A DNA stretch of 58,726 bases, taken from SAR86 cluster bacterium. Its GTDB lineage: Bacteria > Pseudomonadota > Gammaproteobacteria > Magnimaribacterales > Magnimaribacteraceae. Position 1 is the stretch's first letter. Every line of letters starts with the position of its first letter. The stretch is from the NCBI GenBank assembly GCA_016777005.1, contig JADHSF010000005.1:1-58726 (forward strand), in the 5' to 3' direction. The notes beneath the pieces were generated by a model. The model did no database searches. It was not told the origin of the DNA and was given only the letters and a program-made list of their open reading frames with translations. Shown here piece after piece: positions 1 through 58,726 of the stretch. A program made the position numbers and the translations under genes.

Positions 1-854
1 CTAATCTTCATAAACTTAAAGGTTTATCAAATAATCTTGGCATAGCAGCAGGATTAGATAAAAATGCAGAATACGTAGATTGCATTAATGCATTAGGAGT
101 AGGTTTCATAGAAGTGGGTACAGTTACCCCTAAACCACAAAGTGGTAATCCAAAACCAAGAATTTTTAGAAATAGAAAAGAAAAATATTTAATAAATAGA
201 TTAGGCTTCAATAATAAAGGTGTTGATCGCCTAGTAGAGAATCTGAAAAAAAGAAAATCATCATCACCAATCGGAATAAGCATAGGTAAAAATTTTGATA
301 CTCCAAATCACAAGGCCTCAGATGATTATTTGGTTTGTTTAGAGAAGGTTTATGCTTATGCAAACTACATTGCTATAAATATTTCTTCTCCGAATACAAA
401 GGACTTAAGAGATTTAACTAATAAAATCTATTTAGACTCACTCTTAAAACAGCTTAAATCAAAGCAAAGTGATCTTTCAGAGAGATTTGGATATAAGCCT
501 TTATTTATTAAAGTTAGTCCAGATGAAGACTTAGTAAGACTAGGAGAAATCTGTGACGTAATATTGGATAATAAAATTGATGGGATAATCTGCTCCAATA
601 CCACCGTGGAACATAATGACAAGAATGGCATTGGAGGATTAAGTGGAGCACCTCTTAAAATGAAAGCCACTGAAAGACTTTTATTTATAAGAGATAAAGT
701 AGGAATTGATTTTCCTCTTATTGCCTCTGGAGGAATAATGTCTGTTCTAGATTACAAAGAAAGAATTACAGCTGGAGCAGACTTTGTTCAGGTTTATACA
801 GGATTTATTTTTGAAGGTCCTAAATTAATAAACGATATTCTTCTTACAAAGTAA
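1..854 (+). CDS. pyrD: Dihydroorotate dehydrogenase (quinone), class 2, 5'-truncated by the window edge
   Basis: The enzyme oxidises dihydroorotate to orotate with FMN and the quinone pool at the inner membrane, in pyrimidine synthesis. The frame is open from base 3, so the amino-terminal part lies outside the window. The visible protein starts in the FMN-barrel core: a GIAAGLDKN segment, then VGTVTPKPQSGNPKPR and the NISSPNT loop typical of class 2 enzymes. Later come the KVSPD and SNTTV strands and the carboxy-terminal IASGGI and GADFVQVYTGF phosphate-binding segments. A GTG at 114 could be mistaken for a start, but conserved sequence runs upstream of it. The gene ends about 70 bases before topA. 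Confidence 0.95.
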   Translation, partial: NLHKLKGLSNNLGIAAGLDKNAEYVDCINALGVGFIEVGTVTPKPQSGNPKPRIFRNRKEKYLINRLGFNNKGVDRLVENLKKRKSSSPIGISIGKNFDTPNHKASDDYLVCLEKVYAYANYIAINISSPNTKDLRDLTNKIYLDSLLKQLKSKQSDLSERFGYKPLFIKVSPDEDLVRLGEICDVILDNKIDGIICSNTTVEHNDKNGIGGLSGAPLKMKATERLLFIRDKVGIDFPLIASGGIMSVLDYKERITAGADFVQVYTGFIFEGPKLINDILLTK

Positions 855-868
855 AATTCAAGAAACGC

Positions 869-898
869 TTGACATAACCCCCATATATAAACTTTATA
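869..898 (+). promoter_or_regulatory. Possible topA promoter
   Basis: A perfect TTGACA lies at 869-874 and TTTATA at 893-898, with an 18-base spacer, inside the pyrD-topA gap. An alternative -10, TATACT at 895-900, gives a long 20-base spacer. The call rests on sequence match only. Confidence 0.4.
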
Positions 899-927
899 CT
901 GTAAAGGGAATATAATTTTTTTTATTT

Positions 928-3540
928 ATGAAATCATTAGTAATTGTAGAATCAGGAGCTAAAGCAAAAAAAATAAAGGGTTATTTGGATTCAAATTTTC
1001 CAGATAATGACTGGCAGGTTGAAGCTTGTGTAGGTCATGTAAGAGACTTATCAGATAAAGAAAATGCAGTTGATCCAAGTGACTGGAAAAATCTTAACTG
1101 GGAATTCTCTTCTAAGGGAAAGAAGGTGATGAGAGACCTTAGAAAATCCTGCAAAGAATCTGACTTACTTTATCTTGCAACTGACCCAGACAGAGAAGGG
1201 GAGGCTATAGCTTGGCACCTGCTGAGCGATTTTTCAGACAAAAAATTAGTGGGTGATCTAGATGTAAAAAGAGTTACATTCAATGAAATAACATCCTCTG
1301 CAGTGAAGAGTGCAATCAACTCACCTAGAGAAATTGATAAAGATTTAGTCGATGCTTATTTAGCGAGAAGAATACTAGATCATCTTATAGGTTTTAAAGT
1401 ATCGCCTTTATTATGGCGTCACGTATCGAGAGCTAAATCTGCTGGTAGGGTTCAGTCTCCAACTTTAAGGATACTTTGCGAAAAGGAAGATCAGAGAGAC
1501 TTACACATCCCTGAAGAGTACTGGCCATTTGAATCAAGTTTTGATTATCTGGGCACATCTTTTGATGCAAAACTATCGCAAATTTCAGATAGAAATATAA
1601 CTAAAAATCCCTTGAAAAATGAACTTGAAGTTAATAACTTAATTCAAGATCTAGATTCATCTAATTTTCATTTAGAAGGTATCGAATCTAAGCCCCAGTC
1701 AAGTAGTCCAAAACCACCTTTTAGAACCTCCACCTTGCAAATGTCAGCTGCTAGCGGATTAGGTTTTACAGCAGATAGAACTATGCAGTCTGCTCAAAAG
1801 TTGTATGAGGGTGGCTTCATTACTTATTTAAGAACAGACGGCATATCTATAAGCACATCACCCAATACCGGAGAGCCTTTTTCTGAAGAAAATCCTGGTC
1901 CTCCTCCATTGCAAGAGATTAGGAATTTTATTACTAATAACTATGATTCTTCCTACTTATCCAAGGAACCAAGAGTATACAAATCTAAGGTAAAGAATTC
2001 TCAAGAGGCCCATGAAGCTATTCGACCAACGGACATTACTACTACCCCAAAGAATGCCAAGCTTTCAGGTGATGAAGAAAGATTATATGGATTAATTTGG
2101 AACAGAACTGTTGCCAGTCAAATGGAGAGTTCAAGATACGAAAGGAAAACCCTTATCATTAAATCGGAAAATAAAAGTATAGAGTTTAGAGCATCTTCTA
2201 GGAAAAACTTATTTAAAGGTTTCGAGATTCTAACGGGCTCCGAAGATGATGTAGTGACTAATTTTCCAGATGGTTTGACCGAAGGTAAAGAGCTTAAATT
2301 ACTTTCAAATAAATATGAACAGAAGTTCACTACTGCACCTAATAGATACTCAGAAGCATCTTTAATAAAAAAAATGGAAGAAGAAGGAATTGGAAGGCCT
2401 TCTACCTATGCAACTATAGTTAAGGGTCTGAGAACAAAGAAATATGCTTACGGTGCAAAATCTATTATTCCTTCAGATCTTGGCAGAGTTTTAACCTCTT
2501 ATCTAAAGAAAGTGTTTGAAGATTTCTTTATAGAGACTGAATTCACAGCTCGCATGGAAGAGGATTTAGATGAAGTTGCTTCAGGTAATAAGAACTATGA
2601 AGAGGTTCTCAATGCTTTTTGGATTGAATTGCAAAATTACTTAAATCGTAAAATAAATGACATAGAAATTAGCAATAAAGATGAATTCAAAACTAGACAA
2701 GTTTTAGACCTTTTAAATGAAGAGCTTGGTTCCGTAATCTTTCCAAAAGATGAAAGTGGTCAAATTAAAAATGAATGCCCAAAATGCTCTAGTCCTATAA
2801 GTCTGAAATCTGGTTCCTGGGGATATTTTGTAGGGTGTTCTGAGTGTAAGTGGACTAAAAAACCATTTGAACTTAATACAACTTGGGAGACTTATCAGGA
2901 ACTACCAAAAGACTTAGGAATTCACCCGGATTTAGGTAATCCTATTTATGCAGACTTAAGTGTAAATGGACCTTGTGTTTGGACTATGAATGAAGATGAA
3001 AAAAAGCTTTTTGGCACACCAGATGAAGATGAATTTATTTTAGATATAGGAATAAATAGAGCAATAGAACTTATAGAGATAAGTAATGCTGAGAATATCT
3101 TATTTACTGAAGTTAATAGTAATCTACCTATTGTCTTAAAGAATGGTAGATTTGGTGAATATACAGAATTTGATGGTTTCAACAAAGCAACAAAACTTAA
3201 ACCAGAAAATAAAGATCCAAGTCCAAAAGTTTCCTATTATGAGCCTGGAACAATAGATTATGAATCAGAATCTGGAAGAAGATATGTACTAAACTCACTC
3301 AGAATATTAGGCTTTTTGCACAAGAAGGATAAAACCATCAATCCAGTAGGCATAAAGATAAGGAAACCCGGTAAGGCATTTAAATTTATTAAAAACCTCA
3401 AGGTTGGAGAGTTAGAAACTGAGATTCCAAATGATTGGTATAAGTTAGAACAAGAAGAACAAGATTTTATTATTAAAGAGATCCTTAAACTTGAAAAGGG
3501 AGACAGCTTTGTCTACCTTGAAGAAGCTAAAGTGATCTAA
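928..3540 (+). CDS. topA: DNA topoisomerase I (type IA)
   Basis: TopA relaxes negatively supercoiled DNA through a covalent 5'-phosphotyrosine intermediate. The Toprim domain opens the protein (VIVESGAKAKKIKGYL) and contains the DPDREGEAIAWHL metal-binding motif. The catalytic tyrosine is Tyr300 in FITYLRTDG. A four-cysteine zinc ribbon follows at Cys617, Cys620, Cys637 and Cys640, and the tail is lysine-rich. The length, 870 residues, is close to the 865 of the E. coli enzyme. The core segment LYEGGFITYLRTDG reads more like the alphaproteobacterial or cyanobacterial form than E. coli's; I know this only from memory of the family. The stop overlaps the convergent lexA stop by four bases. Confidence 0.97.
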   Translation: MKSLVIVESGAKAKKIKGYLDSNFPDNDWQVEACVGHVRDLSDKENAVDPSDWKNLNWEFSSKGKKVMRDLRKSCKESDLLYLATDPDREGEAIAWHLLSDFSDKKLVGDLDVKRVTFNEITSSAVKSAINSPREIDKDLVDAYLARRILDHLIGFKVSPLLWRHVSRAKSAGRVQSPTLRILCEKEDQRDLHIPEEYWPFESSFDYLGTSFDAKLSQISDRNITKNPLKNELEVNNLIQDLDSSNFHLEGIESKPQSSSPKPPFRTSTLQMSAASGLGFTADRTMQSAQKLYEGGFITYLRTDGISISTSPNTGEPFSEENPGPPPLQEIRNFITNNYDSSYLSKEPRVYKSKVKNSQEAHEAIRPTDITTTPKNAKLSGDEERLYGLIWNRTVASQMESSRYERKTLIIKSENKSIEFRASSRKNLFKGFEILTGSEDDVVTNFPDGLTEGKELKLLSNKYEQKFTTAPNRYSEASLIKKMEEEGIGRPSTYATIVKGLRTKKYAYGAKSIIPSDLGRVLTSYLKKVFEDFFIETEFTARMEEDLDEVASGNKNYEEVLNAFWIELQNYLNRKINDIEISNKDEFKTRQVLDLLNEELGSVIFPKDESGQIKNECPKCSSPISLKSGSWGYFVGCSECKWTKKPFELNTTWETYQELPKDLGIHPDLGNPIYADLSVNGPCVWTMNEDEKKLFGTPDEDEFILDIGINRAIELIEISNAENILFTEVNSNLPIVLKNGRFGEYTEFDGFNKATKLKPENKDPSPKVSYYEPGTIDYESESGRRYVLNSLRILGFLHKKDKTINPVGIKIRKPGKAFKFIKNLKVGELETEIPNDWYKLEQEEQDFIIKEILKLEKGDSFVYLEEAKVI

Positions 3541-4142
3541 AGACTTTCCCTTAAAAGCGCCACACAAGAGCCTTCTATTACCAGTTCATCTATTGAAGGA
3601 TTAACATTAATATCAGTATAATTTTTATTTTCGGGTCTTAGTGTGACTTTATTTTGATTGAACTCTATAAGAGTCTTGACCGTGACTTCATTATTAATTC
3701 TTGCGACAACAATAGAGCCAATTTTGGGATTCAAGGTTTTACTCACACCGATTAAATCCTCTTCAAAGATACCTACATCTACCATGCTGTCACCTTTGAC
3801 TCGAAGATAATAATCAATTTCATTTGAAAGAAGATTGTTAGATCTGGGGATAGTTTTTTCTATATTTTCTTCAGCTAAGATTGGTCCACCAGCTGCAACT
3901 AGACCTATTATCGGTATATCATCATTGCCAGTATCATTTAGAATTATTCCTCTAGATGCACCGGAGAGAATACTAATAAAACCCTTCTTTTCAATAGCTC
4001 TTAAGTGTTGTTCCGCAGCGTTAGGTGATTTGAAGCCAAGAGATTTTGCAATATCAGCCCTAGTAGGCGGAAATCCTAAATCCTGAATATGAGATTTTAT
4101 TAAATTTAATATTTCTTCTTGTCTTTTCGTTAAGTTTTTCAT
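3537..4142 (-). CDS. lexA: LexA repressor, SOS regulator
   Basis: LexA represses DNA-damage genes and cleaves itself when RecA is activated. The amino-terminal winged helix (residues 1-70) has the usual TKRQEEIL start and the SPNAAEQHLRAIEKKG recognition region. The cleavage site is Ala84-Gly85 in VAAGGP, and the serine-lysine dyad is Ser119 (KGDSM) and Lys156 (EVTVKTL). These are the same positions as in E. coli LexA; the length is 201 residues against 202. A perfect SOS box overlaps its promoter, so it should repress itself. There is no Shine-Dalgarno before the ATG. Confidence 0.98.
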   Translation of the reverse strand: MKNLTKRQEEILNLIKSHIQDLGFPPTRADIAKSLGFKSPNAAEQHLRAIEKKGFISILSGASRGIILNDTGNDDIPIIGLVAAGGPILAEENIEKTIPRSNNLLSNEIDYYLRVKGDSMVDVGIFEEDLIGVSKTLNPKIGSIVVARINNEVTVKTLIEFNQNKVTLRPENKNYTDINVNPSIDELVIEGSCVALLRESL

Positions 4143-4149
4143 AATAGTA

Positions 4150-4165
4150 CTGTAATTATATACAG
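4150..4165. promoter_or_regulatory. SOS box (LexA operator) between lexA and the 5'-nucleotidase gene
   Basis: The 16-mer CTGTAATTATATACAG matches the CTGT-N8-ACAG operator of gammaproteobacterial LexA. It lies 8 bases upstream of the lexA ATG and covers the lexA -10 box. It is also 19 bases upstream of the divergent 5'-nucleotidase start, so bound LexA could affect both genes. Confidence 0.92.
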
Positions 4166-4182
4166 CATATAGTAATATGCAA
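4155..4182 (-). promoter_or_regulatory. lexA promoter
   Basis: Read on the minus strand, TTGCAT (4182-4177), a 16-base spacer and a perfect TATAAT (4160-4155) precede lexA. The -10 lies inside the SOS box, as expected for autorepression. The predicted transcript start is only about 5-6 bases before the ATG. Confidence 0.6.
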
Positions 4183-4184
4183 AC

Positions 4185-5069
4185 ATGTTGAGAGTCGGTA
4201 TAACTTCAAGAGCTTTATTTGACCTAGATTCTAGTCATTCAATTTTTGAGAACGAAGGACTAGAGGCTTATAAAGATCATCAAATTTTAAAAGAAAATAT
4301 TCCACTCAAACCTGGTCAGGCATTTCTTTTAGTTAAAAAACTTCTTAATTTAAATAAGCAATTCAAAAAAGAAAAACTTGTAGAAGTTATTCTTTTAAGC
4401 AGAAATACTGCTGATACGGGTCTAAGAGTCTTTAATTCCATTCAGCATCATGACCTTGATATAAAAAAAGCAGCTTTTTGTGGAGGTAATAGTCCTCATG
4501 TTTATGCTAAATCTTTTGGTGCACACCTTTTCTTGTCTACAGAATTTCAAGACTGTAAATCTTCTATAGAGAATGGTATTGCTTCAGCAAGAATAATACC
4601 TTCTAAGAGGTCTTTTCTTGAAACTGATGATCTACGAGTTGCATTTGATGGAGATTCAGTCATTTTTTCTGAAGAATCTCAGAAGATCTTTGATGAAAGG
4701 GGATTAAAGGCATTTGATAAAAATGAAAAAGATTTGGCAAATAAACCCTTGAGTGGAGGATCTTTCAAGTCTTTTTTGGATGAACTTTATAAAGTCCAAC
4801 AAAGCTTCCCAAAAACAGAATGTCCTATCAGAATTGCATTAGTTACCGCAAGATCAGCTCCTTCTCATGAAAGGGTTATAAAGACTTTAAGAGAATGGAA
4901 TATCCGTGTGGATGAGTCTCTGTTCTTAGGCGGTATGGATAAGACAAGCTTTCTCAAAAATTTCGGTGCTGACATTTTTTTTGATGATCAATTAGAAAAT
5001 TGTAAATCAGCCTCTTTAGAAGTTCCAACTGGTCAAGTAATCAACTTTAATACAAGAAATTACGCTTAA
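4185..5069 (+). CDS. 5'-nucleotidase of the cytosolic NT5C1 type (HAD-like)
   Basis: The protein resembles the bacterial relatives of eukaryotic cytosolic 5'-nucleotidase I, which dephosphorylate nucleoside 5'-monophosphates. Two related halves are visible: FDLDSSHSIFENEGLEAY near the start and VAFDGDSVIFS...IFDERGLKAF near residue 155. The second half carries the likely aspartate nucleophile. VILLSRNTAD and ALVTARSAPSHERV look like the paired second motifs, and GADIFFDDQ closes the fold. The gene is divergent from lexA and shares its SOS box; the ATG lacks a Shine-Dalgarno and a TATAGT lies 11 bases upstream. The substrate cannot be read from the sequence. Confidence 0.85.
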   Translation: MLRVGITSRALFDLDSSHSIFENEGLEAYKDHQILKENIPLKPGQAFLLVKKLLNLNKQFKKEKLVEVILLSRNTADTGLRVFNSIQHHDLDIKKAAFCGGNSPHVYAKSFGAHLFLSTEFQDCKSSIENGIASARIIPSKRSFLETDDLRVAFDGDSVIFSEESQKIFDERGLKAFDKNEKDLANKPLSGGSFKSFLDELYKVQQSFPKTECPIRIALVTARSAPSHERVIKTLREWNIRVDESLFLGGMDKTSFLKNFGADIFFDDQLENCKSASLEVPTGQVINFNTRNYA

Positions 5070-5075
5070 TAAATG

Positions 5076-5081
5076 TATAAT
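5076..5081 (+). promoter_or_regulatory. -10 box for the thrH-prpBCD operon
   Basis: A perfect TATAAT sits 34 bases upstream of thrH in the only gap before the operon. No good -35 is visible at normal spacing, so this is a tentative site. Confidence 0.35.
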
Positions 5082-5115
5082 CCTCACCTCAAATAAAGTG
5101 TGAGTAAATCTATCA

Positions 5116-5730
5116 ATGGAACATGTCTGTCTAGATCTTGAAGGTGTATTAATCCCCGAAATATGGGCTGAAGTGGCTGAGTATACCGGTGAAGAGCAAT
5201 TTAAATTGACCACTCAGGACCTTAAAGATTACTCTGAACTTATGGATATGAGGATTAATTTGGTGAAATCCATCGGCTTATCATTTTCTGAAATTCAATC
5301 ATTGGTTGATAAGATGGAGCCTTTTGAGGGCGCGAAGGAGTTTATAGATTGGGTAAGGGATAATTTTCAACTCACTATCGTTTCCGATTCATTTTATGAG
5401 TTGGCTTGGCCATTGATAAGAAAGTTAGGAACGCCCTCTATTAATTGTCATTACTTAGACGTTCAAGATAACGAATTAAAAGGGTACACTTTAAGAAGGC
5501 TTGAAAATAAAAAAAAGGTCGTGCAGTCTTTGAAAGATATGAAATTTAAAGTATTTGCTTCAGGGGATTCTTATAACGACATTCAAATGTTACAAGAAGC
5601 TGATCTAGGAGTATTTTTTCAGGCACCGAAACATATCAGAGAAGAGTTTAAGGATATAGGTGGTGTAGAGAGTCATCAAGAATTAAAAGAATTACTAATT
5701 GAGAATTCTAAATTTTTTGGGAGAAGTTAA
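5116..5730 (+). CDS. thrH: ThrH, phosphoserine phosphatase / homoserine phosphotransferase
   Basis: ThrH of Pseudomonas is a HAD enzyme that dephosphorylates phosphoserine and can move the phosphate to homoserine. This 204-residue protein matches the 205-residue Pseudomonas form: it starts [17 protein letters not shown] (motif I, Asp and Glu), then has [13 protein letters not shown], the motif II strand [10 protein letters not shown] and the motif IV segment [12 protein letters not shown]. The gene is two bases upstream of prpB and clearly in the same operon. That pairing suggests a link between threonine or serine turnover and propionyl-CoA, but this is inference. The Shine-Dalgarno is weak. 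Confidence 0.92.
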
Positions 5731-5732
5731 AG

Positions 5733-6605
5733 ATGAATGATTCACAAGGAAAAAAACTTAAAGAAGCACTGTCAAATAATAGTCCTCTAAAAATAGTTGG
5801 TACAGTTAATGCTTATACGGCTTTACTTGCTGAAAAAGAAGGTCATGAAGCTATTTATCTTTCTGGAGGAGGGGTTGCAGCTTCTAGCTTGGGAGTCCCT
5901 GACCTAGGAATCTCTTCTTTACAAGATGTTTTAGTTGATGTTGAAAGGATCACTAACGCTACATCTCTTCCTTTGCTGGTTGACGCAGATACGGGATGGG
6001 GAGGAGCTTTTAATATATCCAGGACTGTAAAATCTTTGATCAATTATGGGGCTGCTGGAATGCATATTGAAGATCAAGTATCTCAAAAACGATGTGGACA
6101 CAGGCCCAATAAAGAAATTGTATCAATTCAGGAGATGATCGATAGGATCAAAGCATCAGTTGATTCAAAAACAGACCAAGACTTTATAGTGATGGCAAGA
6201 ACAGATGCTTTAGCTAATGAAGGACTTGAAAGTGCAATCGAAAGAGCTCTGGCCTATCAGGAAGCTGGAGCTGATGCTCTTTTTCCTGAAGCATTTATAA
6301 AACTTGAACAATATGTAGAATTAAAAAAACATATTACAATTCCTGTTCTAGCTAATATTACGGAATTTGGACAAACTCCATTATTTGGTTGCGACGAGCT
6401 CGCTGATTCTGGAGTTGATATGGTTTTATATCCTCTAACTGCCTTTAGGGCTATGAGCAAAGCTGCGGAGATGGTCTACAGGGAAATCAAGCATAGAAAT
6501 AGTCAGGAGAGTCTATTAAAAAATATGCAAACTAGAGATGAACTTTACGACGTGCTAGATTATCATTCGTTCGAAAATAAATTGGACGAATTATTTAAAG
6601 ATTAA
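5733..6605 (+). CDS. prpB: 2-Methylisocitrate lyase
   Basis: PrpB splits 2-methylisocitrate into pyruvate and succinate, the last step of the methylcitrate cycle. It belongs to the isocitrate lyase / PEP mutase superfamily. The signature KRCGHR is present with the catalytic Cys121, and the Mg-binding region reads [11 protein letters not shown]. The length, 290 residues, is normal. A GGAG motif lies about 8 bases before the ATG. The gene is followed by prpC after 13 bases, giving the order prpB-prpC-prpD. Confidence 0.96.
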
Positions 6606-6618
6606 ATAAGGAAAAGAA

Positions 6619-7743
6619 ATGGGTGAGAAGAAATTAGATGGGGCAGGATTAAGGGGTCAAGTTGCAGGAAAAACTGCACTTTCAACTGTTGGCAAAGAAG
6701 GCAAAGGTCTGACTTATAGAGGTTACGCTATTGAAGAGCTTGCTGAAAAAGCTTCTTTCGAAGAAGTCGCTTATATGCTGCTTTACGGAAATTTACCGAA
6801 TCAATCAGAATACGATTCTTACTCTGCAAAATTAAAATCTTACAGAGCTTTACCGGCTGAATTAAAAGAAGTACTTGAAAGAATTCCTGCTAGTGCACAT
6901 CCCATGGATGTTATGAGAACAGGGTGCTCAATGTTAGGCAATCTGGAACCGGAAGGAGATTTCTCAAATCAAAATGAGACTGCTGATAGAATTTTAGCTT
7001 CTTTTGCATCTATAATTACTTATTGGTATAGATATTCGCATGATGGTGTCAGAGTTAAAACTGAGACTGAGCACGCCACTATAGGGGGTCACTTCTTATC
7101 CCTGTTAACAGGTCAAGAACCTTCTGAAGATCACGCTAGAGCCTTAGATATTTCTTTAATACTTTATGCTGAGCATGGTTTCAATGCATCTACTTTTACC
7201 GCAAGAACTTGTGCATCAACATTATCTGATATGCATTCTTGTATCACAGCCGGCATCGGAACCTTAAGAGGACCATTACATGGCGGAGCTAATGAAGCTG
7301 CCATGGAGATGATAGAAAAATATTCGGATAGACAACAAGCAAAGGCCGGTGTTTTAGATTTATTGGCAAATAAAGAAAAGATCATGGGTTTTGGTCATGC
7401 AGTCTATAAAACAGAGGATCCTCGAAACGCTATTATTAAAGTTTGGGCTGAAAAACTATCTAAATTAAGCAATGATGCGACTCTTTATGAAGTTTCAGAT
7501 GAGATTGAGAGAGTCATGGATGAAGAGAAAGGAATGTTTGCGAATACTGATTTCTTCATGGCTTCTGCTTATCATTATCTTGGAATACCAACAGCAATTT
7601 TTACACCTCTATTTGTAATCGGAAGAACTTCTGGTTGGGCTGCAAATGTAATGGAACAAAGAGCTGATAATAGAATTATTCGACCTAGCGAAGAGTATAT
7701 CGGACCCGATAACTCAGTCTGGGTTGATATGTCTGACCGTTAA
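6619..7743 (+). CDS. prpC: 2-Methylcitrate synthase
   Basis: PrpC condenses propionyl-CoA with oxaloacetate to 2-methylcitrate. The citrate-synthase fold is evident: [24 protein letters not shown] at the amino end, [12 protein letters not shown] with one active-site histidine, and [14 protein letters not shown] with the second. At 374 residues it has the short form usual for PrpC and lacks the longer amino-terminal extension of gammaproteobacterial GltA. That, with the flanking prpB and prpD, makes methylcitrate synthase the better call. An AAGGA Shine-Dalgarno precedes the ATG. Confidence 0.94.
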
Positions 7744-7760
7744 TTAAAAGGAAAAAAATT

Positions 7761-9209
7761 ATGTCTGGAAACGTTGAAACAAACGTGCGTCCTAATCCTG
7801 ATGACGTACTAGTAAAAATTGCTGATTATGTTTTAGATAAGAACATTGAAAGCACCGAAGCATATGACACTGCTCGCAATTGTTTAATGGATACATTGGG
7901 CTGTGGATTGCTTGCGCTTACTTTTCCCGATTGCAAAAATCTACTTGGTCCTTATGTTGAAGGCACTGAAGTGCCAGGCGGAGTAAGAGTCCCTGGAACT
8001 AGTCATGTATTAGACCCAGTTAAAGGTGCTTGGGATATAGGTGCAATTATTAGGTGGTTAGATTTTAATGATACTTGGTTGGCAGCGGAGTGGGGCCATC
8101 CTTCAGATAATCTAGGCGGTATATTAGCTGCAGCTGATTATTTATCTCAAAAAAATATAGCAGAAGGTAAAGACCCGCTAACCATGAAAGATGTTCTAAC
8201 AAATATGATTAAGGCACATGAGATTCAAGGGGTCTTAGCTTTAGAAAATAGTTTCAATAGAGTAGGGCTAGATCATGTTGTATTGGTCAAGGTTGCTTCA
8301 ACTGCTGTAATTTCTTCAATGTTTGGATTAAGCAAAGATCAAACCATAGATGCATTATCGCAAGCTTGGGTAGATGGACAAAGTTTAAGGACTTACAGGC
8401 ATGCTCCTAATGCAGGCCCAAGAAAATCTTGGGCAGCTGGTGATGCTACTAGTAGAGCATTGCAGTTAGTGCTTTTAACTCAAAAGGGTCAAATTGGTTA
8501 TCCAAGTGTTCTGACTGCACCAACTTGGGGTTTCTATGATGTTCAATTCAAAGGCAATTCATTTAGTCTCCCAAGAGAATTCGATTCTTATGTGATGGAA
8601 AATATTCTATTTAAAATTTCTTTTCCTGCTGAATTCCATGCTCAAACTGCTGTTGAGGCTGCAGTTATACTTCACGAGCAGATAAAGGATAGACTGAATG
8701 ATATCGATAAGATTCTTATTTCAACTCATGAATCAGCTATTAGAATAATCAGTAAAGAAGGAACTTTAAATAATCCTGCCGACAGAGATCACTGTCTTCA
8801 ATACATGACTGCCATTGGACTTTTAAAGGGTGACTTAATTGCCGAAGATTATGAAGATGATGTAGCATCGGATCCAAGAGTTGATCACCTTAGAGAGAAG
8901 ATGGTTATAGAGGAAGATGCAAGATATTCAAAAGAGTATTTAGAATCTGATAAAAGATCTATATCCAATGCCATACAAATATTCTTTAATGACGGCTCTT
9001 CCACGGAAAAAGTTGAAGTTGAATACCCTATAGGACATAGAAGAAGAAGAGAGCAAGGAATTCCGTTATTAGTAGAGAAGTTTGAAAGAAATCTTAAAAC
9101 ACAATTTTCTGAATCTAGAGTGGAATCAATATTGAGTCTTTGTGCTAATCAAGAAGCATTAGAGCAGACCCCGGTTACAGACTTTATGAACTTAATGGTT
9201 GCAGAATAA
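7761..9209 (+). CDS. prpD: 2-Methylcitrate dehydratase
   Basis: PrpD dehydrates 2-methylcitrate to 2-methylaconitate. The 482-residue protein carries the MmgE/PrpD fold, with the conserved [23 protein letters not shown] segment near residue 100 and [15 protein letters not shown] later. It needs no iron-sulfur cluster. The next step, hydration to 2-methylisocitrate, is normally done by AcnB, whose gene lies at 25331-27910; no acnD or prpF appears in the operon. AAGGA precedes the ATG. Its end overlaps a possible TTG start of the next gene, but that gene more likely starts at 9229. Confidence 0.96.
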
Positions 9210-9228
9210 AATATCTCAGAGTAGTTTT

Positions 9229-9741
9229 ATGAATCAATTGGAGAGCTTACTAGAAAGATTGATATTCTCAAGTAGATGGTTACTGGCGCCTATTTATATA
9301 GTGCTTTCAATATCTCTCTTTTTTATTACTATTAAGGTAATCCAAGAATTACTTCATTTTGCTCCTTCCCTCTTATCTTCAGACTTAAAAGATATGATGT
9401 TGTTTGTTCTTCATATAGTTGATTTGGCTCTTATTAGTAATTTAGTCCTTATGATAATTTTTGCAGGTTACGAAAATTTTGTTTCAAAAATTTCTGTAGC
9501 AGATGAAAGTGAAGACAAGCCAGAATGGATGGGCAAAACTGATTTTGGTGACTTGAAATTAAAACTAATAGCGTCAATTGTAGCTATTTCTGGAATTAAT
9601 CTGCTAGAAACATTTATGGATATCTCTGAAGTATCAGATAGAGAAATTCAATGGATGATCATTATTCATGTTGTGTTTATCTTCTCAGGCCTTTTATTGG
9701 CTTTGATGGATTACTTTTCTCCAAAATCAGCTAAAAACTAA
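9229..9741 (+). CDS. YqhA-like integral membrane protein (UPF0114)
   Basis: This 170-residue protein resembles the YqhA/UPF0114 family, whose function is unknown. Hydrophobic segments are visible near LAPIYIVLSISLFFITIKV, LFVLHIVDLALISNLVLMIIFAGY, LKLIASIVAISGINLLETF and WMIIIHVVFIFSGLLLALM, giving about four membrane helices. The conserved GYENFVSKI and WMGKTDFGDLKLKL segments support the family call. An in-frame TTG at 9199 would overlap prpD by 11 bases; I prefer the ATG at 9229, which begins MNQLESLLERLIFSSRW. It is the last gene of the prp operon, but a role in propionate metabolism is only suggested by position. Confidence 0.85.
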   Translation: MNQLESLLERLIFSSRWLLAPIYIVLSISLFFITIKVIQELLHFAPSLLSSDLKDMMLFVLHIVDLALISNLVLMIIFAGYENFVSKISVADESEDKPEWMGKTDFGDLKLKLIASIVAISGINLLETFMDISEVSDREIQWMIIIHVVFIFSGLLLALMDYFSPKSAKN

Positions 9742-9743
9742 TT

Positions 9744-9773
9744 TTTACTAATCTTTTTGTTCTCCACTATAAA
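9744..9773 (+). promoter_or_regulatory. Promoter of the flavoprotein gene, almost no leader
   Basis: TTTACT at 9744-9749 and TATAAA at 9768-9773 are 18 bases apart. The -10 ends only 5 bases before the ATG at 9779 and no Shine-Dalgarno exists, so the mRNA would be leaderless or nearly so. Confidence 0.5.
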
Positions 9774-9778
9774 ATTTT

Positions 9779-11008
9779 ATGAAATATGATGTTGTTGTCC
9801 TTGGTGCAGGGGCTGCAGGCCTCATGGCAGCAATAACTGCTGCTTCAAGAAAAAAAAGTGTATTGGTCATAGAAAGATCAAACAAAGTGGGAAAAAAAAT
9901 TCTTATGTCTGGTGGGGGTCGCTGTAATTTTACGAACACAGATTTAGAATTTGATAATTTTCTTTCTAATAATGAACACTTTTGTAAATCTGCACTTTCA
10001 AGGTATACAGCCTGGGATTTTATTGAATTGGTCAAAAAACATGAGATTGAGTTTGAAGAACGTAAGCACAATCAGCTATTTTGCGTCCATTCTGCTAAGG
10101 ATATCGTCAATATGTTGCTCAAAGAATGTGAGATTAATAAGGTAAAGATTATTAAGAACTCTGAGATAAGTTCTGTAATTAATTTAGATAACGAAGATAA
10201 ACTTAGTCATGAGAAATATAGAGTTGAAGGTTATGAAAAAAATATTAAAGGAGAAGAGGCCCTAAAGATTGATTGTAAGTCTTTAATTGTTGCTACTGGG
10301 GCTCTTTCTGTCCCAACCCTAGGAGGAAGTGACTTCGGATATAAGCTTGCTGAGCAATATCATATGCCCTTGAATGCACTTAGTGCTGGCTTAGTGCCCT
10401 TCATGTTTAGCGACTCCCTGAAACCATTTTGTGAAAAACTTTCGGGAATTTCTCTAGATGCAGAAGTCAGATGTGGTGATCAATCTTTTAGAGAAAATAT
10501 TTTATTTACTCATAGAGGATTAAGCGGACCCGCAATACTGCAAATATCTAATTATTGGAAACCCGGACAAGAGATAACCATAAATCTTTTGCCTGAAAGA
10601 AATATAGCTGAAGATCTGCTTGCAGAAAAGAGACTCAATAATAAATCTTTAATAAGGAACTATTTATCATCCTGTATGAGTAAGTCCCTAGTGTTACAGC
10701 TACAAGACCTTTTGTGGAGAGAGATTGCAGAAAATTCTTTGAATGATATCTCTGATAAAAAATTAATAAAAATAGGCTTTGCCTTGAATCAATGGAAAGT
10801 GAAACCTTCATCTACTGAAGGTTATAGGACAGCCGAAGTTACATTAGGTGGAGTAGATACCAATTATATTAATTCACAGACTATGGAAGTAAACAATCAT
10901 CAAGGACTTTATTTTATAGGAGAGGTGCTTGATGTCACCGGTCACTTGGGCGGTTTTAATTTCCAATGGGCTTGGTCTTCAGGTTATTGCGCAGGTCTAG
11001 TTGCTTAG
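9779..11008 (+). CDS. FAD-dependent oxidoreductase of the HI0933/YhiN family
   Basis: The protein begins with a dinucleotide-binding fold, VVVLGAGAAGLMAA (GxGxxG), followed by KVGKKILMSGGGRCNFTNT, the signature of the HI0933-like flavoproteins. The carboxy end has the second FAD contact, YFIGEVLDVTGHLGGFNFQWAWSSG. The length of 409 residues is normal for this group. Members are widespread; their physiological substrate is not established, so I give no gene symbol. It is convergent with the HAD gene, with one base between them. Confidence 0.92.
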   Translation: MKYDVVVLGAGAAGLMAAITAASRKKSVLVIERSNKVGKKILMSGGGRCNFTNTDLEFDNFLSNNEHFCKSALSRYTAWDFIELVKKHEIEFEERKHNQLFCVHSAKDIVNMLLKECEINKVKIIKNSEISSVINLDNEDKLSHEKYRVEGYEKNIKGEEALKIDCKSLIVATGALSVPTLGGSDFGYKLAEQYHMPLNALSAGLVPFMFSDSLKPFCEKLSGISLDAEVRCGDQSFRENILFTHRGLSGPAILQISNYWKPGQEITINLLPERNIAEDLLAEKRLNNKSLIRNYLSSCMSKSLVLQLQDLLWREIAENSLNDISDKKLIKIGFALNQWKVKPSSTEGYRTAEVTLGGVDTNYINSQTMEVNNHQGLYFIGEVLDVTGHLGGFNFQWAWSSGYCAGLVA

Positions 11009-11009
11009 C

Positions 11010-11648
11010 TTAAGACAGTTGAAAGTCTAAAAGCGATTGAAGTTCATCTAAGGCTACATCGGGATCAATTACTTTAATGGTCCTCATGCCTAGTTCTTTG
11101 GCGGGCTTTAGATTGATTCCTAGATCATCTAAAAATATAGCCTCGTCAGGTCTTATACTTGCTTTTTCACAAGCTAATAAATAGAAATTGGGATCAGGCT
11201 TTCTTACACTTACTTTGCTTGATTCAATCACAAAATCAAATAACTGCATTACTTCATCATGCTTACCTGATGCAGAAACATTTCCTTCAAACTGCTTGTC
11301 CATAGCTTGAATATTATTTGTCAAACAAGCCAGTACTAATCTATTTTTTATAGACTTTAATGCATTTATCATTTGAGGCCTTACTTCTCCTTTTAAAAGA
11401 GCTATCACTTCCTTGCCTGGGGTGGCATGACCTAATTTTTTACTTTCTTCCATGAACAAATCGTTAAATTCATCAAGATCAACTTCACTACGCTCTAATT
11501 TTGCCCAAGCATTAGAGTCTGGATTCGTAGAGTTAACTAATCTTAGAAAATCTTTAGGTAAATTATTTTGTTCTTCAAATCTATTAAAAGACTCAAAAGG
11601 ACTAGTGGTTATTACTCCTCCGAAATCCCAAAATACTGCTTTTATCAT
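11010..11648 (-). CDS. HAD-superfamily hydrolase, subfamily IA
   Basis: This 212-residue protein carries the HAD motifs: VFWDFGGVI at the start with the nucleophilic aspartate, LACLTNN as motif II, a lysine in VRKPDPNFY as motif III, and AIFLDDLGINLKPAKELGM as motif IV. The overall layout is that of the epoxide-hydrolase-amino-domain or ACAD10-like group of HAD phosphatases. The substrate is unknown. The gene stands alone, divergent from aroC across a 119-base gap that holds a perfect inverted repeat. Confidence 0.85.
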   Translation of the reverse strand: MIKAVFWDFGGVITTSPFESFNRFEEQNNLPKDFLRLVNSTNPDSNAWAKLERSEVDLDEFNDLFMEESKKLGHATPGKEVIALLKGEVRPQMINALKSIKNRLVLACLTNNIQAMDKQFEGNVSASGKHDEVMQLFDFVIESSKVSVRKPDPNFYLLACEKASIRPDEAIFLDDLGINLKPAKELGMRTIKVIDPDVALDELQSLLDFQLS

Positions 11649-11678
11649 ATGTTTCTCTTATTGAATATTTAAAGTATA

Positions 11679-11703
11679 TTGATATTTTCCATATAAATAT
11701 CAA
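11679..11703. repeat. Perfect 9-bp inverted repeat between the HAD gene and aroC
   Basis: TTGATATTT and AAATATCAA flank the 7-base spacer TCCATAT. The repeat lies between two divergent genes, about 30 bases upstream of the HAD start and upstream of the aroC -10. It could be an operator or a hairpin; I do not recognise the regulator. Confidence 0.5.
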
Positions 11704-11731
11704 ATTTAATGCTCAAGATCATTAAAAATTC

Positions 11732-11737
11732 TATAAT
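11732..11737 (+). promoter_or_regulatory. -10 box for aroC
   Basis: A perfect TATAAT lies 30 bases upstream of the aroC ATG. The -35 region is poor, so the promoter is tentative. Confidence 0.4.
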
Positions 11738-11767
11738 CGCACCCCCTATAAAGTAATAAGTAAGAAA

Positions 11768-12856
11768 ATGTCTGGAAACTCGTTTGGAAATTCTTTTATC
11801 GTGACCACATTCGGTGAGAGTCATGGAGTTGCTCTTGGATGTGTAATTGATGGCTGCCCTCCAGGATTAGGCCTTTGTGAAGAGGATATTCAAAAAGAAT
11901 TAGATAAAAGAAAACCTGGCTCTTCAAAATATACAACACAAAGAAAAGAAGATGACGAAGTAGAAATTTTATCAGGTGTATTCGAAGGAAAAACAACTGG
12001 AACTCCTATTGGCTTATTAATAAGAAATAAAGATCAGAAGTCAAAAGATTATGATGATTTAAAAGACGTATTTAGGCCTTCCCATGCTGATTATGTGTAT
12101 TCAAAGAAATACGGATTTAGAGATCATAGAGGGGGTGGTAGGTCTTCTGCTAGAGAAACAGCAATGAGAGTTGCTGCAGGAGCTGTTGCAAAAAAATATT
12201 TAACTGAGCGCTTAAATATTTCAGTCACTGGTTATTTATCTCAAATAGGAAGTATCAAGATAAACAATATTGATTTAGGTGAAATAAATAAAAACCCTTT
12301 CTTTTGTCCTGATAAAAATATTCTAAAAGATATTGAAAATCTGATAGATCAATTAAGAAAAGAAGGTGATTCTATAGGTGCAAAGATAGAAGTAGTTGTT
12401 TCGAATCTCCCTGTGGGTCTTGGAGAACCTGTTTTTGATAAGCTTGAAGCTGATTTAGCTAAAGGTTTGATGAGCATCAATGCCGTTAAAGGTTTTGAGA
12501 TCGGTAAGGGTTTCGATCTCGTTTCTGCAAGAGGTTCTGAATCCAGAGATGAAATGAGTCCTGATGGTTATTTATCTAATAATTCAGGAGGTATTTCAGG
12601 TGGTATTAGTACCGGACAAGATGTTAATGTATCTATAGTTTTAAAGCCTACCTCAAGTATTAATAAAGAAGGTCAAACTATTAACAGTTCAGGAGAGTCT
12701 CAACAGATTCAGGTTAAAGGTAGACACGATCCCTGTGTAGGGGTTAGAGCTACTCCCATTGCAGAGGCAATGACCGCATTGGTTATCATGGATCATTTTT
12801 TAAGGAATAGGGCCCAAAACGCTGATGTTGTAACTGAAATTCCAGATCTTTCTTAA
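11768..12856 (+). CDS. aroC: Chorismate synthase
   Basis: AroC converts 5-enolpyruvylshikimate-3-phosphate to chorismate with reduced FMN, the last step of the shikimate pathway. The protein opens with [18 protein letters not shown], containing the first signature and active-site histidine. It has the second signature around [20 protein letters not shown] and the carboxy-terminal [18 protein letters not shown]. At 362 residues it is of normal length. It heads a forward run into leuC, 10 bases downstream, and supplies chorismate that the trp genes further along can use. Confidence 0.98.
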
Positions 12857-12866
12857 GACCCTTATT

Positions 12867-14261
12867 ATGTCTTACACTTTATACGATAAATTGTGGAATC
12901 TGCATGAGGTAACTCAAAGAGCCGATAATACCTATTTACTCTACATAGATAGACATCTAATTCATGAAGTTACTTCTCCGCAGGCGTTTGAAGGGCTTAA
13001 GTTAGCAGGCAGAAGTCCTTGGAGAATATCAGCAAATATAGCAACACCAGATCATAATGTCCCTACAACTGACAGATCTAAAGGATTGGAAGGTATTTAT
13101 GATGAAGTTGCTAAATTACAAGTTGTAACTCTAGATGATAACTGTAAAGAGCATGATATTTTGCAATTCGATATTCATGATAGAAGGCAGGGTATTGTGC
13201 ATGTGGTTGGTCCTGAACAAGGATTAACTTTACCCGGTATGACTATCGTTTGCGGAGATTCTCATACTTCTACTCATGGAGCATTGGCTACACTGTCTAT
13301 GGGTATCGGAACATCAGAAGTAGAGCATGTTTTAGCTACTCAATGCTTGAAGACTTCAAAATTAAAAAATATGAGAGTAACTATTTCTGGTGAGTTACAA
13401 GATGGTGTAACTCCTAAAGATGTCACTCTTGCTGTGATAGGGCAAATTGGTACTGCTGGTGGTACTGGATATGCAATTGAATATAGTGGATCTGTAATAG
13501 AAAATATGTCAATCGAAGGACGCATGACCGTTTGCAATATGGCTATCGAAGCCGGAGCTAGAGCTGGTTTGGTTGCGTATGATAAAACTACAGAAGATTA
13601 CATAAGAAATAGGCCTTTTGCCCCTAAAGGTGAGAAATGGCTAGAAGCAATTAACCAATGGAAGGATTTAATTAGCGACAAGGGATCCTATTTTGATAAA
13701 GAGATAATTATTGATGGATCTTCTATTGCTCCTCAAGTGACTTGGGGTACCTCTCCGGAGATGGTCATTGATATAGATGGTTCAATTCCAGAACCTACAA
13801 GTGATTCTATGAAGCACGCACTTGATTACATGAATCTTGAATCTGGGAAAAGGATAAAAGATATCAGACTAGATCAGATATTTATTGGTTCTTGCACTAA
13901 TTCTAGAATAGAGGATTTAAGAGAGGCTGCAAAAATATTAGAAGGAAAGAAGATATCCAGCACAATTAAAAGAGCAATTGTTGTGCCTGGATCAGGTTTA
14001 GTCTCAAAGCAGGCTATTGAAGAAGGCCTTGATGAAATCTTTATTCAATCTGGCTTTGAGTGGAGAGCTCCGGGATGTTCCATGTGTCTCGCCATGAACC
14101 CTGATCAATTGGGTGATGGGGAGCATTGCGCATCTACTTCAAATAGAAATTTTGAAGGAAGACAGGGGTATGGAGGCAGAACACATCTCGTATCACCGGC
14201 TACAGCTGCCGCTTCAGCAATACAAGGCAGTTTTGTGGATGTTAGAGATTTTATTTCATGA
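12867..14261 (+). CDS. leuC: 3-Isopropylmalate dehydratase large subunit
   Basis: LeuC binds the [4Fe-4S] cluster that isomerises 2-isopropylmalate to 3-isopropylmalate in leucine synthesis. The amino end [12 protein letters not shown] and the [12 protein letters not shown] segment are typical. The cluster cysteines are in [12 protein letters not shown] and in [14 protein letters not shown]. The length of 464 residues matches the family. The stop overlaps the leuD start by four bases (ATGA), as expected for a translationally coupled heterodimer. Confidence 0.98.
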
Positions 14262-14911
14262 AAAATACCAGCACATTTCATGCAGGTCAGGCCGTCCCTC
14301 TCGAAAGAGATAACATTGATACTGATCAGATAATTCCTAAGCAGTTTTTAAAATCAATTAAAAAGAGCGGCTTTGGACAAAATCTATTCGACGCGTGGAG
14401 ATATGAAGATGAAGGCTTTCCTGGTCAAGATGTTAGCCTTAGAAAGGTTAATAAAGAATTTATCCTCAATCAAGATAAGTTTCTAGATTCTGATATTTTA
14501 ATAAGTAAAAAAAACTTCGGATGTGGGTCAAGTAGGGAGCATGCCGTTTGGTCTTTATTAGACTATGGTTTTAAAGTTGTAATTGCTGAAAGCTTTGCGG
14601 ATATTTTCTATAATAATTGTTTCAATAACGGACTTCTTCCTATCGTCCTTGATTCAAAAGAAATAGATCAATTACTTGATCTTGCTGACCAGAGACAACA
14701 AATTGAGATTGATTTAGAAAACCAGATTATCTTTTCAGTAGACAGTGAAATTGCTCATTTTGATATAGACCCCTTTAGAAAAAAATGCATTCTTGAGGGA
14801 TTGGATGAGATTGGACTAAGCCTCACTCATTCTGAACAAATAAAAGAATTTGAAAAAAATAGAATTTTAGATTCTCCTTGGATTTTTATAGATGAGAAAG
14901 AAAATGGATAA
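14258..14911 (+). CDS. leuD: 3-Isopropylmalate dehydratase small subunit
   Basis: LeuD is the swivel-domain partner of LeuC. The protein shows the early [20 protein letters not shown] segment and the signature [22 protein letters not shown], followed by [19 protein letters not shown]. The length of 217 residues is normal. The ATG overlaps the leuC stop, and the 3' end overlaps the leuB start region, so leuCDB form one coupled unit. Confidence 0.98.
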
Positions 14912-15977
14912 ACAAAAGCAAGTTCTTATATTGCCAGGAGACGGTATTGGACCTGAGGTTTGTGATGAAGCAAAAAAAGTTTTAATACATGTAAATCAAT
15001 CTCATGATTTAAATATATCTATTGAAGAGTCTCTAGTTGGTGGAAAGGCCTTTGAGGAAACAGGAAAACCTCTTCCAGATGATACTTTAAATGCTGCTAA
15101 AAAATCAGATGCTGTCTTACTAGGTGCAGTTGGAGGACCAACCTGGGATGACTTGGACTACCATCTCAGACCAGAAAGAGCTTTGCTTGGTTTGAGGGCT
15201 GAATTGGATTTATTTGCCAATCTAAGACCAGCAATTTTATCTAAGCATCTTGCAGATTCTTCTTCTCTCAAGCCTGAAAAAGTCTTAAATCTTGATTTAT
15301 TAATCATACGAGAGTTAACCGGAGGTATCTATTTTGGTGAACCAAGAGGAAGATCGGACAATGAAGAGTCTGCATTCAATACCATGATCTACAGTAAGAA
15401 TGAAATTGAAAGAATAGGTAGAGTCGCATTTGAAGCAGCTCAAAAAAGAAATAAGACGCTTTGTTCAGTTGATAAGGCAAATGTACTGGAAGTGAGTGTG
15501 TTGTGGAGAGAAGTCATGACTGAGCTTTCAAAGGATTATCCTGACGTAGAATTCTCTCATATGCTTGTAGATAATGCAGCGATGCAACTTGTAAGGGATC
15601 CAAAGCAATTTGATGTCATGGTTACTGGTAATTTATTTGGTGATATTCTTTCTGACATAGCAGCTATGCTAACTGGCTCGATAGGTATGTTACCTTCGGC
15701 CTCTTTAAATTCTGATAATACTGGCATGTATGAACCTGTCCATGGATCTGCACCAGATATTGCTGGCAAGGGATTAGCTAACCCCATAGCAGCAATATTG
15801 TCTGTTGCTATGATGCTTAAATATAGTTTTGACGCGAAAGAAGCATCTCTAGCAATTGAGAACTCCATAGAAGAAGTTCTATCGGAAGGTTTCAGAACAC
15901 ATGATTTAGAAGGACCTCAAGATAGTAAACTTTCTACATCTCAAATGGGTAACAAAATTATTGAAAAACTAAATTAA
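14904..15977 (+). CDS. leuB: 3-Isopropylmalate dehydrogenase
   Basis: LeuB oxidises and decarboxylates 3-isopropylmalate with NAD. It begins [13 protein letters not shown], has the substrate and cofactor segments [12 protein letters not shown] and [16 protein letters not shown], and the metal-binding aspartates in [10 protein letters not shown]. An in-frame ATG at 14892 also exists, but the ATG at 14904 has a GAGAAAG Shine-Dalgarno inside the end of leuD and gives a start, [14 protein letters not shown], that matches the family better. The protein is then 357 residues. asd starts one base after its stop. Confidence 0.97.
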
Positions 15978-15978
15978 T

Positions 15979-16992
15979 ATGAAAACAAAAGCGAGAAAAA
16001 TAGCTATAGCAGGAGCTACAGGCATGGTTGGACAAGCCTTTTTAAGATTACTTGAAGAGAATTTTTTCCAAGACGCTGAAATCATTCTACTTGCCAGTAA
16101 AAAATCTAAGGGAAAAAAAGTAAAATTTAGAACAAAAGAATACATAATCGAAGATCTTTCTGAATATGATTTTACTGGAACAGACTTGGCACTATTTTCT
16201 GCCGGAGCATCTGTTTCTGCAGAATTTGCACCTAAAGCTGTATCTCAAGGATGTGTAGTTGTGGATAATTCTTCTTGCTTTAGGTACGAAGAAGATATTC
16301 CTCTGATAGTTCCGGAAGTAAACGGAAAGCTAGTTTTGGATTATCAACTACCTGGAATCATTGCCAATCCCAACTGCTCAACAATCCAGATGTTGGTTGC
16401 ATTGAAACCAATTCATGACGCATTCAATATTAAGAGAATTGATGTAACAACTCTGCAGGCAGTTTCAGGAACAGGAAAAGAAGCTACAGAAGAATTGTTA
16501 TCTCAGTTAGATTCATATCATGGAAACACTGAACAAAAATCCGATATTTATGCCAAGCAAATCGCTAATAATGTCTTGCCACATTGTGATATTTTTGAAG
16601 ACAATAGATATACCAAAGAAGAGAATAAATTAGTAAAAGAAACTCACAAGATCCTTGATTCAAAGATTCAAGTTACAGCGACTTGTGTAAGAGTTCCTGT
16701 GTTGAATGGTCATTCAGAGTCGATTCACATTAAAACTGAGAAATCATTGACCGAAGAGGCAGTACTTGATGTACTGAAGTCAGCACCCGGACTCTCTATC
16801 AATTATGCTAATGATGAAGGTGACTATCCTACGGCTGCTACAGATGCTGATGGAGATTATCTTGTTCATGTTGGGAGGATAAGAAGAGACTTATGGAGCG
16901 ATAAAAGAATAAATATGTGGGTAGTTGCGGATAATCTTCTTAAAGGCGCTGCTTTGAATAGCATACAAATAGCAGAAGAGATCTTTGAATAA
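15979..16992 (+). CDS. asd: Aspartate-semialdehyde dehydrogenase
   Basis: Asd reduces aspartyl phosphate to aspartate semialdehyde with NADPH, feeding lysine, threonine, methionine and cell-wall diaminopimelate. The NADP fold is seen in IAIAGATGMVGQAFLRLL, the catalytic Cys133 in IANPNCSTIQM, and the substrate region in TLQAVSGTGKEA. The 337-residue form belongs with the shorter USG-1-like branch rather than the longer enteric Asd. The upstream kinase, LysC, is encoded at 48581. The FimV-like gene starts three bases later. Confidence 0.96.
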   Translation: MKTKARKIAIAGATGMVGQAFLRLLEENFFQDAEIILLASKKSKGKKVKFRTKEYIIEDLSEYDFTGTDLALFSAGASVSAEFAPKAVSQGCVVVDNSSCFRYEEDIPLIVPEVNGKLVLDYQLPGIIANPNCSTIQMLVALKPIHDAFNIKRIDVTTLQAVSGTGKEATEELLSQLDSYHGNTEQKSDIYAKQIANNVLPHCDIFEDNRYTKEENKLVKETHKILDSKIQVTATCVRVPVLNGHSESIHIKTEKSLTEEAVLDVLKSAPGLSINYANDEGDYPTAATDADGDYLVHVGRIRRDLWSDKRINMWVVADNLLKGAALNSIQIAEEIFE

Positions 16993-16995
16993 TTA

Positions 16996-17331
16996 ATGGA
17001 TAATTTATTATTAAATTTAGAAACTGAATTTTTTTTTCTTACTGGAGTTTATTTAGAAGGTGTAAGCGGACTGGTTTTTGGTATTTTAATTTTTAGTCTG
17101 TTATTAAGTGCCATAAGATACGAGAAGAAACAGGAACTTCCGGCTATTACCTCAGACATTTCAAATGAGATAGGAGATGAGCGTATTGCTAAGATCAACC
17201 TCTCTAGGAGTTTAATTGAAATGGGTCAGGAAAAAGAGGCTAAGAGGCTTTTAGCTCAACTTTTGCAAGATAATCCAACACAGGAAGAAAAAAGGCTAGT
17301 TAGCAACTTATTTGAAAAGATTAATAGTTAG
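16996..17331 (+). CDS. Minimal FimV-like protein (membrane helix plus FimV carboxy-terminal domain)
   Basis: This 111-residue protein has one membrane helix (about residues 18-40, SGLVFGILIFSLLLSAI), a short linker and a helical domain at about 64-109 (KINLSRSLIEMGQEKEAKRLLAQ...). The last part resembles the carboxy-terminal domain of FimV, the polar assembly protein of Pseudomonas and relatives. The position between asd and truA is also the usual fimV locus. Pseudomonas FimV is roughly 900 residues, with a LysM domain and a long acidic region; both are absent here. The truA ATG follows the stop directly. The role is inferred; it may only mark a polar or cell-wall partner. Confidence 0.7.
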   Translation: MDNLLLNLETEFFFLTGVYLEGVSGLVFGILIFSLLLSAIRYEKKQELPAITSDISNEIGDERIAKINLSRSLIEMGQEKEAKRLLAQLLQDNPTQEEKRLVSNLFEKINS

Positions 17332-18120
17332 ATGACCGACACCAGGATTGCTTTAGGCGTTGAGTATGATGGTACTAATTACTATGGCTTTCAAAAACAA
17401 AAAAGTACAAATGAGACTGTCCAAGGACATCTAGACGCATCAATAAGTAAAGTTGCAGATCATGAGGTGAAGACATTTTGCAGCGGAAGAACTGATGCAG
17501 GTGTGCATGCCTTTATGCAGGTTATACATTTTGATTCTAATGCCAACCGATCAGAATCTGAATGGATAAGAGGAGTGAATTCTTATCTTCCGAAGAGCAT
17601 CAGAATCTTATGGTCTAAAAAAGTTGATAGTTCATTTCATGCGAGGTTCTCGGCAATAAATAGATCTTATTTATACAACATACTGAATAGTCAGACTCCC
17701 TCAGCCCTCTGGGCAGATAGGTCTTTGTACGTACCGCACAGACTGAGTATCAATAATATGAGGCTTGGAGCAAAATATTTATTAGGAGAACACGACTTTA
17801 GCTCTTTTAGAGGATCAAGCTGTCAGTCTAAAACCCCGATTAGGGATATGAAAGATATAAAGATTTATAAAAATAAAGATTTTATTTCGGTTGAACTTCG
17901 GGCCAATGCATTTCTTCTTCATATGGTAAGAATAATAATTGGGACCCTGTTGATGGCCGGAAAAAAAGAAATCACTCCAAAAGAGGTAGATAAAATACTT
18001 AGATTAAAAGACAGAACTTTTGCAGGCAAGACAGTAAAATCGTCAGGCCTTTTTTTTATTGGACCCCAGTATCCTCAAAAATATAAGATACCAAAATCTA
18101 AATCTCACCTAAATTGGTAA
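17332..18120 (+). CDS. truA: tRNA pseudouridine(38-40) synthase
   Basis: TruA makes pseudouridine at positions 38-40 of the tRNA anticodon arm. The catalytic aspartate is Asp55 in CSGRTDAGVHA. Other family segments are IALGVEYDGTNYYGFQKQ at the start, RSYLYNI, and FLLHMVRIIIGTLLMAGK near the end. The length of 262 residues is normal. The ATG follows the stop of the FimV-like gene without a gap. Confidence 0.97.
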   Translation: MTDTRIALGVEYDGTNYYGFQKQKSTNETVQGHLDASISKVADHEVKTFCSGRTDAGVHAFMQVIHFDSNANRSESEWIRGVNSYLPKSIRILWSKKVDSSFHARFSAINRSYLYNILNSQTPSALWADRSLYVPHRLSINNMRLGAKYLLGEHDFSSFRGSSCQSKTPIRDMKDIKIYKNKDFISVELRANAFLLHMVRIIIGTLLMAGKKEITPKEVDKILRLKDRTFAGKTVKSSGLFFIGPQYPQKYKIPKSKSHLNW

Positions 18121-18139
18121 ATTACTGTATTAAATATTC

Positions 18140-18145
18140 TATAAT
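18140..18145 (+). promoter_or_regulatory. -10 box immediately before trpF
   Basis: A perfect TATAAT ends 8 bases before the trpF ATG at 18154, so a transcript starting at the usual distance would begin at or next to the start codon. No Shine-Dalgarno is present. The -35 is weak. Confidence 0.42.
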
Positions 18146-18153
18146 TTTTATAT

Positions 18154-18777
18154 ATGAAAAGTTTTATCAAGATATGCGGAATCACAAACTTTGAAGATGC
18201 CGAGATTGCTGTTCAGTATGGCGTGAATGCTATTGGATTTAATTTATTCAATAAAAGTAAACGTTTAATCCCATTAGATAAAATCGTTAATATATGTAAT
18301 GACTTATCGGATGACATTGAGATTTTTTTACTTTTCGTTAATCAGGAAAGAGAATTTGTTGCTGATTGTTTGAAAAAATTACCTACAGCCATTCCTCAGT
18401 TTCATGGTGACGAGACAAAAGAATATTGTGAAAGTTTTGGAAGAGACTACGTTAAGGCTATTAGGGTTAACAAAGATACAGATTTAGAAAAGATAAATCA
18501 TGACTATAAAAGTGCTAAAATGTTGATATTCGATAGCTATGATGAAGTATCTTATGGAGGAACAGGTAAATCTTTTGATCTTTCTTTGTTAAACGGATTG
18601 ATAGAAATACCCTTTCTTGTGGCTGGTGGCATTGATGAAACTAACTTTCACAATGCTCTTCTCATTAAGAATTGCAGTGGTGTAGATATCTGTTCTGGTG
18701 TTGAAGATGGTCCAGGGATAAAAAACCATCTAAAAGTTAAAAATATTGTTGAAAAAGTAAGGAGTTTTCATGTCTGA
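18154..18777 (+). CDS. trpF: Phosphoribosylanthranilate isomerase
   Basis: TrpF isomerises phosphoribosylanthranilate in tryptophan synthesis. It is a TIM barrel starting [19 protein letters not shown], with the catalytic Cys8 in KICGIT. It has PQFHGDE in the middle and the phosphate-binding VAGGIDETN and [15 protein letters not shown] segments at the end. It is a stand-alone 207-residue enzyme, not fused to trpC. Its end overlaps the trpB start by 8 bases. The probable promoter sits right at its ATG, so trpFBA likely has its own transcript. Confidence 0.97.
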
Positions 18778-19969
18778 AGAAATAATGCCAGATAAAAATG
18801 GGAGGTTTGGAGTTTACGGAGGAAGATACGTTGCTGAGACGCTTGTTCCAGCACTAGAAGAGTTGGCTGAACAGTACGAGTTTATAAAAAAAGATAAGAA
18901 CTTTTTGAAAGAATTCAGAGATGATCTTTCTCACTATGTCGGAAGACCTTCCCCATTATATTTTGCAAAACGTTGGACGAAGTTACTGGGCGGAGCAAAA
19001 ATTTTTCTAAAACGAGAGGACTTAAATCACACTGGAGCTCACAAGATTAATAATACTGTTGGTCAAATTCTTTTGGCTAAACATATGGGAAAGAAACGAA
19101 TTATCGCTGAAACAGGTGCTGGTCAGCATGGGGTAGCAACAGCAACTGTAGCGGCTAGACACGGATTGGAATGTTTAGTTTACATGGGTGAAGAAGACAT
19201 AAAAAGGCAATCGCTTAATGTATTTAGGATGAAACTTCTGGGAGCAGAAGTGGTTGGAGTTAGTTCAGGTACCAGAACACTTAAAGATGCTATGAATGAG
19301 GCTATGAGAGATTGGGTAACCAATGTAGACGATACTTATTACATTATAGGTAGTGTTGCAGGGCCACATCCTTATCCCCAAATAGTAAGAGATTTTAATG
19401 CTGTAGTTGGGGAAGAAGTGATCGAACAAAGCAAGATTCAGATAGGCAAAGATCCAGATGTATTAATAGCCTGCGTGGGCGGTGGTTCTAATGCAATGGG
19501 GCTATTTTATCCATTCATAGAAAATAAAAATGTTAGGTTGATCGGGGTTGAGGCTGGTGGCTTAGGGTTAAGCACCGGTAAGCACGCTGCTCCCTTGAAT
19601 GATGGCAAAGAAGGTATTTTGCATGGCATGAGAACTTATTTGATGCAGGATGATGCCGGTCAGATTATTGAGACTCATTCTGTTTCTGCTGGATTAGACT
19701 ACCCCGGAGTCGGCCCAGAACATGCTTGGTTGAAAGATATAGGTCGAGCTGAATACGTTGCAGCTGATGATCAGGAGGCTCTTGAGGCCTTCAAGGAGCT
19801 CACTAAAGTGGAAGGAATAATGCCTGCTCTTGAAACAGCTCACGGCATAGCTTATGTTAAGAAAATAGCTCCAACAATGTCCAAAGAACAAACAATAATT
19901 GTTAATGTTTCAGGAAGAGGTGATAAGGATATTAATACTGTTGCATCGATAGAGGGAATAGAACTTTGA
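18770..19969 (+). CDS. trpB: Tryptophan synthase beta chain
   Basis: TrpB joins indole to serine with pyridoxal phosphate. The PLP lysine is Lys92 in [31 protein letters not shown] at the start, the [13 protein letters not shown] loop and the phosphate cup [10 protein letters not shown] are all present. The 399-residue length is standard, and it reads as the common TrpB1 type. An AAGGAG lies 7 bases before the ATG, inside the end of trpF. The gene ends in a TTGA overlap with trpA. Confidence 0.98.
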
Positions 19970-20757
19970 CCTCTAAGATCAAAGATACTTTTTCTGAAAT
20001 TAAAGCAGAAAATAGAAAAGCGCTCATAACTTATATTGTCTCTGGTGATCCAGATCTAGAGACTACCTTAGAAATCATGCACACCATGGTGAAAGAAGGT
20101 GCCGATATTATTGAATTAGGTATACCGTTTTCTGATCCCATGGCTGAGGGCATTTCTATACAAAAGGGTCATGAAAGAGCTTTAAAGAAAGGAGCCTCCT
20201 TAATAGATGCCTTACAGTTGGTTGCTCAATTTCGATCGTCCAATAAAAAAACACCAATTGTATTCATGGGTTACATGAATACTTTTGAATCTTTGGGCGC
20301 CCAGGCCTTTATGGCCAAGGCAGTTTCTGCTGGGGTAGATGGAATTTTGATTGTTGATATGCCACCAGAAGAGAGTAGTAAGTTTAGTGATCATGCTATG
20401 AAAAATAATATTGATATTATTAGGTTAATAGCACCAACTACTAGCCTAGATAGAGCCAAAAAGATCTCTTCTCAATCTTCAGGTTATATCTATTACATAT
20501 CTGTAAAAGGAATTACGGGAGCAAGTAATATAGACGCCGATGATGTAAAAAATAAAGTAGAAGTATTACAAACATTCACTGATCTACCTATTGCAATTGG
20601 CTTTGGTATAAAAGATGCAATCTCAGCATCTTCTGTAAAAGATATTGCTGATGGTATAGTTGCTGGCAGTGTATTTGTTGACTTGATAGGAGAGGGCAAT
20701 GATGTCCTTAATATGGTTGCTAAAAAAACTAAAGAACTAAAAGAAGTACTCGGATAA
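19966..20757 (+). CDS. trpA: Tryptophan synthase alpha chain
   Basis: TrpA cleaves indole-3-glycerol phosphate and passes indole to TrpB. The barrel has the catalytic glutamate Glu50 in [15 protein letters not shown], followed by [11 protein letters not shown] and the phosphate-binding IGFGIKD and [10 protein letters not shown] segments. The usual PFSDP-x-ADGP stretch reads [15 protein letters not shown], a mild variant. The start codon is TTG, overlapping the trpB TGA as TTGA, so coupled translation decides the start. Length is 263 residues. Confidence 0.97.
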
Positions 20758-20759
20758 AT

Positions 20760-21617
20760 ATGGCGAATTGGTTCGAAAAAATTCTACCTTCTTTCATTAG
20801 AAAGGAGACTGCAAAGAAATCTACAATACCTGAAGGATTATGGCAAAGCTGCAACTCTTGTAACAATATACTTTATGTTCCCGAACTGGAATCAAATTTA
20901 TTTGTATGCCCAAAATGTGATCATCACATAAGAATTGGAGCCAGGAAGAGATTAGAGCTTTTTTTAGATGCATCAGAAACTATAGAAATTTCTCAAGAAA
21001 AATCTCCCAAGGACTGGTTAAAATTCAAAGATACTAAATCCTATAAAGACAGAATAGACTCAGCTGAAAAAATAAGTAATGAAAAAGAGGCTTTGATAGC
21101 CATGAAAGGCAGCTTGAAAAAGATGCCAATAGTAGCTTCAGCTTTTGAGTTTAGATATATGGGTGGTTCAATGGGATCTGTAGTCGGTCAAAAATTTGTA
21201 GATACAGTTAATTTTGCCTTAGAAAATCAACTACCAATGATTTGTTTCTCTACAAGCGGTGGGGCAAGAATGCAAGAATCATTAATTTCTTTATATCAGA
21301 TGGCTAAAACAAGTGCAGCAATAGAAAAGATGAGACAAGCTAGATTACCTTATATTTCAGTAATGATTGATCCAATTTATGGAGGAGTTTCTGCAAGTCT
21401 TGCTATGTTAGGCGATATAAATATCGCAGAGCCTAAGGCTCTAGTTGGTTTTACCGGACCTAGGGTTATTGAACAGACATTGAATGTGCAATTACCAGAA
21501 GGTTTCCAGAGAAGCGAATTTCTATTAGAACATGGAGCAATTGACAAAATAGTACATAGAAAAGATTTAAGAGATACCGTACATAGACTCCTATACAGTC
21601 TGATCTCTAACAAATAA
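20760..21617 (+). CDS. accD: Acetyl-CoA carboxylase carboxyltransferase subunit beta
   Basis: AccD, with AccA, transfers carboxylate from carboxybiotin to acetyl-CoA, the first step of fatty acid synthesis. A four-cysteine zinc ribbon (Cys31, Cys34, Cys50, Cys53) is followed by the crotonase-like core with [25 protein letters not shown] and the oxyanion-hole region [13 protein letters not shown]. The length of 285 residues is typical. It starts two bases after the trpA stop, and folC follows after six bases. Confidence 0.98.
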
Positions 21618-21623
21618 TCTTCT

Positions 21624-22874
21624 ATGGACTCCAACCTTTTATCAGATTGGCTTACACATATAAATTCTAATAGACCCAATGAGGGAGAGTTTGGGTTAGA
21701 TAGGCTACAAAGTATTTTCTCCAAGATGATTAAACAATCATTAGGTAAAAAAACCATCATAGTTGCTGGAACTAATGGAAAAGGAACAACGGTTGAGTAC
21801 TTAAAAAACTTTTTGTTAGAGGCTGGTTACAGCACTGGAACCTATACTTCACCTCATCTGATTCAATTTAACGAAAGAATACAAATCAATGGAAATCATG
21901 TGGATGATACAAGAATAGTTAACGCATTTAAGAAAATAGAAAAATTAAAAGAGGATACTAGGCTCACATACTTCGATTATGTAACTTTAGCTGCTTTTGA
22001 TATATTTGCCTCTGAGGAACTAGATTTTGTCATTATGGAAATTGGAATTGGAGGTAAGCATGATCCAGTTAATTTAATTAATTCTGATATATCTATCATT
22101 ACAAATATTGAAATGGACCATGAAAAGTGGCTGGGTAAAACGCGTGAAGAGATAGGCTCTCAGAAGGCGGCAATCTTTAAGGAAGGAAAGATCGGCATCT
22201 TAGCTTCAGAGCAGATGCCTGAATCAGTAACTTCATTGGCCTATAAAGTATGTTCTTCTGTTTTTGAGTTAGGCAAAAGTTTTACAATTGAAGAAAACTT
22301 ATCAGGATGGAATTACATTCTTAAAGAAAATGAGTTTGACTTAAAAAACTTATCTTATCGAAACTTAAATGTTGAATCTGCTGCAGGTGCTATTACTGCA
22401 TTTAAGTTAATCTCTAAAAAAGAAATAGATTACAGAGGCGTCATTGCAAAAACTTTTTTAAAAGGCAGGTGTGATGTAGTTGATAATTTTATTTTTGATG
22501 TGTCTCATAATCCTGCATCGGTTAAATATCTTGTTAATTTTCTTAAAAAAAATTTCGAACATCAAAATTTTAATGCTATTTTCTCTTCCATGTCCGACAA
22601 AGATAATAGATCTATAATTAAGGAAATCTCTGATTGGATTTCAGAATGGAATATTTGCTCAATAGATGACGATAGATTTAATTCTTCTGAGTTAGAAGCG
22701 TCCATCAATGACTTAACTGGGAAAAAAGTAAAGAAATTCGATTCCGTATATTCAGCAATCAAAAACGGTTACCATAAAGATGATCTATATGTAGTATTCG
22801 GATCCTTTCTGACAGTTAGTGAGGGTTATAAAGCAATACAGGAGATAAGGGGTGAGCATAGTGAAAAGAATTAA
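21624..22874 (+). CDS. folC: Dihydrofolate synthase / folylpolyglutamate synthase
   Basis: FolC adds glutamate to dihydropteroate and to folates. It belongs to the Mur ligase fold: an ATP loop at residues 49-55 in IIVAGTNGKGTTVEYL, then the TGTYTSPHLIQFNERI substrate region, the MEIGIGGKHDPVN metal site and the FDVSHNPAS hinge. The 416-residue length is normal. Its end overlaps the SPOR-domain gene. The order accD-folC-SPOR-cvpA-purF is the standard gammaproteobacterial one. Confidence 0.96.
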   Translation: MDSNLLSDWLTHINSNRPNEGEFGLDRLQSIFSKMIKQSLGKKTIIVAGTNGKGTTVEYLKNFLLEAGYSTGTYTSPHLIQFNERIQINGNHVDDTRIVNAFKKIEKLKEDTRLTYFDYVTLAAFDIFASEELDFVIMEIGIGGKHDPVNLINSDISIITNIEMDHEKWLGKTREEIGSQKAAIFKEGKIGILASEQMPESVTSLAYKVCSSVFELGKSFTIEENLSGWNYILKENEFDLKNLSYRNLNVESAAGAITAFKLISKKEIDYRGVIAKTFLKGRCDVVDNFIFDVSHNPASVKYLVNFLKKNFEHQNFNAIFSSMSDKDNRSIIKEISDWISEWNICSIDDDRFNSSELEASINDLTGKKVKKFDSVYSAIKNGYHKDDLYVVFGSFLTVSEGYKAIQEIRGEHSEKN

Positions 22875-23313
22875 CTATTTCTTAATATTCTCAGTATTAG
22901 GCTTTATTCTTTTAGCAACTTTTAAGCAACCAGTAACTTACGAGAATAATGACCCTGTTGATTTTGTAAAAGAAATACCAGAAATTCAACTCAATATTCC
23001 TCTTGATGAAGGACTTGAAAAGGGTGCAGAGAATATTTACAACCCAGAAGAATTCACTCCAAGTGATCTTACAAATTTTAGTCCAGCATGGACTATTAAA
23101 GTAAAAACTTATTCAGATAAAGGTAAGTTGCTCGAAGATATAAATTACTTAAAGAAACTTGGTTATAAGGTTTATTCAAGGTTTGATAAGAATTCAATTA
23201 ACACATTTAATTTATATATAGGCCCTACGCTTTTAAAGAAAGACTCTTTATTATCTCTAGAAGAGTTACAAGATTTAGGGGGCTTCAACCCAGAGGTTCT
23301 AAAGTATGATTGA
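22861..23313 (+). CDS. SPOR-domain membrane protein (DedD position)
   Basis: A short cytoplasmic start and one membrane helix (YFLIFSVLGFILLATF) are followed by an acidic linker. The carboxy end has a SPOR domain (WTIKVKTYSDKGKLLEDINYLKKLGYKVY...LYIGP), which binds denuded glycan strands at the division septum. It sits between folC and cvpA like dedD. Two GTG starts are possible: 22852 and 22861. I prefer 22861 because AAGGGG lies 8 bases ahead, giving MKRINYF; the other is only three codons longer. The protein is 150 residues, shorter than E. coli DedD (220). Confidence 0.8.
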   Translation: MKRINYFLIFSVLGFILLATFKQPVTYENNDPVDFVKEIPEIQLNIPLDEGLEKGAENIYNPEEFTPSDLTNFSPAWTIKVKTYSDKGKLLEDINYLKKLGYKVYSRFDKNSINTFNLYIGPTLLKKDSLLSLEELQDLGGFNPEVLKYD

Positions 23314-23833
23314 AAATCTTGCTCTAATAGATTGGTTTTCTATGACACTGATGATGGCTTTTGGTATTGCAGGATTTTTTAATGGTTTTATCAAAGAAAT
23401 CTTTTCAGCTGCTGCATGGATTTTCTCTTTAGCTCTGGCTTGGCTTTATGGACCTTTGCTGTTCCCGCTTGTGCAGGACTATGTTGGTTCAAATACATTA
23501 AAAAATGTTATTAGTTTTATCCTTATGTTCTTGATCTCCTTTTTAACTTTGAAGATTCTAGGTTCTATTATCTCAAAATTAATATCAGCAATAGGGTTAA
23601 AGGGTTTAGATAAACTTTTAGGGATATTCTTTGGGTCTATAAAAATATTAGCGATATTGAGCAGTGTTTATGTCTTTAATTTAAGCTTTTTAGATCAAAA
23701 TAAATGGTGGCTAGATTCTTACTCAAGGATTTATTCAATACAAGTTTACGAATACTCAAAACCTGTATTTGATAAATGGATAAAAAAAGCAGATATTATT
23801 CTAGATAAAGATAATCCTAAGATTACTCTTTGA
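23306..23833 (+). CDS. cvpA: CvpA family membrane protein
   Basis: CvpA is an inner-membrane protein first tied to colicin V production and encoded next to purF in many Proteobacteria. Four hydrophobic segments are visible: MTLMMAFGIAGFFNGF, AAWIFSLALAWLYGPLLF, VISFILMFLISFLTLKILGS and ILAILSSVYVFNLSFL. The GFxxGFxKE start pattern is clear. The length of 175 residues is normal. It overlaps the SPOR gene by 8 bases and purF begins 15 bases after it. Confidence 0.93.
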   Translation: MIENLALIDWFSMTLMMAFGIAGFFNGFIKEIFSAAAWIFSLALAWLYGPLLFPLVQDYVGSNTLKNVISFILMFLISFLTLKILGSIISKLISAIGLKGLDKLLGIFFGSIKILAILSSVYVFNLSFLDQNKWWLDSYSRIYSIQVYEYSKPVFDKWIKKADIILDKDNPKITL

Positions 23834-23848
23834 TATAGAATATAAGAT

Positions 23849-25330
23849 ATGTGTGGAGTAGTAGGAATTGTAAGTCAGAAAGAGGTTTCTCCTGTTATTT
23901 ATGATGCCCTAACAATCCTACAACATAGAGGACAAGATGCAGCCGGAGTAGCCACTTCAACCAATAATCGATTTTTTATTCGTAAGCAGTTAGGTTTAGT
24001 AAGAGATGTTATAAGAAATCAGCATATACTCAATTTGAGAGGTCAGATGGGTATAGGGCATGTTAGGTATCCAACTGCTGGAAGTGAAGACAGAGAATTA
24101 GCACAACCAATGTATGTTAACTCTCCTTTTGGAATAAGCATCTCTCACAATGGAAATCTTACAAACCAAGAAGAACTAAAAGATGCCTTGGTGCATAAAG
24201 ATCTTAGACATTTAAATACTGATTCTGATAGTGAGGTTTTGCTTAATGTATTTGCACATGAACTTCAAAAACAAGGCTCTATTAAACCAGGGTCAAAGGA
24301 GATATTTGCTGCAGTAAGGGCACTTCATAAAAGAGTGAGAGGCGCATATTCTGTGGTGATAATGATCAATGGTGTTGGAATTGTTGGATTTCGGGATCCT
24401 TTTGGTATTAGACCTTTGATAGTTGGTTCCAAAGAAACAGATTTGATAGGAAAAGACTACATGATTGCTTCAGAGAGTGTTGTTCTGGATTCGTTAGGTT
24501 TTGAAACTATAGATGATATCGAAGCGGGTTCAGCAGTTTTTATAAGCTCTGAAGGCGTTTTAGAGACAGAATCGTGTATCAATAATCCAATACCTACCCC
24601 ATGCATTTTTGAATATGTTTATTTAGCTAGACCCGATGCCAAAATAGATAAGATTTCTGTGCACAAGTCTCGCTTAAGAATGGGAGAATTTCTTGCTAAA
24701 AAAATCATGGAGATCAAGCCTGAACATGATATTGATGTGGTGATACCTATACCTGACAGCAGTACGACATCCGCTCTGCAGCTTGCCTCTACTTTAGGAA
24801 TTAAGTACCGCGAAGGATTTGTTAAGAATAGATATATAGGAAGGACTTTCATCATGCCATTTCAAGAAAAAAGAGAGAAGTCTGTAAAACAAAAGCTCAA
24901 TCCCATTGATTTAGAATTCCAAGATAAAGTTGTTTTGCTTGTTGATGATTCAATAGTGAGAGGGACAACCAGTAGGCAAATAATTGAAATGGCGAGATCT
25001 TCAGGTGCTAAAAAAGTTTATTTTGCGTCTGCAGCTCCTCCAATTCGCTATCAGAATGTTTATGGTATCGATATGGCAGCAACTACTGAGCTAGTTGCTC
25101 ATCAAAGAACTGAGAAAGAAATAGAAGAGTTCATTAAGGCTGATTGGCTTATCTATCAAGATCTAGACGATCTCATTCAAGCTGCTCAGGTAGGCAATGA
25201 AGACATTAAGCAATTTGAATGCTCCATATTCAATGGAAAGTACGTCACAGATGATATTGATGACAACTACTTAAAGAATTTAGAAGATGCGCGTAATGAC
25301 AAATCTAAAGCCTCTAGGCAGCTAAGTTAG
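23849..25330 (+). CDS. purF: Amidophosphoribosyltransferase
   Basis: PurF makes phosphoribosylamine from PRPP and glutamine, the first committed purine step. The glutaminase nucleophile is Cys2 in MCGVVGIV. The start is unprocessed-ready, as in the E. coli type, with no propeptide of the iron-sulfur kind. The PRPP loop reads KVVLLVDDSIVRGTTSRQII. The 493-residue length fits the E. coli-like class (505). The stop abuts the convergent acnB stop with no spacer. Confidence 0.98.
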   Translation: MCGVVGIVSQKEVSPVIYDALTILQHRGQDAAGVATSTNNRFFIRKQLGLVRDVIRNQHILNLRGQMGIGHVRYPTAGSEDRELAQPMYVNSPFGISISHNGNLTNQEELKDALVHKDLRHLNTDSDSEVLLNVFAHELQKQGSIKPGSKEIFAAVRALHKRVRGAYSVVIMINGVGIVGFRDPFGIRPLIVGSKETDLIGKDYMIASESVVLDSLGFETIDDIEAGSAVFISSEGVLETESCINNPIPTPCIFEYVYLARPDAKIDKISVHKSRLRMGEFLAKKIMEIKPEHDIDVVIPIPDSSTTSALQLASTLGIKYREGFVKNRYIGRTFIMPFQEKREKSVKQKLNPIDLEFQDKVVLLVDDSIVRGTTSRQIIEMARSSGAKKVYFASAAPPIRYQNVYGIDMAATTELVAHQRTEKEIEEFIKADWLIYQDLDDLIQAAQVGNEDIKQFECSIFNGKYVTDDIDDNYLKNLEDARNDKSKASRQLS

Positions 25331-27910
25331 TTAAGTTTTTACTTCTTCAATTGTTATAGAGGGAAGAATGGCACTATTTGCCGCATCTTTGTAAGAAGCA
25401 ATTTCATGAAAATTTAAGTATCTATAGATATCTGAGCTCATCGCATTTATTTCTGACATGTAGCTTGAGTACTCTTCTTTTGTCGGTATATGCCCCAATG
25501 TTGCAGATATTGCTGCTACTTCAGCAGAAGCTAAGAATACATTGGCACCATCACCCAGTCTATTTGGGAAATTACGAGTGGAGGTTGATACCACAGTCGA
25601 TTCCGCTTCAACCCTAGCTTGGTTGCCCATACACAATGAACATCCAGGCATTTCTAATCTTACTCCGGCATTTTCAAAAATGTCATAGTATCCTTCTTCG
25701 GTAAGCTGATGTTTATCCATTTTAGTTGGAGGTGAAACCCATAGCTTAGATGGAAGTTCAGATTCGTTTTCCAAGAGCTTACCAGCAGCTCTGAAATGTC
25801 CAATGTTTGTCATACAAGATCCTATGAATACTTCATCTATATGAGTATTAGCAATTTCAGATAAGGGCTTGATATCATCCGGATCATTAGGACATGCCAA
25901 AAGAGGCTCTGTAATGCTATTAAGATCTATTTCAATTACAGCCGCATACTCTGCGTCATGGTCAGCTTCCATTAAAATAGGCTTTTCAAGCCAAGCTTCC
26001 ATGGCTTGAGCTCTTCTTTCAAGAGTTTTCTTGTCTTCGTAACCCTCTGAAATAAGCCATCTCAAAAGAGTTACATTAGATTCAAGATATTCTCTAATTG
26101 GCTCTTCATTAAGCTTGATAGTACAGCCTGAAGCTGATCTCTCCGCCGAAGCATCAGACAACTCAAAAGCTTGTTCTACTTTAAGATCAGGAAGTCCTTC
26201 GATTTCCAGACATCTACCTGAAAAAATGTTTATTTTTCCTTCTTTTGGAAGAGTCAATTGACCTGATTGAAGCGCGGCGTAGGGTATTGCATTTACCAGA
26301 TCTCTTAAAGTTATACCTGGTTGAATCTCACCTTTAAATTTTACCAAGACAGATTCGGGCATATCTAATGGCATAACTCCTAGAGCTGCACCAAAAGCCA
26401 CTAATCCTGAACCTGCAGGAAAGCTTATCCCTAATGGAAATCTAGTATGAGAGTCACCACCTGTACCAACCATATCTGGTAATAACATTCTATTTAGCCA
26501 TGAGTGAATAATGCCATCACCTGGCTTTAGGGCGACACCACCTCTCGTTTGTATAAATTCAGGAAGTGTGTGCTGCATTTCTACATCTTTAGGAAGTGGA
26601 TAGGCAGCTGTGTGACAAAATGATTGCATAACTAAATCGGAATTAAATCCAAGGCAGGCTAATTCCTTCAATTCATCTCTAGTCATTGGACCGGTAGTAT
26701 CTTGACTGCCTACTGTAGACATTCTTGGTTCACAGTAGATCCCAGGTCTAATGCCTTCTACACCACAAGCTTTTCCAACCATTTTCTGAGCCAAGGTAAA
26801 GCCATTAGTACTTTCTTTTGCTTCATCTGGCCTAGTAAACACTTTCGATGATTCTTGTTTTAAGATTTCTCTTGTTTCATCTGTAAGACTTCTTCCAATG
26901 ATTAGAGGTATTCTCCCTCCGGCTCTAACTCCATCAAGCAAAGTATTTGATTTATATTCATATTTGCAAAGTTCTTCATTGGTATCTGTGTTGATTACTT
27001 TTTGTTCATAAGGGTAAATTTCAATTATATCTCCCATGTTCATTTTGCTGACATCGCACTCGAACGCTAATGCTCCTGAGTCTTCTAGGGTGTTGAAGAA
27101 TATGGGAGCTATTTTTCCACCAATACATATTCCTGCCTGTTTCTTGTTAGGTATGAAGGGTATGTCTTCTCCGATGTACCAAAGCAGTGAATTAGTTGCT
27201 GATTTCCTAGAGGAGCCTGTACCCACAACATCACCAACGAATACTAATGGAAGTCCGGATTCTTTCAATTTATTAATGGTCCCAAGGGGATCATCCATTG
27301 TTTTCTTAAGCATTGCTAATGCATGAAGTGGTATATCTGGTCTAGATGGTGCATCAGGAGCTGGAGATAGATCATCAGTATTAATCTCTCCTTCTACCCT
27401 AAAAACAATAGCTTTTATAACTTCGTCTAGTTTTGGTTTGTTTGTAAACCATTCAGCATTTGACCAGGAATCCACAACTCTTTTTGCATTCAGATTTGTT
27501 TTGGATAATTCAATTACATCATGTTTAGAATTAAACATTAAAAGAGTCTTACTTAGACCTTCTGCGGCCAGCGTTCCCACTTCATCATCTTCAAGCAAGC
27601 CAATGAGTGATTCAACATTGTAACCCCCCAACATTGTTCCCAATAACTTGGTCGCTAGCTGTCGATCTATTAATGGTGAAGATGTTTGGCCTTTAGCGAC
27701 ATCAGTCAAGAAGGCAGCTTTTACGTAAGCTGCAGGGTCAACCCCTGCAGGTGTTCTATTTGTTATTAAATCTAATATATATTCTTCTTCGCCACTTGGG
27801 GGTGATTTTAAGAGTTCTACTAGTCCTGAAACTTGCTCTGCGTTGAGGGGCAAGGGAGGTATGCCTTGTAGTAATCTCTCTTCGACATGGGATTTATAGT
27901 TTTCTAGCAT
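25331..27910 (-). CDS. acnB: Aconitate hydratase B / 2-methylisocitrate dehydratase
   Basis: AcnB interconverts citrate and isocitrate and can hydrate 2-methylaconitate to 2-methylisocitrate. The 859-residue protein has the AcnB-type order: an amino-terminal HEAT-like domain (MLENYKSHVEERLLQG...), the swivel domain with GDVVGTGSSRKSATNS, then the catalytic domains. The [4Fe-4S] cysteines are in FIGSCMTNIGHF and in MPGCSLCMGNQARV. It is the only aconitase in the window and may complete the methylcitrate cycle of the prp operon. Confidence 0.97.
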   Translation of the reverse strand: MLENYKSHVEERLLQGIPPLPLNAEQVSGLVELLKSPPSGEEEYILDLITNRTPAGVDPAAYVKAAFLTDVAKGQTSSPLIDRQLATKLLGTMLGGYNVESLIGLLEDDEVGTLAAEGLSKTLLMFNSKHDVIELSKTNLNAKRVVDSWSNAEWFTNKPKLDEVIKAIVFRVEGEINTDDLSPAPDAPSRPDIPLHALAMLKKTMDDPLGTINKLKESGLPLVFVGDVVGTGSSRKSATNSLLWYIGEDIPFIPNKKQAGICIGGKIAPIFFNTLEDSGALAFECDVSKMNMGDIIEIYPYEQKVINTDTNEELCKYEYKSNTLLDGVRAGGRIPLIIGRSLTDETREILKQESSKVFTRPDEAKESTNGFTLAQKMVGKACGVEGIRPGIYCEPRMSTVGSQDTTGPMTRDELKELACLGFNSDLVMQSFCHTAAYPLPKDVEMQHTLPEFIQTRGGVALKPGDGIIHSWLNRMLLPDMVGTGGDSHTRFPLGISFPAGSGLVAFGAALGVMPLDMPESVLVKFKGEIQPGITLRDLVNAIPYAALQSGQLTLPKEGKINIFSGRCLEIEGLPDLKVEQAFELSDASAERSASGCTIKLNEEPIREYLESNVTLLRWLISEGYEDKKTLERRAQAMEAWLEKPILMEADHDAEYAAVIEIDLNSITEPLLACPNDPDDIKPLSEIANTHIDEVFIGSCMTNIGHFRAAGKLLENESELPSKLWVSPPTKMDKHQLTEEGYYDIFENAGVRLEMPGCSLCMGNQARVEAESTVVSTSTRNFPNRLGDGANVFLASAEVAAISATLGHIPTKEEYSSYMSEINAMSSDIYRYLNFHEIASYKDAANSAILPSITIEEVKT

Positions 27911-28006
27911 GATATTTAGTGAAGAAGTTATTTATTGGTGCAGCATTTTATCATAATCTGTAATTTAAAGTTGCGTAGAAATGACTTAGATATATCATAA
28001 GAGATA

Positions 28007-28462
28007 ATGAATAAGTCAGTGAAAACCCCATGCATAGGAGTTTGCTCTACTGTCTTTGGTGATGAGGTCTGTAGAGGATGCAAGCGGTTTCAGCATGAGG
28101 TAATTAAATGGAATTCCTATAATGACCCTGAAAAAAGGCTCGTTTTAGATAGGCTAGAATCTTTAAAAGTCCAAATTATGGAATCAAAAATTATAGTAAC
28201 TGATAAAAAGCTACTTAAGTCTAAGCTTGAAGAATATAAAATAAAACATGATGAGGATAGCAACCCTCTGTGCTGGGTTTTTGATCTTCTCAGAACAGGC
28301 AGTCAATCTATTCCTAACTCTAAAGATTTTGGTTTTAATCCCTTACTAAATGATATGACTGATCTGTCTGATCTAAAGAAAGTTATGGAAGATGAACTCT
28401 TTCAGTTATCCGAAGCGCATTATCAAAGGTACTTTAAGACTGAGAAATACTTTAATGTCTAA
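28007..28462 (+). CDS. DUF1289 protein with a long carboxy-terminal extension
   Basis: Residues 7-45 hold the DUF1289 signature TPCIGVCSTVFGDEVCRGCKRFQHEVIKW, with four cysteines that probably bind metal. DUF1289 proteins are usually 55-80 residues; this one has 151. The extra part (residues 65-151) contains NPLCWVFDLLRTGSQSIPN and an acidic helix. I do not recognise it as a named domain. The ATGTCTAA overlap with the MiaE-like gene argues for one transcript and perhaps a shared role in tRNA or iron-linked work, which is only inference. A weak TTGCGT-16-TATCAT promoter precedes it. Confidence 0.75.
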   Translation: MNKSVKTPCIGVCSTVFGDEVCRGCKRFQHEVIKWNSYNDPEKRLVLDRLESLKVQIMESKIIVTDKKLLKSKLEEYKIKHDEDSNPLCWVFDLLRTGSQSIPNSKDFGFNPLLNDMTDLSDLKKVMEDELFQLSEAHYQRYFKTEKYFNV

Positions 28463-29042
28463 TACATGGGAAACCATTCTCTGCTCTCCTACTCCTAAAG
28501 CCTGGATAGATAAGGCCCTAAACTCGCTTGAAATTCTTTTGATTGATCATGCGCATTGTGAGAAAAAAGCTGCATCCTCAGCAATCTCTTTGATTCATAA
28601 ATATCCACATTATAATTTAGCTAAGATACTCTCTCCTTTAGCAAGAGAAGAGCTTTTACATTTCGAGCAAGTTCTTAGGTTGATTGACCAGCATGGTTTT
28701 AAATTCAAGAATCTAAAATCGGGTAAATATGCCCAAACCCTTCATGATGCATCTTCTAATCAAGAACCAGATAAGCTTAAAGATTCTTTGGTTATTAGTT
28801 CACTAATTGAAGCAAGATCTTGTGAAAGATTTCATGCCCTCATACCTTTTCTTTCAGATAAACTTAAAAAGTTTTATTCAAAGCTATACGAAGCCGAGGC
28901 GCGTCACTGCGATCTTTACTTAGATATCTATTGTGATATTTTTGATGAAGATTGGTCGGATAGATTGAAGCATCTCTCTTCTATTGAATCTAATTTTATT
29001 AACCAAAAAGATAATCTTTTTAGGTTCCATAGTGGCTACTGA
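28455..29042 (+). CDS. miaE: tRNA-(ms2io6A37) hydroxylase-like di-iron protein
   Basis: MiaE hydroxylates the isopentenyl group of ms2i6A37 in tRNA with a ferritin-like di-iron site. This 195-residue protein shows the expected ligands: Glu36 in DHAHCEKKAASSA, the EELLHFEQV ExxH pair, a glutamate in IEARSCERFHAL, and EARHCDLY. A longer frame from 28392 exists, but the ATG at 28455 fits the family start (SNTWETILCSPTPKAWID) and overlaps the upstream stop by 8 bases. It is convergent with umuC, two bases away. Confidence 0.9.
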   Translation: MSNTWETILCSPTPKAWIDKALNSLEILLIDHAHCEKKAASSAISLIHKYPHYNLAKILSPLAREELLHFEQVLRLIDQHGFKFKNLKSGKYAQTLHDASSNQEPDKLKDSLVISSLIEARSCERFHALIPFLSDKLKKFYSKLYEAEARHCDLYLDIYCDIFDEDWSDRLKHLSSIESNFINQKDNLFRFHSGY

Positions 29043-29044
29043 AA

Positions 29045-30301
29045 CTATCTAACAATGGGTATCTCTTTCCAGTTGGTGAGATATCTAGGTGATTTTAATA
29101 ATCTTCTCATAGACCATGGTTTCTTGATTCCCTGTGAGGCAAAAGTAACTTTTCCAACTCCTGAGGTATTAATTTTATCAATTGCTGTCATTAGTTTTTT
29201 ACTGTTTATTCTTTCGTCTATATTTCTAAATAAATCACCTTGATAGATACCTTCATCATAAAAGTCACTGAGCATTACTCCTGCCTTAATAAAATTAATA
29301 TTTTCCTTAAAGAGCTGCTCTGTCATATGCCTTGTAGCATTTAAAATATCTCTAGTATCATTCGTCGGAGAAAATAATTTATAACTCCTGAATCCGTTAT
29401 ATTGCTTGTCTTGTTTACGAAAATAGTTTGTCCTCATGAATACTGAAACCATTTTGCAATATTGATTCTCTCTTCTTAATTTTTCACATGCGCGTGAAGC
29501 ATAGTCACTGACAGCTTCATTAACAGAGTTGAAGTCATTCACTTTCTTACTAAACGTTCTACTCACAACAATCTGTTTTTTTGTTTTAGGTTGCTGCTCT
29601 AGACCTATACAAGAATAACCTTGTAGCTCCATTACTGTTCTTTCAAGAACACTGCTAAATTTTCTTTTTATCAGCTTGGTGTCTATCTCTGCCAGTTCAA
29701 GGGCTGTTTCTATGCCTAGACTGTTTAATCTCTTATTGATTCTACTGCCAACACCCCAAACTTCTCTTACAGGCATTAATGCCATTAACTTTTTTCGCCT
29801 TTTTAGATTTGTTAAATCCACAACTCCATTAGTGGCTGGATAATGTTTAGCTCCATAATTGGCTACTTTCGCCAAGGTTTTTGTTGGGCCTATGCCTACA
29901 CAAACAGGCATGCCAACCCAGCGGTCTATTGTCTCACGACATTGATGTCCAAATTTTTCACAGTCTTTTAAGCCTGTAAGATCCAAGAAAGCTTCATCGA
30001 TGCTATACACTTCTACTTTAGGTGATAAATTTTCTAAAGTTTGCATGACTCTAGAAGATACGTCAGCATATAGCTCGTAATTTGAAGAAAATGCAACACC
30101 TCCTTTTCTAAGGAAAGATTTCTCTATTTTGAACCAAGGCTCGCACATTTTAATTCCCAGTTGTTTTGCTTCTTTCGATAGGGCAACTACACAACCATCA
30201 TTATTTGATAAGACGACCACAGGTTTTTTTTTGATATCCGGTCTAAATATTCTTTCACATGACGCATAAAAGCTATTACAGTCAACTAAAGCAAAGGTCA
30301 T
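29045..30301 (-). CDS. umuC: UmuC, catalytic subunit of DNA polymerase V
   Basis: UmuC is a Y-family polymerase for error-prone synthesis across damaged bases. The palm motifs are FALVDCNSFYASCERIF at the start (Asp7) and VYSIDEAFLDL near residue 100. The helix-hairpin-helix region VREVWGVGSRINKRL follows, then the little-finger domain and a carboxy tail typical of UmuC (418 residues; E. coli 422). It lies three bases after umuD in one operon behind a consensus SOS box. Confidence 0.97.
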   Translation of the reverse strand: MTFALVDCNSFYASCERIFRPDIKKKPVVVLSNNDGCVVALSKEAKQLGIKMCEPWFKIEKSFLRKGGVAFSSNYELYADVSSRVMQTLENLSPKVEVYSIDEAFLDLTGLKDCEKFGHQCRETIDRWVGMPVCVGIGPTKTLAKVANYGAKHYPATNGVVDLTNLKRRKKLMALMPVREVWGVGSRINKRLNSLGIETALELAEIDTKLIKRKFSSVLERTVMELQGYSCIGLEQQPKTKKQIVVSRTFSKKVNDFNSVNEAVSDYASRACEKLRRENQYCKMVSVFMRTNYFRKQDKQYNGFRSYKLFSPTNDTRDILNATRHMTEQLFKENINFIKAGVMLSDFYDEGIYQGDLFRNIDERINSKKLMTAIDKINTSGVGKVTFASQGIKKPWSMRRLLKSPRYLTNWKEIPIVR

Positions 30302-30304
30302 AGT

Positions 30305-30733
30305 CTAATACAGATTTATGGAGGCTATGACTATGCCAGCTATTTCTAGTTCTTCCTCTTTATTAATCATTATGGGTGGGTATTTTGGATTCTCAGAGAC
30401 TAGGCAAACTTTTGGTTTAAGCAGCAGTCTCTTGCATGCATAAGATCCATCTATTGAAGCTATAACAATTTTATTGTGACCTGGTTCTATACTTCTATCT
30501 ACTATCAAAATTGCACCATCTCCTATATGTGCATTTATCATTGAATCTCCACTGACACGAACAAAATAGGTAGCAGCAGGATTTTTTATTAGATACTCAT
30601 TCAAATCTATAGATCTTTCAATATAGTCATCTGCAGGACTAGGCCATCCTACTCGAACGGTATTTAGGAAATAGGGGATTTCAAGAAGAGATAAGTTATC
30701 CTCTGATGCATCGCCCAGATAGTCAATTTTCAT
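30305..30733 (-). CDS. umuD: UmuD, self-cleaving polymerase V subunit
   Basis: UmuD cuts itself with RecA help to form UmuD', which activates UmuC. The dyad is Ser64 in VSGDSMI and Lys101 in YACKRL, in register with Ser60 and Lys97 of E. coli. The segment GWPSPADDYIERSIDLNEYLI matches the E. coli cleavage region, but the scissile pair is Val28-Gly29, where E. coli has Cys24-Gly25. Length is 142 residues. A TATAAA (30745-30740 on the minus strand) lies six bases before the ATG, with no Shine-Dalgarno, so a leaderless transcript is likely. Confidence 0.95.
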   Translation of the reverse strand: MKIDYLGDASEDNLSLLEIPYFLNTVRVGWPSPADDYIERSIDLNEYLIKNPAATYFVRVSGDSMINAHIGDGAILIVDRSIEPGHNKIVIASIDGSYACKRLLLKPKVCLVSENPKYPPIMINKEEELEIAGIVIASINLY

Positions 30734-30753
30734 AAGGGTTTTATAAATTAATA

Positions 30754-30769
30754 CTGTATATATATACAG
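30754..30769. promoter_or_regulatory. SOS box upstream of umuDC
   Basis: The 16-mer CTGTATATATATACAG is the ideal LexA operator, and it is flanked by TA on both sides. It lies 20 bases upstream of umuD, covering the place where the -35 should be. The divergent gene at 30844 starts 74 bases away on the other side. Confidence 0.96.
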
Positions 30770-30843
30770 TATAATTAAAGGATGATTTTGTAAAGCTTTT
30801 AACCTACTATTATTTATATAAAAGATATTAAACTCTAAATAAT

Positions 30844-31488
30844 ATGAAAACTTGGATAATTTTGGGAGCGGTCTACATTGGTTTTTTCTTTTGGTATACA
30901 GATATGGGAGGACAGTTAAGCCAAGAAGAAATACAAGGCTTTATCAAACAGCACGAACAAAATATCATCGATAATGGAGCGTCTTCAGATTCAGAAGAAC
31001 TTCAATTAAGAATAGATTTCCTTAGAAGATTCATGGAAGAAGATGATGGTAGGCAGTTTATTATGGTCAATAATATTGAAATGAATAAAAATCCTGTAGA
31101 TGTGCCTGGCGCAAATCCTGGAGAGTCTGCTGATCAATTAATGTCTAGATATATGGAATATATGTGGCCCAATCTTTTAAAGCGAGCTTCTCATCCTATT
31201 TTTATGAGTAATGTCGTCTATCAATCCATGGATCTAGTGGGGATAGAGGGGGCAGAAACTTGGGATCAAGCAGCATTAATGAGATATAAAAGTCGCAGAG
31301 CGATGATGGAGATAGTTACTCATCCAAATATGATGGATAGTCATGAATTCAAGATTGCAGCCTTACAAAAGACTATTGCATATCCTGTTGAACCGTTTGG
31401 TTATTATAGTGATATAAGAGTTATCTTCGGGATGTTGATAATGATAGTCGGTCTTTCGATTAGGTTATTTCTTATTTCTAAGAGATAG
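30844..31488 (+). CDS. Membrane-anchored protein with a DUF1330-like middle domain, unknown function
   Basis: The 214-residue protein has a membrane helix at each end: TWIILGAVYIGFFFWYT at the start and VIFGMLIMIVGLSIRLFLI at the end. Between them is a soluble segment with GRQFIMVNNIEMNKNP, SRYMEYMWPNLLKRASHPIF, AALMRYKSRRAMMEIVTHPNM and HEFKIAALQKTIAYPVEP. That order resembles the dimeric alpha-beta barrel of DUF1330-type proteins, but the match is by eye. I assign no function. The gene is divergent from umuD and convergent with lpxH, overlapping it by 11 bases. Confidence 0.65.
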   Translation: MKTWIILGAVYIGFFFWYTDMGGQLSQEEIQGFIKQHEQNIIDNGASSDSEELQLRIDFLRRFMEEDDGRQFIMVNNIEMNKNPVDVPGANPGESADQLMSRYMEYMWPNLLKRASHPIFMSNVVYQSMDLVGIEGAETWDQAALMRYKSRRAMMEIVTHPNMMDSHEFKIAALQKTIAYPVEPFGYYSDIRVIFGMLIMIVGLSIRLFLISKR

Positions 31489-32200
31489 AGAATTTTTTTA
31501 GTTCGCAAGAGCTAGAATCCATCCAAAGATACCATCCGTATTTATCCCAATCTCCCAGAACAATTCTTTTAGCAGGCTGGTTATTGATTTCAATATCATG
31601 AGAATTTGGCCTGTGTGTATGGCCATGGATTAGGAGATTCACAGAAAAATTTTCCATAGTTTTAGATACTTCTGAAGGAGTTACATCCATGATATTTTCT
31701 TTTTTTCTCTCGGTAGCCTGTTTACTTATGTCTCTTAATTCTCTAGCAATTTCATTTCTTTCGATCAAAGACTTACTCAGGAATTCTTTTTGCCATTGCG
31801 GATCCCTGCTGGTTTTCCTAAAAGATTGATAATCCACATCTTCGGTGCAGAGCAAATCGCCATGCATTAGAAGAACAGGTTTACCAAACATTTCTTCTAA
31901 CCTGGGATCTGTTATGAGTTTCATGCCGGATGAAGAGGCAAATTCATGTCCTAGAAGAAAATCTCTATTTCCATGCATCATATAGATCTCTGCAGTTTGA
32001 TTAGTCTTCAGAAGAGCCTCTCTAATCCCAGAGATGAAATCATTTTGATTATCGTCTCCTATCCAGGTCTCAAACAGATCACCAAGTATGTATAGTTTTT
32101 CTGCTTTTGAAGCAGTACCTTCAAGAAAAGTTATAAAGGCTTGGGTAATATCTGGTCTGCCCTCATGCAAGTGCAGATCAGATATAAAGCAGTAAGCCAT
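31478..32200 (-). CDS. lpxH: UDP-2,3-diacylglucosamine diphosphatase
   Basis: LpxH cleaves UDP-2,3-diacylglucosamine to lipid X at the inner membrane, in lipid A synthesis. The metallophosphoesterase motifs are in order: FISDLHLHEG (Asp8, His10), LGDLFETWIGDD, MMHGNRDFLLGHEF, a histidine in LLMHGDLLCTED, and HGHTHRP near residue 195. The length of 240 residues is that of E. coli LpxH. It lies downstream of the cyclophilin gene, two bases away, as lpxH often follows ppiB. Confidence 0.95.
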   Translation of the reverse strand: MAYCFISDLHLHEGRPDITQAFITFLEGTASKAEKLYILGDLFETWIGDDNQNDFISGIREALLKTNQTAEIYMMHGNRDFLLGHEFASSSGMKLITDPRLEEMFGKPVLLMHGDLLCTEDVDYQSFRKTSRDPQWQKEFLSKSLIERNEIARELRDISKQATERKKENIMDVTPSEVSKTMENFSVNLLIHGHTHRPNSHDIEINNQPAKRIVLGDWDKYGWYLWMDSSSCELKKFSIS

Positions 32201-32202
32201 CG

Positions 32203-32793
32203 TTATTCTGTTGTAACTTTCGTATCGATAATTGAAATATCTTCAAGAGGAACATCCTGATGGAAACCTGAGCTTCCTGTTGCAGTTGCCGCAATCGCTT
32301 CAACGGTTTCAAAGCCTTCAACAACTTCACCGAACACAGCATAGCCCCATCCTTGAGAAGTTTCTTCTGTATGATCTAAAGAAATATTATTAACAACATT
32401 GATAAAAAACTGAGAGCTGGCAGAGTGAGGATCATTAGTTCTTGCCATCGACAAACTCCATTTAGTATTTTTTACACCATTATTAGCTTCATTCATAATG
32501 GGAGGATTACCTTCTTTGTTTATCATGCCGGGTTCCATTCCTCCGCCTTGTATGACAAAACCGGGAATTACCCGATGAAAGATGGTTCCATTAAAAAAAC
32601 CACTCTCAGCGTACTCTAAAAAGTTTTTAGATGTTACGGGTGCTTCTTCTTCAAATAGCTCAATTACAATCGGGCCTAGGGTTGTTTCAAAAGTTATCAC
32701 TTTTATCTCCTTTTCATTTTGTGAGCAACCCATTGCCCAAAAAAAAACCATAAAAATTATTATTAGACTTAAATTTGAAGTGAGTTGTTTCAT
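32203..32793 (-). CDS. Cyclophilin-type peptidyl-prolyl isomerase with a lipoprotein signal
   Basis: The cyclophilin domain (about residues 30-190) has the family core IFHRVIPGFVIQGGG and SMARTNDPHSASSQFFIN, with the catalytic arginine of FHRV. A hydrophobic leader ends in AMGC with Cys23, followed by SQNEKEIK. This reads as a lipoprotein signal, so the enzyme is likely held on a periplasmic membrane face. E. coli PpiB is cytoplasmic and PpiA is soluble and periplasmic; the lipid anchor sets this one apart. It lies next to lpxH, in the ppiB-lpxH order. Confidence 0.92.
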   Translation of the reverse strand: MKQLTSNLSLIIIFMVFFWAMGCSQNEKEIKVITFETTLGPIVIELFEEEAPVTSKNFLEYAESGFFNGTIFHRVIPGFVIQGGGMEPGMINKEGNPPIMNEANNGVKNTKWSLSMARTNDPHSASSQFFINVVNNISLDHTEETSQGWGYAVFGEVVEGFETVEAIAATATGSSGFHQDVPLEDISIIDTKVTTE

Positions 32794-32824
32794 ATTTCTT
32801 TTAAATTCATTAGCGTCAGGGGGC

Positions 32825-32830
32825 TATAAT
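32825..32830 (+). promoter_or_regulatory. -10 box for gltX
   Basis: A perfect TATAAT lies in the divergent gap between the cyclophilin gene and gltX, 37 bases before the ATG. An AAGGA Shine-Dalgarno follows. The -35 is poor. Confidence 0.42.
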
Positions 32831-32867
32831 ACGAACTTTATGGTTAAGCTTCCAATACATTAAGGAT

Positions 32868-34274
32868 ATGAAAGCAAATAAAACAAGATTTTGTCCTAGT
32901 CCAACTGGTTTTTTGCACCTAGGAAATCTCAGAACGGCTCTTTTTAGTTCTCTTGTGGCAAAGAAGCATGGCGACTCTTTTTTACTACGCATAGAGGACA
33001 CTGACCTGGAGCGATCAAAAGAAGAGTTTTCTAAAGCTATCTGTGAGGATTTAAGTTGGATGGGATTGAAATGGGATGAAGGCCCAGAAGTTGGTGGTAT
33101 AGAAAACTCTTACTATCAATCAGAAAGAATTGAACTTTACGAAAACTTTTATAAAGAATTATTAGATGCAGATTTAATTTATCCTTGTTTTACAAGTGAG
33201 GAGGAATTAAAGATTATTCGCAGAAATCAAATTGCAGCTGGTCAACCTCCTCGTTATACAGGCGTTTGGTCTGAAGCATCCAGTGAAGAGATTCAAGAGG
33301 AATTAAATAAAGGGAATAAACCTGTTTATAGATTCAGAGTTCCCAAGGATAAAAAAATAGAATTTGTAGACATAGTGAAAGGCGAACAATCCTTTTCTAC
33401 AGACGACCTTGATGACTTTATTGTCAGGAAACAAGACTCATCTCCAACATTCATGTTTGCCAACGCAATAGATGACTCTTTAATGAAAGTTAATATTGTA
33501 TTGAGAGGAGATGATCATTTGAGTAATACTCCACGACAAATAGCTCTATTAGAGGCGCTGAATTTGCCTCTTCCTCGATATGCTCATGTATCACTTTTTA
33601 CTGGTTCAGATGGCGCACCTTTATCTAAAAGAAACGGAAGCTTGTCGATAAATGATCTAAGACAAATGGGTTATTTACCGCAAGCAGTTGCTAATTATCT
33701 TTCTAGGGTGGGCCACACAATTACGGATAATGATCTAAAGACACATCAAGAATTAGCAGATGTATTTGAAACAAAAAATATTTCGAGCTCTCCGAGTAAG
33801 TTTGATATAGACCAATTAATTTTTTGGCAAAAAAAGACTGTAGAGTCCTTGTCAATTCAAGAATGCTCAGTCTGGCTTAAAGAATCTTTAAAGGCTTTAC
33901 CCTCAGCAATAAATTCTGAGAATTTTATCGAGTTAATAAAAGAGAACATTAACTTTCCTGAAGAAGCTGAAGATTATTTAAATAACTTATTTCATCGTCC
34001 ATTGAATACCAGTCAAGAAGTCTCCGAAATCATTAAATCTGCAGGAAAAAGTTTCTACTTAACTGCATTTAAATCAATTGAGCCGGGCTATAAAGATTGG
34101 AATGATGCTGTCAAAACTATTGGACTTGCAACTAACACGAAAGGCAAGAATTTATTTATGCCTTTGAGAGTTGCCATAACAGGACAAACAAAAGGACCCG
34201 AACTAGATAAAGTGGTCAATATTATTGGCTTGGAGCAAGTTCTGATTAGATTTAAAGAGGCATCTGAGTTTTGA
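32868..34274 (+). CDS. gltX: Glutamyl-tRNA synthetase, GltX2-like
   Basis: The class I synthetase signature is CPSPTGFLHLGNLRTALFS at the start, and the KMSKS-type loop reads LSKRNG (residues 252-257). The protein has 468 residues, a usual length. The segment after the loop, GSLSINDLRQMGYLPQAVANYLSRVGH, looks like the second GluRS type found in several gammaproteobacteria and not like E. coli GltX. The zinc-binding cysteines of the E. coli SWIM-like element are not evident. Whether it charges tRNA-Glu, tRNA-Gln or both cannot be told here. The cysS TTG start overlaps its stop. Confidence 0.93.
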   Translation: MKANKTRFCPSPTGFLHLGNLRTALFSSLVAKKHGDSFLLRIEDTDLERSKEEFSKAICEDLSWMGLKWDEGPEVGGIENSYYQSERIELYENFYKELLDADLIYPCFTSEEELKIIRRNQIAAGQPPRYTGVWSEASSEEIQEELNKGNKPVYRFRVPKDKKIEFVDIVKGEQSFSTDDLDDFIVRKQDSSPTFMFANAIDDSLMKVNIVLRGDDHLSNTPRQIALLEALNLPLPRYAHVSLFTGSDGAPLSKRNGSLSINDLRQMGYLPQAVANYLSRVGHTITDNDLKTHQELADVFETKNISSSPSKFDIDQLIFWQKKTVESLSIQECSVWLKESLKALPSAINSENFIELIKENINFPEEAEDYLNNLFHRPLNTSQEVSEIIKSAGKSFYLTAFKSIEPGYKDWNDAVKTIGLATNTKGKNLFMPLRVAITGQTKGPELDKVVNIIGLEQVLIRFKEASEF

Positions 34275-35641
34275 AAATCTTCAATACACTTTCTGGAAAG
34301 AAAGATAATTTTGAACCTTTAGAGGGCAATAAGGTTCGCATGTATATCTGCGGTATGACTGTTTATGATGATACTCATATCGGTCATGCAAGAACTTTTG
34401 TTTCTTTTGATATTATTGTTAGATATCTTAGAAGTGCAGGTTATGAAGTTAACTACATAAGAAATATTACTGATGTGGATGACAAAATTTTAGAGCGATC
34501 AAAGGAACTAGGAATAACTCCATTTGAGCTAACTCAAAAGTATATTCAATCCATGAACCAAGATTTTTCAACTTTAAAAATGATCGAACCTGATTCTGAA
34601 CCAAGAGCTACAGATAATATTGATTCGATTATTTCATTAATAAAAAAACTCATTGAAAAAGAACATGCGTATGTTGGTGATTCAGATGTTTATTTTTCAA
34701 CAGAGTCATTTGAGTCATATGGAAAACTTTCCCGAAGAAATCTAGAGGATATGTTGGCAGGTGCAAGAGTTGACATAGATACAAGCAAAAGAAATCCTGC
34801 TGATTTTGTTCTTTGGAAAAAGGATACCGATGGTCTCAAGTGGGATTCGCCCTGGGGAGAAGGAAGACCGGGATGGCATATCGAATGCTCAGCTATGAGC
34901 ATGGATGCTTTGGGCGAGACATTTGATATACATGGAGGAGGTGCTGACCTTAAATTCCCTCATCATGAAAATGAAATTGCACAGTCAGAATGTGTTACTG
35001 GTAAAGAGTTCGCTAAATTATGGATGCATACAGGACCCTTAAGGATAGATAAAGAAAAGATGTCTAAGTCCCTTAAAAATTTTATTACCATTAAGGATGC
35101 GGTAAAAAATAGCTCTCCTGAAACTCTACGATTCTTTTTAATATCTAGTCATTACAGGAGTCCGCTTAATTACTCAGAGGAAGGCATCGAAGAAGCCAAG
35201 ACTTCACTGGATCGTCTTTATAATGCGTTGAAGGATCTAGAGTTTCGGCATTTAGCGTTGATTGAGAGCGAATATTCTCAAAAATTTCATAATGCCATGG
35301 AGGATGATTTTAATTCTCCTGCTGCTATTTCAGTTCTTTTTGAGATGGCAAGAAATATCAATACCTGTAAAAAAGAAAATGATATTGATGAAGCCTCTAA
35401 GCTATCCAAAGAACTGGTTAACCTCTCGTCTTGCCTGGGAATAATTCAAGATAATCCAGAAGAGTACTTTACTGATGGTATTGCTTTGACTGATCAAGAG
35501 GTGAATGTTTACATCACTCGAAGGAATCAGGCTAGAGCAGAAAAAGATTTTCAGCTATCCGATAATATACGTGATGAACTATTGGAAAAAGGTATTGCCC
35601 TTGAAGACAAGGCATCTGGGACAGTTTGGAAAAAGATATAA
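34271..35641 (+). CDS. cysS: Cysteinyl-tRNA synthetase
   Basis: CysS charges tRNA-Cys. The zinc ligand Cys27 lies in MYICGMTVYDDTHIGHART, with HIGH at residues 36-39; another zinc site is in GWHIECSAM and GGGADLKFPHHENEIAQ. KMSKS is at 263-267. The length of 456 residues is normal. The start is TTG, sharing TTGA with the gltX stop; conserved sequence begins within a few residues (IFNTLSGKKDNFEP), so no later start fits. It is convergent with the nuclease gene, one base away. Confidence 0.97.
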   Translation: MKIFNTLSGKKDNFEPLEGNKVRMYICGMTVYDDTHIGHARTFVSFDIIVRYLRSAGYEVNYIRNITDVDDKILERSKELGITPFELTQKYIQSMNQDFSTLKMIEPDSEPRATDNIDSIISLIKKLIEKEHAYVGDSDVYFSTESFESYGKLSRRNLEDMLAGARVDIDTSKRNPADFVLWKKDTDGLKWDSPWGEGRPGWHIECSAMSMDALGETFDIHGGGADLKFPHHENEIAQSECVTGKEFAKLWMHTGPLRIDKEKMSKSLKNFITIKDAVKNSSPETLRFFLISSHYRSPLNYSEEGIEEAKTSLDRLYNALKDLEFRHLALIESEYSQKFHNAMEDDFNSPAAISVLFEMARNINTCKKENDIDEASKLSKELVNLSSCLGIIQDNPEEYFTDGIALTDQEVNVYITRRNQARAEKDFQLSDNIRDELLEKGIALEDKASGTVWKKI

Positions 35642-35642
35642 G

Positions 35643-36371
35643 CTAGACCATTAAAGTCTTTTTTACATAAGAACAGTAACCACATTTTTGATTAGCTTCT
35701 GGTACTTCATTTTTCATAAGAGTTTCTTTTAGATCAAAGAGAACAGGTTCAATCCAAGAGTCATTTCCTTTGTAAGGTATAAGCTTAGTTTTGAATTCAA
35801 GTTGGTTATTAAATTCATCTTTCTCAGTAACACCGTTACAGTAAACAAAATATCCAATATCTGAAACATCAAAAGAGTTACCTCGAAGTAACCACTGATA
35901 AAATTCAATTTGCCTTTTATAACCAATCTGCCAATCGGCATCAATACTCACTTCACCTTTTTTTGAGGTAGCCTTGTAATCAACCACAATGAGTTGTTGC
36001 GTTTCTGTATTTATCCATACGTCATCTAAACCACCTCTTAAAATTAGATTTGTTTCTGGATGAGTTCTCTTAACTCCATGCCTTAAAGATTCTCTCCATT
36101 CTTCAAGATCAGGATGTTGGTAAGGTAAGGCTTTTAACCTATTCTCTATCATTATTGGATGAGGCTTTTTTTGTTCTCTGTAGATATCGAACTCATTTTT
36201 TAGCAACTCATCAACTGCATTATTTAAATTAAAGGGAAAGGATGGAGGTCTGGCAATTCCTATCTTATTGGTTAAATAGAAACACCGTGGACATTCAAGA
36301 AAATTATCAATCCTTGAGCGACTTAAGACAAAGGGTTCTTCCGACGACGGATCAAATAATTTTGCTGGCAT
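35643..36371 (-). CDS. PD-(D/E)XK nuclease of the Cas4/RecB type with a probable Fe-S cluster
   Basis: The 242-residue protein starts with SRSRIDNFLECPRCFYL, giving Cys27 and Cys30, and ends with KCGYCSYVKK, giving Cys230 and Cys233. The middle carries GGLDDVW and IVVDYKATS, the PD-(D/E)XK core, with a later QIEFYQWLLR helix. Four cysteines split between the two ends match the iron-sulfur staple of Cas4 and AddB-like nucleases. There is no CRISPR array or cas gene nearby, so a repair role is more likely. It is a single gene between cysS and tRNA-Asn. Confidence 0.85.
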   Translation of the reverse strand: MPAKLFDPSSEEPFVLSRSRIDNFLECPRCFYLTNKIGIARPPSFPFNLNNAVDELLKNEFDIYREQKKPHPIMIENRLKALPYQHPDLEEWRESLRHGVKRTHPETNLILRGGLDDVWINTETQQLIVVDYKATSKKGEVSIDADWQIGYKRQIEFYQWLLRGNSFDVSDIGYFVYCNGVTEKDEFNNQLEFKTKLIPYKGNDSWIEPVLFDLKETLMKNEVPEANQKCGYCSYVKKTLMV

Positions 36372-36395
36372 ATTGAAGTTAATATTACCACAATG

Positions 36396-36425
36396 AAAAA
36401 AGGCCTACTTTTAAAAGTAGGCCTT
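36396..36425 (-). terminator. Rho-independent terminator of tRNA-Asn
   Basis: AAGGCCTACTT (36400-36410) and AAGTAGGCCTT (36415-36425) form a perfect 11-bp stem around TTAA. On the minus strand the stem is followed by a T run, just after the tRNA 3' end. It is one of the few classical terminators in the window. Confidence 0.9.
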
Positions 36426-36430
36426 AAACT

Positions 36431-36506
36431 TGGCTCCCCGAGCTGGGCTCGAACCAGCGACCCAATGATTAACAGTCATTTGCTCTACCAACTGAGCTAT
36501 CGGGGA
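36431..36506 (-). tRNA. tRNA-Asn (anticodon GTT)
   Basis: Read on the minus strand, the 76-base gene starts TCCCCGATAGCTCAG and ends CTCGGGGAGCCA. The acceptor stem TCCCCGA/TCGGGGA is perfect. The anticodon GTT (36473-36471) sits in the loop CTGTTAA, and GGTTCGAGCC is a standard T-arm. The CCA end is encoded in the DNA. It has its own promoter and terminator. Confidence 0.98.
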
Positions 36507-36514
36507 ATATTGTA

Positions 36515-36543
36515 ATTATAACTCGTACAATCTCAGCGTATAA
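36515..36543 (-). promoter_or_regulatory. tRNA-Asn promoter
   Basis: On the minus strand, TTATAC (36543-36538), exactly 17 bases, then TATAAT (36520-36515) precede the tRNA. The -10 ends 8 bases before the mature tRNA end, so the primary transcript would need little or no 5' trimming. It overlaps the uvrB -10 on the other strand. Confidence 0.65.
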
Positions 36544-36544
36544 T
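36539..36544 (+). promoter_or_regulatory. -10 box for uvrB
   Basis: A perfect TATAAT ends 15 bases before the uvrB ATG; no Shine-Dalgarno is seen. No CTGT-N8-ACAG SOS box is present in the gap, although uvrB is an SOS gene in E. coli. Confidence 0.42.
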
Positions 36545-36559
36545 ATTTTTTGTAAAAAT

Positions 36560-38563
<2,004 letters not shown>

Positions 38564-38578
<15 letters not shown>

Positions 38579-39295
38579 CAAAAATAATTCATTGCTTCTA
38601 TCTAATATAGAAAGGGTCTTATAGTAAAGATCGATACGGTTTACATATTCAATTGCCTCTTTGTGCTTAACAAACTGCTTTGACTCTTCTCCATACCTAT
38701 TAATCAATATTTGTCTCAAGGCTAGAGATACTTCAGACCACTTCTTAGAATTTAATCCCTTTTCCTCGGCTAATTCTCTTGCTAGATTTATATTTACAAA
38801 TCCTAAATTATATCCAGCTAAAGCCATCCATATTCTATCTAGTTTGGGTATCTCCTCAGGCAATCTATCCATTGTCTTTTGAAAATAATTAGCTCCTCCC
38901 AATATACTAGCTTCTGGATTTGTTCTTTTCTTGATTCCCATCTCTTTAGCTGTTTTTTGGGTAAGCATCATCATGCCTCGAACACCTGTTTGTGATATGG
39001 CCTTAGGATTCCAGTGAGATTCTTGGTAGCTTATCGCTGCAATCAGGGTCCAATGAACCTCTAAATCCTTTGCGGAATCTCTAAAGGTCATTTCATATTC
39101 AGGTAGTCTAGAATCAACCCTTTTCATAAAAACAGAATGACCAGGTTTGTCATCTTTCCATAGATATTCGATCTCATTTATAAAAAATTCTTTATTTTGT
39201 TCTGTATATGAAGCCAGCACAGGGGCTTCAAGACTGACAAAGGCCAGCAGGCCAAGGAAGGAAAAGAGCGAATATCTGAATTTTAGATTTCTCAA
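38564..39295 (-). CDS. MltF-like lytic transglycosylase lacking the substrate-binding-protein domain
   Basis: The protein starts with a signal sequence ending around LASY (residue 29). It then carries a lysozyme-like SLT domain with the catalytic glutamate Glu92 in [12 protein letters not shown], the [17 protein letters not shown] segment and AGYNLG. These are the MltF family motifs, and the place next to purL is the usual mltF locus. E. coli MltF has 518 residues with an amino-terminal solute-binding-type domain; here only 243 remain. No lipobox cysteine is seen. It should cut peptidoglycan in the periplasm without the regulatory domain. Confidence 0.88.
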
Positions 39296-39385
39296 TGCAA
39301 CCCCAATTTTTTAACATTCTATTTAGAATTTATGAGAAATACTACATCCAGCAACAGTTTAATGTCATAACCACAAGATAGGCTA

Positions 39386-39413
39386 TTTACTTAAGATTTG
39401 CTTTTATTACAAT
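39386..39413 (+). promoter_or_regulatory. Possible purL promoter
   Basis: TTTACT (39386-39391) and TACAAT (39408-39413) are 16 bases apart, 15 bases upstream of the purL ATG. No PurR-type operator is evident in the 133-base divergent gap. Confidence 0.42.
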
Positions 39414-39428
39414 GATGACCAAGCATTA

Positions 39429-42400
39429 ATGAACTCTATAATCGAAGTTTCGCCAAATATCATTGCCATAATAGGCTCAGATAATCTCTCTGATTTCCGT
39501 TTAAATCAACTCAGACAATCTATTCCTAGTCATGAGCATCAGGATATCCAATGTCATGAGATCTATTTTTGCCAACTTAAGGAGGGGTCATCAAATCTCT
39601 CAGAGTCTTGCATTGTAAAATTAACTAATTTATTAAACTCAAATCAAGCTCAAAGCAATTTAGCTGAGAGTTTCTTTTTTATCACTCCAAGAATTGGCAC
39701 CATATCTCCTTGGTCCTCTAAAGCCACAGATATTCTTAATAATTCGGGATTAACCAATATAAAAAGAGTTGAAAGAGGCATGTGCTATTACTTTAATAGA
39801 TCAATTGAATCAGATACTTTACTGAATTTAGGCACCACTCTGGTGGATAAGATGACTCAAGAAGTACTTGTGAACTTAAATGACATCCCTCAATTATTTT
39901 CAAATTTAGAGCCGGGATCTTTAAGAGATATAGACATTTTTAGTGAAGGAATTACCACTCTTCAAAAAGTTAATTCAGACTTAGGACTGGCTCTCAGTGA
40001 AGAAGAAATTACTTATCTTTATGAGAACTATTTGGAGACGAATAAAAATCCTACCGATGCAGAGTTAATGATGTTTGCTCAAGCAAACTCAGAGCATTGT
40101 AGACATAAGATTTTTAATGCTGAGTGGTTAATAGATGGAAAAACTCAGTCTCATAGTCTTTTCGATATGATTAGAAATACTCATAAGAATTATTCGAAAG
40201 GTGTTATGTCGGCTTATGAGGATAATGCAGCAATTCTTAATGGCTATAGAGCTAAAAGATTTTATCCGAGAGACGGTTTGTATGCTTCTCATGAAGAAGA
40301 TATTAATTTAGTAATCAAGGTTGAAACTCATAATCATCCAACTGCTATTTCTCCATTTTCAGGAGCATCGACCGGTTCTGGAGGTGAAATAAGAGATGAA
40401 GGAGCTACCGGTATAGGGGCAAAACCTAAAGCAGGCCTTACAGGGTTTTCTGTTTCCAATCTTCGTATCCCAAAATTGAATGAAGATTGGGAGTTGGAAG
40501 AAGATTTGCCTAAAAGGATTGCATCTCCATTAAACATAATGGTTGATGCACCAATTGGGGCTGCCTCTTTCAATAATGAATTTGGCAGACCAAATATACT
40601 TGGATATTTTAGAGCATTTGAGGCTAAGAAAGATGATGTTCATTATGGTTACCATAAACCAATTATGCTCGCTGGTGGTCTTGGTAATATAAAAACGGAA
40701 CACGCATTAAAAAGAGAAGTCCCAGTTGGTTCAAAATTAATTGTCCTTGGTGGTCCAGCAATGCTCATCGGATTGGGTGGAGGTTCTGCATCTTCACTTT
40801 CTTCCGGAAAAGGAGATAGCGCTTTAGATTTTGCTTCAGTTCAAAGAGGAAATCCTGAAATGGAAAGACGATGTCAGGAAGTTTTAGATAGGTGCTGGCA
40901 GGCTGCTAATAATCCAATCTTATTTATTCATGATGTAGGGGCGGGAGGACTTTCTAATGCCATTCCTGAACTGGTTAAGGATAGTGGTCATGGGGGTTTA
41001 ATCAACCTTCGTGACATTCCAAACTCAGAACCTGGTATGACGCCAATGGAAATTTGGTGCAACGAATCACAGGAAAGATATGTATTAGCTATTTCCGAGG
41101 AAAACTTAGTCGAGTTTGAAGCAATATGTAATAGAGAAAGGTGTCCATTTTCTGCCGTAGGAGAGATAACCGAAGGACATAATTTAGAAGTATATGATTC
41201 TTACTTTGACAACTATCCCATTAGTCTTTCTTTAGAGATTCTTTTTGGTAAAGCTCCGAAAACCTTTATTGACTTTAACCAAGAAAAAAAATTATTGAAC
41301 GAAATCAATCTCCCTAAGAAGATAACTGAGAAATTAATAAATGATGTATTAAGACACCCTACCGTGGCGAGCAAAAATTTCTTAATTACAATAGGAGATA
41401 GGTCAATAACAGGCCTTATTGCGAGAGATCAATTAATTGGCCCTTGGCAGGTACCAGTTTCAGATTATGCTCTTTGTAAATCAAGCTTCTCAGGGGATTC
41501 AGGTGAAGCGATGGCTATAGGAGAGCGAACTCCTTTGGCTTTATTAGACTCAAAAGCGGCAGCGAGGATATCTGTTGCGGAAGTGGTAACCAACATTCTT
41601 CCATCGGGAATTTCTAATATTTCAGATATAAAATTATCAGCAAATTGGATGGGATCTCCTGGCAAGCTAAACGGAGATCAGGACTTATTTGAAGCAGTAA
41701 AGGCTATTGGAATGGAATTATGTCCTAAATGGAATATGAGTATTCCTGTAGGAAAAGACTCTTTATCAATGTCTACTGAATGGAATGATGAGAATAGAGA
41801 TAAGTCAGTTATATCTCCTTTATCTTTAATTGTTTCGGGCTTTTCACCTGTTCAGAATATAAATATAGCCACTACGCCCCAATTAAAAAATAAAGTTAAT
41901 TCTTCTTTATTATTCATTGATTTAGGAAAAGGTAAATCCAGAATGGGTGGGAGTATCTTAGCCCAGATCCATAACGAGTATGGTGGCACTTCTCCTGATG
42001 TTGAATGCACCCAAGAGATGCCTAGTTTTGTTTCTGTGGTTTATAAGCTTTTAAAAGACAAGAAGATATTGGCATATCATGACCGATCTGATGGAGGTTT
42101 AATTACAACATTGGCTGAAATGTCTTTTGCCAGCAGGCTAGGCTTACAAATAAATCTTGATTCATTATTAGCAGACGAGACTGAATTAGTTGATTTACTT
42201 TTCAATGAAGAGCTTGGAGTTGTTATTCAAGTCTTAGATATTGATTTAGATGAGACATTCGAATTATTCAATACTATTGGACTTAGAGATGAAGTTTATA
42301 ACTTAGGTACCATTTCAACTGAAGAAGTATTAGATTTCAGGTTTAAAGAAAAAAAAATCATTGAGCTTCCTTTAAAAGAGCTTCTAAAGAATTGGCATCA

Positions 42401-43313
42401 AGTTAGTTTTGAGATACAAAAGTTAAGAGATAATCCTGTAACAGCACAATCGGAATATGAACATGATACCAATCTTAAAAACAATGGATTAAATCCAGTT
42501 ATTCCATTCACCATTCCTCAGAAGATCAATATAAATAGCTCTAATCCAAGAATAGCCATATTAAGAGAACAGGGAGTTAATGGACAAAATGAAATGGCAG
42601 CTGCTTTCAATGAAGTTGGATTTGATTGTCTTGATGTTCACATGACAGACTTGATATCCAAGAAACATCTTTTAAAAGATTTTGAGGGTTTGGTGGCTTG
42701 TGGTGGATTCTCTTACGGAGATGTCCTAGGGGCAGGTGGAGGATGGGCTAATACTATTTTATATAATGATAAATTAAGACAACAGTTTGGAGAGTTTTTC
42801 CATAATGAAGATGTCTTTACTCTGGGTGTTTGCAATGGCTGTCAAACTCTATCTCTTTTATCTTCTCTTATTCCAGGCGCTGAGCATTGGCCGAAATTCA
42901 AACGAAATATTTCAGAAAAATTTGAATCTCGATTAATTCAAGTTGTTGTGAATGAGTCTCCTTCAATATTTTTTAATGACATGGAAGGAGCTGTAATTCC
43001 TATACCTGTAGCTCATGGTGAGGGCAGAGCAGAGGTTAGTGAAGACAATATTAAGGAACTAATCAAATCAAACTTGAGCACCATTTCTTACGCTGATGAT
43101 AGAGGGTTAGGAACTGAGAATTACCCAGCCAACCCAAATGGTTCACCGCTTGGTATTGGGGGTCTAACAAATCAATCTGGAACGGTGAATATTATGATGC
43201 CTCATCCTGAAAGGGCTTTCTTGACCGACCAGTTTTCATGGAGTCCCGATGATTGGGAAGAATATAGTCCGTGGGTTAAATTTTTTCTTAATGCTAGGGA
43301 CTTTATAAAATAA
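39429..43313 (+). CDS. purL: Phosphoribosylformylglycinamidine synthase, single-chain form
   Basis: PurL converts FGAR to FGAM with glutamine and ATP in purine synthesis. This is the large gammaproteobacterial form of 1294 residues (E. coli 1295). The amino-terminal PurS-like part is followed by two AIRS-type halves, with MMFAQANSEHCRHKIFNA, KVETHNHPTAISPFSGASTG and FIHDVGAGGLSNA. The carboxy-terminal glutaminase has Cys1135 in GVCNGCQTLSLLS and the histidine region MPHPERAF. It ends five bases before the convergent Nudix gene. Confidence 0.98.
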   Translation: MNSIIEVSPNIIAIIGSDNLSDFRLNQLRQSIPSHEHQDIQCHEIYFCQLKEGSSNLSESCIVKLTNLLNSNQAQSNLAESFFFITPRIGTISPWSSKATDILNNSGLTNIKRVERGMCYYFNRSIESDTLLNLGTTLVDKMTQEVLVNLNDIPQLFSNLEPGSLRDIDIFSEGITTLQKVNSDLGLALSEEEITYLYENYLETNKNPTDAELMMFAQANSEHCRHKIFNAEWLIDGKTQSHSLFDMIRNTHKNYSKGVMSAYEDNAAILNGYRAKRFYPRDGLYASHEEDINLVIKVETHNHPTAISPFSGASTGSGGEIRDEGATGIGAKPKAGLTGFSVSNLRIPKLNEDWELEEDLPKRIASPLNIMVDAPIGAASFNNEFGRPNILGYFRAFEAKKDDVHYGYHKPIMLAGGLGNIKTEHALKREVPVGSKLIVLGGPAMLIGLGGGSASSLSSGKGDSALDFASVQRGNPEMERRCQEVLDRCWQAANNPILFIHDVGAGGLSNAIPELVKDSGHGGLINLRDIPNSEPGMTPMEIWCNESQERYVLAISEENLVEFEAICNRERCPFSAVGEITEGHNLEVYDSYFDNYPISLSLEILFGKAPKTFIDFNQEKKLLNEINLPKKITEKLINDVLRHPTVASKNFLITIGDRSITGLIARDQLIGPWQVPVSDYALCKSSFSGDSGEAMAIGERTPLALLDSKAAARISVAEVVTNILPSGISNISDIKLSANWMGSPGKLNGDQDLFEAVKAIGMELCPKWNMSIPVGKDSLSMSTEWNDENRDKSVISPLSLIVSGFSPVQNINIATTPQLKNKVNSSLLFIDLGKGKSRMGGSILAQIHNEYGGTSPDVECTQEMPSFVSVVYKLLKDKKILAYHDRSDGGLITTLAEMSFASRLGLQINLDSLLADETELVDLLFNEELGVVIQVLDIDLDETFELFNTIGLRDEVYNLGTISTEEVLDFRFKEKKIIELPLKELLKNWHQVSFEIQKLRDNPVTAQSEYEHDTNLKNNGLNPVIPFTIPQKININSSNPRIAILREQGVNGQNEMAAAFNEVGFDCLDVHMTDLISKKHLLKDFEGLVACGGFSYGDVLGAGGGWANTILYNDKLRQQFGEFFHNEDVFTLGVCNGCQTLSLLSSLIPGAEHWPKFKRNISEKFESRLIQVVVNESPSIFFNDMEGAVIPIPVAHGEGRAEVSEDNIKELIKSNLSTISYADDRGLGTENYPANPNGSPLGIGGLTNQSGTVNIMMPHPERAFLTDQFSWSPDDWEEYSPWVKFFLNARDFIK

Positions 43314-43318
43314 GTATT

Positions 43319-43855
43319 TTACTTTCTTCTTTCTATCGTATGAGTGGTAAGCGGAAACTCGTTCTTCTTCATATCAGCGAAGACATTCTTTAGAGCTATC
43401 GGCACAAAAGGAAAGGCCAGCTCTTCCCAAGGTATATCGGCTTCGTTAAAGAATTCTACTTCTAGGCTTTCTGTAGTAGCTGAGAAATCGTCTTTAATAA
43501 CTTTAGCCAAATAAAGCATATAAACCTGATTGATCTGGGGAACATTAAAGATTGCATAGAGCTCGCCCATCTCAACTTCTGTGTTTGTTTCTTCTAAAGT
43601 TTCTCTGAATGCTCCTTGCGATACTGTTTCTCCATTCTCAAGGAATCCACCCGGAAGAGTCCATTTGCCATACCTGGGTTCAATTGCTCTTTTACACAAG
43701 AGAATAGATTCATCTTTGACTGGAATAGTGCCCACTATAATTTTTGGATTTGTGTAATGAATTAGGTCACAACCTTTACAGCAATCTCTTTCTCTATTAT
43801 CTCCTTCGGGAATTCTTTTTTCTGTCTCAGAACCGCATTCACTACAGTATTTCAT
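43319..43855 (-). CDS. Nudix hydrolase with amino-terminal zinc ribbon
   Basis: The protein has a zinc ribbon at the start (Cys4, Cys7, then Cys25 or Cys26 and Cys29) and then a Nudix domain. The Nudix box runs GGFLENGETVSQGAFRETLE and then ETNTEV (about residues 69-94), with the usual REUXEE glutamates; the final glycine is replaced by asparagine. This is the Nudix_N_2-type layout of ADP-ribose or NADH pyrophosphatase-like proteins. The substrate is unknown. Length is 178 residues. It is divergent from the second Nudix gene. Confidence 0.88.
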   Translation of the reverse strand: MKYCSECGSETEKRIPEGDNRERDCCKGCDLIHYTNPKIIVGTIPVKDESILLCKRAIEPRYGKWTLPGGFLENGETVSQGAFRETLEETNTEVEMGELYAIFNVPQINQVYMLYLAKVIKDDFSATTESLEVEFFNEADIPWEELAFPFVPIALKNVFADMKKNEFPLTTHTIERRK

Positions 43856-43925
43856 TTTTATTTTTTATTTCGATTTTAAAGCGACAGAAGTATAAACTAT
43901 CCTCCCTAACAATTTGTATTTATTC

Positions 43926-44504
43926 ATGCTCAACAATATCACGGAAAAAATAGAGTCATATTCCGGAACTCCTCCCGTAGAGGAATTAAAAAAAGCTGCT
44001 GTGCTTATCGCGATAACTGACTCTAAAGATCCTGAACTTATCTACACGCTGAGATCTAATAAGGTCGGTTCTCATGGTGGAGAAGTTTCTTTCCCTGGGG
44101 GCATGTATGAAGAAGAAGATAATACTCTTCAAAATACTGCCCTAAGAGAATCTCAAGAAGAAACTGGTCTTGATAAAGCTAAAGTTAATATACTAGGGCC
44201 TATTGATACTGTTGTTTCAAGATTTAATATCAGTGTTACTCCTTATGTGGGTATTGTCCCTGATGATATTGAGCTTAATGATGATTCTGATGAAATAGAG
44301 GCCTGTTTCAGAGTGCCTTTATCTTTTCTTTTAGAAGACAAACGACATAGAAATGATGAAATTAATAGAAATGGAGATATCTTTTTTATGCCAGCCTATC
44401 AATATGATTCTTATATAATATGGGGACTGACGGCAATGATTACGGTTGATTTTCTTAATATTGCTTTAGATGCAAAAATAGATTTAAAAACAAAAGGTAA
44501 CTAA
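43926..44504 (+). CDS. Nudix hydrolase of the CoA pyrophosphatase (NudL) type
   Basis: The Nudix box is preceded by SHGGEVSFPGGMYEEEDNTL and continues ALRESQEETGLD, the arrangement typical of CoA pyrophosphatases, which split coenzyme A into phosphopantetheine and 3',5'-ADP. VSRFNISVTPYVG follows. The substrate is inferred from this family pattern. A TTG at 43914 would add four residues; I prefer the ATG at 43926 (MLNNITEKIESY), giving 192 residues. It is followed by the carbonic-anhydrase-like gene after 16 bases. Confidence 0.87.
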   Translation: MLNNITEKIESYSGTPPVEELKKAAVLIAITDSKDPELIYTLRSNKVGSHGGEVSFPGGMYEEEDNTLQNTALRESQEETGLDKAKVNILGPIDTVVSRFNISVTPYVGIVPDDIELNDDSDEIEACFRVPLSFLLEDKRHRNDEINRNGDIFFMPAYQYDSYIIWGLTAMITVDFLNIALDAKIDLKTKGN

Positions 44505-44520
44505 TTTAAGGGGATAAATT

Positions 44521-45042
44521 ATGCTGTATAAACTGGGAGAAGATGAGCCGATTCTGGATGGAAATTATTATGTTTCTGATTCTGCTTCTGTTCTCGGTAA
44601 AGTAAGACTGTGCAATGATTCAAGTGTCTGGTTTGGGGCGATATTAAGAGGAGATACAGAACTCATAACCATTGGAGAGGGGTCTAATGTTCAAGATGGC
44701 GCTGTCTTGCATACAGACTTAGGCTATCCTTTGGACATTGGAAAAGATGTGACTATTGGGCATAAAGTTATGTTGCATGGTTGCACAATAGGAGATGGAA
44801 GTTTGATTGGCATTAATTCTGTGGTTCTCAATGGTGCAAAAATTGGAAAGGGATGCCTGATTGGAGCTAATGCTTTAATAACTGAAGGGATGGAAATCCC
44901 TGATGGATCTTTGGTTATGGGTTCTCCGGGAAAAATAAGAGGCGAACTTAACGACGATCAAAAACAAGGCTTACTACTCTCCGCCAAACATTATGTTGAA
45001 AATGCCAAGAGGTTTAAGAAAGACCTCACGAAAATAAGCTAA
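44521..45042 (+). CDS. Gamma-carbonic-anhydrase-like protein (left-handed beta helix)
   Basis: The 173-residue protein is built of hexapeptide repeats ([31 protein letters not shown]...), giving the trimeric left-handed beta helix of the YrdA/CaiE/PaaY group. Metal-binding histidines are seen in [20 protein letters not shown] and nearby. Many members bind zinc, but few have proven carbonic anhydrase activity, so the reaction remains open. AGGGG lies 8-9 bases before the ATG. The next gene starts at the base after its stop. Confidence 0.93.
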
Positions 45043-45750
45043 ATGAATATGAAAACAGAAAACTTTAATTACAGTTTCGACGAACAGAATTACTCTACTT
45101 TTGTAGCTTATCCTGAGAATGATAGAGCTCCATTAGTGTTGATAGCGCATGCTTGGGGAGGCAGAGATAATTTTGTTGAAGAAAAGGCAATAGAATTAGC
45201 CAAAGAAGGTTTTGTCGCTATGGCTATAGACATGTATGGTGACGGTAAACAAGGAACAACCATTGAAGAGAACCAGTCTTTAATGACTCCATTAGTAGAA
45301 GATAGAAAAAAGCTTAAATCAATCATCAATGCAGCTTTAGAACAAGGAAAAAATTTAGAAGGTGTCGATTCAAGCAAAGTCGCAGCCATTGGATATTGTT
45401 TTGGAGGCATGGTTGTTCTGGATTTAGCAAGGTCAGGTGCTGATGTGAAAGGAGTAGTAAGCTTTCATGGATTGCTCATGGATTCTGAGATTTCAGAACA
45501 AGGAATAAAAAGTAAAATATTAGTCTTACATGGCGAAAGAGATCCAATGGTTCCTCCATCAATGGTAAATGAATTTCAAAAAGATATAACAGAGGCAGGT
45601 GCTGATTGGCAATTGCATAGTTATGGAAATGCTTATCACTCTTTTACTAACAAAGAAGCGAATGATTCAAACTTGGGCACGCAGTACCATGAAGCAGCAG
45701 ACAAAAGATCCTGGCAATCCATGTTGAACTTCTTTGCCGAAATTTTTTAG
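45043..45750 (+). CDS. Dienelactone hydrolase family protein
   Basis: This alpha/beta hydrolase has the cysteine nucleophile of the dienelactone hydrolases: Cys119 in AAIGYCFGGMVVLDLA. The acid is in LHGERDPMVPP and the histidine in GNAYHSFTNKEA. The front part has LIAHAWGGRDNF and the AMAIDMYGDGK strand. The length of 235 residues is normal. In marine bacteria without a catechol pathway such proteins are general carboxylester hydrolases, so I do not claim dienelactone as the substrate. It follows the carbonic-anhydrase-like gene directly. Confidence 0.92.
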   Translation: MNMKTENFNYSFDEQNYSTFVAYPENDRAPLVLIAHAWGGRDNFVEEKAIELAKEGFVAMAIDMYGDGKQGTTIEENQSLMTPLVEDRKKLKSIINAALEQGKNLEGVDSSKVAAIGYCFGGMVVLDLARSGADVKGVVSFHGLLMDSEISEQGIKSKILVLHGERDPMVPPSMVNEFQKDITEAGADWQLHSYGNAYHSFTNKEANDSNLGTQYHEAADKRSWQSMLNFFAEIF

Positions 45751-45762
45751 TCCAATTTATCT

Positions 45763-48558
45763 ATGATGTTATCAACTAACGAAATCAGAAAGATTTATTT
45801 AGATTTTTTTCAAGAAAAAGGTCACACGTTGGTTGAAAGTGCATCTTTGGTACCCATTAATGATCCATCCCTTTTGTTTACCAATGCTGGTATGGTTCCA
45901 TTTAAGGACCTTTTATTGGGTATAGAAAAAAGAAGTTACACAAGGGCAGTGAGTTCTCAGCGATGTATTAGGGCTGGAGGAAAACATAACGATCTAGATA
46001 ATGTGGGTTACACAGCAAGACATCATACTCTTTTTGAAATGCTTGGAAATTTCAGTTTTGGTGACTATTTCAAAGAAGAAGCAATATTTTTTGCTTGGGA
46101 GTTATTGACCGAAAGATACAAAATCTCACCTGATAAGTTATGGATTACTGTTCATGAAGATGATGATGAATCTGAAGAAATATGGATTAAAAAAGTTGGG
46201 GTTGATCCATCTAGAGTATCCAGGCTAGATGATGAAGAAAACTTTTGGACAATGGGTGATACAGGTCCTTGTGGACCTTGCAGTGAAATTTATTATGATC
46301 ATGGAGACCATCTTGAAGGGGAACCTCCTTTGCCTGGAAATGAACCAGGTGATAGATTTATTGAGATCTGGAATCTGGTGTTTACCCAATTTGATAGAGA
46401 CAAAGACGGCTCTATGAGTCCTTTACCAAATCCTTGCGTCGATACAGGCATGGGTTTAGAAAGAATAGCGGCTGTTTTACAGAATGAACAAAATAATTTT
46501 GATACTGATATCTTTAAATCCATAGTTCTTGCTGCCGGAAAATTAACTAAGCATGAAGACCTTAAAAATCCTTCTCTAAGAGTTATTGCTGATCATATGA
46601 GAGCAGGTGCTTTTTTGATTGCTGATGGTGTCATACCTGCTAATGAGGGAAGAGGTTATGTGTTAAGAAGGATTATAAGACGTGCATTAAGGCATGCCTA
46701 TAAATTAGGAATGAAAGATCCCATTCTTTCTCAATTAGTACCTGTCTTGGAAGATCAAATGGGAGATGCCTACCCGCTACTCAGAAAAAATTCTGAAATT
46801 ATCAAAGCGAATCTGTCCAAAGAAGAAGAACAGTTCAGTTCTACTCTCGAACAAGGTATGCAACTTCTAGAGTCTGCTATAGAGGACCTTGAAGGAAATA
46901 CAATTCCCGGTGATGTAACTTTCAAGCTCTATGATACATATGGTTTTCCTGTGGATATGACAGCTGACTTTGCAAGAGAGAAAGGTCTGGTCGTAGATCT
47001 CGAGTTATACGATTCTTTAATGCTCGAGCAAAAAGAAAGAGCTAGGTCGTCTAGTAACTTTAGTTCACTTATTCCAGAATCACTTAATATTCAGGGTAAA
47101 ACAGAATTTGTAGGGTATGAATCTAACTCTCTAAGCTCTAACGTCGTTGAGATAATTTCAAATTCTGAAGAAAATAAAAAGGGTGAACTTTCAGAAGATC
47201 AAGAAGGTTTGATCTTGCTTAAAGAGACACCTTTTTATGCCGAGTCCGGAGGGCAGGTTGGCGATAGAGGCTTCATCAAATCTAATGAGTCTATTTTTGA
47301 AGTTTATGATACTCAAAAAAAAGGTGATCAATATCTTCATATAGGAATGGTTAAGTCAGGTTCCTTTAAGAACGATGATTCCGTAGAGGCTGAAATAGAC
47401 CAAGATCATAGAAATAGAATAAAGAGTAATCATAGCGCTACTCATTTACTTCACGCTGCCTTGAGGCAAACTCTTGGAGATCATGTTGAACAAAAAGGGT
47501 CATTAGTTGAAGAATCTCGTTTAAGATTCGATTTTGCCCATCACAGTGCAATAGACTCAGCAGAGTTGAATGCAATTGAAGACATAATTAATGAAGAGGT
47601 TGCTAAAGACATTGTATCCATAACTGAAGTTCTTCCTATAGGGGAAGCTATAGAAAAAGGAGCAATAGCCTTCTTTGGAGATAAATATGGAGAGAATGTA
47701 AGAGTGCTTAATATTGGAAATGGTTTCTCTGTTGAACTATGTGGTGGTACGCATGTAGAAAGAACTGGAGAAATAGGACTTATAAAAGTTATTTCTGAAT
47801 CAGGTATTTCTGCAGGTGTTAGAAGAATTGAAGCTGTCACTGGAGAAGGTGCTAATTTTCTTTTGGATGAATTAGAGCAGGATTTTTTATCAATCAGTAA
47901 TGAACTACTAGTCGAAGTCTTTGACTCTAGGGAAGGTTTAGAAGCACTGCTATATATTCGTTTTTTACAAGATGAAATAAATTCTTTTGCCGAATTGCTA
48001 AACTGTTCTGCAGACCAGGTATTAAAGAAAATAATTCAGATAAAAGATGAAAATTCTTCTTTGTCCAAGGAACTAAAAAAAGAACCATTTGAGTTTAAAA
48101 TTCATGAAAGTCCTTTAGAGGCAATTGAGCAAATATTAGACACTAATCAATCTCTTAAAAAGGATGTAAAAAAAGCTCAGTCAGAAGATGTGGGTGTCTC
48201 TGTTCGTGATCTCATGGATCAATCTCTTGAGGTAGAGGGATATAATCTAATCACAAGTACTTTTGAGGGGGTAGATTCTAAAGAGCTAAGAGAAATTGCT
48301 GATCGATTGAGAAATAACAGTCCAAATTCAATAATAGCCTTAATTTCGATATCTGAAGACAAGGTACCAGTGATAATTGCATGTTCTAAAGAAGTTGATG
48401 TAGACGCAAGAGAAGTCATGAAACATTTAATTAATCAATTAGGTGGTAGCGGAGGCGGAAGACCTGATTTTGCTCAAGGTGGAGTTGAGAATACCGATGA
48501 CATCGATATGGCCTTAAATTCTATAGCAGACTTAATTGTTTCTTTAAATAACCAGTAA
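45763..48558 (+). CDS. alaS: Alanyl-tRNA synthetase
   Basis: AlaS charges tRNA-Ala and clears mischarged tRNA. Catalytic motifs are seen in LVPINDPSLLFTNAGMVPFKD and the CGPCSEIYYDHGD loop. The editing site has HSATHLLHAALRQTLG and Cys660 in ELCGGTHVERTG. A C-Ala domain with GGSGGGRPDFAQGG ends the protein. At 931 residues it is about 55 longer than the E. coli enzyme (876); the extra length falls in the coiled region between the editing site and C-Ala. The start has two ATGs (MMLSTNEIRKIYLDFF); the exact one is unclear by one codon. Confidence 0.98.
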   Translation: MMLSTNEIRKIYLDFFQEKGHTLVESASLVPINDPSLLFTNAGMVPFKDLLLGIEKRSYTRAVSSQRCIRAGGKHNDLDNVGYTARHHTLFEMLGNFSFGDYFKEEAIFFAWELLTERYKISPDKLWITVHEDDDESEEIWIKKVGVDPSRVSRLDDEENFWTMGDTGPCGPCSEIYYDHGDHLEGEPPLPGNEPGDRFIEIWNLVFTQFDRDKDGSMSPLPNPCVDTGMGLERIAAVLQNEQNNFDTDIFKSIVLAAGKLTKHEDLKNPSLRVIADHMRAGAFLIADGVIPANEGRGYVLRRIIRRALRHAYKLGMKDPILSQLVPVLEDQMGDAYPLLRKNSEIIKANLSKEEEQFSSTLEQGMQLLESAIEDLEGNTIPGDVTFKLYDTYGFPVDMTADFAREKGLVVDLELYDSLMLEQKERARSSSNFSSLIPESLNIQGKTEFVGYESNSLSSNVVEIISNSEENKKGELSEDQEGLILLKETPFYAESGGQVGDRGFIKSNESIFEVYDTQKKGDQYLHIGMVKSGSFKNDDSVEAEIDQDHRNRIKSNHSATHLLHAALRQTLGDHVEQKGSLVEESRLRFDFAHHSAIDSAELNAIEDIINEEVAKDIVSITEVLPIGEAIEKGAIAFFGDKYGENVRVLNIGNGFSVELCGGTHVERTGEIGLIKVISESGISAGVRRIEAVTGEGANFLLDELEQDFLSISNELLVEVFDSREGLEALLYIRFLQDEINSFAELLNCSADQVLKKIIQIKDENSSLSKELKKEPFEFKIHESPLEAIEQILDTNQSLKKDVKKAQSEDVGVSVRDLMDQSLEVEGYNLITSTFEGVDSKELREIADRLRNNSPNSIIALISISEDKVPVIIACSKEVDVDAREVMKHLINQLGGSGGGRPDFAQGGVENTDDIDMALNSIADLIVSLNNQ

Positions 48559-48580
48559 TATAGAATACCAACCCTTTTTT

Positions 48581-49810
48581 ATGGGTAGATTAATAGTTAA
48601 AAAATTCGGAGGCACCTCAGTAGCCGATAGCGCTCGTATTGAGGCTGTTGCTGACAATGTCGAAGCCGAAATTCAAAAAGGTAATAAAGTTACTGTAGTT
48701 TTATCTGCAATGGGCAAAAGCACAGATGCTCTTATTGAACTAGCCAAAGAAATTAATCCTGAACCTGACCTTAGAGAATATGATGCTTTAGTTTCTACAG
48801 GTGAACAAATATCTGTGGCCTTATTAGCTATGGCTTTATTGAAACGAGGAATACAAGGGAAGTCCTATACCGCATATCAACTTGGTATTAAAACAAACTC
48901 AAGCCACAGCAGAGCGCGTATCTTAGATGTAGAGGTTAGTAAAATAACTGCAGAATTGGATAATGGCGTAGTGCCTGTTATTACTGGATTCCAGGGTATG
49001 AATGAATTAGGAGATATCACCACACTAGGAAGAGGGGGTTCAGATACAACAGGTGTTGCATTGGCCGTAGCTTTAAAAGCCGATGAATGCCAAATTTATA
49101 CAGATGTAGATGGGGTCTACACCACAGATCCTAGAGTTTGTCCTAAAGCCAGGCTATTGAAAGAAGTAAGTTTTGAAGAAATGCTAGAATTGTCTAGTTC
49201 AGGAGCTAAAGTGCTGCAATTAAGGGCAGTGGAATATGCGAGTAAATTTAATTTACCCCTTCGTGTCTTATCTAGTTTCAACAAAGGTGAAGGAACTTTA
49301 GTTCAAGAGGAGAAAAATATGATGGAAAGACCAATTGTCTCTGGAATCAGCAGTATTGATTCTGAAGCGAAATTAACTATGCGGGGTGTCCCAGATATTC
49401 CCGGAGTAGCAGCCAAGATTTTAAGCCCTATAAGCGAAGCTGGGATAGAAGTAGATGTCATTGTTCAAAACATCAGTGCTGAAAACAATACCGATTTTAC
49501 CTTTACGGTAGACAAAGCTGATGCAAAAAAAGCCGAAGCAATACTCCAAGAGGTATCAATTTCTCTAGAGGGAGGTTCCATAGAAGTAGATGATGATATT
49601 GCAAAAATAAGTATTGTTGGAAGAGGGATGAGAGCACACGCTGGAGTGGCTAGTAAGATGTTTCAGGCTCTTGCCAAAAGTGAAATCAATATTTCAATGA
49701 TCACCACTTCTGAAATCAAAATTTCAGTAGTCATTAAAAAATCAGAAATGGCTAATGCTGTATCTGCACTTCATGATGCTTTTGATTTAGATAAAGAGCT
49801 AGATTCTTAG
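48581..49810 (+). CDS. lysC: Aspartate kinase
   Basis: LysC phosphorylates aspartate, the entry to lysine, threonine and methionine. The kinase domain opens with LIVKKFGGTSVADSARI and has TTLGRGGSDTTGVALAVAL and YTDVDGVYTTDPR. Two carboxy-terminal ACT domains start near VPDIPGVAAKILSPISEAGI and IVGRGMRAHAGVASKMF, so feedback by lysine or threonine is expected. The 409-residue length is that of the Pseudomonas-type monofunctional enzyme. It lies 22 bases after alaS, the usual alaS-lysC order. Confidence 0.97.
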   Translation: MGRLIVKKFGGTSVADSARIEAVADNVEAEIQKGNKVTVVLSAMGKSTDALIELAKEINPEPDLREYDALVSTGEQISVALLAMALLKRGIQGKSYTAYQLGIKTNSSHSRARILDVEVSKITAELDNGVVPVITGFQGMNELGDITTLGRGGSDTTGVALAVALKADECQIYTDVDGVYTTDPRVCPKARLLKEVSFEEMLELSSSGAKVLQLRAVEYASKFNLPLRVLSSFNKGEGTLVQEEKNMMERPIVSGISSIDSEAKLTMRGVPDIPGVAAKILSPISEAGIEVDVIVQNISAENNTDFTFTVDKADAKKAEAILQEVSISLEGGSIEVDDDIAKISIVGRGMRAHAGVASKMFQALAKSEINISMITTSEIKISVVIKKSEMANAVSALHDAFDLDKELDS

Positions 49811-50184
49811 TGGATGCAATAATAGAGTTATTTGGACTCGAGCAAGGATTATTAAGAGGTTTCGTTTTTGGACTAGTACATGTCGGTATCCTGATCATTG
49901 GTTACTATTCTGGTTGGAGTATAAATCGATTATTGAAGAAAACTTCAAATGGACATGTGGCAGGTATAGTAGGTGCGGTCATAGCCCATATATTGGCTGA
50001 TCTTATTGCTTCATTACTTGATCCTACAATGAGATCTGCTGCCTTGGGCATTATGTTGGGAGGCTTGCTGCCTTTACTTTTTATTCCCTTATTAGAAAAA
50101 TATATCGTTAAAAGTGATTCTCATATCATGGTTGGTGATCATGAAGATATTGAAAAAGACCTTAAATCGCATAAACACAATTAA
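49810..50184 (+). CDS. Small membrane protein with a histidine-bearing tail, unknown function
   Basis: This 124-residue protein starts at a GTG sharing one base with the lysC stop. Hydrophobic segments are GLLRGFVFGLVHVGILIIGYYSG, AGIVGAVIAHILADLIASLL and AALGIMLGGLLPLLFIPLLEKY, so about three membrane helices. The tail SDSHIMVGDHEDIEKDLKSHKHN has four histidines and several acidic residues and would be able to bind metal, but that is a guess. I do not recognise the family. csrA, which often follows lysC in gammaproteobacteria, is not here. Confidence 0.7.
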   Translation: MDAIIELFGLEQGLLRGFVFGLVHVGILIIGYYSGWSINRLLKKTSNGHVAGIVGAVIAHILADLIASLLDPTMRSAALGIMLGGLLPLLFIPLLEKYIVKSDSHIMVGDHEDIEKDLKSHKHN

Positions 50185-50224
50185 CCTTCAATCTCCTTAA
50201 TAAAAATATTAGGTCAAAATAGTT

Positions 50225-50283
50225 GCATTTGAGAATCATTCTCATCTATAATGAGAATCATTATCGCTCTAATAATCATTCTC
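50225..50283. promoter_or_regulatory. Three overlapping Fur boxes before the siderophore receptor
   Basis: The central site, 50247-50265, matches the 19-base Fur consensus at 17 positions. The left site contains TGAGAATCATTCTCA (50230-50244), a perfect palindrome around its middle base. The right one, 50265-50283, contains AATAATCATTCTC. All lie 50-110 bases upstream of the receptor gene, so tight iron repression is expected. Confidence 0.93.
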
Positions 50284-50335
50284 ATTTAAGAAATAAATTA
50301 TTTTTGCGTATTTATTAAATGAAAGGGAGTTATTA

Positions 50336-52408
50336 ATGTTTAAGATTACAAAAGCTTTAAGCAAGGCTTTGTTAGTTTATTCAATTGCTATAGCTGCAAA
50401 CTTATCAGCTGACGAAGCAGTCGATGAGGTGGTAGTAAAAGGTAAAGTGCTTTACTCAGATCAAGTAAAGGCGCTTAAAACACCAATAGCGATTATCGAT
50501 GTACCTCAGAGTTTATCAATCATTACAGATGAAGATATCCGTAAGCAAGGCATAAGAGAAATAGGGGATATAGTTCGTTATACTCCTGGAGTAAATACTT
50601 CTCAAGGAGAGGGTCATAGAGACTCAGTTGTTTTTAGAGGTGTCAGATCAACCGCAGATTTTTATCAAGATGGAAATAGAGACGATGTTCAGTACTTTCG
50701 TTCTTTATACAACGTAGATCAAGTTGAAATTTTAAGAGGACCTAACGCACTTCTTTTTGGAAGGGGAGGAACTGGTGGAATTATCAATCGTGTTACCAAG
50801 AAAGCACAAATTGGTGAAACATTTGGATCTTTTGATATAGGTGCTGATGACTTTGGTGCATTTGATTTTGCAGCTGATTACAATACCTCTACTGGTGATA
50901 ACACTGCACTACGTCTGAACCTACATAATGATTCACTAGAAAATCACAGAGATATGTATGACGGAGATCGCACTGGCTTTAATCCAACAGTAAAAATTCA
51001 AATGAGCGATAGAACGACTTTAGATCTATCTTATGAATATGCAGATCATGAAAGGTTCATCGACAGAGGAATACCTACTGCCAATGGTAAGCCTGTTGAA
51101 GCTTTAAAAGATGTTGTTTTCGGAACTTCTGATATCAATGTAACAACTCTAGAAGCAGATATTTTTAGAGGAATTCTTACAACAGACTTCTCAAATACTT
51201 CTAAAGGTATCTTCTCAATCACTTCTAGCGAGTTTGAGAAGCTATACCAAAATTTGTATGCATCTGGATACGATCTTGATACCAATGTAGTGACTTTGGA
51301 TGGATACAGAGATCCTACAGAACGTGAAAACTTAATTATTTCTGCCAATTTAGTCAACGAACTTCAAATTGGAGGAGCAACTCATACTCTTTTGATTGGA
51401 GCAGAAATTGTTGATACAGATAATCAGAATGAAAGATTTGATACATATTGGTCAACTTCTGAAAAGGATAAAGAATCTTTTAACGTTTCAAGGCCTTTGA
51501 ATATCGCAACTAACTCAGCGGGAGTTGCAACCGGAGTAGATTTCACAACTAAACTAAAAAGCAGAACGGCTTCTGATATTGAAGTTACTTCTGTATACAT
51601 ACAAGATCAAATAGATTTATCTGATAAATGGGTTGTCCTTTTAGGTGGACGTTTAGATCAATTCGATATAACGGTTGATGATATCAAAGCAGGAACTTCA
51701 CAATCTAGAGAAGATGATGAATTTTCACCTAGAGCAGGAATAATATACAAGCCCGAAGATAACGTTTCTCTTTACCTAAGCTACAGCGAAAGTTTCTTAC
51801 CTAGATCAGGTGAGCAATACAAGAAACTCACGGCTGACTCAGCAGCTTTAGACCCAGATCTTTATGAGGGCACTGAAATAGGTGTTAATTGGGATATTAC
51901 TCCAGACTTAAGTCTAAGGGCGAGTTACTTTGATAGTGAGCAGACAATAGCTACAAGAGATGAATCGGGTGAAGGCGCAGAAGTTTTAGGACTTCAAGTT
52001 GATGGAATTGAGCTTGAAATAAAAGGTCAAGTCAGCGATCAACTATATGTGTCCTTCGGGTACAGCGATATGGATGGTGAAACTAGTTCAGGCGGAGAAC
52101 CAAGAGAGATTCCTGAAAATACCATGTCTCTTTGGACTGCTTATCAAGTAAATGATAGCTTTGGTTATGCTTTGGGTGTAACAAGACAAGGTGAATCAAA
52201 TATTAGTAATAATAAGCCTGGTTTGATACTGCCTGACTATACAAGAGTAGATTTTGCAGCTTTCTATGATGTTTCTGAAGACTTAACTGTTAGGTTGAAT
52301 ATAGAAAATATTACTGATGAAGTTTACTTCCCTCATTCGCACAGTACGCACCAAGCATCTGTTGGAGAAGAAGTTAACGCAAGACTTTCAATTACAAGAA
52401 GATTTTAA
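50336..52408 (+). CDS. TonB-dependent siderophore receptor
   Basis: An outer-membrane importer for ferric siderophores. It has a signal peptide (residues 1-25), a TonB box around DEVVVKG (30-36), a plug domain with TPIAIIDVPQSLSIITDEDI and VEILRGPNALLFGRGGTGGIINRVTKK, and a beta barrel ending in the phenylalanine of RLSITRRF. The plug sequence is of the siderophore type, near FhuA, FoxA or Fiu; the ligand cannot be told. Length is 690 residues. AAGGGAG is 7 bases ahead of the ATG. The three Fur boxes support iron regulation, and a hairpin terminator follows the stop. Confidence 0.96.
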   Translation: MFKITKALSKALLVYSIAIAANLSADEAVDEVVVKGKVLYSDQVKALKTPIAIIDVPQSLSIITDEDIRKQGIREIGDIVRYTPGVNTSQGEGHRDSVVFRGVRSTADFYQDGNRDDVQYFRSLYNVDQVEILRGPNALLFGRGGTGGIINRVTKKAQIGETFGSFDIGADDFGAFDFAADYNTSTGDNTALRLNLHNDSLENHRDMYDGDRTGFNPTVKIQMSDRTTLDLSYEYADHERFIDRGIPTANGKPVEALKDVVFGTSDINVTTLEADIFRGILTTDFSNTSKGIFSITSSEFEKLYQNLYASGYDLDTNVVTLDGYRDPTERENLIISANLVNELQIGGATHTLLIGAEIVDTDNQNERFDTYWSTSEKDKESFNVSRPLNIATNSAGVATGVDFTTKLKSRTASDIEVTSVYIQDQIDLSDKWVVLLGGRLDQFDITVDDIKAGTSQSREDDEFSPRAGIIYKPEDNVSLYLSYSESFLPRSGEQYKKLTADSAALDPDLYEGTEIGVNWDITPDLSLRASYFDSEQTIATRDESGEGAEVLGLQVDGIELEIKGQVSDQLYVSFGYSDMDGETSSGGEPREIPENTMSLWTAYQVNDSFGYALGVTRQGESNISNNKPGLILPDYTRVDFAAFYDVSEDLTVRLNIENITDEVYFPHSHSTHQASVGEEVNARLSITRRF

Positions 52409-52470
52409 TCTGAAGATAATTAGGAATAGTTTAGTGATGCTTAAAAAGATTAGCTGTTGCTAAAGCGCCC

Positions 52471-52504
52471 TAGAGTGAGTCCCAAGCGCAGTGGACTCAC
52501 TCTA
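52471..52504 (+). terminator. Hairpin after the siderophore receptor
   Basis: TAGAGTGAGTCC and GGACTCACTCTA form a perfect 12-bp stem with the 10-base loop CAAGCGCAGT, followed by TTTTAG. The short T run and long loop make it a moderate terminator, 62 bases after the receptor stop. Confidence 0.65.
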
Positions 52505-52514
52505 TTTTAGTCGG

Positions 52515-52546
52515 AATCCGTTACTGACTTAAAACATTAACGGATT
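52515..52546. repeat. Second inverted repeat in the receptor-hemH gap
   Basis: AATCCGTTA and TAACGGATT are perfect 9-base arms around a 14-base spacer. A third, imperfect pair overlaps its right end: TTAACCAACC near 52545 and GGTTGATTAA near 52563. I do not recognise a known RNA family. Confidence 0.5.
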
Positions 52547-52575
52547 AACCAACCCTCCCCAATGGTTGATTAAGG

Positions 52576-52605
52576 AAGGGGTCTAGATACTTTTCTAGGC
52601 CCCTT
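52576..52605. terminator. Hairpin at the 3' end of hemH
   Basis: AAGGGGTCTAGA and TCTAGGCCCCTT pair over 12 positions with one T-G pair around TACTTT. On the plus strand it is followed by TCACTTTTCT; it touches the hemH stop. It could stop plus-strand transcripts before they enter hemH. Confidence 0.55.
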
Positions 52606-53604
52606 TCACTTTTCTGATAGACCAATTAAAAAATCTACCCAAGTATTGTCATCATTCAAACAAGGAATATAATTAAAAGAATCTCCCCCGGCTTCTAAAA
52701 AGGTTTCCCTTCCTCTTATGTTCATCTCTTCAAGAGTCTCAAGGTTATCTATAACAAAAGCGGGACATACAACGTCCAATCTTTTAACTCCCTTCTCAAC
52801 AAGCTTTACAAGTTCTTTATCTGTAAAAGGTTCAATCCATCCAGGGCCAATTCGAGATTGAAAAGAAATACCCCATTGATTATTGTCTAGCTGTAATTTA
52901 TTTGCGCACAACCTAGAGGTCTCGATAACCTGGGCCTTGTAACAATAAGGTTTTGCTTCAGACTCTATATCACAACAGTTTTGCACTTTTAGACAGTGAC
53001 TTTTTGTAGGATCAGTCTTGGTAAGATGCCTATTAGGAATACCGTGATAACTGAATAAAAGATAATCACTATTTTCTTGGCGATTTAAATCAATAGTCTG
53101 ACTTAAGCTTTCGATATAGCCTTCCTCTTTATAAAATGACTCTGCAAATATTAAGTTCAAATTTAAACTGAGTTCATGTTCTATTCGTTTAACTTCCTTT
53201 TCGGTAGTAAGAGTTGTCGACATGGCATAGTGGGGGTAAAGCGGAACTACAAAAACATCACAACAGCCCTTGTCCCTAAGATTAACCAATCCTTCTTCGA
53301 TACTTGGATACTGATATCTCATGGCAACTTCAAGAGGCACGCCAGATTTAGTGCTTATTTTTTCACCCAAACTAATAGTATTATTTATTAGTGGAGAGCC
53401 TTGATCTGTCCATATTTCTGAATAAGCTTCTCGCGTATTTTTATATCGTGAAGGAATAATTATCCAATTGACGAGTATTTGCTGAAGAAGTTTGGGGTAA
53501 TCTATCACTAGATCATCGGACAAGAACTCCTTTAAGTACTTTTTAATAGAGTCTAGCTCTAGATCTTTAGGAGAACCTAAGTTTATAAGAAGAATTCCTT
53601 TCAT
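52606..53604 (-). CDS. hemH: Ferrochelatase
   Basis: HemH inserts ferrous iron into protoporphyrin IX. The protein starts GILLINLGSP and has the catalytic histidine His187 in FSYHGIPNRH, then GISFQSRIGPGWIEPFT, DVVCPAFVIDNLETLEE and the GGDSFNYIPCLND region. It has 332 residues. Cysteines cluster after the active site (Cys204, Cys210, Cys211, Cys221, Cys233), unlike E. coli HemH; I recall such a cluster in Bacteroidetes-type enzymes. A TATAAT lies 7 bases before the ATG, and no Shine-Dalgarno is present. Confidence 0.96.
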   Translation of the reverse strand: MKGILLINLGSPKDLELDSIKKYLKEFLSDDLVIDYPKLLQQILVNWIIIPSRYKNTREAYSEIWTDQGSPLINNTISLGEKISTKSGVPLEVAMRYQYPSIEEGLVNLRDKGCCDVFVVPLYPHYAMSTTLTTEKEVKRIEHELSLNLNLIFAESFYKEEGYIESLSQTIDLNRQENSDYLLFSYHGIPNRHLTKTDPTKSHCLKVQNCCDIESEAKPYCYKAQVIETSRLCANKLQLDNNQWGISFQSRIGPGWIEPFTDKELVKLVEKGVKRLDVVCPAFVIDNLETLEEMNIRGRETFLEAGGDSFNYIPCLNDDNTWVDFLIGLSEK

Positions 53605-53611
53605 GGCATCA

Positions 53612-53617
53612 ATTATA
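53612..53617 (-). promoter_or_regulatory. -10 box right before hemH
   Basis: On the minus strand a perfect TATAAT lies 7 bases before the hemH ATG, so the transcript should start at or beside the start codon. The -35 is weak. No Fur box is seen. Confidence 0.42.
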
Positions 53618-53697
53618 AATTAACTTTGATATTGAAGAGTCTAATTTATCATTTACTTATGTAGTAAAATAAACCTTAACTTAAAGGATAAAAAATT

Positions 53698-54255
53698 TTG
53701 GACACTTTAAAAGCTATTCAAACTAGAAACTCTATTCCGCACTTAGAAGATCCTGCACCTTCCTCTGAGGAAATGTTTGAGGTATATAAAGGTGCATTAA
53801 GGGCCCCGGATCATGCACGGTTGAGACCATGGAAATTTATTGAAGTAAGAGGGGCTTCTAGAGAAAAACTCGCTAATGCTTTTCTTGAAACCGCACATTC
53901 CTTAAACAAAGATTTAAGTGAATCAGAGATTGAGAAATTAAAACAAGCTCCTTATCGTGCCCCGATGCTAATTATATTAGCTGCAGATATTAAAGATCAT
54001 CCTAAAGTCCCAAAAGTAGAGCAAATTATTTCAATGGGAGCGGCCGCTCAAAATATTTTGTTAGGCATACATGAAATAGGGTATTCGGCTGTATGGAGAA
54101 CTGGGCAGATGGCCTTTAACCCAGAAATAACTAAAGCTTTAGGTCTTGAAGCGAATTTTGAAGTCATTGGTTACCTCTACATAGGAACTTCTTCTGGAAA
54201 AGAAAAACCCATCCCCGAACTTGAATTAAATAATTACCTTGAAGTTTGGAATTAA
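53698..54255 (+). CDS. Nitroreductase family protein, YdjA-like
   Basis: This 185-residue flavoprotein resembles the small YdjA nitroreductases, FMN enzymes that act with NAD(P)H. The start TLKAIQTRNSIPHL, the FMN-binding ALRAPDHARLRPWKFIEV, and SMGAAAQNILLGIHEIGYSAVWRTG are the family marks. The start is TTG with AAAGGA upstream; the conserved region begins within ten residues, so there is no room for another start. The native substrate is unknown. It stands between hemH (divergent) and the tandem receptors. Confidence 0.9.
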   Translation: MDTLKAIQTRNSIPHLEDPAPSSEEMFEVYKGALRAPDHARLRPWKFIEVRGASREKLANAFLETAHSLNKDLSESEIEKLKQAPYRAPMLIILAADIKDHPKVPKVEQIISMGAAAQNILLGIHEIGYSAVWRTGQMAFNPEITKALGLEANFEVIGYLYIGTSSGKEKPIPELELNNYLEVWN

Positions 54256-54342
54256 CTTCTTTAAACATTCAAAAAAATAATAATTTGCTATACCTTTAAA
54301 GGAAGAAAAAAAGTAAAAAAAAGCTTCCATATAAGTTTTTTC

Positions 54343-54374
54343 TATAATAACGTTTTCTAGTTCATATAGAAAAC
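54343..54374 (+). promoter_or_regulatory. -10 box with an adjoining palindrome, before the first TonB receptor
   Basis: TATAAT at 54343-54348 is followed after three bases by GTTTTCTA (54352-54359) and TAGAAAAC (54367-54374), a perfect 8-base palindrome with a 7-base spacer. A repressor bound there would block transcription from this promoter. No Fur box occurs in this gap. Confidence 0.42.
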
Positions 54375-54418
54375 AAGGAAGTATTTATATGATTTAACTA
54401 TAAATTTAGGAGAAATTT

Positions 54419-56824
54419 ATGTTTAGATTATTTTTAATTATTTCACTACTTTCATTTCCATTTCTTTCTATTACCGCCGATGAGCAAGCCAATGTGTTTG
54501 ATGAGGTCGTAGTAACAGCTAGACAAAGGGAAGAAACAGCACAATCAGTGCCCATTCCAATAACAGCTTTAGGCGGTGATCAGATAGAAGCAAGGAATAT
54601 AACTGAGCTTGCTGATATAGGTAAATTAACACCTAATATGAATTTTGAAGCTCAAGGCATCAACTCTACAGTAACTAATGTGTTCTTGAGAGGTATTGGC
54701 CAAACAAATTGGTCCGAGACACAAGATCCAAAAATAGGAATTTATATTGATGGTGTTTATTTAAGTCGTCCACAGGGTGGAATGGTTGATTTGATAGATG
54801 TTGAGCGTGTTGAGGTTCTTAGGGGGCCACAAGGCACTCTTTTTGGCAGAAATACCACTGCTGGATTAGTTCACATCATTACAAAAGCTCCAACAGATGA
54901 TTTTGAAGGATTTGTAAATCTAGGCATTGGAACAGAAGGTCACAGAGTATTGAGAGGAGTGGTTAATGTCCCTCTATCAGATAGGTTTTCTTCCAGATTT
55001 GCTGTGATGTCAAAAGAGACTAATGGTTTTATGAAGAATCAAATTACAGGAAATTATCAAGGTAATGAAGATTCTCAATCTATAAGAGCCTCTCTTCAAT
55101 ATTCAGGAGATGCTTACAACGCAAGATTTACATATGATCATTTTGAATCAGACGAGCTTGCAACTTTATCGAGTTGTCGTTTTATCAATCCAGAAAATGG
55201 TGCTCTAGCTACTGGGTTTGGTGCTGTTGCTTTTCTTGCAGGTACATATGCCACGATGGTTAAGAACTGTAACGAAACTAGTTATGGTCTAGGAAGAGAT
55301 AATAATCCTAATCAACAAGTAACCTCAGACACGGATTCTTTCACACTAACTCAAACCCTAGATCTTGAAATAGGTACTTTAACTATTATTTCTAATCATA
55401 GAGAAATTGAAAATTATAATGGTACTTGGGGTTGGGGTATGGGTTCGGGTAATTCTTCAACAACTACCACAACTAATTTATTAGATGTGATCAATAACCC
55501 TAGTGAAAATGATATAGACTCGCATGAGATTAGACTCACTGGAGATACAGGCAATCTATCTTGGACACTAGGAGCTTATATGTTTGAAGAAGATAGTTTT
55601 GGCTCTATAGATGTCCCAGTATTGAGCGGGTATACACCTCCATCAGCTGCTGATTGGCCAATGTATTACCTTGTCATCCCTGGAGTTTTAAATGTAGCTC
55701 AAACAGTCATGGGCACACAAATGTTTGGCTCTAGATCTCAATCAAATGACGTCACTAATTCAAATGAAGCTTTCTATGCAGAGGGAACCTATGCCTTCAA
55801 TGATCAAACAGATTTAACTATAGGCATGAGAAGGACTGAAGATGAGAGAGAATATTTAAGGATACAAAGTCTTATTGGGGGAGGTTTTGATCCTGCATAT
55901 GCTTGTCCAGGAAATATCGATGCTACTACTGGAGTAGCTAAGAGCGATCGTTGTTATCAAGAGATCGATTATAGTGAAACAACTTCAAGAGCTATTCTTA
56001 GTCATGCGTATAATGAAGATTTCCTAGTCTATGCTAGTTATAGTAAAGGCTATTCATCTGGTGGCTTTAACCAAGATGTAAGAATGAAACCTTTCTTACC
56101 TGAAGTATCTGATAATTATGAAGTGGGTTTTAAAAGTACTCTTAGAGATGGAACAGTGCGTTTAAATGCTACCTACTTTTCCACTATATATAAGAATCAG
56201 CAAATTACAGTTGGCAGAGTAATTGATGGCCAACCTACGGCAGATATTATTAATGCCGCAGAAGCAGATTTAAGTGGTTTAGAATTTGAATTAGCTGCTC
56301 AGTTAACGGATAACTTGGCATTAACAATGACTTATGGCCTGCTTGATGGGGAATATAATGACTTTAATGTAATTGACACGCTCTACGATCCTGCAACCTT
56401 TGTTTCAACAGATGTTTTAAGGGATTTGACATCAACTCCTTTTGGAGGCTCAGGAGATAATGGTAAAAGTAACACTTTTGATATTGGATTAATCCATGAC
56501 CAAACGTTATCAGATGGCACTTCCGTTACCAGTCAAGTTAGTTTAAATAAACAAGATAATGTCTGGGGAACTTTAGAGCATGTTCCTGGTTCAAATGCAC
56601 CGGGATACACTTTAGTAGACGGTAGAGTTGCAATAAGACTGCCTGATGGCGTTACAACCATCACGCTATGGGGAACTAATCTCACCGATAAAAGGTATAT
56701 TGCTAGTATGCTTTGGCAGGGTGGTGATGTGCCTGCTGGAGGCGTTGATCCATCTCTTGGTTTTTCTGCTGATTACTGGGGCCAACCAAGAAGATTTGGA
56801 ATAGAGTGGAGAAGAGATTTCTAA
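54419..56824 (+). CDS. TonB-dependent receptor, first of a tandem pair
   Basis: An 801-residue outer-membrane transporter. It has a signal peptide (about 1-20), a TonB box in FDEVVVTA (28-34), a plug with VPIPITALGGDQIEARNITELADI and VEVLRGPQGTLFGRNTTAGLVHIIT, and a barrel ending in FGIEWRRDF. The FGRNTTAG plug is the type common in receptors of marine Proteobacteria for diverse large substrates. A cysteine pair occurs in SSCRFINPENG and VKNCNET. AGGAGAAA precedes the ATG. No iron box is seen, so the ligand may not be a siderophore. A strong terminator follows. Confidence 0.95.
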   Translation: MFRLFLIISLLSFPFLSITADEQANVFDEVVVTARQREETAQSVPIPITALGGDQIEARNITELADIGKLTPNMNFEAQGINSTVTNVFLRGIGQTNWSETQDPKIGIYIDGVYLSRPQGGMVDLIDVERVEVLRGPQGTLFGRNTTAGLVHIITKAPTDDFEGFVNLGIGTEGHRVLRGVVNVPLSDRFSSRFAVMSKETNGFMKNQITGNYQGNEDSQSIRASLQYSGDAYNARFTYDHFESDELATLSSCRFINPENGALATGFGAVAFLAGTYATMVKNCNETSYGLGRDNNPNQQVTSDTDSFTLTQTLDLEIGTLTIISNHREIENYNGTWGWGMGSGNSSTTTTTNLLDVINNPSENDIDSHEIRLTGDTGNLSWTLGAYMFEEDSFGSIDVPVLSGYTPPSAADWPMYYLVIPGVLNVAQTVMGTQMFGSRSQSNDVTNSNEAFYAEGTYAFNDQTDLTIGMRRTEDEREYLRIQSLIGGGFDPAYACPGNIDATTGVAKSDRCYQEIDYSETTSRAILSHAYNEDFLVYASYSKGYSSGGFNQDVRMKPFLPEVSDNYEVGFKSTLRDGTVRLNATYFSTIYKNQQITVGRVIDGQPTADIINAAEADLSGLEFELAAQLTDNLALTMTYGLLDGEYNDFNVIDTLYDPATFVSTDVLRDLTSTPFGGSGDNGKSNTFDIGLIHDQTLSDGTSVTSQVSLNKQDNVWGTLEHVPGSNAPGYTLVDGRVAIRLPDGVTTITLWGTNLTDKRYIASMLWQGGDVPAGGVDPSLGFSADYWGQPRRFGIEWRRDF

Positions 56825-56840
56825 TTTTCTTTTCAAAAAA

Positions 56841-56868
56841 AAAGGGCTTGTTAATGAGCCCTTTTTTT
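56841..56868 (+). terminator. Rho-independent terminator after the first TonB receptor
   Basis: AAAGGGCT and AGCCCTTT form a GC-rich stem around TGTTAATG, followed by a T run, 17 bases after the stop. It separates the two paralogous receptor genes into different transcripts. Confidence 0.93.
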
Positions 56869-56984
56869 GTTTCTGAGGTTATAAATAAACCTTAACATTT
56901 CTTTACAAACACTATAAAGTGCTTTTAATTTTCCTAAAACCAGTGAGTTTTATGGAATTTTTGCATTTAACTAAGGAGAGTTTT

Positions 56985-58726
56985 ATGAATCTTAAATTAA
57001 CACTTTTGTGTTTATCACTTACATCCATTCCAACAATTTCTTATAGCGCCGATGAGGACGTATCTGTCTTTGATGAGATAATAATCACGGCACGTAAAAG
57101 AGCTGAATATTCACAAAGTGTTCCGATACCTATAAGTGCTTTAAACGAAGAGCAGCTAGAGATTAGGAATATTGTAGAGTTAACAGATATTGAAAAACTG
57201 GCTCCTAACCTCAGTATCCAGGCATCTGCAGTGAATAGTGGTGTTTTAGAAGTCTACATGAGAGGAATTGGCCAGGCTAACTGGGCAATTCCTCATGATC
57301 CGAAAATTGGTCTATACACAGACGGTGTTTATGCCGCCAGACCTCAAGGAGGATTGGTTGATTTGTATGATCTTCAGCGAGTTGAAGTTTTAAGAGGACC
57401 TCAAGGAACGCTATTTGGCAAGAATACAACTGCCGGATTGATAAACATAATTACAAACCAACCCACTCAGGACACTGAAGCTAAGATTAGATTAGGTGCT
57501 GGTTCTGACAGTCACCAACTGATTGAAGGAATGTTTAATACACCCCTAAGTGATTCTTTGGCATTTAGATTCTCTTTCTTAACGAAAGAAACCGATGGCC
57601 ATATGATCAATTCTATTACTGGAAACGATAGAGGAAATGAAGATACAACTTCTTTCAGGGCTCAGCTTAAATATGATGCAGATGCTTACACTGCAAATTT
57701 AGCATTTAGTAGATTCGATCAAGATGAAAGAGCTTCTTTAGGTTCTTGTCGATTCACTGGTCCTGAAAATGGTGCTCTTTCTGGAGGACTTGGGGCAGTA
57801 GCAAATATTTTTGGAATATATGATGCTTTAAAAGCAAATTGTAGATCAACAACAAAGGACGTTTCACTTGATACTTCTCCAAACGAAGGCAATACTGCTG
57901 AGAAAGACTCTATTACTTTATCTCAACTCTTTGAAACTCAAATTGGAACCATCGAATCCATCACTAATTATTCAGAGTTAGAAGCTTTTAGTGGTACTTG
58001 GGGTTGGGTAATGGGAAATGGACCTGGTGTTAATTTCTTAGAAATCCACGATGACACCATGAGTCATGAACAATGGTCACAAGAGTTAAGACTCTCAGGA
58101 TCAACAGAAAATATGGACTGGGTAGTAGGCCTATATGCATTTGAAGAGGATGGGGAAGCCGTTTTAGATGTTCCTCTTTTTAGAGGTGTTAATCCTTCAC
58201 CTTTACTGCCTCCTGCACTTGCAGCTGTAGCTTTACAAACTAAATTACTTGGAAGTGAACAGCAGGGTAGTATCACTAATATGCAAAACCAAGCTGTATT
58301 CTTTGAAGGTACTTACGGTCTAAGTGATAAATTAGATCTGACTATAGGTGCTAGATACACCGAAGACGAAAGAGAATATACAAGAAGCTCTAAGCTTTAC
58401 GAAGATGCGGCTGCTATTGGAATGCCAGGCACCTTCAATCTTTTCTATGCTTGTCCTGGTATGGTTACAAACGCCTTTGGCTTTGCTACATCAGACAGAT
58501 GTACAAGAACAGTTGAGTATAGCGAGACAACTCCAAGAGCGATTTTAAGTTACCAGCAAACAGATGATGTTCTTTTCTATGCTAGTTATAGTAAGGGATA
58601 TTCAAGTGGAGGTTTTAATGGTGACGTTGCAATGAGACGTTTCTTGCCTGAAACATCTGATAACTATGAATTTGGGATGAAGGGAGAATTTTTAGATAAC
58701 AGACTAAGAGTAAACGCTACTATGTT
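56985..58726 (+). CDS. TonB-dependent receptor, second of the tandem pair, 3'-truncated
   Basis: The frame runs open from the ATG to the window end, 580 codons, so the rest lies outside. AAGGAG is 7 bases ahead of the ATG. A signal peptide ends around YSADED, the TonB box is FDEIIITA, and the plug has VPIPISALNEEQLEIRNIVELTD and VEVLRGPQGTLFGKNTTAGLINIIT. Matching landmarks with the first receptor include GSCRFTGPENGAL, GTWGWVMGNG, VEYSETTPRAILSY and YASYSKGYSSGGFN. It is therefore a close paralogue, probably from a tandem duplication. The ligand is unknown. Confidence 0.95.
   Translation, partial: MNLKLTLLCLSLTSIPTISYSADEDVSVFDEIIITARKRAEYSQSVPIPISALNEEQLEIRNIVELTDIEKLAPNLSIQASAVNSGVLEVYMRGIGQANWAIPHDPKIGLYTDGVYAARPQGGLVDLYDLQRVEVLRGPQGTLFGKNTTAGLINIITNQPTQDTEAKIRLGAGSDSHQLIEGMFNTPLSDSLAFRFSFLTKETDGHMINSITGNDRGNEDTTSFRAQLKYDADAYTANLAFSRFDQDERASLGSCRFTGPENGALSGGLGAVANIFGIYDALKANCRSTTKDVSLDTSPNEGNTAEKDSITLSQLFETQIGTIESITNYSELEAFSGTWGWVMGNGPGVNFLEIHDDTMSHEQWSQELRLSGSTENMDWVVGLYAFEEDGEAVLDVPLFRGVNPSPLLPPALAAVALQTKLLGSEQQGSITNMQNQAVFFEGTYGLSDKLDLTIGARYTEDEREYTRSSKLYEDAAAIGMPGTFNLFYACPGMVTNAFGFATSDRCTRTVEYSETTPRAILSYQQTDDVLFYASYSKGYSSGGFNGDVAMRRFLPETSDNYEFGMKGEFLDNRLRVNATM

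Follow-up and report, generated by a model that had tools for sequence, protein, structure and literature searches.

A hairpin-rich gap between receptor B and hemH

What does a 197-nt gap between two convergent genes hold that makes it fold so strongly? The gap lies in a 58,726-nt stretch of DNA from a SAR86 cluster bacterium (hereafter the window), between the gene for a TonB-dependent receptor, which we call receptor B, and hemH, which encodes ferrochelatase and whose six closest relatives in named genomes (five labelled SAR86, one Gammaproteobacteria) are 77–97% identical. The features of the locus are:

50247-50265, + strand: Fur-box-like site TATAATGAGAATCATTATC upstream of receptor B, matching the Fur consensus at 17/19 positions
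50336-52408, + strand: receptor B, TonB-dependent, 690 aa, with TonB barrel and Plug domains
52409-52605: the gap, 197 nt, between receptor B (+) and hemH (−), convergent
52430-52464, + strand: hairpin P0, from the minimum-energy fold
52465-52530, + strand: former coding end (~22 codons) of another receptor, A, now non-coding, holding P1 and the 5′ half of P2
52471-52504, + strand: hairpin P1, perfect 12 bp, loop CAAGCGCAGT (repeat search, fold, covariation)
52509-52512 with 52526-52529, + strand: possible pseudoknot of AGTC with GACT in the P2 loop (covariation alignment)
52515-52546, + strand: hairpin P2, 9 bp (52515-52523/52538-52546), spanning the stop codon in receptor A mRNA
52545-52573, + strand: hairpin P3, imperfect, with the C-rich loop CCCUCCCC at 52553-52560, the most conserved loop
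52576-52605: hairpin P4, 12-nt arms (52576-52587/52594-52605) that are 92% complementary
52576-52615, + strand: predicted intrinsic terminator, P4 plus a U-rich tail (repeat search, fold, terminator scan)
52606-53604, − strand: hemH, whose stop codon adjoins P4

All four inverted repeats of the preliminary description were found again at the same positions, together with P0, which that description had missed; the repeat search also returned a distant complementary pair, 52462-52474/52594-52606. The plus strand of the gap folds far below its shuffles, at −66.5 kcal/mol compared with −43.6 (sd 4.0) for 200 dinucleotide shuffles (z = −5.67, 0/200), and the minus strand has a z-score of −4.94. The loop of P3 is unpaired in the unconstrained minimum-energy fold of the gap. 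When the 10 window gaps of ≥80 nt between ORFs of ≥70 aa were ranked with 60 shuffles each (a 481-nt gap being folded over its last 450 nt), this gap had the lowest z-score, −5.05, followed by a tRNA-bearing gap at −5.01, two gaps at −3.57 and −3.06, and six between −1.7 and −0.2. The earlier statement that the other gaps are nearly bare is thus accurate for six of the nine others and wrong for three, the tRNA gap among them.

The preliminary description also raised the possibility of stacked terminators that protect hemH. Only P4 bears this out, as the sole terminator-like site in the gap; P0–P3 do not, as the U-run that a stack would need after each hairpin follows P4 only, and the tail of P1 is U-rich just in the window and its closest relatives. 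No promoter was found within the gap, the nearest promoter-like site (9/12) beginning in the end of receptor B. Rfam returned nothing in the gap above the gathering cut-off, the highest-scoring match under lax thresholds reaching 18.7 bits where 90 were required, and phage records gave no match to it. A REP/BIME or mobile palindromic repeat, for which many copies are expected, was rejected on finding a single DNA match in genome G000.

Conservation and origin of the hairpins

As DNA, the gap is present in 17 of the 41 genomes searched, the window's own included. The best match lies beside hemH in all 17 and has receptor B on its other flank in 14. In nine relatives of the same genus (L005-L013) it is 78–81% identical over the aligned part (74–94% of the query), and hemH is 68–75% identical, with two of these hemH alignments short. 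Taking all 15 relatives, the similarity of the gap exceeds that of hemH in 13 and matches it in the two closest, although only 37–38% of the gap aligned in two of the comparisons (L014 and L016). The gap on the far side of hemH (53605-53697) gave no alignment in six of the nine genus relatives.

The preliminary description had proposed looking for compensatory changes in relatives, and these were found in P0, P1, P2 and P4. In an alignment of 15 sequences, 94.6% of the cells in P1–P4 are paired, two-sided changes occur in 18 of 42 pairs (four pseudoknot pairs being counted among the 42), and none of 500 shuffles reaches the covariation score; sliding the pairing partners abolishes the signal. 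P0 is 92.5% paired, with two-sided changes in 9 of 10 pairs. The measure of further pair types was matched by 5 (P1–P4) and 3 (P0) of 500 shuffles. The pairs of P3 and of AGTC/GACT hardly vary, show no two-sided change in the 15 aligned sequences, and are uninformative either way. GCGC-GCGC and AGTC-GACT pseudoknots are possible and the latter is nearly invariant, but neither is kept in G048 and G049, where P1 and P2 are rebuilt in different letters, both hairpins can still form and the P3 loop is kept. At E ≤ 0.001 a covariance model of P1–P4 found matches in 27 of the family's 35 genomes, including one weak match (G010) beside another receptor's terminator. In an order-wide search of 203 genomes with stricter filters, 26 matched at E ≤ 1e-4, all within the family (26/35, a count that includes the ends of intact receptor A genes), and none of the 168 others did.

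The model matches point to where the hairpins come from. In four genomes of sister genera (G044, G045, G047 and G050) the match covers the 3′ end and UTR of a TonB receptor gene, A, which is intact there and points towards hemH, and the intact homologues of the remnant are the last ~22 codons of this gene plus its 3′ UTR. Read in one frame, P1–P2 resembles a receptor end (APKNESRAQWARSNLVGICYRL* in L006, AQNGARAEMPRSIPVGIRYRL* in L017; receptor A of G001 ends in APKNGARAQQPRTFLVGIRYRL*), and the dead frame still reads VGI.Y, with A-like codons upstream. Translation into a small peptide was rejected: the A frame of the window contains stops, and the frame is shifted in L008, L009, L010 and L012. 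In G024, from a further genus, A likewise faces hemH and its UTR, which the covariance model does not reach, carries ACCCTCCCCA. Because A still faces hemH in the sister genera and in G024, A–hemH looks like the older arrangement.

Within the window's genus, of which 19 genomes were sampled and 16 hold the element, 13 (window included) combine receptor B with the dead A tail, as do three g4 genomes (G021, G048 and G049), and three (G001, G009 and G014) have full A plus the tail. In G010, G016 and G017 neither the tail at the locus nor hemH was found, and the locus is apparently not assembled. From these comparisons it is highly probable that the gap holds a selected, structured remnant of the 3′ end of a replaced receptor. 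An origin in another, since-replaced receptor gene could not have been revealed by the window's sequence by itself, which was all that the preliminary description had.

The exchange can be placed by comparison with the G001 contig. By blastn, the window is 91.7% identical to it over 47711-50265 and 92.6% identical over 52431-57000 (57000 being the end of the compared stretch), and between 50265 and 52431 the receptors are unrelated. The edges of the swap therefore coincide with the end of the Fur box on the left and the start of P0 on the right. In G001, G014 and G009 the gap follows receptor A instead of B, and from 52431 on it is 88–95% identical. As judged from the alignments of window and G001, promoter and RNA tail are constant and the receptor is exchanged. 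Receptor B is 81.5–83% identical between genera g1 and g4, where hemH is 58–67% identical; being more alike than hemH, the receptor appears to have moved between genera. Among published SAR86 genomes built from several single cells, some have been called chimeric (PMC11582366), and a genome here represented by a single contig, G005, is therefore not the sole support for any claim.

Several further observations concern the edges of the element. The end of receptor A in G001 (L002) matches P2 of the tail over 25 identical bases, and the same match occurs with two and three mismatches in G014 (L003) and G009 (L004); such identity suggests gene conversion involving the live copy and its dead counterpart. 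Two copies of GTTCTAA flank the place from which P0 and P1 have been lost in G007 (L014/L030), and the stop codon of B lies a few bases before P2 there. Because of this loss, P2–P4 may be the core. Another TonB receptor in the window (54419-56824) is 97.6% identical in G001 (L028) and 46.6% in G014 (L029), a contrast by which it may be a second receptor-swap spot.

The site upstream of receptor B bears on how the tail would be expressed. The window's match of 17/19 to the Fur consensus compares with a mean of 12 and a maximum of 15 in 500 single-base shuffles of the region. The best matches in relatives are 13–16/19 (in the 16 of 18 stretches where the start was found), and values of 13–15 overlap chance because the shuffles reach 15. 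The earlier suggestion of a small RNA from a Fur-controlled transcript agrees with the conserved, covarying structure 3′ of a gene with a 17/19 Fur box, and the transcript is predicted from it. The element lies 3′ of the coding sequence, on the same strand, with an intrinsic terminator at its end, as a transcript of this kind would require.

The P3 loop and its candidate targets

The loop of P3 holds CCUCCCC and thus contains CCUCC, the anti-Shine-Dalgarno core, complementary to the Shine-Dalgarno core. The stem of P3 differs between genera g1, g4 and g5 and the loop is constant as CUCC[C/U]C, in a cross-genus fold that held six loop bases unpaired and excluded the G024 row (another site had been picked there). 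The g5 loop is still CCCUCCCC, with a P4 that differs in sequence there but remains a terminator, and the bare motif is present in a fourth genus (G024). The receptor A 3′ UTR of G022 is without CCUCC. In the window, CCTCCCC is in mild excess (6 observed, 3 expected). Across the 19 genomes of the genus, 16 of 20 matches to the pattern CCCTCCCCAN{1,3}GG fall at this locus. Other CCTCCCCA sites (L168, L189-L191, L194, L195 and L216-L218) fall within coding sequence or on its opposite strand and were disregarded. A loop conserved in three genera and open in the window's fold provides an accessible seed, and conserved stems with one conserved loop are the pattern to be expected if a regulatory RNA acts through a seed.

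Two intergenic g5 stretches (L192 in G022 and L193 in G044, each at ~1501 on the minus strand) have a CUCCCCA loop within a more extended hairpin that ends in a U-run, and resemble free-standing small RNAs. The family-wide model search also gave a weak second match in G000, G001 and G014, which proved to be the 3′ UTR of another TonB receptor:

L180:2514-2670 (G000:C46): sibling hairpin with loop CCUCCCCAAAGG before a terminator, in the 3′ UTR of the second TonB receptor

Copies of this receptor in G001 and G018 have His/Asp-rich stretches. Among the 17 sibling loci listed (two further loci gave no end), five, from G000, G001, G014 and G018, have CCUCCCCAAAGG before the terminator, six (G002, G003, G004, G011 and G013) have CCCCAAAG, and six (G005, G008, G010, G015, G016 and G017) have only CUAAAGG, CUAGAGG or CCAAAGG, so that the sibling loop is decayed in six genomes of the genus.

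GGGGAGG, which complements the loop, is found repeatedly ahead of an ATG at the start of csrA and of two TonB receptor genes, T1 and T2. The ribosome site of T1 contains UUUGGGGAGG inside a small hairpin, and that of csrA is UGGGGAGGGUU. GGGGAGG in itself also makes a good ribosome site. In the 19 genomes, TTGGGGAGG before ATG occurs 55 times (six of these being the element's own complement and several lying inside coding sequence) compared with 4 for the reversed pattern; enrichment would be expected of any good ribosome site. The ranking of T1, T2 and csrA is circular, since they were chosen for their complementarity to the loop, and we put them forward as proposed trans targets.

T1 orthologues were fetched by protein, and 21 of 30 loci were examined, two of which gave no start. 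The ribosome site reads TTTGGGGAGG in 12/12 genus copies listed and TTTGGGGAG in 3/3 g4 copies listed. T1 also keeps its G-rich site in G010, G016 and G017, in which the RNA was not found and its locus is apparently unassembled, and in G022; in G041, where the covariance model finds no match, the site is TTTGGGGAG. Minimum-energy folding places the site in a hairpin in 11 of 12 genus copies and two of three g4 copies (G048 and G049). In this fold the site is closed by pairing of UUU with GAG, so the RNA would have to open it; an open loop engaged in a kissing-loop pairing was dropped as a model for the same reason. The conserved hairpin at the T1 start (L241-L252) has the outer stem GAAAC/GTTTC, or AAAAC/GTTTT in G048 and G049, and is itself a likely translational control element.

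In a cofold of P3–P4 of G011 with the T1 start of the same genome, P3 opens and 11 bases pair, at −45.8 kcal/mol compared with −26.3 and −11.2 for the two apart. Duplexes of the loop only with T1 reach −22.2 (G011, own T1), −23.8 (G045) and −17.5 kcal/mol (G048), and the best of 89 other start regions reaches −14.2 kcal/mol; with T1, T2 and csrA picked by the motif, these energies do not rank the candidates. The G045 loop favours its own T1 over those of other genera, whereas that of G048 does not. The native csrA site of G000 forms 11 contiguous pairs with the loop (−22.2 kcal/mol). In the csrA start region (L271, G000:C49), GGGGAGGGTTTATG is present in at least 14 genomes of the genus, and its identity as the start of csrA was confirmed for G004 and G000 only.

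Explanations for the retained tail

The explanation we prefer, to which we give an even chance, is that the receptor mRNA ends in a Fur-controlled, 3′-UTR-derived RNA with an anti-Shine-Dalgarno loop. The comparisons show that the body of A was replaced by B with the promoter and Fur box and the 3′ tail retained, and that selection on base-pairing and on the sequence of the P3 loop has since acted on the tail. Low iron would induce the receptor transcript, with its 3′ end at P4; the regulatory RNA would be released by processing near P0 or P2, or would be active as the intact mRNA 3′ end. By pairing with ribosome-binding sites rich in G, its P3 loop, CCUCCCC(AAA), would block the translation of other mRNAs in trans, with T1, T2 and csrA as the best candidates. 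The constant part of the locus would then be the RNA, not the protein gene above it. Since the tail was kept though the gene was swapped, the RNA probably has a job of its own. Counting against this explanation are the closed fold of the T1 site, the retention of that site in genomes where the RNA is absent or its locus unassembled, the loss of P0 and P1 in G007, the decay of the sibling loop, the lack of two-sided changes in P3 and the few shuffles that reach the measure of further pair types. Whether it acts in trans through the P3 loop we judge to be about evenly balanced.

A set of stabilising hairpins with one terminator, protecting the mRNA 3′ end and keeping antisense transcription out of hemH with no trans-acting RNA, would account for the terminator-like P4 on the plus strand, for the convergence of receptor and hemH, and for stems that outlast sequence change, P1 and P2 being wholly rebuilt in G048 and G049. 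It leaves unexplained, however, the letters of the P3 loop that stay unpaired and conserved across three genera (with the bare motif in G024) and the related loop in the second receptor's 3′ UTR, and the gap beyond hemH, unaligned in six of nine relatives, is without comparable conservation; we regard this account as rather doubtful. The tail of A might also survive as a neutral scar of homologous recombination, a crossover site or homology arm in receptor swaps. Swap boundaries at the Fur box and the start of P0, the similarity of B across genera with hemH at only 58–67%, and the 25 identical bases shared by the end of A and P2 in G001 all fit such a scar. Decay would be expected of it, yet four hairpins show compensatory changes, P3 exchanges the entire stem from one genus to another while its loop stays as it is, and relative to hemH the tail changes no faster in 13 of 15 relatives and equally in the other two. 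The covariation counts have already weakened this account, which we consider very unlikely.

We rate as equally improbable an element acting in cis, in which the P3 loop would pair with the terminator arm (GGGA/GGGG) or with the leader of the receptor and so tune termination or translation of the mRNA that carries it. By eye, the loop is complementary to the 5′ arm of P4, GGGA/GGGG, in both genus versions, and the ribosome site of B contains GGGAG; but only five bases of the B leader match by eye, the minimum-energy fold leaves the loop open, and the g5 loop is unchanged though P4 differs there.

Relative to known RNAs, the predicted transcript combines familiar parts in a different setting. 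RyhB and PrrF are iron-sparing small RNAs under Fur control and are expected under low iron, as the gap RNA would be. Unlike them, it has no Rfam match above the cut-off and is carried by a receptor gene, and receptors and csrA, not enzymes that use iron, are its predicted targets. A second likeness is to the 3′-UTR-derived CpxQ, NarS, SdhX and OppZ, which lie at the end of a regulated gene with an intrinsic terminator, have a short seed that is conserved while the rest of the sequence varies, and may act as the "noncoding arm" of a regulon (PMC9438474), a possibility shared with the gap RNA. It differs from these in that its parental gene was replaced while the RNA stayed, in including former coding sequence, and in its SAR86 host, where its expression is predicted. 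The alpha-r14/NfeR1 RNAs, as PMC10746234 describes them, carry CCUCCUCCC anti-Shine-Dalgarno motifs, and NfeR1 silences mRNAs at the translation start. They share with P3 a conserved CCUCC-type motif left unpaired on stems of changing sequence, but they have three hairpins, each with CCUCCUCCC, compared with one motif hairpin in the gap (PMC10746234; sequences compared via Rfam scans), and the gap element is a receptor 3′ end. We recognised no published description of this RNA in the literature searched, the sole basis for regarding it as not in print.

In a wider picture, which we hold to be improbable, the Fur-box promoter and the anti-Shine-Dalgarno 3′ RNA would form a fixed frame for outer-membrane receptors exchanged by recombination and, together with the sibling RNA and its related loop, would pair with G-rich ribosome sites, so that expression of one receptor lowers other TonB receptors and csrA. 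Receptor genes often double as phage entry points; if our preferred explanation is true, they would be swappable here without loss of the regulatory RNA. The locus would then be a clean natural experiment on whether an mRNA 3′ end can lead an independent life, the protein gene being exchanged and the RNA kept, and it would provide a post-transcriptional arm of iron control for these abundant, streamlined ocean bacteria.
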